From: Prevotellaceae bacterium
GTDB taxonomy: Bacteria; Bacteroidota; Bacteroidia; Bacteroidales; UBA932
Direction of reading: 5' to 3'
DNA: 32,127 bases
NCBI GenBank assembly: GCA_031257315.1
Contig: JAIROW010000022.1
Coordinates: forward strand, 1 to 32,127
Shown here piece after piece: positions 1-32,127 of the stretch (the stretch's first letter is position 1; every line of letters starts with the position of its first letter). The notes beneath the pieces were generated by a model. The model was given only the letters and a program-made list of their open reading frames with translations. It was not told the origin of the DNA and did not search any database. Made by a program: the position numbers and the translations under genes.

Positions 1-130
1 CAGAAAATATCAAGTTCTGGCTTTCAGCCAGTTATTTGGGCTTATGTTTGTCCGTATGTCAAACGACATACGGTTATGAAAATACTGGCTTTCAGCCAGT
101 ATATACTCAAATAAATTTGCATAAACTCTA
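1..130. repeat. Partial copy of a MITE-like hairpin repeat, cut by the window edge
   Basis: This stretch is nearly identical to 3944-4075, with only a few substitutions and short indels. It contains three perfect hairpins: CTGGCT-TTC-AGCCAG (17-31), CCGTATGTC-AAAC-GACATACGG (52-73) and ACTGGCT-TTC-AGCCAGT (84-100). It ends with the terminal sequence ATAAACTCTA (121-130), the same right end as the complete copy. The left part of the element lies outside the window. It lies just downstream of recR (minus strand). No ORF here looks coding. Confidence 0.8.
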
Positions 131-159
131 TTATTCAGAACATTAAAATAACGCATGAC

Positions 160-188
160 AATGACCTTCAAAAACGCTGTCGGTCATT
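160..188 (-). terminator. Short inverted repeat at the recR stop, possible weak terminator
   Basis: AATGACC (160-166) and GGTCATT (182-188) form a 7-bp stem around a 15-nt loop, and the stem overlaps the recR stop codon. On the minus strand there is no run of U after the stem, so it is not a standard intrinsic terminator. It is listed because it is the only structure between recR and the repeat. Confidence 0.25.
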
Positions 189-795
189 ACTGTTGAAAAG
201 GCTGTCGATTTTTAATCGAGCGACCGAGCGTTATTTCGTCGGCATATTCGATTTCGTCGCCAAAACTTACGCCGCGTGCAATTATGGATATGATAACATT
301 GCATGGCAACAGTTTTTTATACAGATAAAACCCTGTTGTTTCTCCTTCCATTGTGGTGCTTAGCGCGAGAATAACTTCGCGGGTTTCTTCGCTTGACGCG
401 CGTTCAACGAGCGAGTCAATGGCTAAATCGGAAGGACCGACGCCTTCCATCGGTGAAATTATACCGCCAAGCACGTGATACAAGCCGTTATACTGCATTG
501 TGTTTTCTATTGACATTACTTCTCGTATGCTTTCGACAATGCAAATTATTGAACTGTCGCGCGATTTGTCGGAACATATCGCGCATTTCGGCGTGTCGGA
601 GATATTATTGCAAACGGTGCATCGACACAGTTCCTTTCTCATTCTGATAATGGAGTTTCCAAAACGTTCCACATTTTCCTGCGACTGTTTCAAAAGGTGC
701 AAAACGAGCCTTAAAGCTGTTTTGCGACCTATACCGGGGAGAGCCGACATCTCGTCAACCGCATCGGACAACAGTTTGGAATGTATATTTAACAT
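187..795 (-). CDS. recR: Recombination mediator protein RecR
   Basis: A 202-residue protein of the usual RecR length. RecR works with RecF/RecO to load RecA on gapped single-stranded DNA in the cytoplasm. In order one sees a helix-hairpin-helix ([13 protein letters not shown], about 18-30), a four-cysteine zinc finger (C59/C62 and C71/C74), a Toprim domain starting at IICIVES (about 83-89) with the typical [15 protein letters not shown] stretch (106-121), and the C-terminal [11 protein letters not shown] segment. The start is ATG. It is the last gene of a four-gene minus-strand operon, 33 bp after waaA, and nothing in its neighbours suggests a recombination cluster. No key residue is missing. 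Confidence 0.96.
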
Positions 796-828
796 ACAGT
801 TATTTATATATTAGAAAGATGGATAATT

Positions 829-2091
829 TTATGTCTGACGGTTATTATAATTGTCGGTCAACATCTGTACAATTATTTCTGTAGCGCCGGCATGTTCGCA
901 GACATATTTTTTAGCCTTTTCTCCCGACGACTTTAACTGTTCGCTGTCAGTCAGCAGCAATTCGATTTTCGCGGTAAGTTCCGTTGCAGAATTGACGGGA
1001 AACGCAGCGCCGAGATTTATCAAATCGACAGCTTCGGAAAATTTTTGATAGTTATGACCGAAAATTACCGGAACGCCATAAGTGGCAGCTTCGAGAACAT
1101 TGTGAATACCAGCCCCGAATCCGCCGCCAACGTATGCGATTTTTCCGTAGCGGTAAAGCGACGAAAGCATTCCCATATTGTCTATTATCAGAACGTTAGA
1201 TTCTGAGAGATCGTCATTTTCGGTTATTTCCGAAAAAACTGTCGATCTGTTGCCAAAAAGGTTGCCTATTCGCGCAATATTTTCAGGTTTTACTTCGTGA
1301 GGAGCTATTATCAGTTTAATATTTGAGTTTTGTCGTACATATTCGACAATAATTTCTTCGTCTGGCTGCCACGTACTGCCGGCGACTATACACATTTTAT
1401 TATCTACAAATTGTTCAACCGGTTTTATGCGTTCCGAATCAGCCATTATTTTAAGCACTCTGTCGAAGCGCGTATCGCCGGTTACGCTTGCGTTTCCAAT
1501 ACCGACGGAGGCAAGTAATTTCTCTGAATTTTCGTCCTGAACAAAAAAATGCGAAAAATATTTCAAATTTCTGCGAAAAAATGCTCCGTAAAATTTGAAA
1601 TATACCTGTTTTTCTCTAAAAATACTTGAAATACTGTATATTGGAATATTGTATTTTTTCAGATAATACAGATGATTTGCCCAAAACTCATACTTTATAA
1701 AAACGGCAAAAACAGGATTTATCAGTTTGATAAATTTCTTTGCATCGCCAATTGTATCGTATGGCATATAAAAGATGTAATCAATTTGTTTGCACTGCTT
1801 ACACTGTTTTTTTACCGTGTATCCCGAAGGCGAAAAAAATGTAACAATTATTTTCACATACGGGTTTTTAGCCATGAATTTTTCGATAACAGGGTAGCCC
1901 TGTTCAAATTCGCCAAGCGAAGCCGAATGAAACCACGCTTTGGGAGAACTGTCGCCATTAATCTCATTTTCAATATTTTGCAAAAGATTTTTGCGACCTT
2001 CGTAAAACAGCTTTATTTTAGGGCTGAACATAGCAATCAGCGGAAGCGCCGACTTGGCAAAACACATTATAATGTTGTATATAAATCTCAT
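829..2091 (-). CDS. waaA: 3-deoxy-D-manno-octulosonic acid (Kdo) transferase
   Basis: A 420-residue protein. WaaA/KdtA moves Kdo from CMP-Kdo onto lipid IVA at the inner face of the cytoplasmic membrane, the step joining lipid A to the LPS core. The N-terminal half has HSASLGE (55-61), with E61 at the catalytic base position, after a hydrophobic N-terminal anchor (about 1-23). The C-terminal Rossmann half has AGSTWQPDEE (about residue 237) and the nucleotide-sugar signature GGGFGAGIHNVLEAA followed by GVPVIFGHNYQKFSEA, where many relatives have FGPxxxKF. Length and motif order match the family. It starts 25 bp after the phosphatase gene. Whether it adds one or two Kdo residues cannot be read from the sequence. 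Confidence 0.95.
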   Translation of the reverse strand: MRFIYNIIMCFAKSALPLIAMFSPKIKLFYEGRKNLLQNIENEINGDSSPKAWFHSASLGEFEQGYPVIEKFMAKNPYVKIIVTFFSPSGYTVKKQCKQCKQIDYIFYMPYDTIGDAKKFIKLINPVFAVFIKYEFWANHLYYLKKYNIPIYSISSIFREKQVYFKFYGAFFRRNLKYFSHFFVQDENSEKLLASVGIGNASVTGDTRFDRVLKIMADSERIKPVEQFVDNKMCIVAGSTWQPDEEIIVEYVRQNSNIKLIIAPHEVKPENIARIGNLFGNRSTVFSEITENDDLSESNVLIIDNMGMLSSLYRYGKIAYVGGGFGAGIHNVLEAATYGVPVIFGHNYQKFSEAVDLINLGAAFPVNSATELTAKIELLLTDSEQLKSSGEKAKKYVCEHAGATEIIVQMLTDNYNNRQT

Positions 2092-2116
2092 TATTTTCAG
2101 AATATATTTTGTTCAG

Positions 2117-2761
2117 CTACGGTTTAATATTCCAGCCGGCGCATGTCCAAAACCTGTCGTTTTCGTCTTTTTCAAATATGCAAATTCCTCCGGTATTTAT
2201 TTTTATATCATGTTCCTGTATAAATTTTTCAAAATTGCCTGTCAAACACGGGGCAAAGCGTATTATTCCGTTTGACGATACAATCAGAACGTTGCGTCCT
2301 CTGTCATAGCGTAAAACTTTGTTGACGGCAAAATCGTACCAGTTTTTCATAATTTTTTCCGGTTCTGCAATCCAGCCATCGGGAACTTTAGCCTCTCTGT
2401 TCCAAGCATCTATGATGGCTTTGCCTTTATTTCGGTCGCCGTTGCCGAGACGCGCGTAAACTTCTTCTTCTGTTTTGTTTTCGTCGGGACCGTAATCTAT
2501 TTCAGTAAATTCATCAAGTTTCAGTATTTTCAAACTGATATGCATTGCATTTACCGCCAGGTCGGCTGTTTCTACGGTTCTTCTTAACGGCGAAGCATAA
2601 ACGGTCGAAAGAACAATATCGCGCGATTTTAGATATTTTCCAATATTCTCAGCCTTAACAGATTCAACCAGAGGCAAATCGGTTTTTGCTCCTGCCCGAC
2701 GCGGCGTCTCGCCATTTTTGAAAGTATTGCCGTGTCGAGCGACTATTATTCTTGTCCGCAT
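2117..2761 (-). CDS. Histidine phosphatase (phosphoglycerate mutase-like) family protein
   Basis: A 214-residue soluble protein of the histidine phosphatase superfamily. The phospho-accepting histidine is in ARHGNTF (RHG at 9-11), the phosphate-binding arginine in SPLRRTVETA (about 60), and TEIDYG (about 87-91) is the typical acid-containing strand. The C-terminal motif that usually reads VSHGG is VSSNG here (161-165), so the second catalytic histidine is replaced by serine. I recall a TSNG variant in part of this family, so this need not mean loss of activity. The ATG directly follows the TAA of the upstream lipoprotein gene with no base between, suggesting translational coupling. The substrate is unknown, and the sequence does not indicate a glycolytic mutase. 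Confidence 0.85.
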   Translation of the reverse strand: MRTRIIVARHGNTFKNGETPRRAGAKTDLPLVESVKAENIGKYLKSRDIVLSTVYASPLRRTVETADLAVNAMHISLKILKLDEFTEIDYGPDENKTEEEVYARLGNGDRNKGKAIIDAWNREAKVPDGWIAEPEKIMKNWYDFAVNKVLRYDRGRNVLIVSSNGIIRFAPCLTGNFEKFIQEHDIKINTGGICIFEKDENDRFWTCAGWNIKP

Positions 2762-3340
2762 TTAGTTTACCTTTTTCCCGACAAAGTTAAAAGTTATTAC
2801 AAAATTAAATTTCATATCTATCGGAAGGGGGATTGGTATTTTAGCGGGGGTTGAGAAGTCAATTTTAACATTTGCATTTCCATCCTTGTCTATTGTACCG
2901 CTTGTAGTTACTGTCAGTTTTTCGATTTTGACACCACCTAAGTCTGGTACAGGTATTTCTATCGGTTCTGGAAGTGTAATTTCTGTGCTGCCAGACAGGT
3001 TATATACGCCATTTTTGTAAGAAACATCGCTGCTCAGTTCGGGTATTGCAAAATCCACATCTTCCGTATCCATATCTTCAGGCATTACAATGGTGATTTT
3101 ATTTGGCGCCGTTGACGCCAGCTCTATTTCAACATCGGGTATTTTGTTGTCTTCCATTTCTTCCGGCAACTCCATTCCCGGAATAGCCCCCATTCCCGGC
3201 ATACTGTACGAAACCGTAATATCGCCTTTATAAATTCCTGCAAGAATTGCAGTGTCAACATTGGTTTTTTCTTTTTTGCAGCCTGCAAGAAAAAACACTA
3301 AACATACTGGAAATAAATATTTTAACAGTGTTTTCATCAT
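2762..3340 (-). CDS. Small beta-rich lipoprotein, possibly calycin-like
   Basis: The ORF track begins at 3478, but the likely start is the ATG at 3340 (or the adjacent ATG at 3337). It gives a clean lipoprotein signal, MMKTLLKYLF... ending in FFLAGC with Cys21, and the promoter at 3364-3394 lies inside the longer reading. The mature part of about 170 residues starts with ILAGIYKGDITV, then alternates proline-rich and beta-strand segments (IPVPDLGGVKIEKLTVTTSG, IPIPLPIDMKFNFVITFNF). This resembles Bacteroidetes calycin-like/DUF4925-type lipoproteins, but the resemblance is only by pattern. It is first in the operon with a histidine phosphatase, waaA and recR. Function unknown. Confidence 0.75.
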   Translation of the reverse strand: MMKTLLKYLFPVCLVFFLAGCKKEKTNVDTAILAGIYKGDITVSYSMPGMGAIPGMELPEEMEDNKIPDVEIELASTAPNKITIVMPEDMDTEDVDFAIPELSSDVSYKNGVYNLSGSTEITLPEPIEIPVPDLGGVKIEKLTVTTSGTIDKDGNANVKIDFSTPAKIPIPLPIDMKFNFVITFNFVGKKVN

Positions 3341-3363
3341 AATTTTATTTAAAAAAAACACCT

Positions 3364-3394
3364 CAAAGATAACTGTTTTTATTATTATTTCAAA
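3364..3394 (-). promoter_or_regulatory. Bacteroidetes-type promoter of the lipoprotein-phosphatase-waaA-recR operon
   Basis: On the minus strand TTTG (3391-3394) is followed after exactly 19 bp by TATCTTTG (3364-3371). This is a perfect fit to the TTTG / TAnnTTTG consensus. Transcription would start near 3357, about 17 nt before the lipoprotein ATG at 3340. Confidence 0.8.
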
Positions 3395-3531
3395 ATTGAT
3401 TTTAATTTTGCATGAACAAAATGCAGGTTTAAACGTTTGCCAGAGAGTCGTTGCTGTGTGTGTCGTTATACTCTGCACGACATAGTTTTATTCATTGCGT
3501 ATGCTTATGTAAATATAACCGCAGTATAGAG

Positions 3532-3555
3532 ACAAGGGGGTATGCCCCCCCTTGT
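3532..3555. other. G/C-rich hairpin in the intergenic region
   Basis: ACAAGGGGG and CCCCCTTGT form a 9-bp perfect stem around a 6-nt loop. It lies about 80-100 nt downstream of the candidate minus-strand promoter at 3640-3672. There is no U-run on either side, so it may be a structural repeat or the 3' end of a short transcript instead of a classical terminator. Confidence 0.45.
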
Positions 3556-3639
3556 TCAGTCAATGCACAAAACCATACCGCGTAAAGTATATCATATTTA
3601 AATTTACGAATATACTTCCATTTGCAGCCAATCGTACCG

Positions 3640-3672
3640 CAAAAATACGCGAAATTTCTAAAATGATACAAA
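3640..3672 (-). promoter_or_regulatory. Candidate orphan Bacteroidetes-type promoter
   Basis: On the minus strand TTTG (3669-3672), a 21-bp spacer and TATTTTTG (3640-3647) fit the phylum consensus. No credible ORF begins just downstream: the 74-aa ORF 3492-3716 starts upstream of it. The next gene, at 3340, has its own better promoter. It may drive a small RNA ending near the hairpin at 3532-3555, or act as a second operon promoter. Confidence 0.45.
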
Positions 3673-3803
3673 TTAGTTCTAACCTGTGAATAATGGTTCG
3701 GATAGAAAACAGTCAACTAAAAGATTAATTATTTTTATACATATTTAAACGGTAAACGTCCGACATAAATGTTATATAAATAAATTTTACTATACGAATA
3801 TAA

Positions 3804-4075
3804 TAGAGTTAATGTAAAATTAAATATGCTATTGGCAAGCATATATCTGGCTGAAAGCCATAATTTTTATAACCGCCGGTGGTTGACCGGCGGAAGAAAC
3901 AGTGAGACGATAACGCTGCTTGTAAAGGCAGAACCCTGTGTATCAGAAAATATTCAAGTTCTGGCTTTCAGCCAGTTTTTTTGGGATTATGTTTGTCCGT
4001 ATGTCAAACGACATACGGTTATGAAAATACTGGCTGAAAGCCAGTATATACTCAAATAAATTTACATAAACTCTA
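3804..4075. mobile_element. MITE-like element, 272 bp, with terminal inverted repeats and internal hairpins
   Basis: The left end TAGAGTTAATGTAAAATTA matches the reverse complement of the right end, TAGAGTTTATGTAAATTTA, at 17 of 19 positions. Inside are TGGCT-GAA-AGCCA (3848-3860), CCGCCGGT-GGTTG-ACCGGCGG (3873-3893), CTGGCT-TTC-AGCCAG (3961-3975), CCGTATGTC-AAAC-GACATACGG (3997-4018) and ACTGGCT-GAA-AGCCAGT (4029-4045). No transposase is encoded; the 77-aa ORF inside is not convincing. The right half recurs at 1-130 and part of the left half recurs, diverged, at 30012-30073. I see no certain target-site duplication. It could be a non-autonomous transposon or a REP-type extragenic repeat. Confidence 0.6.
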
Positions 4076-4099
4076 ATATAGAGTTTATATAGATTTATT
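4055..4099. repeat. Two repeat ends back to back, forming a long inverted repeat
   Basis: The right end of the 272-bp element (AATAAATTTACATAAACTCTA, cited here only as an arm) is followed after ATA by another end in the opposite direction, beginning TAGAGTTTATATAGATTTAT. The arms match at about 19 of 21 positions. Either a second, degraded element abuts the first, or the element is nested. Confidence 0.55.
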
Positions 4100-4154
4100 A
4101 TTGCAGCGATTAACTGAAAATCAATGGTTTAACAATTACATATCTTTGATATGC

Positions 4155-4182
4155 GTATAAACGCGATTAATCGCGTTTATAC
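4155..4182. repeat. Perfect 28-bp palindrome
   Basis: GTATAAACGCGA and its exact reverse complement TCGCGTTTATAC flank TTAA. A -7-like TATCTTTG at 4141-4148 lies directly upstream, but no TTTG at the right distance was found. It shares the ACGCGA/TCGCGT core with the hairpin at 17774-17801, suggesting one palindromic repeat family in this genome. Confidence 0.7.
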
Positions 4183-4184
4183 TG

Positions 4185-4224
4185 CCTGAAAGGGCGCAAT
4201 CCACGATGTTTGCGTCCTTTCAGG
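4185..4224. repeat. 15-bp stem-loop, intergenic palindromic repeat
   Basis: CCTGAAAGGGCGCAA and TTGCGTCCTTTCAGG pair over 15 positions around a 10-nt loop. The single non-Watson-Crick position is G-T on the plus strand, which would be a G-U pair in a plus-strand RNA. It follows the 28-bp palindrome after two bases. No U-run follows. Confidence 0.65.
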
Positions 4225-4452
4225 GCGTTGGACGGGAGTGGAATTATGGTTTCTGAAAAAAAAGCTTAAAAAAATTGCGATTCAGGACAAAATTACTCCA
4301 AAAAGTTACTGATACCTCCTGTTAAGACTGATTATATGAATGGCGCAAGTAAAATTTTTTATTGTTTTTTATTATTTTTTAACGTTTCAATATTTTGTAT
4401 TTCAATTAGTTATAATCAATAAAAAAATAAACTATATTTCATGATAAATTTT

Positions 4453-4486
4453 TTTGTTATAGATTGAAAAAATTTGTATATCTTTG
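4453..4486 (+). promoter_or_regulatory. Weak candidate plus-strand promoter
   Basis: TTTG (4453-4456) and TATCTTTG (4479-4486) match the Bacteroidetes elements, but the spacer is 22 bp, slightly long. If used it would give the SusCD locus a 5' leader of about 670 nt, or would transcribe the doubtful ORF 4606-5109. The AT-rich stretch before it (4225-4450) shows nothing else I can name. Confidence 0.35.
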
Positions 4487-4913
4487 TTTTCAAATTTATA
4501 ACTGTAAAAAAATTTGTAAATGTTGGTTATTTGTAAAAAAGAATAAAAGTTAGGAATTAGGAATTAATTAAACAATATAAAACAAACCTCTAAAATCGTA
4601 TTATTATGATGTATTGTAACTTAAATACATTTTGCCGTACAAAAGATCTGAAAGCCAGATATATACCGGAGCAGCGCGTTGCCCTGCGAATATTGAAATA
4701 TTACCGATATAATTTTTATCACACAGTTCAATCACTTCAAATTATGCCCGTTCGGGGCGAAACTTTAAGCATAAATTTTTTTTCGTGGGGCGTCGCCATG
4801 CACTGGTATATTTCGGGCTGCCAGCCATTCTGCGTTCAGCCGCACGGCTCAAAACCATATTATTTAAATTATAATGAAAAAAAGTTATTAACAATCGCTT
4901 TTTTTGACAAGTT

Positions 4914-4965
<52 letters not shown>

Positions 4966-5164
4966 CTGACAGTTACAAAACTAACCGTTTTTTTGTTGTC
5001 GTATTTTTGCGACGGCAAAACGGTTGCGGACTTTTTTCTGAAATTTATAAATTTTTATGGACGGCAGGCTTCCGTTGTCGGTTTTGCTTCTGCAAAATCG
5101 AAGCAGTGAGCCTATGCCGTCTGTTTTTATTAACTGAAAATTAACATTATCGTTAACATATATC

Positions 5165-6508
5165 ATGAAAAAAATAGTATTAAAGAGGAAAACATTCATT
5201 TGTTTGTGGGCGTTGTCGAGCTTTATGCTCCATCTTCTTTCCTGTAAGGAAGAGGACAGCAATGTCATTAACCGACCGGCATACGATCCGTCGAAGCCGG
5301 TGGTACTGAGCGCTTTCTTTCCCGATTCCGGACGGATACGGGACAAGGTAATTCTGGAAGGCGATAACTTTGGTGGCGATACTTCGCTTATCAGGGTATA
5401 TTTCAACAAGAAACAGGCTAAGGTCATCGGTTCGACGGGTAAACGCATGTACACCGTTGTTCCGCGTCTGCCCGGAGATACATGCACGGTTTCGGTTGTG
5501 ATTGGAACAGACTCGTCGTCGTATTCCAGCCTGTTCCGCTACAAGGCGAGTACCAATGCGAGTACAATTGTAGGAAACGGCTCTACCGATTACAAGGTGG
5601 GGGCGTCGCTGGCTGAAACCTCGCTTGTGCCGAGAGCTATATGCGTCGATGACAAAGACAATATTTTTACTTTTACGGACGTCAACGACGGTATTTTTCT
5701 AAAAATTAACGAACTGGAAAACAGCGTTGTTCCACTTGTTATGAATAAAAATACGGGGTCGGGAGGAGTTCCGCAGATTTCCGAAGGCAAAATTGTGTTT
5801 CCGAGCGATAATCTGCTTGACAAGTACCATACGCTTGATCCGAGTGAAGGCTGGGCTTTGAGGAGTAAAACCATGGTTTTCAGACAGGGCGTCCGTTTGC
5901 CAAGTGAAACATGGAAGAAAAACATGGCTATGTGCGCGGTTGACAGCATGTATTACCTGCTGTTTGCGAGCAGCGAGCTTGTCAGAATCAACCCGAAAAC
6001 GAGCGCTGCGGACATAGTTGCTATACTGCCGGCTTACAATGCCTACGGCATGGTTTTCCACCCGCATCAGCCCAACATTCTATGGCTGTCGTTTAGCAAC
6101 TACAACTCAAATGCTGCTCCGGCTGAATGGAACAATACCATCTGCACGCTTGACGTAACAGCCGACGATATTGCAGCTTCGATGACCAGAATGAACGGCA
6201 CAAGCACGGCTGGACACCGCGATGGTCCTCTGCATCTGTCGCAGTTCAACAGACCGATGCAGATGTTCTTCGACCCCGAAGGAAATCTGTATGTGGCTGA
6301 CGAAAGCAATCATTGTATCCGCATGATTAACACGCGCGACAATATTGTTACAACGGTGAGTGGAAAACCCGGTACTCCCGGCTTCAAAGACGGTCCGAAG
6401 GAAGAAGCTCTGTTCCGCAGTCCGGTAGGTATAAACGTTGGCAGGGACGGAACAATTTATGTATCCGACAACGGTAATGCGCGTATCCGTAAAATTGCAT
6501 TTGAATAA
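5165..6508 (+). CDS. TIG/IPT and NHL-repeat lipoprotein of the SusCD locus
   Basis: A 447-residue predicted lipoprotein. The signal sequence ends in HLLSC with Cys27, followed by KEED, a charge pattern compatible with surface export in Bacteroidetes. Residues about 38-130 form a TIG/IPT immunoglobulin-like domain (KPVVLSAFFPDSGRIRDKVILEGDNF in part). The rest is a beta-propeller of NHL-type repeats, clearest at the end: FDPEGNLYVADESNHCIRMI and GRDGTIYVSDNGNARIRKI. TIG plus NHL proteins are known partners of SusC/SusD pairs and probably bind glycan at the cell surface. It is the first gene of the locus, 29 bp before susC; such proteins more often follow susD. No catalytic residues are seen. 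Confidence 0.85.
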   Translation: MKKIVLKRKTFICLWALSSFMLHLLSCKEEDSNVINRPAYDPSKPVVLSAFFPDSGRIRDKVILEGDNFGGDTSLIRVYFNKKQAKVIGSTGKRMYTVVPRLPGDTCTVSVVIGTDSSSYSSLFRYKASTNASTIVGNGSTDYKVGASLAETSLVPRAICVDDKDNIFTFTDVNDGIFLKINELENSVVPLVMNKNTGSGGVPQISEGKIVFPSDNLLDKYHTLDPSEGWALRSKTMVFRQGVRLPSETWKKNMAMCAVDSMYYLLFASSELVRINPKTSAADIVAILPAYNAYGMVFHPHQPNILWLSFSNYNSNAAPAEWNNTICTLDVTADDIAASMTRMNGTSTAGHRDGPLHLSQFNRPMQMFFDPEGNLYVADESNHCIRMINTRDNIVTTVSGKPGTPGFKDGPKEEALFRSPVGINVGRDGTIYVSDNGNARIRKIAFE

Positions 6509-6537
6509 ATTGATAATCTTAAAAAATCAGAGAAAAG

Positions 6538-9500
6538 ATGAGTAGAATATTATGTTTATTGATGATACTGCTGTTTGCAGGCATCAATGCCGAAGCGCAG
6601 CAGAAAAAGACATTCGTCATGCAAGGCACGGTGGTCGATACAGCCGGACTGCCGATACCGAGCGTTACGGTTTATATCAAGGATAAGATAAGCATCGGAA
6701 CGATAACCGATTCGGATGGGAAATTCAGCATCAAAGCCAACCGCGGCGACATGCTCGTTTTCAACTTTATAAGTTACCAGCAGCAGGAGTTTCTGGTAAC
6801 GGAAGACAATCTGAACATGCGCGTCGTTATGCAGGAGGACGCTTCGCTGCTCGAAGAAGTGGTGGTTATCGGAATGGGCAGCCAGCGCAAAATCAGTTCG
6901 GTAGCAGCTGTAAGCACGGTCGATCCGGGATCATTGCAGGTTCCCTCGCCTTCGGTAGCCAACCTGCTGGGCGGCAAAATTGCAGGCGTCATTTCGATGC
7001 AGACCAGCGGCGAACCCGGTAAAAATATTTCGGAGTTTTGGGTGCGCGGCATCGGAACATTTGGCGCTTCCAGCGGAGCGCTGGTTCTGATTGACGGTCT
7101 CGAAGGCGACCTTAATTCGATAGACCCTGCCGACATCGAAAGTTTCTCGATACTCAAAGACGCATCGGCGACAGCCGTTTACGGTGTGCGTGGAGCCAAC
7201 GGGGTGGTGCTGGTCAATACAAAAAAGGGACTGGAAGGCAAGCTGCAAATCACGGGACGGGCAAACGTCTCGCTGTCGCAGCTCAAACGTATGCCCAAGT
7301 ACATACGGGCTTACGATTATGCCATGCTGGTGAACGAAGCGCTTGAAGTGCGCGGCGAAGACCCAAAATACAGTCCGGTCGAAATGGCAATTATTCGAGA
7401 TCAGCTTGACCCGGACATGTATCCCGACGTCAGCTGGCAGGACGAGGTCATGAACCCGTATTCGTGGAAACAGACCTACTATGCAAGCGCACGCGGAGGC
7501 GGCAATGTCAGCCGGTACTTTGTCAGTCTCGGAATGAGCGACGAAACCGCCGCCTACAAATACGAGAAAAACAACGTTGACGGTTCCAATGCAAGTTACA
7601 ATACATATAATTACCGCGTCAACGTCAATGTCAACGTTACAAAAACCACCGACATGTTTTTCGGTTCCGACGGACACCTTTCAATACGCAAAGAACCCGG
7701 TATGGCTAATACCGACTATATATGGAATGCCCAGTCGCAAATCACCCCACTGATGTTTCCCATACGCTACTCGACGGGACAGCTTCCGGCTGCCGGCAGC
7801 AACCAGGCTGGACTTGCCTCTCCATACGTGATGATTAACCATACAGGCAAGGCGCAGCACGAAGAATATCAGGGTAAAATGACGCTGGCGCTGAATCAGG
7901 ATCTGGCAATGTTTCTTGAAGGGCTGAAATTCAAGGCGCAGTTTGCATACGACATGTACAGCTATCACGACGAAAAGGACGCAAAACAGAAATCGCTGTG
8001 GAGGGCTGTTGAACGTAACAATCTGGGCGATATTATAATGCGTGAAATGGTGCAGGAATCGAAAAACAGATTTGAACAGCCAAACAATCAGTACCGCAAA
8101 TACCATTTTGAAAGCAACCTGAACTACGACAGGCTGTTCGGCAAACATCACCGCGTATCGGGACTGCTGTACTACTACCTTAGCGACCAGCAGAAAACGA
8201 AAGACATAAAAGACAGAATGACAGCCATTCCGGTGCGCTACCAGGGCGTGTCAAGCCGTCTTACATACAATTACGCCGACACATACATGATAGACGTCAA
8301 CTTCGGCTATACCGGCTCTGAAAATTTCAAACCCGGCAGCCAGTACGGTCTTTTCCCCTCGCTGGCGCTGGGCTGGGTTCCAACAAGCTACAAATGGGTT
8401 AAGGAAAAACTTCCTTTCCTTGATTTTCTGAAAATACGCGGTTCTTACGGCACTGTCGGCAACGACCGTATCGCCGGCGACAGACGTTTCCCATATCTGA
8501 CGCTGCTGAACTGGAAAAACGACTCGCATCTCTGGGGCAGCAGCTCAAACCGCGAAACCATTGACGAATCGATAGTTGGAGCCGACAATCTCGTGTGGGA
8601 AAAAGCGCTCAAAGCCGACCTCGGTATCGAAGGACGGCTGTTGAACAACCGACTGTCGTTTGTTGTGGACATATTCAGCGACACGCGCGACGGCATATTC
8701 CAGCCCCGCGTACAGGTTCCCGACTATGTTGGCGTTATTACAATGCCATACGGAAACGTCGGCAAAATGAAAAGCTACGGCTCGGACGGAAATATAGAGT
8801 TCAGGCAGGAAATAAACAAAAACATGTCGTTTACCCTGCGTGCAAACTATACATATTCAAAAAACATGGTGCAGAACTGGGAACAGATGTACGAAAAATA
8901 TCCATACCTCGAAAATACAGGCTACCCCAACGAATCGCTGCGCGGCTATCAGAGTCTCGGATTTTTCAAGGACGACGACGACATCAAGTACAGTCCGCGC
9001 CAGACATTCGGAGCGGTACGTCCGGGAGACATCAAATACAAGGACATAAACGGCGACGGCAAAGTTGACAGCGAAGACAAAGTACCGCTTTCGCGCAACA
9101 CATTCCCCGTGCTGATGTACGGTTTTGGCGGCGAATTTCACTACAAAAACTTCACTCTCGGTATTCTGCTTAAAGGAACAGGCAAAACCGACTATTTTCA
9201 TGTCGGACAGTGGGTTTCCAACGACGAGCCAAGCAACGGCATGGGCTATGTGCCTTTCCACGACGGCGAATCGGGCAACGTACTTGCAATAGTAGCCGAC
9301 CCGAAAAACCGCTGGATACCGCGCGACTATGCAATAGCGCATGGAATTGACCCAGCCCTTGCCGAAAACCCAAACGCCCGTTTTCCGCGTCTGCAATACG
9401 GACATAACAACAACAACTCGCAACTGTCGGATTTCTGGAAAGGCGACGCCCGCTATCTGCGTTTGCAGGAAATTACTCTCAGCTACAATCTCAAAAACGA

Positions 9501-9666
9501 TTTCCTGCGCAAAATGCACATCGCTTCGCTTGACCTGCAACTTGTAGGCAACAACCTGTTTGTTTTCGACAAGGTGAAAATCTTCGACCCCGAACAGGCG
9601 CAGAGAAACGGTCGCGTATATCCGATACCGGCTGTTTATACTTTTCAGATATATATAAACATGTAA
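6538..9666 (+). CDS. SusC-like TonB-dependent outer-membrane transporter
   Basis: A 1042-residue protein of normal SusC length. It has a signal peptide (about 1-20, ending AEAQQ), a carboxypeptidase-regulatory-like beta-sandwich (about 28-98, GTVVDTAGLPIPSVTVYIKD), the conserved EEVVVIG near the TonB box (106-112), a plug with VRGIGTFG and ILKDASATAVYGVRGANGVVLV, and a 22-strand-type barrel ending in an aromatic beta-strand (YTFQIYINM). It imports oligosaccharides or other ligands across the outer membrane using TonB energy, with the SusD partner acting as a lid. It has no N-terminal STN signalling domain, so it does not look like a sigma/anti-sigma transducer. susD begins 13 bp downstream. 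The substrate cannot be told. Confidence 0.96.
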   Translation: MSRILCLLMILLFAGINAEAQQKKTFVMQGTVVDTAGLPIPSVTVYIKDKISIGTITDSDGKFSIKANRGDMLVFNFISYQQQEFLVTEDNLNMRVVMQEDASLLEEVVVIGMGSQRKISSVAAVSTVDPGSLQVPSPSVANLLGGKIAGVISMQTSGEPGKNISEFWVRGIGTFGASSGALVLIDGLEGDLNSIDPADIESFSILKDASATAVYGVRGANGVVLVNTKKGLEGKLQITGRANVSLSQLKRMPKYIRAYDYAMLVNEALEVRGEDPKYSPVEMAIIRDQLDPDMYPDVSWQDEVMNPYSWKQTYYASARGGGNVSRYFVSLGMSDETAAYKYEKNNVDGSNASYNTYNYRVNVNVNVTKTTDMFFGSDGHLSIRKEPGMANTDYIWNAQSQITPLMFPIRYSTGQLPAAGSNQAGLASPYVMINHTGKAQHEEYQGKMTLALNQDLAMFLEGLKFKAQFAYDMYSYHDEKDAKQKSLWRAVERNNLGDIIMREMVQESKNRFEQPNNQYRKYHFESNLNYDRLFGKHHRVSGLLYYYLSDQQKTKDIKDRMTAIPVRYQGVSSRLTYNYADTYMIDVNFGYTGSENFKPGSQYGLFPSLALGWVPTSYKWVKEKLPFLDFLKIRGSYGTVGNDRIAGDRRFPYLTLLNWKNDSHLWGSSSNRETIDESIVGADNLVWEKALKADLGIEGRLLNNRLSFVVDIFSDTRDGIFQPRVQVPDYVGVITMPYGNVGKMKSYGSDGNIEFRQEINKNMSFTLRANYTYSKNMVQNWEQMYEKYPYLENTGYPNESLRGYQSLGFFKDDDDIKYSPRQTFGAVRPGDIKYKDINGDGKVDSEDKVPLSRNTFPVLMYGFGGEFHYKNFTLGILLKGTGKTDYFHVGQWVSNDEPSNGMGYVPFHDGESGNVLAIVADPKNRWIPRDYAIAHGIDPALAENPNARFPRLQYGHNNNNSQLSDFWKGDARYLRLQEITLSYNLKNDFLRKMHIASLDLQLVGNNLFVFDKVKIFDPEQAQRNGRVYPIPAVYTFQIYINM

Positions 9667-9679
9667 AAAATACGAAACA

Positions 9680-11695
9680 ATGAAAAAGATATTAAAATAT
9701 TCAGCAATTTTTATTCTGTTCGCAGCATTGCCGAGTTCGTGCCGCGACTTTCTCAATGTGGACGACCGTTTTGGCGACGAACTGAAACTCGACTCCGTAT
9801 TCCAGAGCGCCCGCTACCTCGAAGCCTACATGTGGGGCGCAGGGGCGCGTTTCTCCGACGAAGGCAACCTGTACGTAAGACCTGTAACGCCCGGACCGAT
9901 GGCTTCGGACGAGGGCTTTTCGATGCACAGCGTGCCGGGTATGTCGTATGTGCTGGGCGAAATCAGCGCCGACAATCTTGGAAACTTCGACCAGTGGGGC
10001 GAAATGTATAAAATCATTCGTAAGTGCAACACCATTATCAGCCATATCGACGAAGTGCCGGACATGGAAGAAGAAGACTATATCCGCATCATTTCATACA
10101 CTCGCTTTTTCCGCGCCTACGCATATTATCATCTGCTTATGAATTTCGGTCCCCCCATTCTGCTCGGCGACGAAGTGATGGAAACTAACGCTCAAATTCA
10201 GAACTACGACCGTCCGCGTTCAACCTACGACGAAGCGATGGAATATATCTGCACCGAATTTGAAACAGCTGCCGAAGGACTGCCCCTCGTCGTTCCGATT
10301 ATGGACTTCGGGCTGCCGACCAGAGGCGCCGCCTACGGACTGGTTGCCCGACTGCGCCTGATACACGCAAGCCCGCTGTATAACGGCGGCGCGGCAGCAC
10401 GTCTCTATTTCGGCAAATGGACGCGCAAAACCGACGGCAAATATTATGTAAATCAGCAGTATGACGAGCGACGCTGGGCTATTGCCGCCGCCGCTGCGCT
10501 CAGAGTTATGGAAATGAAAGGCATGGGAGGTCTGAAACTTTACGACCTCTATACCGTTCCCGCCGACGACAATACTGTGCCGCTGTCGGGCGAGGCGTTG
10601 ACCGTAGCGCTGAACATCGACCCTGCTTACAGTAACAGATTTCCCGACGGAGCAGCAGGCATTGACCATTATAAATCATATTCCGAAATTTTCAACGGTG
10701 AAGCGCCAATGACATTCTGCTCCGAATACGTGTGGGCGAGAGAATCGGGAGACATTACCAGAGCCACCCAGTATGCTTTCCCCTACACGCTGGGCGGCTT
10801 TAATGGACAGTGCGTTACTCAAAAAGTCGTTGACGCATACCTGATGGACGACGGGCGTACCAAAGAGGCTGCCCGCGCCGACAATTATTATCAGGAATCG
10901 GGCTTCACCTCGCAGACAAGATTCTTTTCCGGCTACCGGCTCAACAATATGGTATTCAACATGTACGCCAATCGCGAAATGCGTTTCTACGCATCTGTCG
11001 GTTTTAGCGGATGTATATGGAATACAGTCATGGCAAGCGGAACGCAGGGTATGCTGCAAATACCAGTCAGCTATGCCTACGATTCGCCCAACGGCAAGTT
11101 GGGTCCGACTAATCCAACCGACTATCCGATAACCGGATACGTTCTGCGTAAAGGTATTCACCCTGCCGACGTGTGGATTGAGGTTGCCGGCGCACGCCGT
11201 TCGCAGAAAGCGTTTTCGATTGTCCGGTACGCCGAAATTCTGCTTTCATACGCCGAAGCCATAAACAATCTCTCATCTTCGCATACGGTAGAAATGGACG
11301 GTCAGACTTATACTTTCACCCGCGACGTCAATGAAATCAAGCGCGGATTCAACCCCGTGCGATACCGCGCCGGACTGCCCGGACTGGGACAGTCGCAGTT
11401 AAACAACCGCGCCGAAGTTCAGAAACAGATTGAACGCGAGCGAATGGTCGAGTTCCTTTTCGAGAACCGTCGCTACTTCGACGTCCGCCGCTGGGGAATC
11501 TACGAAGACACTGAACGCGAACCTGTTATGGGTATGAATACCGAAGGTTCGGGAGCGTCGTACAATCAGCGCGTCGTTCCGAATACATCGCGCGTCGGTC
11601 GTCGCGCCGTTAACCGGAAAATGGTATTTCTGCCGCTGCCGCGAAACGAACTGAAACGTCTGCCGTCGCTCGACCAGAATCCGGGATGGGAATAG
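9680..11695 (+). CDS. SusD/RagB-like nutrient-binding outer-membrane lipoprotein
   Basis: A 671-residue lipoprotein, somewhat long for SusD. Its signal ends PSSC with Cys21, followed by RDFLNVDD, the usual SusD start. The TPR-like helical core shows the family stretch IIRKCNTIISHIDEVPDM, and YTRFFRAYAYYHLLMNFG is the typical helix of the RagB/SusD fold. The C-terminal part has the common VRYAEILLSYAEAIN and IERERMVEFLFENRRYFDVRRW blocks, then ends LDQNPGWE. It sits on the extracellular face of the SusC barrel and captures the ligand. The gene order susC-susD and the 13-bp gap support one transcript. Confidence 0.96.
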   Translation: MKKILKYSAIFILFAALPSSCRDFLNVDDRFGDELKLDSVFQSARYLEAYMWGAGARFSDEGNLYVRPVTPGPMASDEGFSMHSVPGMSYVLGEISADNLGNFDQWGEMYKIIRKCNTIISHIDEVPDMEEEDYIRIISYTRFFRAYAYYHLLMNFGPPILLGDEVMETNAQIQNYDRPRSTYDEAMEYICTEFETAAEGLPLVVPIMDFGLPTRGAAYGLVARLRLIHASPLYNGGAAARLYFGKWTRKTDGKYYVNQQYDERRWAIAAAAALRVMEMKGMGGLKLYDLYTVPADDNTVPLSGEALTVALNIDPAYSNRFPDGAAGIDHYKSYSEIFNGEAPMTFCSEYVWARESGDITRATQYAFPYTLGGFNGQCVTQKVVDAYLMDDGRTKEAARADNYYQESGFTSQTRFFSGYRLNNMVFNMYANREMRFYASVGFSGCIWNTVMASGTQGMLQIPVSYAYDSPNGKLGPTNPTDYPITGYVLRKGIHPADVWIEVAGARRSQKAFSIVRYAEILLSYAEAINNLSSSHTVEMDGQTYTFTRDVNEIKRGFNPVRYRAGLPGLGQSQLNNRAEVQKQIERERMVEFLFENRRYFDVRRWGIYEDTEREPVMGMNTEGSGASYNQRVVPNTSRVGRRAVNRKMVFLPLPRNELKRLPSLDQNPGWE

Positions 11696-11770
11696 TTATC
11701 AGACTTATGATTAATAATAATGGATATGAATTTTGATAAATTTATGAATTTAATAAAACAACAGATAATA

Positions 11771-14437
11771 ATGAATCAGACTGTTAAATATAAAACTGCG
11801 TTTTTTTTCGTATTGGCGATGCTCGGAATAACCTGTTCGTGCAACGACGACGACATCTATAAACAGGAACAGTACAAAAACGTTTTTATGGTGGTCAGCG
11901 ACGACGATATTTACAACGTTTTCAGCGAAGTGTTTCCACTCGGCGTAGCCGAATCTGACGGTTATGTCTCGGCTTCGGTTGGCGGCACAAACAGTACCGG
12001 CAAGGATATTAAAATAGACTTTGTAAGAGACGAAACTCTGCTTGGCGATTACAATATCGGCAATTTCGACGTCGATGCAAGCCGTTATGCAAGAGCTTTG
12101 CCCGAAGCCAACTACAAAATCGACGACTATTCGCTGACAATACCGGCAGGGCAGCGCGGCGGACGCATGAAAATAAGAGTAAAACCAAACGGTCTGTCGC
12201 CCGATTCGACTTACCTTATACCGTTGCGTATTCAGTCGTTTACAAACTACGAAGTCAACCCCGAAAAAAGCAGCGTCCTGTACCGCGTAAGAATAAAAAA
12301 CTGCTATGCCTCGCAGGACGTCAGCACAAGCTACGCCATGCGCGGATATGTCAGCGAAAACGGAGCGCCTTTCGTTAACGTTCAGGTCAGCAAAACGCTC
12401 ACTCCTGTCAGTGGAAACAGGGTTCGCATGATCGCCGGTCTCGAATCCGTCGAAGCAAACAACATGCTGGCTTCTATAAACGATAAAGCCATTGTACTGG
12501 AAATAACCGATTTTGGAGAAGTAAATCTTATCCCTCACAAAAATATTACAGTTGAAAAACTTTCGACCGACGACAATTTTCCCAATGTTTTCACCATTGA
12601 GGACGACGGTTACAGGACATACAAGACTTTCCTGCTGTATTACCGCTACATGCTGTCGGGCAGTAGTACATGGACGGAAGTAAAGGAAGAACTGCGATAC
12701 GAATACAGAGAAAAGGAACAGCCCGAAGACGAAACAGCCTGCTTTACCGGCGTTGCACGACCCAACATGCCAGCAGTTATCAAAAGCGTCAACAGTATTG
12801 GCGATGTAACTCTTGTTATATGGGAGCGCAAAAACGGCAAAGCCTGCGAACTGACTTACGTGAACTCCAGCGGACAGACCGTAACGGTTAATGCTCCGGT
12901 TGGCGAAAACGCTACAATTTTAATAGATTACAACGGCGACGCTTCCGACATGAGTTTTGTTACCGTTGCCGGCGATCTGCGTTCGTTGCCGCGACGGTTC
13001 AACGGCACGATAGAACAGAAACCCGCCACGACCGTAACCCAGATTACGCATTTCGGAAACGGAACATTAGTTGGGCTGAGCGACCGCAACGGCTTCGATT
13101 TCCGTATAGAATATCTGAATACCTCCGACCAGAGAGTCAGCATAGTTATTCCTGTCAGCAACAAGGAAACGGGCAACGATATTCGCGGACAAATTCTTAC
13201 AGATTTCAAATCCGACCTCAAATACTGGATGATAGTCAGCGGAGTTGAAATTAACGAAGGAACATATCAGGACGGCAATATAAAAGACGTGAGATATACC
13301 GTTAAAGCTGGCGAAATCAATGAAATCAAGATAGTTGACTTCGATTGCGGCGGCGAAGGCGTAAGTTATCATGATGACAATAAAAGCAACGATGGACCAA
13401 ACAACTACCGTGAAACTCTCGGCGAATTCAACTGCGGCGTTGACATAGAAGGAAGCACGCCTAATATCGGATATACATATAACGGCGAATGGGTTATGTT
13501 TACGCTGAACGTACAGGACGCAGGCAACTATGCTTTTGACCTCCTTGTTTCGGTAAACGATCCCAACGCCAGTTATTCGCTCGAAGTGAACGGAGAAGAA
13601 TTTCCCTCTTATTCTCTTGAAAATAACGGAGATTGGCAGTCTTACCGCTGGTATAACGGAACTAACAATATCGAAATGCCGGTATTGAACCTCAAACAGG
13701 GCATAAACACCATCAAGTTTAAAATGGTGGGCGGCGGCTTTAATATCCGCTCGTTCCGACTTGCCGTTCCGGAGCTGATGCCCCCTGCCGTTGCGCCGCT
13801 GGCTTTGCCGTCCATTACTCAAACCGCTCAGGGGCTTTGGCAGTTCAATGACGCAACGTCTGTCGGAAAAGCAACCGTCGTCGGGCAGGATTTGATTCCG
13901 GTCGGTCAGAAAGTTGAAATCAAGTCTAAAAGCGGTTACAAATATGCGTATGTCGGCAGAGGCAGCTATTTACGCTGCAATCATGGCTTTGCCGCAAGCG
14001 GAGGCGGTTCGCGCGTCAACGAATATACCCTGATGATAGACTTCTTTTTATTGCAGGTAACAGAACCAAAACTGTATTATTCGCTGCTGCAAACCAAGAC
14101 TGACAACAGCGACGACGGCGACCTGTTCATAAATCCCAGCGGCGCTTTCGGGGTTGGCAGTTATTATTCGGCTAACAACGTTGCAACAGCTAACGAATGG
14201 CAGCGCTATGTCTTTGTATTAAAGGTAAACAACAGCGGCGAAAAAATATTCCGTCAGTACCGCAACGGCGTACTGATTAAGGAAGACAACAGTCAGACGC
14301 TCGACAGCCGTTTTGCGCTCGAGCCTGCCGGAATGCTTATCTTTGCCGACGAAGACGGCGAAGATAACGGACTGTTTGTCAGCTCTGTGGCTGTATGGAA
14401 TCGCGCTCTTGACCCGTCAGAAATACCCGGACTGTAA
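11771..14437 (+). CDS. Modular surface lipoprotein: DUF1735, FnIII-like modules, CBM6, LamG-like
   Basis: The track starts at 11720, but ATG 11771 (MNQTVKYKTAFFFVLAM...) gives a direct lipoprotein signal ending TCSCNDDD, so 888 residues are more likely. Domains, counted from that start: DUF1735 (about 30-180, with YKIDDYSLTIPAGQ and TYLIPLRIQ); an FnIII/DUF4998-like module (about 333-400); a second such module starting ITHFGNGTL (about 425-510); a CBM6-type carbohydrate-binding module (about 520-665, FDCGGEGVSYHDDN and NGEWVMFTLNVQDAGNYAFDL); and a LamG-like sandwich (about 685-888). No catalytic domain is seen. By analogy with SusE/F-type proteins, it should bind the locus's glycan on the cell surface. 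The intermediate stretch, about 185-330, is unassigned. Confidence 0.85.
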   Translation: MNQTVKYKTAFFFVLAMLGITCSCNDDDIYKQEQYKNVFMVVSDDDIYNVFSEVFPLGVAESDGYVSASVGGTNSTGKDIKIDFVRDETLLGDYNIGNFDVDASRYARALPEANYKIDDYSLTIPAGQRGGRMKIRVKPNGLSPDSTYLIPLRIQSFTNYEVNPEKSSVLYRVRIKNCYASQDVSTSYAMRGYVSENGAPFVNVQVSKTLTPVSGNRVRMIAGLESVEANNMLASINDKAIVLEITDFGEVNLIPHKNITVEKLSTDDNFPNVFTIEDDGYRTYKTFLLYYRYMLSGSSTWTEVKEELRYEYREKEQPEDETACFTGVARPNMPAVIKSVNSIGDVTLVIWERKNGKACELTYVNSSGQTVTVNAPVGENATILIDYNGDASDMSFVTVAGDLRSLPRRFNGTIEQKPATTVTQITHFGNGTLVGLSDRNGFDFRIEYLNTSDQRVSIVIPVSNKETGNDIRGQILTDFKSDLKYWMIVSGVEINEGTYQDGNIKDVRYTVKAGEINEIKIVDFDCGGEGVSYHDDNKSNDGPNNYRETLGEFNCGVDIEGSTPNIGYTYNGEWVMFTLNVQDAGNYAFDLLVSVNDPNASYSLEVNGEEFPSYSLENNGDWQSYRWYNGTNNIEMPVLNLKQGINTIKFKMVGGGFNIRSFRLAVPELMPPAVAPLALPSITQTAQGLWQFNDATSVGKATVVGQDLIPVGQKVEIKSKSGYKYAYVGRGSYLRCNHGFAASGGGSRVNEYTLMIDFFLLQVTEPKLYYSLLQTKTDNSDDGDLFINPSGAFGVGSYYSANNVATANEWQRYVFVLKVNNSGEKIFRQYRNGVLIKEDNSQTLDSRFALEPAGMLIFADEDGEDNGLFVSSVAVWNRALDPSEIPGL

Positions 14438-14476
14438 AATGAATTTAAATATGATGATAGATAAAAGACAACAGAT

Positions 14477-17400
14477 ATGAAAAAGTTGGTTTATTTGATA
14501 CAGATACTGATTGCAGCAGCCATGACCTCAGGCTGCGCCGATCAGATAAGAAAAGATTCGATAGAGAATTTAATCTATACGGACAAAAACGCTCTGAAAA
14601 TGGTTTTCGGAGCAAAGATGCAGCTCGAAGCCAGTCCCTCCACCGCCGCCTTCCACTGGACGTCGGAAGATGCTTCGATAGTAACGGTCAGCAGTACCGG
14701 ATTAGTCGAAGCCGTAGGGCTTGGCGAAACAAATGTGATTATTTCTTCGGGCGACATGCGCAAACTGGTGCCGATTGAAGTAATCAACCGTTTACCTTCT
14801 GTAATTACCCGCTTCGGAAACGGAATACTGCTGCGCTGGAACGACAGTCCGGTAGCCTCGTTTGTCAAAACGGATTTGAAGTACGTCAGCCAGTCGGGAG
14901 AGCAGAAAACCGTATCTGCCATGCCTGCCGACGTCGAAACCTTTATTGCCGACTATGGCGGGGAACTGACCGGCGCAGGAGTATATAATCTCTCAACCGG
15001 CGCAAAAACTCTGGAGCCTGTCGAATATGCAGTCAACGACCTGTCGCTGACCATGACCGACAAAAGCAACAACATTGTCGAGGCGCGTAACTTCGACGCC
15101 GGCGGCGAAAACGCGGCTTGGAGCGACGCGGATACGCTAAACCGTACCGGCAACAGATATCGCGCAAATATCGGCGACCTTAACTGCGGCGTGGAAATCG
15201 GCGCGGGAGGCGACGTGCAGATGCAGGCTGGCGAATGGCTGCGATACACGTTCTGGGTCGAAACCGAAACCGAATATGTTTTCGACATTGAAGCGTCGGT
15301 ACTCGAACCGAGCGGAGCCGACTGCGCAATAAGCATCGACGGCGGCAGCGCTACCGCGTATCACCTCGACGCTGTCGGCAGCGAAGAATACTGTCTGTGG
15401 TACTATGCCTCGTACCCGCGACAGCCAAAGCAGCGCTTTCATTTTCAGCGCGGACGGCACGAAATGAAACTGTCGGTAACGGCAGGCAATGTCAACGTCA
15501 ACCGCATGAGTTTCCTGCCAAGAATCGAAATGGCTTCTCTTACGCCAGTGTTAAGCTATAATTTTACAGATGCGGGCGACTATGCCAAGCCGTCAACCGG
15601 TTCTGTGCGTCTCGAATTTTCGTACCCCGACAGCGTCAGGGCAGCGCCGTCGCCTCCACAGGGAGCAGCCGCAGTCCGCATTGTCAAGTCGAACCGCGTC
15701 AAAATCCATAACCCCGCGACAAATCCGCTCTACACTTATACAATGATGTGGGACGTAAGAATCGAATCCGCAAACATGAAATATGCACTGTTGCAGACAG
15801 GTATCGACAATACAAATAAAAATGACCTGATGATTGACAATGTCGGAAGTATTGGCATGGAAAACGACGGCAGCTCCGGCGAAGGAGGCAGATACGACGG
15901 CACTGCTCCGACTGTAATATCCGGAAAATGGACGCGCATATTCCTGACAGCCGATTTGTCAAACGTCGAAAATCCCGTTATAAAAGTCTATTGCGACGGA
16001 CTGTTTGCAAAACGCATTACGTTCAACGACGCAAGCCTCTCGCGCATGCAGCTTGGCGAACTGTTCTGGATATTTACCGACAGAGACGGCGGATATGAAA
16101 ACACGATAGACTGTGCCGGCTTCTCGTTCTGGAACTCATGCCTGACCGACGAGCAGATTGCAGCCATCGGAGCGTTGCCGCAGTCGAAATCCAAACGGAT
16201 AAAGACCGTTACCAACTTCGGAAACGGTACTCTTGTCAGCTGGGACGAAGACGGCAGGTCGGAACTGACATACACCAATACCGACAACCGCCGCGTTACA
16301 GTCGTTACGTATGAGCTTACAACAATTCTCCGCGATTTCAAAACAGGACTGAGCTACAAATCATTCTTCAACGGTCAAACCGTCGAACAGCAGTTTCCCG
16401 ACGATCAGATACGCGATTTGCGATATACTGTCAAACCCGACGAAACCTGTACCGTTGACATACGGAATTTCGACTGCGGAGGCGAAGGCGTCGCCTATCA
16501 CGACACCAACGAAACAATATTTGCACTTGACAACAATTGCGGCGGCAACTGCGACGGCGATATGACCAAAGGTTCGGACTATCGCAACGAAATAGGCGAC
16601 ATAGGCTGCGGAGTCGATATTAACGTCGATGGATACATCGGAGTTTTCTATGCAGGCGAATGGCTGCAATATACTGTCAGCGCAGAGCAGGAAGGCGACT
16701 ATTTCTTCGACATAAACCTGTCGATGTACTCGCTGCTGTACGGCGAAAAACGGTTCGTCTGCGGGGTCAGCTGCAATAACGGCGAAGGAGGCGCGTTTTC
16801 CACCGAAATAACAGATAATGGCTCGGCAACCGCTTTCCGCTGGTATCACAAAGAAAACAGTATCAGACATCCACTGCTTCACCTGAAACGCGGCGCCAAC
16901 GTTATCCGAATAACTATCCTGTCGGGCGAATACAGCGACCACAGGTACGGCAACCTTAGCATCAAGGACTTCAGTTTGAGACACAAGGATCTGTACCTGC
17001 CGCAGGGCATACAGACGTCAACGCTGTATGGCAACGGGCTGAGAATTACGTTCGCAGACCAGTGGCTTTACGATTACGAACTGTCGTACATCGACCAGAA
17101 CAATCGCCAGCGCTCGCTGCTGGTAAACGAAGCCGCTCTAATGATTACCGATTATAAGTCAGGACTGGGATACATTACCCGTTCCGGCGGCGAACTGATT
17201 CCCAATCCGACTACCGTTTCCGTTACCGACATCAGCGCTACCGTTAAAAAGTCAGAACCCTGCATAATAAGGTTTATTGACTTTGACTACGGCGGCGAAG
17301 GCATCTCATTCCACGACAACGACGCAACAAACAGCGGCAGAGATACGTACCGCGCCGATATTGGAGATTTTACAAGCAGCGCCGTTGACATAGACGGCAG

Positions 17401-17722
17401 CAGTACTCCGCCAAATATCGGCTGGACAAATAACGGCGAATGGCTGCGTTACACTGTCAATGTCGAAGAAGCAGGCTACTATGCGTTTGACCTCAAAATA
17501 GCCACAAGCGGTTCCCCAAGTTATTTTCTCGAAATAAACGACGAAAGACAGGGTAACTATTCGCTTACCAGCTGGGGCAGCTGGACTGACTATAAATGGC
17601 ATAACGAAACTTACAACCAGAGCCACATTTATTATCTCGCAAGAGGAAAGAACGTCATAAAGTTCACAACAGGCGGCAGCACAAACCTGATGGAAATGAA
17701 GTTTGTGTTTGACCACAATTAG
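14477..17722 (+). CDS. Giant modular lipoprotein: Big_2, three FGNG+CBM6 units, LamG-like
   Basis: A 1081-residue lipoprotein with a signal ending MTSGC (Cys20). In order: an Ig-like Big_2 domain (33-104, with VTVSSTGLVEAVGLGETNV); FnIII-like module 1 starting ITRFGNGILLRW (107-190); CBM6-like 1 (195-350), the most degenerate; a LamG-like sandwich (353-565); module 2, VTNFGNGTLVSW (575-650); CBM6 2 (655-835, FDCGGEGVAYHDTN); module 3, STLYGNGLRITF (846-920); and CBM6 3 (925-1081, FDYGGEGISFHDND and NNGEWLRYTVNVEEAGYYAFDL). The pair module plus CBM6 also occurs once in the preceding protein, so it arose by duplication. CBM6 2 carries a cysteine-containing insertion (NNCGGNCDGD). No enzyme domain. 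It probably gives multivalent glycan binding at the surface. Confidence 0.85.
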   Translation: MKKLVYLIQILIAAAMTSGCADQIRKDSIENLIYTDKNALKMVFGAKMQLEASPSTAAFHWTSEDASIVTVSSTGLVEAVGLGETNVIISSGDMRKLVPIEVINRLPSVITRFGNGILLRWNDSPVASFVKTDLKYVSQSGEQKTVSAMPADVETFIADYGGELTGAGVYNLSTGAKTLEPVEYAVNDLSLTMTDKSNNIVEARNFDAGGENAAWSDADTLNRTGNRYRANIGDLNCGVEIGAGGDVQMQAGEWLRYTFWVETETEYVFDIEASVLEPSGADCAISIDGGSATAYHLDAVGSEEYCLWYYASYPRQPKQRFHFQRGRHEMKLSVTAGNVNVNRMSFLPRIEMASLTPVLSYNFTDAGDYAKPSTGSVRLEFSYPDSVRAAPSPPQGAAAVRIVKSNRVKIHNPATNPLYTYTMMWDVRIESANMKYALLQTGIDNTNKNDLMIDNVGSIGMENDGSSGEGGRYDGTAPTVISGKWTRIFLTADLSNVENPVIKVYCDGLFAKRITFNDASLSRMQLGELFWIFTDRDGGYENTIDCAGFSFWNSCLTDEQIAAIGALPQSKSKRIKTVTNFGNGTLVSWDEDGRSELTYTNTDNRRVTVVTYELTTILRDFKTGLSYKSFFNGQTVEQQFPDDQIRDLRYTVKPDETCTVDIRNFDCGGEGVAYHDTNETIFALDNNCGGNCDGDMTKGSDYRNEIGDIGCGVDINVDGYIGVFYAGEWLQYTVSAEQEGDYFFDINLSMYSLLYGEKRFVCGVSCNNGEGGAFSTEITDNGSATAFRWYHKENSIRHPLLHLKRGANVIRITILSGEYSDHRYGNLSIKDFSLRHKDLYLPQGIQTSTLYGNGLRITFADQWLYDYELSYIDQNNRQRSLLVNEAALMITDYKSGLGYITRSGGELIPNPTTVSVTDISATVKKSEPCIIRFIDFDYGGEGISFHDNDATNSGRDTYRADIGDFTSSAVDIDGSSTPPNIGWTNNGEWLRYTVNVEEAGYYAFDLKIATSGSPSYFLEINDERQGNYSLTSWGSWTDYKWHNETYNQSHIYYLARGKNVIKFTTGGSTNLMEMKFVFDHN

Positions 17723-17773
17723 TTGACTGACAGTTTGACAGATTTCTAAAAATAGGGCATTGCTTTTTATATT

Positions 17774-17801
17774 GCAGGGACGCGATTTATCGCGTCCCTG
17801 C
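17774..17801. terminator. Perfect 12-bp stem-loop between convergent genes
   Basis: GCAGGGACGCGA and TCGCGTCCCTGC flank TTTA. It lies between the end of the SusCD locus (plus strand, 52 bp upstream) and the end of the LuxR-type regulator (minus strand, 159 bp away), where it could stop transcription from both sides. T-rich stretches, not perfect U-runs, flank it. The ACGCGA core is shared with 4155-4182, so it may be a dispersed palindromic repeat used as a terminator. The remainder of 17723-17959 shows nothing else. Confidence 0.55.
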
Positions 17802-17959
17802 CTTTGTTTCCTGCCTTTGACAATGCGTAACACTAAACGGTTTTCCGCAAATTATAATCAAAAAGAGGCGCTATCAAGCTGTGCTTTTGAAATTTCGGGA
17901 ACAAATATTGGCAAACGTATGCTCGAATTTTTTACAGTCTCTACTCAGTCTGTCAACCG

Positions 17960-18583
17960 TCAATTATTGTCAGACAGGTCGTTGTATGAAAGCAGATTGT
18001 TGAAAACGGCATAAACCGTTAATCCTGAAACTGTTCTGATGCCGGTTTTGCGTGCTATGTTCTTGCGGTGCGAAACAATGGTATGTATGGACAGAAAGCA
18101 CTGTTCGGCTATTTCCCTGTTTGTCATGCCTTTTGCAATTAAAACAAGAATTTCCTTTTCTCTGTCAGACAGGTCAACGTTTTCGCGTCCGGTTCTGATA
18201 CTCAACTCGTCAAATCTTCGCATAATTTGTTGAAGTTTATACACTATTTTGGTCTCGTCTTCGTATATGTCCAGCGTGCTGTTGAAATTTTCGAGAATTT
18301 GAGGAGAAACATATCCGTAAATGATGGCTACAAAAAATGTATGCGGGTGGTTTTCAAACATGTTCCGTATCGAAAACTGTCTGTAAAAACTTATAACCGC
18401 AGGGTTTATAAGCAGTATGTCGAATTGAAGCCCTGTTTTTTCGGCTTCCATAAATAATTCAAAATCACAGAAACAGACAAATACAGTATATTCGGAATTG
18501 CTTTCAATCATCTGTTTCAGCCCTGTCTGAATAACCGGCGAAGGCTCTACAATTATAATTTTCAGATTTGAATCACTGTCCAT
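17960..18583 (-). CDS. LuxR/NarL-type regulator with degenerate receiver domain
   Basis: The track starts at a TTG (18598); the ATG at 18583 gives MDSDSNLKIIIVEPSP, 207 residues, and is preferred. Residues about 7-125 have the pattern of a response-regulator receiver. The phospho-acceptor position reads DILLINPAV, with Asn60 where Asp is expected, and the acidic pocket holds only E13 (IIIVEPSP). The C-terminal LuxR helix-turn-helix (about 139-198) is intact: LSDREKEILVLIAKGMTNREIAE with SIHTIVSHRKNIARKTG. It therefore should bind DNA but is unlikely to be switched by standard phosphorylation. Its start overlaps the end of the RIC-like gene by 11 bp, implying translational coupling and a shared role. 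Targets unknown. Confidence 0.85.
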   Translation of the reverse strand: MDSDSNLKIIIVEPSPVIQTGLKQMIESNSEYTVFVCFCDFELFMEAEKTGLQFDILLINPAVISFYRQFSIRNMFENHPHTFFVAIIYGYVSPQILENFNSTLDIYEDETKIVYKLQQIMRRFDELSIRTGRENVDLSDREKEILVLIAKGMTNREIAEQCFLSIHTIVSHRKNIARKTGIRTVSGLTVYAVFNNLLSYNDLSDNN

Positions 18584-19271
18584 CGAACATATTTTCAATT
18601 CTTGCGACTAATGAAATCAGTATCCTGTCTTCGAGCAGGGTATGTTTGTAGAGGTCAGATTCAAACAGAAAAATATCAATCAGCACGTCGCGACAGTTTT
18701 CGACTGTACATTCAGCGGGTAAATATTTGATTATGATGTTTTTCAAATCGTTCAGCGAAACGTTGATATTGCTGTGGTTGCTTTCGTAGTTTTTGATTCT
18801 GTATTTCGCGTTTTTTTCTTTTTTCAGAAGCGATTCGATGTATGGAAATACTTTTTCCTCCTCATAGTTAAAATGAGTGATAACTTCCTTTCTGTATTTT
18901 TCGCAGAATTTTTTCAGCATTTCACCGTTTTTCAGATGGCAGCAGTCAACCAAGTGCATAATTTTGTCGATAATTTTTGGCATACGTGTTTCAAGATAGT
19001 CCGTATGCGAATTGCGGAGGTATTTTATCAGGTCTTCCATCGGAATCTGCGACATCGAAAGCGCGTCGGGCGTGTAGTCGTCGAAAGTATAAAGGTTGCA
19101 AACCATCAGGAAAAACGAAACCGAAATTCCATGTTTTTCGCATACCTGTTTTACAGAACTTTCGCCAAGTCTGAGACCGATTTCAAAATACGGCAGGACA
19201 TACAGCAGCTGATAGTTTGCAAGTATCAAATCTGCCATTTTCATTTTTTCCGAAAACAAATAATGCTTCAT
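18573..19271 (-). CDS. RIC/YtfE-like di-iron hemerythrin-domain protein
   Basis: A 232-residue cytoplasmic protein. Candidate metal ligands are H89, H112, H133, E137, H166, H210 and E214. The spacings H133-E137, H166-H210 and H210-E214 are the same as those I recall for E. coli YtfE (129-133, 160-204, 204-208), so the hemerythrin-like four-helix bundle should hold a di-iron site. RIC proteins repair iron-sulfur clusters damaged by nitric oxide or oxidants. The N-terminal region resembles the ScdA_N domain, but the usual Cys-Cys pair near residue 30 is absent (FEIGLRLGESSV instead). It lies 3 bp after a DUF4491 gene and overlaps the LuxR-type regulator. It may repair iron centres, or sense oxygen/NO for the regulator. 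Confidence 0.8.
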   Translation of the reverse strand: MKHYLFSEKMKMADLILANYQLLYVLPYFEIGLRLGESSVKQVCEKHGISVSFFLMVCNLYTFDDYTPDALSMSQIPMEDLIKYLRNSHTDYLETRMPKIIDKIMHLVDCCHLKNGEMLKKFCEKYRKEVITHFNYEEEKVFPYIESLLKKEKNAKYRIKNYESNHSNINVSLNDLKNIIIKYLPAECTVENCRDVLIDIFLFESDLYKHTLLEDRILISLVARIENMFDGQ

Positions 19272-19274
19272 TTT

Positions 19275-19595
19275 TTACGTTTTGATTTTAGTTTGTTCTT
19301 TTTTACGTTTTGGAAACCAGCCTTTTTCGACACGTTTTCTCTGCTGAAAAAGTTCGCCGATACCCCAGAACGAGGAGCAGGCAAATACTCCGCATGATGC
19401 CGACAGAATTACGTTGTCGAAAAGCAGCGCTGCAACTGTTCCTCCAATACCCATCATCAAAAATACCCACCAGCATTTTACTCCAAAATAATATTCGCCC
19501 TTGATAACCAGAGGGTGAAAAAGTCCGATCAGCAAAAATGTAATCAGTCCGATAATAATTCCCGTCAAATTGCAGGTTTCTATAAATTGCGTCAT
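19275..19595 (-). CDS. DUF4491 family small membrane protein
   Basis: A 106-residue protein from the ATG at 19595; the track's 19616 start is a TTG with no better support. It has three hydrophobic helices: LTGIIIGLITFLLIGLFHPLVI, CWWVFLMMGIGGTVAALLF and a final one around VILSASCGVFACSSFWGIG. The tail is strongly basic (RKRVEKGWFPKRKKEQTKIKT). Motifs such as GLFHPLVIKGEYYFG and IGELFQQRKRVEKGWFPK are what I remember of DUF4491, a Bacteroidetes/Firmicutes family of unknown function. The gene lies 27 bp after tolC and 3 bp before the RIC-like gene, so the three are almost certainly co-transcribed. Confidence 0.8.
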   Translation of the reverse strand: MTQFIETCNLTGIIIGLITFLLIGLFHPLVIKGEYYFGVKCWWVFLMMGIGGTVAALLFDNVILSASCGVFACSSFWGIGELFQQRKRVEKGWFPKRKKEQTKIKT

Positions 19596-19622
19596 ACAAA
19601 AATTAACAAATATCAATTAATA

Positions 19623-20981
19623 TCAATCAAGTCCTTTAAAATTTTTTCCGTTGTAAAAGTCAAGTATTTTAATGCGAAAAACATAATCGTATTTTGACTG
19701 AATCTGTTCCGAAAGCGCGTTTGTTACGGTAGTTTTTGCTTCGTTGTATTCGTAAACCGTCGATTTGCCCTGCTCGTATTTTTCCTGCGTATATTTCAGC
19801 GACAGCGACGCCGCTTCGACAGATTTGCTCGAAGCCCTGTATTTTTCCATTGCGGCAACGGCGTTTAAATACGCTGTATGTATTTCGCGGTAGAGCGTTT
19901 TTTTTACGCTTTCAAGCGCAAGCTGCTGATTGTCGATATTAAGCCGCGCGTTTCTTATCTGGTTTCGCACCGAAAAACGGTTGAATATCGGGATATTGAG
20001 GTTGAGGCTGACATATTCGCCGCCGTTGTTTTTCAGCTGATTTCCCAGCGATGCGTTTGTATAATCTTTTCCGTACATGTAGAAATAATTTGTTCCGTAA
20101 CCGGCGCTGAGGTTCAGCGTTGGAAAAAGTCCCGAACGGGCAATTCCGAGCGTTCTTTTAGCGCTTTCGAGCCTGTATTCCTGCTCTTTGACAACAGATT
20201 TCAGGGCAACGGCGTTATCAAAAACCGCGTCGGGTGGCGGAATGATGGCGAGACTGTCAAAAATAGCGTCAATTTCCATAATGCTGATATCGAACAGAGC
20301 CGGATTTTCGAGTTCAAGACTTTGGGCAAGGTCGAGCAGCGACAGTGCGACGCTGTTTTTCGCCTGTACCACCGAAAGCTCGTCCTTTGCTGTTTTTGCG
20401 TCCATTTCGGCTAACTGCGACTCAGGCACTCTGCCCGACTGTAACAGTATTTCTGTTCTTTCGCGCATGGTTTGCGTCAGTTTCAACTGTTCTTCGTTGA
20501 CTTTTAAAAGTTCTCTGTTCAGCAGCGCTTGAAGGAAGAGAGATGCTATGTTGAGAGCCAGATTTTCCTTTGCGCTTTCAAGGTTTTCGACGGCGCTCAT
20601 CAGGTCAAACCTGCTTTTTTCTATTTCATTTCCAATTCGGAAACCTGTAAACAGGGGCATTGAACTGCTTATCGACAGGCTGGTGTTCGACTGCGTGCTG
20701 TTTTCGTACAAACCGCTTCGCGTCTGCGTCCGTCCGAAATTCCAGTTTTGACCCGTTCCGGCATTAAGGTTGGGCAAACGGCTGTTTCGAGCTGTATTCA
20801 AATCTGTTTCAGCGCTTTCGCGGCTTAGATCTTTCTGTTTTATAACAATATTATTGCTGATGGCATAACGGATACATTCCTCCAGCGTCCACTGTTTGAC
20901 GGCAACCTGATTCTGGGCATTTGACGCGCAAACTGTCAGTACAGATACAAGAAAAAAAACGGCAATTTTCGACTGTTTCAT
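19623..20981 (-). CDS. TolC-family outer-membrane efflux protein
   Basis: A 452-residue protein of normal TolC-family length. A signal peptide (about 1-22, ending CASNAQ) precedes WTLEECIRYAISNNIVIKQ, the usual OEP start. Two long alternating coiled-coil repeats follow (LNTARNSRLPNLNAGTGQNW early, LGIARSGLFPTLNLSAGYG in the middle), with the beta-barrel strands between them. It forms the trimeric outer-membrane duct of a tripartite efflux or secretion system. It starts 9 bp after the HlyD-type adaptor gene, and the permease gene lies upstream of that. The exported compound is not predictable. Confidence 0.92.
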   Translation of the reverse strand: MKQSKIAVFFLVSVLTVCASNAQNQVAVKQWTLEECIRYAISNNIVIKQKDLSRESAETDLNTARNSRLPNLNAGTGQNWNFGRTQTRSGLYENSTQSNTSLSISSSMPLFTGFRIGNEIEKSRFDLMSAVENLESAKENLALNIASLFLQALLNRELLKVNEEQLKLTQTMRERTEILLQSGRVPESQLAEMDAKTAKDELSVVQAKNSVALSLLDLAQSLELENPALFDISIMEIDAIFDSLAIIPPPDAVFDNAVALKSVVKEQEYRLESAKRTLGIARSGLFPTLNLSAGYGTNYFYMYGKDYTNASLGNQLKNNGGEYVSLNLNIPIFNRFSVRNQIRNARLNIDNQQLALESVKKTLYREIHTAYLNAVAAMEKYRASSKSVEAASLSLKYTQEKYEQGKSTVYEYNEAKTTVTNALSEQIQSKYDYVFRIKILDFYNGKNFKGLD

Positions 20982-20990
20982 CGGTATATT

Positions 20991-22094
20991 CTATTTTTTA
21001 TCTGTTATAACATTTCCTCTCACTTTGTCTTCGGCTGTCAAACCGTTTTTGACTTCGATGTTTACGCCGTCCGACAAACCGATTTCCACATGACGTTTTT
21101 CAAATGTCTGAACTGGTATTTCATCTTTCAGAATATATACAAACGACGAATCGCCCTTAAATTCGAGAGTATTTTCGGGAACGGAAAGCACGCTGTCTGC
21201 CCGTGCAAGTATGATTTCGGCGTTAGCGCTGTAACCAGCCCTGATAAAAACGCCCTCTTTCAACTGCGTTGCCGCCTTGATTTCAAACTGGTTGGCGCCG
21301 CTGGTTTCTATTCCTTTGGGCGAAATATATTCGAGTATCGCGTCCAGCTTAACGTCCTGCAAAGCGCCGATTGTGAGCGTCATTGTCATGCCCTCGCTTA
21401 TGCGCCCGACTTCGGTTTCATCGACGTTGCCAATAAAAATCATGTCGTTCATGTTGGCGACAATCGCAATTGTTGTGCCGTCGTTAAACGTGTTCGACTG
21501 TATCACCGAATTTCCTACTTTGACCGGAACGTCGAGAATCAGCCCGCCGATAGTGGAGCGGATAAGCGTACTGCTGTATTTTGCCGTGCGTTCCGATATT
21601 CCTTCCTTTATTATTTGCAGCGCATCTTTTGCCGTTTCGCTGTTTTCGCGGGCGGTTTTGCAGGCTGTTTCAGAACGTTCGTATTCTTCTTTTGTTACAA
21701 TTCCTTTGGCAAACAGTTTTTTTTGACGCTCAAAATCCTGCGTTGCCTGCGTAAGGTCTATTTCGGCGCTTCGCAGACGCGATTCTGCGTTGTTGAGCGA
21801 AGCAACGTCGGGAATTACCTTTACTTTTGCAATAACTTCTCCGGCGGCAACTTTCTGTCCTGCTTCCCTGTAAACTTCGGCTACAATTCCCGATATTTGA
21901 GGTTTTATAAGGATTTCGTCGCGGGGCGAAATTTTTCCTGTAATAATCGTGCTTTTCTTTATATTTTCCTTTTTTGGCGATACCGTTTCGTATATCAGCT
22001 GTTTGGGTTTCGATTTGCTGTAAAGAAAGTAAAATGTCCAGCCTATCAGGAAAACAACTGTTCCAAGGACAATAAATTTTAATATTTTTTTCAT
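20991..22094 (-). CDS. HlyD/MacA-type periplasmic adaptor subunit
   Basis: The track starts at a TTG (22115); ATG 22094 (MKKILKFIVLGTVVFLIGWTF) gives 367 residues with one N-terminal membrane anchor. Then come a biotinyl-lipoyl-like half-motif (PQISGIVAEVYREAGQKVAAGEVIAKV), an alpha-helical hairpin (AESRLRSAEIDLTQATQDFERQKKLF and onward to about 180), the matching lipoyl half (IRSTIGGLILDVPVKVGNSV), and beta-barrel/membrane-proximal domains. It bridges the inner-membrane transporter and TolC. A strong -7 element at 22174-22181 implies it heads its own transcript, separate from or additional to the permease. The next gene is tolC, 9 bp on. Confidence 0.92.
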   Translation of the reverse strand: MKKILKFIVLGTVVFLIGWTFYFLYSKSKPKQLIYETVSPKKENIKKSTIITGKISPRDEILIKPQISGIVAEVYREAGQKVAAGEVIAKVKVIPDVASLNNAESRLRSAEIDLTQATQDFERQKKLFAKGIVTKEEYERSETACKTARENSETAKDALQIIKEGISERTAKYSSTLIRSTIGGLILDVPVKVGNSVIQSNTFNDGTTIAIVANMNDMIFIGNVDETEVGRISEGMTMTLTIGALQDVKLDAILEYISPKGIETSGANQFEIKAATQLKEGVFIRAGYSANAEIILARADSVLSVPENTLEFKGDSSFVYILKDEIPVQTFEKRHVEIGLSDGVNIEVKNGLTAEDKVRGNVITDKK

Positions 22095-22173
22095 CTGTAT
22101 ATATGTATTTTTCAATTATTAATTTTAATAGATATTATGTAATTCTATACATTTTGCGTTATATTTTATCGCA

Positions 22174-22181
22174 CAAAGGTA
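22174..22181 (-). promoter_or_regulatory. -7 element before the adaptor-tolC-RIC operon
   Basis: On the minus strand TACCTTTG is a perfect TAnnTTTG, followed by TGC. It lies 80 bp before the adaptor ATG in the 132-bp gap after the permease gene. No TTTG is seen 19-21 bp upstream (TTCG-like instead), so the -33 part is weak. Confidence 0.5.
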
Positions 22182-22226
22182 GAAAAATAATTGTTATGCG
22201 TTCGTATTTTTATAATTCAATATTTT

Positions 22227-23477
22227 TTATTCTTCCGACAGAGCTTCTATCGGTTTGATTTTCATGGTTCGAAACGCTGGACCAAGTCCGGCAAAAGTGC
22301 CGAATATTATTATAATAAGGGCAGCGACAATGGCAATGGAGAAGTTAATTTGAAAAACTGTCGCGCCGCTGCTGTTTTCGCTGTTCGCTGCATCGACAAT
22401 TTGCAGAACAAGCACGGCAAACGATATTCCCAGAAATCCGGCAATAGCCGTTATTGTAAAACTTTCGCTGATTATCTGCATCATAATGGAAACCGGACGC
22501 GCCCCGATTGCGCGTCGTATGCCTATTTCCTGCGTCCGTTCGCGCACGGTTACAAGCATTATGTTGCTTACGCCGATAATGCCGGCAAACAGCGTTCCCA
22601 AGCCTACAATCCATGCCAGAATATTGACGCCGAGAAATAGGTTGTTTACCTGTTTGAATATTGTTTCGAGGTTGAACGCATTGACAGCCTGTTTGTCGTG
22701 AGGCGCAATGCTGTGGTTGATTTTCAGAATGGTTTCTACCTGTTGCTGAACTTCGCTTACGGCAACGCCCTGTCTGGCGGTTATGCAGCACATGTCAACA
22801 ATGTCGCCGTAGTTGTATATTTTTTGCATTGTGGTAAATGGAATGGTAATGGTTTCGCGCTTGTCGCCGCCGAAACTGATATTGTCGCTGCCTTCGCCCA
22901 CGCCTGTAACTTTGTAGTAAACGCCGTCGAGGCAGATTTCCTTTCCAACAGGGTCTTCGCCGTGCATGAAAAGAGTTTCGTAAACGCGCGAGCCGATAAA
23001 GCAGACTTTACGATGTTCGATAATGTCGAGGTCGTTCAGGTAGCGTCCGAACGATGTTTTGATTTTGTCGATTTTACTGTAATTGGCATAATTTCCCTGA
23101 ATGTAAAACGTTCCCTTTTTGTCGCCGCGCACGCCGTTATCTGTTCTTGGCGACGACGGTTCGAGTACCGGCGATATTTCGTCGTAGCCTCTGACTTTGT
23201 TTCTGATTATTTCGACGTCGCGGTTGTTGATGCGCCACCAGCGTCCCTTGCGGAAACCTTTGTAAGGTTCGCCGGTTTTGCCGCCCCATACTATGCACGA
23301 ATTGGTTGCATAGCCTCCAACATTTTTCATTATCAGCGCTTCAAGCCCGCGTCCGCCGCCAATAAGGGCAATCAGCATGAATATTCCCCAAAATACTCCA
23401 AAAGCCGTAAGTATGCTGCGGGTTTTGTTGCGGCTTATGGTTATCAGTATTTCGTTCCATCTGTCCAAATCAAACAT
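22227..23477 (-). CDS. MacB/FtsX-type ABC transporter permease
   Basis: A 416-residue inner-membrane protein: N-terminal helix (RNKTRSILTAFGVFWGIFMLIALIG), a large periplasmic MacB_PCD-like domain (about 50-270), then three C-terminal helices of the FtsX domain (LGVNILAWIVGLGTLFAGIIGVSNIMLVTVRERTQEIGIRRAIGA in part). The VRERTQEIGIRRAIGA segment is the hallmark of the cytoplasmic loop that contacts the ATPase. The family couples ATP hydrolysis to periplasmic substrate export through an adaptor and TolC, both encoded next. No ATP-binding subunit is encoded here; the upstream neighbour is a WG-repeat protein, so the ATPase must be elsewhere. Confidence 0.9.
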   Translation of the reverse strand: MFDLDRWNEILITISRNKTRSILTAFGVFWGIFMLIALIGGGRGLEALIMKNVGGYATNSCIVWGGKTGEPYKGFRKGRWWRINNRDVEIIRNKVRGYDEISPVLEPSSPRTDNGVRGDKKGTFYIQGNYANYSKIDKIKTSFGRYLNDLDIIEHRKVCFIGSRVYETLFMHGEDPVGKEICLDGVYYKVTGVGEGSDNISFGGDKRETITIPFTTMQKIYNYGDIVDMCCITARQGVAVSEVQQQVETILKINHSIAPHDKQAVNAFNLETIFKQVNNLFLGVNILAWIVGLGTLFAGIIGVSNIMLVTVRERTQEIGIRRAIGARPVSIMMQIISESFTITAIAGFLGISFAVLVLQIVDAANSENSSGATVFQINFSIAIVAALIIIIFGTFAGLGPAFRTMKIKPIEALSEE

Positions 23478-23601
23478 ATTTATTTTTCTATAGTTTTTGT
23501 CTGTAATTTATATATATACAATATTATTGCGGTCAGTGTTCACTGCCGTCTGTATATTCTGTTGTAAGTTTATTTAGTAATATAGTTACTGAAAATTTTT
23601 T

Positions 23602-24765
23602 TCATTTATGTCTGTTATATTCTTTGCCGTTTCTGTCAATCTGTATTATTTTTCCATTCAGTGATACGGTTGCATATCCGCCTGAAAAATACTCTGATAC
23701 GCTTCCATATATCAGAGGAATGACCTCCTTGCCGGTTTTGTCGATAAATCCCCACTTGCCGTTTAGCTGCACGTGCGCCAGTCCTTCCGAAAATCTGTCG
23801 GCATAATCGTATTTAAAAGGAATGGTTTCTTTGCCGGTTTTGTCGATATATCCGTATTTTCCGTTCAGTTTTACATTCGACAGTCCTTCCGAAAAGCAGC
23901 TGGCTTTGTCGTATATGAATTGAATAATTTCTTTGCCCGATTTGTCGATAAACCCCCACTTGCCGTTAAGTTTTACAATCGCCAGACCTTCCGAAAAAAA
24001 GCCTGCGCCATCGTATTTCAGCGGAACAATTTCTTTGCCCGATTTGTCAACGTATCCGTATTTACCGTTGAGAATTGCAATTGCAAATCCACTGTTGAAG
24101 GGACTGACGCCGTCATATTTCGGCGGGACAGTTTCTTTGCCCGATTTGTCAACAAATCCAAGTTTGCCGTCCAGCTCGGCAACGAATATGTTTTTGTGAA
24201 ATGATTTCACAATATCGTATTTCAGCAGAGCGGTTTCTCTGCCTTTTTTGTTGATAAATCTCCATTTTCCGTCATATATTACAGGCGCGACCCCTTTTGA
24301 AAAATGGTGTGCATGACCATATTCCAGCGCGATAACTTCTTTGCCGGTTTTGTCGATATAGCCCCATTTGCCGTTCAGTTTCACCGCTGCCCGTCCTTCG
24401 TGAAAACTGTTGGCATGGCTATATTTCAGCGGAATAACCTCTTTGCCGGTTTTGTCGATAAACCCCCAGCTGTGATCCTGCTCGGCAACCGCCAGACCTT
24501 CACGAAAATATTCCACATGATCATATCGGGGTTCGATTATTTCTCTGCCGCTTTTATCAATAAACCCCCATTTTGCATGTAATCTCACCGCCGCCATTCC
24601 TTCATGAAAAGATTTAATTTCATCGTACAGCGGTTTAACGATTTCTTTGCCCGTTCTGTCGATAAACCCTCTTTTACCGTGCGGTTTCAGCGCTTCGAGG
24701 CGCTGCGCCGGCAGCGTGTTTGCACATATTATTGCTGCTACTGCAACTGTTAATACCCGTTTCAT
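23602..24765 (-). CDS. Exported WG-repeat protein
   Basis: A 387-residue protein with a signal peptide (MKRVLTVAVAAIICANTLPAQ) and then ten full and one partial WG (KWG) repeats of about 34-35 residues each. Each repeat reads roughly KWGFIDKTGKEVIPLKYD followed by FSEGLAxVKLNG. The sixth to ninth units are most alike, the fifth the most diverged (KWRFINKKGRETALLKYD) and the last ends as KIIQIDRNGKE. WG repeats form beta-rich solenoids or propellers and are thought to mediate binding; the function in this phylum is unknown. It has no lipobox, so it is probably periplasmic. It lies 124 bp upstream of the permease gene and may or may not be part of that operon. Confidence 0.93.
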   Translation of the reverse strand: MKRVLTVAVAAIICANTLPAQRLEALKPHGKRGFIDRTGKEIVKPLYDEIKSFHEGMAAVRLHAKWGFIDKSGREIIEPRYDHVEYFREGLAVAEQDHSWGFIDKTGKEVIPLKYSHANSFHEGRAAVKLNGKWGYIDKTGKEVIALEYGHAHHFSKGVAPVIYDGKWRFINKKGRETALLKYDIVKSFHKNIFVAELDGKLGFVDKSGKETVPPKYDGVSPFNSGFAIAILNGKYGYVDKSGKEIVPLKYDGAGFFSEGLAIVKLNGKWGFIDKSGKEIIQFIYDKASCFSEGLSNVKLNGKYGYIDKTGKETIPFKYDYADRFSEGLAHVQLNGKWGFIDKTGKEVIPLIYGSVSEYFSGGYATVSLNGKIIQIDRNGKEYNRHK

Positions 24766-24891
24766 ACTGTTATATATTTTTTAATAATTTGACTGTTATA
24801 GCCTTTTATATTCCTGTTTTTTTCAGTTTCAAAAATCTCCATTCACTTTCGACTTATTTGATAACATAATTAATATTCAATTTTTTGTCTG

Positions 24892-24899
24892 CAAATATA
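24892..24899 (-). promoter_or_regulatory. Possible -7 element of the WG-repeat gene
   Basis: TATATTTG on the minus strand fits TAnnTTTG, 127 bp before the start at 24765. No clear TTTG is found at the right distance. The rest of 24766-25015 is AT-rich and holds only a 13-bp direct repeat, TGTTAAAAAACAA, at 24964 and 24991. Confidence 0.25.
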
Positions 24900-25015
24900 C
24901 GTAAAATTTTTGAAATACGCATATAAATGTTTACATAACCGAAATATTAGATTTTTTTATTCATGTTAAAAAACAAAATGACTGGATTTCTGTTAAAAAA
25001 CAATCTTTGAGAGAG

Positions 25016-25089
25016 TGACTCCGACAGGACTCAAACCTGTGACCTACAGAACCGGAATCTGTCGTTCTATTCAACTGAACTACGGAGCC
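25016..25089 (-). tRNA. tRNA-Arg (anticodon CCG)
   Basis: The minus strand folds into a 74-nt cloverleaf. The acceptor stem GGCTCCG pairs with CGGAGTC, with one G-U. The D arm is GTTC...GAAC, the anticodon arm ACAGA-TTCCGGT-TCTGT gives anticodon CCG, the T arm is ACAGG-TTTGAGT-CCTGT, and the discriminator base is A. The 3' CCA is not encoded, as usual in this phylum. It reads CGG codons. It is transcribed from its own promoter (25104-25134), with the ispE operon ending 70 bp upstream. Confidence 0.95.
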
Positions 25090-25103
25090 GTTAAAATATG
25101 CCG

Positions 25104-25134
25104 CAAAGCTATATAAAAATTTTCATATATCAAA
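25104..25134 (-). promoter_or_regulatory. Promoter of tRNA-Arg
   Basis: TTTG (25131-25134), 19 bp, TAGCTTTG (25104-25111) on the minus strand is a perfect consensus match, placing the start a few bases before the tRNA 5' end. Confidence 0.8.
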
Positions 25135-25158
25135 TAATTTATTTTAAAACGTCTGTTA

Positions 25159-25983
25159 TTAAAGAATATACGTTTTTACAAAGCACGAAATTTTGGGTAC
25201 AGAATCAACGAATCTGTCATTTTGAGACTTTTCGCGAAACAGTCCGAAAACGCTTGCTCCGCTTCCGCTCATCGACGCATATACCGCCCCGTGCCGGTAC
25301 ATCTGATTTTTAATTTCGGCAATCGGCGGATATTTTGCAAAAACGCTTTCTTCAAAATCATTTTTCAGACGGTCTTTCCATTTTTCAGGAGGCGTCAGTA
25401 CCGTTTCAAAAACGTCGTATTCGGCATGTTTCGGAAACGTCGCGCCGTATGCGTTTCCAGTATCTATGTGTATATCGGGCTTGACGATTGTCAGATACAG
25501 CCCCGACAGGTCAAGAGCAAGAGGTTCAAGAATTTCGCCCCTTCCCGAAGCTTTCGACGGAATATTGTCGATAAAAAAAGCGCAGTCGCTGCCTATCTGT
25601 ACGGCTATGGTTTTCAGCTGTTCGGGCAAAAGTCCGAGACCAAAAATCCGGTTCAGCGAAATCAGTGTAAACGAAGCGTCGGACGAGCCTCCGCCCAAGC
25701 CTGCGCCCGACGGAATAATTTTGTGCAGATGTATGGCGACGGGAGGCAATCCGTATTCCTTTTCCATTATGCGAAAGGCTTTTACGCATAAATTTTTTTC
25801 TGTCGGAGAATTTATTTCAATGCCTGTCATGTCGAACGAAAATCTGTCGGATTCGACAATTTCCAGTATGTCCGTCAAGCCTGCAACAGGGAAAAATACG
25901 GTTTTTATATTGTGAAAGCCGTCGTCGCGTTTTTCGACAACATTCAGCCCTATATTTATTTTTGCGTTGGGAAAAGTAACCAT
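25159..25983 (-). CDS. ispE: 4-diphosphocytidyl-2-C-methyl-D-erythritol kinase
   Basis: A 274-residue GHMP kinase of normal IspE length. IspE phosphorylates CDP-methylerythritol in the non-mevalonate (MEP) isoprenoid pathway, in the cytosol. Visible signatures are PNAKINIGLNVVEKRDDGFHNI with Lys8, the ATP-binding loop PSGAGLGGGSSDAS (91-104), the catalytic aspartate in GSDCAFFI (D133) and the C-terminal GSGASVFGLF glycine loop. The start ATG lies 2 bp after the rhomboid stop codon, so translation is probably coupled. It is the last gene of the ABC-2 permease/rhomboid/ispE transcript. Confidence 0.96.
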   Translation of the reverse strand: MVTFPNAKINIGLNVVEKRDDGFHNIKTVFFPVAGLTDILEIVESDRFSFDMTGIEINSPTEKNLCVKAFRIMEKEYGLPPVAIHLHKIIPSGAGLGGGSSDASFTLISLNRIFGLGLLPEQLKTIAVQIGSDCAFFIDNIPSKASGRGEILEPLALDLSGLYLTIVKPDIHIDTGNAYGATFPKHAEYDVFETVLTPPEKWKDRLKNDFEESVFAKYPPIAEIKNQMYRHGAVYASMSGSGASVFGLFREKSQNDRFVDSVPKISCFVKTYIL

Positions 25984-25985
25984 CG

Positions 25986-26603
25986 TTAATGAAAATGCGG
26001 GTTTAAAAGCTGTTTTATAAAAATAACATATATATCTTTATTGATAATCAGAGGATAAAACAGCCCGAAAAGCGAACCGTAAAAATGAGCGCCGTGGTCG
26101 ATACGGTCGCCGTTCCGTTTACTCATATAGCTGGAATAAACCAGAAACAGAACGCCGAATATTATGCCCGGACAGGGAATAATAAAAATCATTATGAGAG
26201 ACCACGGGTTGAGCAGTATCGAGAAAAAAATAATTGCCGAAACTGCTCCCGATGCGCCCAGACTTGCATATTGAGTGTTGTTCCTGTGTTTCACCGTATT
26301 GTGAATCGACGAAAACAGTACTGCTCCGAAATACAGCGTAAAAAAATGCAGTACAGGAAAAGGCGTCAAAAGTTCCATGCTGCTGTACGCAAAACTACCA
26401 AACGACCACAGGGCTATCATGTTGAAAAGCAGATGCACCCAGTCGGCATGAATAAAAGCGTGAGTAACAAGTCTGTACCACTGATTGTTTCGCAGCATTA
26501 TATAAGGATACAGAACTGCCTCGCTCATAAATTTTCGGTTTTGAAACGCAATAATGCTTGCTCCCACCGTAACGGCAGCCAGTAATGTGTGCGGATTTGT
26601 CAT
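25986..26603 (-). CDS. Rhomboid family intramembrane serine protease
   Basis: A 205-residue, six-helix membrane protein. Rhomboids cut transmembrane segments inside the membrane with a Ser-His dyad. The catalytic serine is in LGASGAVSA (S118), the partner histidine in HGAHFYGSL (H173), and the oxyanion motif HLLFN (57-61) is present. WYRLVTHAFIHADWVHLLFNM is the typical first-loop block. No extra domain is fused. It lies 13 bp after the ABC-2 permease gene and 2 bp before ispE. The substrate is unknown; gene order does not indicate one. Confidence 0.92.
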   Translation of the reverse strand: MTNPHTLLAAVTVGASIIAFQNRKFMSEAVLYPYIMLRNNQWYRLVTHAFIHADWVHLLFNMIALWSFGSFAYSSMELLTPFPVLHFFTLYFGAVLFSSIHNTVKHRNNTQYASLGASGAVSAIIFFSILLNPWSLIMIFIIPCPGIIFGVLFLVYSSYMSKRNGDRIDHGAHFYGSLFGLFYPLIINKDIYVIFIKQLLNPHFH

Positions 26604-26616
26604 TTTATTCTGTTGT

Positions 26617-27873
26617 TTATTTGTATGTAAACCATTTTATTAATTCTTTAAAGGACGCTTTTTTACCGTACATAAGTATTCCGACCCTGTAAATGCGGGA
26701 CGCGACGTAGCACATAAACACAAAAGTCAGCACAAGAACCGAAATTGAAAGAATTATTTGCCACGTCGGAACGCCAAAGGGAATCCGTGCTATCATTACA
26801 ATTGGAGATGTAAACGGAATTATTGACGTCCAGAACGACAGTTCGCTTTCGGGATAGCGGATAACATGACTCATCACTATCATTAAGGCAATAACAAGCG
26901 GAATGGTTATTGGCAGCGACAGTTGCTGGGTTTCGCTTTCGGCTTCGACAGCCGAGCCTACCGCCGCAAACATCGATGCGTAAAGAAAATATCCGAGAAC
27001 AAAATAAATCAGAAACGGCAGAAACAAATCAAAAGAAATCGGGGCTGTAAACTGTGAAATCATACTGTTTTCAGCTTCGCCGACAAAGGGCTGAATAAAT
27101 CCGTAATAAAAAATTACTACAAGCACAATCCACATCATAAACTGCACCAGCCCGACCATCGCTATGCCGATAATTTTTCCCGACATCAGTTGAAATGGTC
27201 GAACCGACGATATAAGTATTTCAATTATTCTGCCCGATTTTTCTTCAATCACCCCGCGCATTACCATCATTCCAAACATCAGAACGAACATATAGATTAT
27301 AAAACCGGCGGCGTATGAAACCCCGATTGCCCCAAATGTGTTTGTTTCCCTGTCGGTTTCGTCCTTTTCCCATTTTATGGTTTTGACTGATATGTTTGTA
27401 TGCACGTCGGCAAGTATTTTATCCAGATTTTCAATATTATACTCTCTGAGTTTAATTTGCTCTACCGTAGAATTTATACAGGAACTGACATATCGCTGCA
27501 AGTCTATACTTACCGGTTTTTTTGAATAAAACGTGCAGCCTGTCGGGTAGCTGGCTTTTTCGCCTTCGACACAGGCAATTACAGTATTGTCGGAGGCGAA
27601 GTATTTAGCTTTCAGGACTTCAACCGGTTCGGGTTCTATAATTTCAAATTTGAACGAGCCGCTGTTCGATATAAACACTCCCACGAGAGCAGTATTATCA
27701 ACAATTTTCACTTCGGTGTCTTTTTGCTCGCCGCCACTGGTGGTCGTAAGTTTGACAGAAATAAACATCGAACCTGCAATAAGTAAGGGAGTTAGAATGG
27801 TTGTAATTATAAAGGATTTTTTCTGTACCCTTGTTAAAAACTCTCTTCCTACTATCAACATTATATTTCTCAT
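26617..27873 (-). CDS. ABC-2 type (NatB-like) transporter permease
   Basis: The track starts at 27903, but the promoter at 27891-27921 overlaps that start. ATG 27873 (MRNIMLIVGREFLTRVQKKSFIITTILTPLL) gives 418 residues and is preferred; 27861 is also possible. The protein has one N-terminal helix, a long extracytoplasmic region (to about residue 165), then a cluster of helices (FIIYMFVLMFGMMVMRG, MWIVLVVIFYYGF and others). The stretch GVIEEKSGRIIEILISSVRPFQLMSGKIIG is the ABC-2 coupling signature. Relatives export Na+ or unknown substrates with an ATPase (NatA). No ATPase is encoded in the window, although such genes are usually adjacent. Confidence 0.88.
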   Translation of the reverse strand: MRNIMLIVGREFLTRVQKKSFIITTILTPLLIAGSMFISVKLTTTSGGEQKDTEVKIVDNTALVGVFISNSGSFKFEIIEPEPVEVLKAKYFASDNTVIACVEGEKASYPTGCTFYSKKPVSIDLQRYVSSCINSTVEQIKLREYNIENLDKILADVHTNISVKTIKWEKDETDRETNTFGAIGVSYAAGFIIYMFVLMFGMMVMRGVIEEKSGRIIEILISSVRPFQLMSGKIIGIAMVGLVQFMMWIVLVVIFYYGFIQPFVGEAENSMISQFTAPISFDLFLPFLIYFVLGYFLYASMFAAVGSAVEAESETQQLSLPITIPLVIALMIVMSHVIRYPESELSFWTSIIPFTSPIVMIARIPFGVPTWQIILSISVLVLTFVFMCYVASRIYRVGILMYGKKASFKELIKWFTYK

Positions 27874-27890
27874 AAATTCACAAATTTTTG

Positions 27891-27921
27891 CAAAGGTAGC
27901 CATGTTTTTCGGTTTGGCAAA
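27891..27921 (-). promoter_or_regulatory. Promoter of the ABC-2 permease/rhomboid/ispE operon
   Basis: TTTG (27918-27921), 19 bp, TACCTTTG (27891-27898), then C, on the minus strand. This is a full consensus match. It fixes the permease start at 27873 or later, with a leader of about 10 nt. Confidence 0.8.
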
Positions 27922-27926
27922 ATTTT

Positions 27927-27958
27927 TTTGTCCAGTTCGTTTTTTTGCTGTACTTTTA
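27927..27958 (+). promoter_or_regulatory. Promoter of the PHP-domain/methyltransferase genes
   Basis: TTTG (27927-27930), 20 bp, TACTTTTA (27951-27958); only the last base of the -7 differs from consensus. It lies back to back with the permease promoter, 5 bp between their -33 elements. Confidence 0.6.
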
Positions 27959-28005
27959 CGCGAAATTTAAAAAATGAATATATGTACTTGTTAAATCGTA
28001 ATATT

Positions 28006-29106
28006 ATGAAAATTAATACATTAAGAATTTGTCTTTTTACTTTTGTCCTTGCCTGTTTCTGCATTTTTAATCTGAACGCACAGTCGTACAGCATTATGGA
28101 AAACAACGAAGTTGTTAAACTTTCAGATATTGAAAAATCGGACGTCAGAAACATTGTAAATATTCCGAATATTTCCGGATATTATACTCTGAAATGCGAT
28201 CTTCACACGCATACCGTATTTTCCGACGGAGACGTATGGCCTGACGTTCGCGTCAAGGAAGCGTGGCAGCACGGGCTTGACGCCATTGCCATTACCGACC
28301 ACATCGAATATCGTCCCCACAAGGACATGCTGAACGGCGACCACAACGAGTCGTATAAAATTGCAAAGAAAAAGGGCGACGCTCTGGGAGTTATAGTGAT
28401 TAAGGGAGCGGAAGTTACACGTTCAAAACCGTTGGGACATTTGAACGCTCTGTTTATACAGGACGCAAATCTTCTCGACGTAAAGGAACCTCTCGACGCA
28501 ATAAACGAAGCCGTAAGACAGGACGCTTTCATTCTTTGGAATCACCCTGGCTGGCCTGACAACAAATCGACCTTATATCCTGTACACGAACAGTTGATAA
28601 AAGATAAAAAAATACACGGAGTTGAAGTATTCAATTACAATGAATATTATCCGGTGGTTTTTGACTGGTGTAAAAACTATTCTCTCGCCTTTACTGCAAA
28701 TTCCGATATTCATTACCTTGTAAAAGAAATGTATGGAGCAAATATACGTCCGATGACGCTGGTTTTTGCATCTGAACGTTCTGAAAAAGGAGTACGCGAC
28801 GCACTGTTTGCCGGCAGAACGGCTGCTTACTTCAACGGTTATCTGGCTGCTAAAACCGAATATCTGTACGGACTGCTGGAAGCTTCGCTGAAAATAAAAT
28901 TAATAAATCCCGAAAAAAGAAAGGTTGAAATAACAAATATCTCGGATATTTCGTACAGAATGACCTGCGGCGACAAACTGTACGTCTTTCCGGCAGGAAA
29001 AGCCATACAGATAGAAATCCCCAAAGAAGGCAAAGTAACTGTAACAAACTGTTTTACGGGAATGAACGAACATCTTGCTTTCAATGTTAGCGACATCAAT
29101 CTGTAA
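28006..29106 (+). CDS. Exported PHP-domain metal-dependent phosphoesterase
   Basis: The track starts at a TTG (27928); ATG 28006 (MKINTLRICLFTFVLACFCIFNLNAQS) gives a classical signal peptide, 366 residues (ATG 27982 is less likely). PHP-domain metal ligands are visible: CDLHTHTVFSDGD (H67, H69, D74), TDHIEYRPH (D98, H99, H105), WNHPGWP (about 184), and the final NSDIH (about 235). PHP enzymes are metal-dependent phosphoesterases, for example nucleotide or sugar phosphate hydrolysis. The C-terminal 100 residues form a beta-rich domain I do not recognise. The signal peptide places it in the periplasm. The methyltransferase gene follows after 8 bp. Confidence 0.88.
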   Translation: MKINTLRICLFTFVLACFCIFNLNAQSYSIMENNEVVKLSDIEKSDVRNIVNIPNISGYYTLKCDLHTHTVFSDGDVWPDVRVKEAWQHGLDAIAITDHIEYRPHKDMLNGDHNESYKIAKKKGDALGVIVIKGAEVTRSKPLGHLNALFIQDANLLDVKEPLDAINEAVRQDAFILWNHPGWPDNKSTLYPVHEQLIKDKKIHGVEVFNYNEYYPVVFDWCKNYSLAFTANSDIHYLVKEMYGANIRPMTLVFASERSEKGVRDALFAGRTAAYFNGYLAAKTEYLYGLLEASLKIKLINPEKRKVEITNISDISYRMTCGDKLYVFPAGKAIQIEIPKEGKVTVTNCFTGMNEHLAFNVSDINL

Positions 29107-29114
29107 AAAAATCC

Positions 29115-30005
29115 ATGCAGATACTTTTTCCTGCAAACTGGGAACATTATGAACTGATTGACTGCGGCAATTTTGAAAAACTTGAACGTTTCGGAAAATA
29201 TGTTTTGCGACGTCCCGAACCCAAAGCAGTCTGGGCAAAATCGATGACCGAAACGGAATGGCAAAAGATTTCGGACACAACGTTTACGACAGGCGCAGGA
29301 TTCAACAAATCGGGAAAAGAAGATTCGGGAACATGGACGGGGAAAAAACTTCCCGACCGCTGGACTGTTCAGTATGGATACAAGGGTTTAAACATGAAAC
29401 TTAACGTTGCGTTGACTTCGTTCAAGCACGTTGGCATTTTTCCCGAACAGGCTCCCAACTGGAATTATATTTACGACAGCGTAAAACTTTCGGACATTTC
29501 CAAGCCGCGAATCCTGAATCTTTTTGCCTATACCGGCGCAGCTTCGCTGGCTGCAAAAAGCGCCGGAGCAGACGTTATTCATCTCGATTCGGTCAGGCAG
29601 GTTGTTGGCTGGGCGCGAAAAAACATGGAATCGTCGGGAATGGAAGGCATAAGATGGGTTGTAGAAGACGCTTTGAGGTTTGCAAAACGCGAAGTCCGTC
29701 GCGGCAACCGATATTCGGGTATAATTCTTGACCCTCCGGCATACGGACACGGCGTTGACGGCGAAAAATGGAAACTCGACGAAAATATTCTTGAAATGAT
29801 GAATCTGTGCAGAAATCTGCTTTTACCTGAAAAATCATTTCTTCTGCTCAATCTGTATTCCAACGGTTTTTCGGCTATTGTTGCCGACACTCTGGTTTCC
29901 AGCATATTTACTGATTACAGAGAAAAAACTTTCGGAGAACTCGTTCTGTGCGACCGGTTTGGTAAAAAACTGCCTTTAAGCGTATTTTCAAGACTAAGAT
30001 TATAG
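29115..30005 (+). CDS. RlmI-like class I SAM-dependent methyltransferase
   Basis: A 296-residue cytoplasmic protein of the COG1092 type. SAM-binding motif I is ILNLFAYTGAASLAA (133-147), the acidic residue of motif II is D158 (IHLDSVRQV), and DPPAYGHG (206-213) is the motif IV seen in RNA cytosine methyltransferases. The N-terminal part (WTVQYGYKGLNMKLNVALTSFKHVGIFPEQ) matches the domain preceding the catalytic fold. It lacks the PUA domain of true RlmI, so an rRNA substrate is plausible but not shown. The first ATG is 8 bp after the PHP gene; both are presumably driven by 27927-27958. Confidence 0.88.
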   Translation: MQILFPANWEHYELIDCGNFEKLERFGKYVLRRPEPKAVWAKSMTETEWQKISDTTFTTGAGFNKSGKEDSGTWTGKKLPDRWTVQYGYKGLNMKLNVALTSFKHVGIFPEQAPNWNYIYDSVKLSDISKPRILNLFAYTGAASLAAKSAGADVIHLDSVRQVVGWARKNMESSGMEGIRWVVEDALRFAKREVRRGNRYSGIILDPPAYGHGVDGEKWKLDENILEMMNLCRNLLLPEKSFLLLNLYSNGFSAIVADTLVSSIFTDYREKTFGELVLCDRFGKKLPLSVFSRLRL

Positions 30006-30011
30006 ACAGTT

Positions 30012-30073
30012 TTGCTGAAAGCAATAATCTTTATAACCGCAGGTCGTTGACCTTCGGAAGAAACACTGAGTCA
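30012..30073. repeat. Diverged third copy of part of the hairpin element
   Basis: About 60 bp align with 3848-3908: TTGCT-GAA-AGCAA (30012-30024), then ATAA-CTTTATAACCGC, the stem CCGCAGGT/ACCTTCGG, and GGAAGAAACA-TGAGTC. Two stem positions differ with matching changes on the other arm. No terminal inverted repeat is seen. It lies between the convergent methyltransferase and GtrA-like genes. Confidence 0.65.
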
Positions 30074-30080
30074 TTTCTTT

Positions 30081-30121
30081 CTATTACATGGAGATGCACG
30101 GCTTGCGTCTCCACGTAATAG
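30081..30121 (-). terminator. 17-bp stem-loop between convergent genes
   Basis: CTATTACATGGAGATGC and GCGTCTCCACGTAATAG pair around ACGGCTT. The two imperfect positions are A-C in plus-strand RNA but G-U in minus-strand RNA, so the structure is best on the minus strand, directly downstream of the GtrA-like gene. No U-run follows, so it may be a dispersed repeat that also ends transcription. Confidence 0.45.
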
Positions 30122-30128
30122 TGAGCAT

Positions 30129-30566
30129 TTATTTAAAAATCCAGTATCGCTGCAATACATAATTATAACATAATGAAACGATTATATCGACAATAACTCT
30201 GCATATCCGGTAATCGACATTTGCCAGCGTAACAAAAATATATGTTCCGGCGGTTTTTAATGCTATACTGCTGACAAGCACAAATATAAACCTCAATAAC
30301 TGCTGGGAAAACGAAAACCGGTATTTTACATTTTTGCGTAAAAAAGCCCATCTTTTGTTTAACGAAAAATTAACCGCAGCGCCAAACATACAAGCCGCAG
30401 CAATTGAAATTGTATAATGTATTCCGGCATATTCGGTCAGTAACAGCATTATAGCATAATCGAACATGCCGCCAGCAAATGCAGAAAATTGAGCTTTGGC
30501 AAACATTTTCAAGCGATTGAAGCCGGTTGTGCCGAATTTATCCGTAGCCTGTACGTATTTTGTCAT
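30129..30566 (-). CDS. GtrA-like membrane protein
   Basis: A 145-residue protein with four membrane helices. FAKAQFSAFAGGMFDYAIMLLLTEY begins the GtrA fold, with the conserved SLNKRWAF-RK block in the middle (about 75-85), and the end NYVLQRYWIFK is typical. GtrA proteins are thought to move polyprenyl-linked sugars across the inner membrane or to act in cell-surface polysaccharide and teichoic acid modification. The gene lies 26 bp downstream of the CDP-alcohol phosphatidyltransferase gene. No glycosyltransferase is encoded nearby, so its lipid-linked substrate is unknown. Confidence 0.85.
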   Translation of the reverse strand: MTKYVQATDKFGTTGFNRLKMFAKAQFSAFAGGMFDYAIMLLLTEYAGIHYTISIAAACMFGAAVNFSLNKRWAFLRKNVKYRFSFSQQLLRFIFVLVSSIALKTAGTYIFVTLANVDYRICRVIVDIIVSLCYNYVLQRYWIFK

Positions 30567-30592
30567 TCACTGTTTTATATAGAGCGGAGCTG

Positions 30593-31285
30593 TTACAATT
30601 TTGTCGAACGTTCTTCTCTGTCGCGGTGGTCAGCCATTTTCAACAGTTTTATAAAATCGTCTATATTGACGAGAAACAGAATTATACATGCAAATGCTCC
30701 GGTATAGATTATGGAACCCTGCAAAACGGTTTCGAGTACAAGAAACAGCGATATGATTATGCGTACTTCCGTCGGTCCGAGCAAACCGGAGTCGATAGTG
30801 TATTTGCCTGTTATTTTGTACCTTAGCAGCGCCGTCATCATTGCCCATCCGTACATTACGACAAATACGAATCCCAGCAGTTCCCACTTGCCTCCAACAT
30901 AAACGATGTAGCCGTAACCCATCAGTATATTTGTCAGCCAGTCAACAGTAAAGTCAAGCGAAAAACCGTACCATTTTCGCGGTTTATTGCGCATGTAAGC
31001 CAGCCGTCCGTCAAGCGAGTCGCCAAACCAGTTAATCGCAAGCCCCAGAACGCCGAGCAGCAGAAAAATTCTGGAAAAATACGTTGCAAGCACAAATCCC
31101 GTCGCCGTAACAAAACTGCCTGCCAGTCCGAGTGTTGTGAGCATGTCGGAACTGACTCGTTTCGGCACGTGCCGAAGCAGGAATACAATGAGATTCTGTT
31201 CGCCTGTTTTTAGAAGGTTTGTCCGGTCTCTGTCCGCAGATATTTTGGACAGAATGTCTGTTTTCTCGTAATTAGAATTGTTCAT
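30593..31285 (-). CDS. CDP-alcohol phosphatidyltransferase family membrane protein
   Basis: A 230-residue membrane enzyme. The family transfers a phosphatidyl (or similar) group from CDP-alcohol to an acceptor and uses D-x2-DG-x2-AR-x8/9-G-x3-D-x3-D. Here the motif reads DSLDGRLAYMRNKPRKWYGF SLDFTVD, with D89, D92, G93, A96, G107, D111 and D115 kept but Arg replaced by Tyr97. At least five membrane helices surround it. About 45 residues precede the first helix. It lies 26 bp before the GtrA-like gene; the pair suggests lipid or polysaccharide work in the inner membrane. Start ATG 31285; no consensus promoter was found in the 380 bp upstream. Confidence 0.82.
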   Translation of the reverse strand: MNNSNYEKTDILSKISADRDRTNLLKTGEQNLIVFLLRHVPKRVSSDMLTTLGLAGSFVTATGFVLATYFSRIFLLLGVLGLAINWFGDSLDGRLAYMRNKPRKWYGFSLDFTVDWLTNILMGYGYIVYVGGKWELLGFVFVVMYGWAMMTALLRYKITGKYTIDSGLLGPTEVRIIISLFLVLETVLQGSIIYTGAFACIILFLVNIDDFIKLLKMADHRDREERSTKL

Positions 31286-31665
31286 CTCTAAAATTATTAA
31301 TTAATTGTTGTGTAAAAATAATTTTCTTATGTTTTATGTTCTAAAAATGTATCGATTATAAAATATAAGAAAATATTGTTTCATTATTGTTTCATATAAG
31401 ATGCAAAAACGTTTAAATAGTTTATGTTGGGATATAAAAAATTTGCTGGCAGGTTTTTGCTAAAAATTATACATATTTTCAGCAATCACCGTATATTTGC
31501 AGTCGAAATTCATAGATTCGATATTTATCGAAAAAATAATAATGCGGTAAATGTAGCAGGCAAGCAATCGGAGATAATCAGACTGATGTATCGTATAAAC
31601 AGGAATCGCTTGTTATACGACGTAGGGTAGGGTAGGGGCGTACCCCATTATTTTATACTTATATT
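31286..31665. other. Gene-free stretch with hairpin and G-rich repeat
   Basis: No credible gene: the 68-aa ORF 31424-31630 has no recognisable feature. A TAnnTTTG-like TATATTTG at 31492-31499 lacks a partner TTTG. An 8-bp stem TCGTATAA/TTATACGA spans 31591-31620, followed by (TAGGG)3 at 31623-31637 and a small hairpin GGGG-CGTA-CCCC (31635-31646). The latter lies downstream of the minus-strand edge gene and could mark its transcript end, though no U-run follows. Confidence 0.6.
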
Positions 31666-32127
31666 TTAATGACAAAAATTTATCATTTCCAAATTGTTTT
31701 CTATACAATATTTTATGTTTTCCATTATTCCTTTTATGTGTATATAAGCACACCCCTTGTCCTCATCTTCATCATCTCCGTCCATCAATTGTTCCACTTC
31801 ATTATTATTTATTTTTATATGTTCCATTTTTTTATCCAACTCAATAAGTTTGTCCTTATTCAATACATTTATCACAGGCCAATCGTCTATTGGAGGAATG
31901 TCAAATGGTATTGGTTCGTCAATAAATAATAAAGAGCCATTGACTTCCAAATCCTTAACGCCAAAATCTTCCGAAAGGTATTTATCTATTAAATCCGTTT
32001 CATAACCCAATTTTATTTCCTGCGTATATGGCAGTTTTTTACCCAACGCATCGCAAATACAAACAAGAGCATAGCCATACGCAAAATTTGATTTTTTATC
32101 ATATGGTTTATTTTTAATAATATCCTC
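31666..32127 (-). CDS. Partial gene, possibly DUF7691-like, truncated at the window edge
   Basis: The track shows 126 residues from a TTG at 32046, but the frame stays open to the window edge (32127), giving 153 visible residues without the N-terminus. The upstream part reads EDIIKNKPYDKKSNFAYGYA then LVCICDALGKKLPYT, which recalls the YGYALELLC-H-GE-L pattern of DUF7691 proteins. The middle is acidic and proline-rich (FIDEPIPFDIPPIDDWPVIN), and the end has a GDDEDEDKGC stretch. DUF7691 is known mostly as a hypothetical family; some members lie near toxins. Nothing in the window tests this. Its AT-richness and lysine/asparagine content differ from the other genes. Confidence 0.55.
   Translation of the reverse strand, partial: EDIIKNKPYDKKSNFAYGYALVCICDALGKKLPYTQEIKLGYETDLIDKYLSEDFGVKDLEVNGSLLFIDEPIPFDIPPIDDWPVINVLNKDKLIELDKKMEHIKINNNEVEQLMDGDDEDEDKGCAYIHIKGIMENIKYCIENNLEMINFCH

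Follow-up and report, generated by a model that had tools for sequence, protein, structure and literature searches.

The nearest described analogue with an internal repeat of the element analyzed here is BrickBuilt of P. gingivalis (PMC4596501), an IS5-type MITE filled with a 23-bp minisatellite, which has the ends GAGACCTTTGCA, generates 4-bp duplications (GAAA/AAAA) and occurs in 19 copies. Among the Y1 (HUH) transposases, those with the signature Y-x3-Q-x2-HH constitute TnpA-Y1 subclass 1.2, which is described as lacking REPs and, in general, terminal structures of the IS200 type (PMC6006769). In the literature that we searched (papers available without subscription) none reported a REPIN-like cassette within a DDE MITE, or repeats tied to subclass 1.2.

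The analyzed window (the whole stretch of 32,127 nucleotides) is an entire contig, C205, of a draft genome designated G000 (3.0 Mb, 281 contigs). With a probability of about 0.8, the repeat located at positions 3804-4075 of this window is a composite, in which a REPIN-like Y1 cassette is nested within a DDE-type MITE and the two have been amplified as one unit. The MITE itself is ordinary; the novelty lies in the nesting and in the link between the inner repeat and Y1 genes. The features of the locus are collected in Table 1.

Table 1. Features of the composite element and its surroundings (positions in the window)
Feature	Positions	Strand	Basis or remark
Second copy, right half only	1-129	+	94% identity to element 141-272; ATT flank at 130-132
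Left target duplication AAT	3802-3804	.	Same AAT at 4075-4077
Left terminal inverted repeat AGAGTTAATGTAAA	3805-3818	+	Alignment of copies; IS of G019 with the same ends
MITE-body hairpin ATATGC..GCATAT	3824-3844	.	Fold and alignment
Inner REPIN-like cassette: inverted H1-linker-H2 pair with H3/H3' between	3847-4044	+	Inverted arms 3847-3884 / 4007-4044
Hairpin H1 CTGGCTGAAAGCCA	3847-3860	+	
Conserved linker AATTTTTATAACCG, one-base variant of AATTTTCATAACCG	3862-3875	+	Consensus copies genome-wide
Hairpin H2 CCGCCGGTGGTTGACCGGCGG	3873-3893	+	Fold
Hairpin H3 CTGCTTGTAAAGGCAG	3916-3931	+	Counterpart of CTGCCTGAAAGGCAG in relatives
Hairpin H3' CTGGCTTTCAGCCAG, then T run	3961-3975	-	
Hairpin H2' CCGTATGTCAAACGACATACGG	3997-4018	-	Fold
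Inverted linker CGGTTATGAAAAT, i.e. ATTTTCATAACCG on the - strand	4016-4028	-	
Hairpin H1' CTGGCTGAAAGCCAG	4030-4044	-	
Right terminal inverted repeat TTTACATAAACTCT	4061-4074	-	Alignment of copies
Right target duplication AAT	4075-4077	.	Match to 3802-3804; flank survey
Diverged TIR-like end TAGAGTTTATATAGATTTATT	4079-4099	+	90% complementary to 4055-4075; 1 bp past the target duplication

Ends, target sites and copies of the element

The initial annotation described a 272-bp MITE-like repeat whose ends match at 17 of 19 bases, and this is indeed the agreement between the left end, TAGAGTTAATGTAAAATTA, and the reverse complement of the right end, TAGAGTTTATGTAAATTTA; repeat finding returned a terminal inverted pair of 24 nt at 88%. 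The termini correspond to AGAGTTWATGTAAA (the ends may also be written AGAGTTTATGTAAA). The boundaries proposed by eye proved nearly exact, but the outermost T and A belong to a 3-bp target duplication, and the element proper therefore spans 3805-4074 (270 bp).

The target duplication, which had been left uncertain, now has support. Junction 3-mers were scored in 37 two-ended elements, with the terminal T/A counted as part of the target: they were identical on both sides in 26 cases, and the AAT/ATT concordance table (14, 1, 6, 12) gave a Fisher p of 0.0009, which makes AWT the most likely duplication, as judged from these flanks. The mismatched flanks of the other 11 elements fit recombination or assembly chimeras, although this is unproven. 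The window copy appears to have been inserted beside an older relative, represented by the diverged end at its right side; the sequence beyond this end resembles another TIR-bearing element (L066).

The view that the repeat is mobile and non-autonomous is borne out by its genomic copies, by the target duplication and by a transposase family with matching ends (see below). BLAST of the element against its own genome revealed more than 40 alignable copies (91-96% identity), a 33-base core was matched 86 times in the 3.0 Mb (reversed control, 0), and an 18-base TIR was found at 201 places (control, 0); the copies have the ends in common, and not only the hairpins, contrary to what the initial annotation named as a refutation. 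Since 27 of the 64 contig ends examined lie inside the element, the real number of copies probably approaches or exceeds 90, and much of the break-up of this assembly is due to the element. The second copy of the right half, noticed previously at positions 1-130, is real, and it is what remains of a complete element truncated where the contig begins, as the window is the whole contig.

Outside this genome, an exact core match was present in GTDB contigs only in the Dysgonomonadaceae (Bacteroidales) MAG Cf509_bin64; the host is itself a member of the Bacteroidales and most likely of this family. The approx. 90 copies of the host contrast with nearly none in 12 genomes of the same genus, all compared genomes being drafts in which repeats are possibly misassembled. 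Copies of the composite are mostly intergenic and genes are avoided: 18 of 20 sites lay outside long ORFs, as against 82% of random positions inside one. The element has no ORF of its own, as had been stated; a 77-aa frame (3826-4059) exists, but the copies bear 1-bp indels that disrupt it, so that it is not maintained, and a coding role was rejected.

No empty site was recovered, the genomes compared including no close strain. The joined flanks of copy L028 gave only gene matches (66-79%), none across the junction, in 41 genomes, and a comparison of joined flanks with DNA of the own genome gave no empty site; at the one site compared for its filled or empty state, the relatives were approx. 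66-70% identical over most of the length. Contig C325 of another MAG (G100) had in common with 846 kb of the own genome only its last 0.8 kb, plus matches to the element. This stretch (G100:C325:85724-86535 versus G000:C270:1-842, 92% identity) runs into a composite element and diverges beyond it, a pattern that either recombination or a misassembly at the repeat could explain. Several copies have one flank in common and the other different. Composites fused head-to-tail, with a similar junction and with the first copy devoid of its right TIR, were seen on three contigs, two of the own genome (C23:288-732 and C46:1-457; L055, L050) and one of the other MAG (G100:C214:1-389).

The probable parent insertion sequence of the shell

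The search for paired element ends covered 61 genomes. In a genome of the same family (G019), an IS of 1001 bp (G019:C190:536-1536) has ends identical to those of the element and is flanked by ATT on both sides. It encodes a 309-aa IS5-like transposase (DDE_Tnp_4, PF13359, E = 6e-20; 71.8 bits with a cut-off of 24.8), and thus provides the transposase with matching ends that the initial annotation had proposed to look for. Its best NCBIfam match, IS5_4, is below the cut-off (62 versus 140 bits), which indicates a divergent member of the IS5 family of DDE transposases; its place in the ISL2-like subgroup is a tentative assignment from traits typical of ISL2/IS1031.

Homologues are present across the genus. 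Two contigs of the own genome, C271 and C150, break off within an IS of the same family, with a TIR, TAGAGTTTATATAAATTAG, that differs by one base and adjoins a transposase C-terminus of 75% identity; the outside flanks of these contigs differ, and the genome must therefore contain at least two copies of the IS. Decayed fragments of the family lie on C15, C90, C123 and C222. An intact member of the family was not recovered from the own genome, and no ends were found by a TIR search around the homologue in G003.

Because its ends and AWT duplication match this IS, and because relatives of the IS occur in the own genome, the shell can be classified, on the sequence evidence, as an IS5/ISL2-type MITE. 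It has the following attributes of a MITE: it is short and multi-copy, possesses TIRs, is flanked by a target duplication, lacks a transposase gene and has an autonomous IS with matching ends. Broken pieces of an IS630-type (DDE_3) transposase, unrelated to the ends of the element, were also noted (C173:3540-3839 and C195:1433-1678).

The inner cassette and Y1 transposase genes

The internal hairpins, which the initial annotation took for an unusual trait of a MITE, are real, but they rather form a separate REP/REPIN-like cassette that is not part of an ordinary MITE. The cassette consists of two hairpin-ATTTTCATAACCG-hairpin units in inverted orientation. Exact copies of the 14-mer AATTTTCATAACCG number 303 in the own genome, 38 in G010, 30 in G013 and 9 in G032 (reversed control, 0 in each), and many of them are paired in inverted orientation at distances of 130-175 bp, with the arrangement H1-linker-H2-H3...H3'-H2'-linker'-H1'. 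Among the distinct units of the own genome, hairpins adjoin the linker in 117/168 (H2) and 121/168 (H1) cases, compared with 1-2% in shuffles. The arms of these hairpins have many different sequences, which means that the palindrome is kept while its letters change. The H2 loop occurs in a few discrete forms across copies (CGT, AAC, GGT or ACC before TGACC), which suggests exchange or gene conversion between copies.

The relatives share positions 45-90 and 145-225 of the element without its ends, and inner units devoid of the outer ends are present in G010, G013 and G032; G013 has 30 units and no TIR match. From this distribution, the five hairpins are read as a second element nested in the shell. 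The units are short, palindromic, numerous and arranged in inverted pairs, as REPs and REPINs are, but the GTAG/GTGG tetranucleotide is absent from the foot of the hairpin, where the linker is ATTTTCATAACCG (read by eye), and for this reason we call the cassette REP-like and not REP.

The interior also varies between copies. One shell of 107 bp (L062) has another filling, forms of 89 bp (L063, L129; diverged in L026, L071 and L298) are poor in cargo and carry a CTGGCTGAAAGCCAG-like palindrome, and tandem-module forms reach 338 and 496 bp, which indicates an interior that can be exchanged and that tends to slip. The 89-bp forms may be precursors of the composite or may have arisen from it by deletion. 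The palindromic repeat GTAGAGACGCGATTAATCGCGTCTCTAC and its variants are scattered in the genome (L062:294-400, the flanks of L021 and L013, approx. 4160-4185 of the window), and a palindrome of this type also lies inside the 107-bp element with the same TIRs.

In G032 and G013, which belong to two genera, a Y1_Tnp gene is bracketed on both sides by inverted units, and both genomes thus hold the cognate, bracketed Y1 gene that characterizes REP/REPIN systems; the two genes are 84% identical. The Y1 proteins of loci L166 and L169 contain YIKNQKEHH, i.e. the Y-x3-Q-x2-HH signature of subclass 1.2, with variants in L168, L172 and L174. Next to the Y1 gene in L169, a unit still carries the 3'-terminal part of that gene (by eye), as expected of an internal-deletion derivative.

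Inverted repeats of at least 15 bp, a cut-off chosen after the values had been seen, bracket 9 of 10 Y1 genes in five related genomes, and repeats of at least 14 bp occurred at 0.9% and 0.2% of control places. The flanks of the sole exception, L172, bear units by eye, though these do not make up an inverted pair within the windows tested. Other lineages have units of their own; L168 and L172, for example, carry hairpin-AATATGAATAACC-hairpin, whereas in L174 the sequence between the hairpins is TATTAACC.

A cognate Y1 gene was not found in the window's genome, an absence that is weak in a MAG. Its sole Y1 fragment (contig C128, L130) has no copy of the cassette linker within 1.5 kb and was ruled out as the partner of the cassette, since it belongs to another repeat family, GCTCGGTAGAAA. 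Another Y1 lineage (L164, L165 and L173, in G013, G061 and G010) has different brackets, e.g. a hairpin GCATTCCGTTAGGAATGC followed by TCGCTCGGTAGAAA; a repeat similar to this type adjoins the C128 fragment, and an array of AAAAGGGTTAACCCTTTTGCCC-like repeats lies nearby (L130, approx. 760-960).

Probable origin of the composite and its relation to known systems

A plain MITE that evolved its hairpins by itself, so that the inner repeats would be no separate element, is an unlikely source of these structures. Main-class copies (approx. 270 bp) do all have both shell and filling, and the CTGGCTGAAAGCCAG-like palindrome persists even in the 89-bp forms; however, in several genera the filling stands alone, with no shell around it, and it brackets Y1 genes, shells exist with another filling (the 107-bp L062) or almost none, and the inner units of the TIR-less G013 largely refute the idea. 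We give slightly less credence to a MITE of the Tc1/mariner/IS630 type with a TA target duplication. The ends begin TA..TA and DDE_3 fragments are present in the genome, but these lack matching ends in the flanks searched, the duplication is of 3 bp (AAT with AAT, ATT with ATT), and the matching ends belong to the DDE_Tnp_4 IS. Neither a duplication of TA only nor an IS630 transposase with the same ends was found.

It is equally improbable that the repeat is a structured RNA or a regulatory element (terminator or attenuator) that has been conserved and dispersed, and is kept for a function of the host. The hairpins form a very stable structure (DNA fold of -57.1 kcal/mol versus -23.7 +/- 3.3 for shuffled sequences, z = -10), the palindromes are kept despite sequence differences between the arms of units, a T run follows H3', and copies are mostly intergenic. 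Against this, Y1 recognition sites are likewise expected to be palindromic, the window has no Rfam match except a tRNA, and target duplications, TIRs and a lineage-specific burst fit a mobile element. Sites of the attC type were also considered and set aside, as the linker misfits their core-site consensus.

In the preferred reading, a MITE with a nested Y1-derived cassette, the shell (3805-3846 and 4045-4074) would have taken its ends from a Bacteroidales IS of the IS5 superfamily (DDE_Tnp_4, 3-bp AWT, ISL2-like), whose transposase, as both the ends and the duplicated target suggest, would move the composite in trans by DDE cut-and-paste. The filling may derive from a Y1-mobilised element, its units resembling non-autonomous derivatives of a Y1 gene, and was perhaps captured at the central CTGGCTGAAAGCCAG palindrome, or else left that palindrome. 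As no cognate Y1 gene was found here, the cassette now probably spreads as a passenger of the MITE. The composite would then have been amplified to approx. 90 copies, mostly between genes, and recombination between the repeated 15-bp palindromes could have produced the tandem, deleted and fused variants; the order of assembly is one that we infer. A REP-like repeat may in this way survive the loss of its transposase, having entered the carrier of a different one.

The chances seem to us about even for a broader proposal, that Bacteroidales Y1 enzymes of subclass 1.2 drive a distinct REP-like system with lineage-specific hairpin-linker-hairpin arrays (several linkers end in TAACC), the enzyme having been lost here and the arrays hitchhiking in a MITE of a DDE transposase. 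If this is true, a single unit could be moved by two unrelated chemistries. A repeat partner would also be indicated for a Y1 group listed as having none, and its role becomes testable.

The parent IS resembles ISL2/IS1031-type members of the IS5 family in its DDE_Tnp_4 transposase of approx. 309 aa, its length of 1.0 kb and its 3-bp ANT duplication, and it departs from them in its score below the IS5_4 cut-off. The composite is, like BrickBuilt, a Bacteroidales MITE with IS5-type TIRs, no transposase and an internal repeat array, but its ends and duplication are different, its filling is an inverted hairpin cassette, and it is present in approx. 90 copies versus 19. With REPINs/BIMEs and the TnpA-REP (RAYT) REPtrons (PMC6006769), the cassette shares inverted hairpin pairs, tens to hundreds of mostly intergenic copies and a Y1 gene bracketed in relatives; unlike them, it has no GTAG/GTGG tag, contains the linker ATTTTCATAACCG in a unit of two or three hairpins, is associated with a subclass 1.2 Y1 and resides in a DDE MITE. 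The Y1 proteins agree with TnpA-Y1 subclass 1.2 (Quentin et al. 2018, PMC6006769) in the YIKNQKEHH signature and in their Bacteroidota hosts, but, in contrast to the subclass as published, 9 of the 10 genes are bracketed by inverted repeats.
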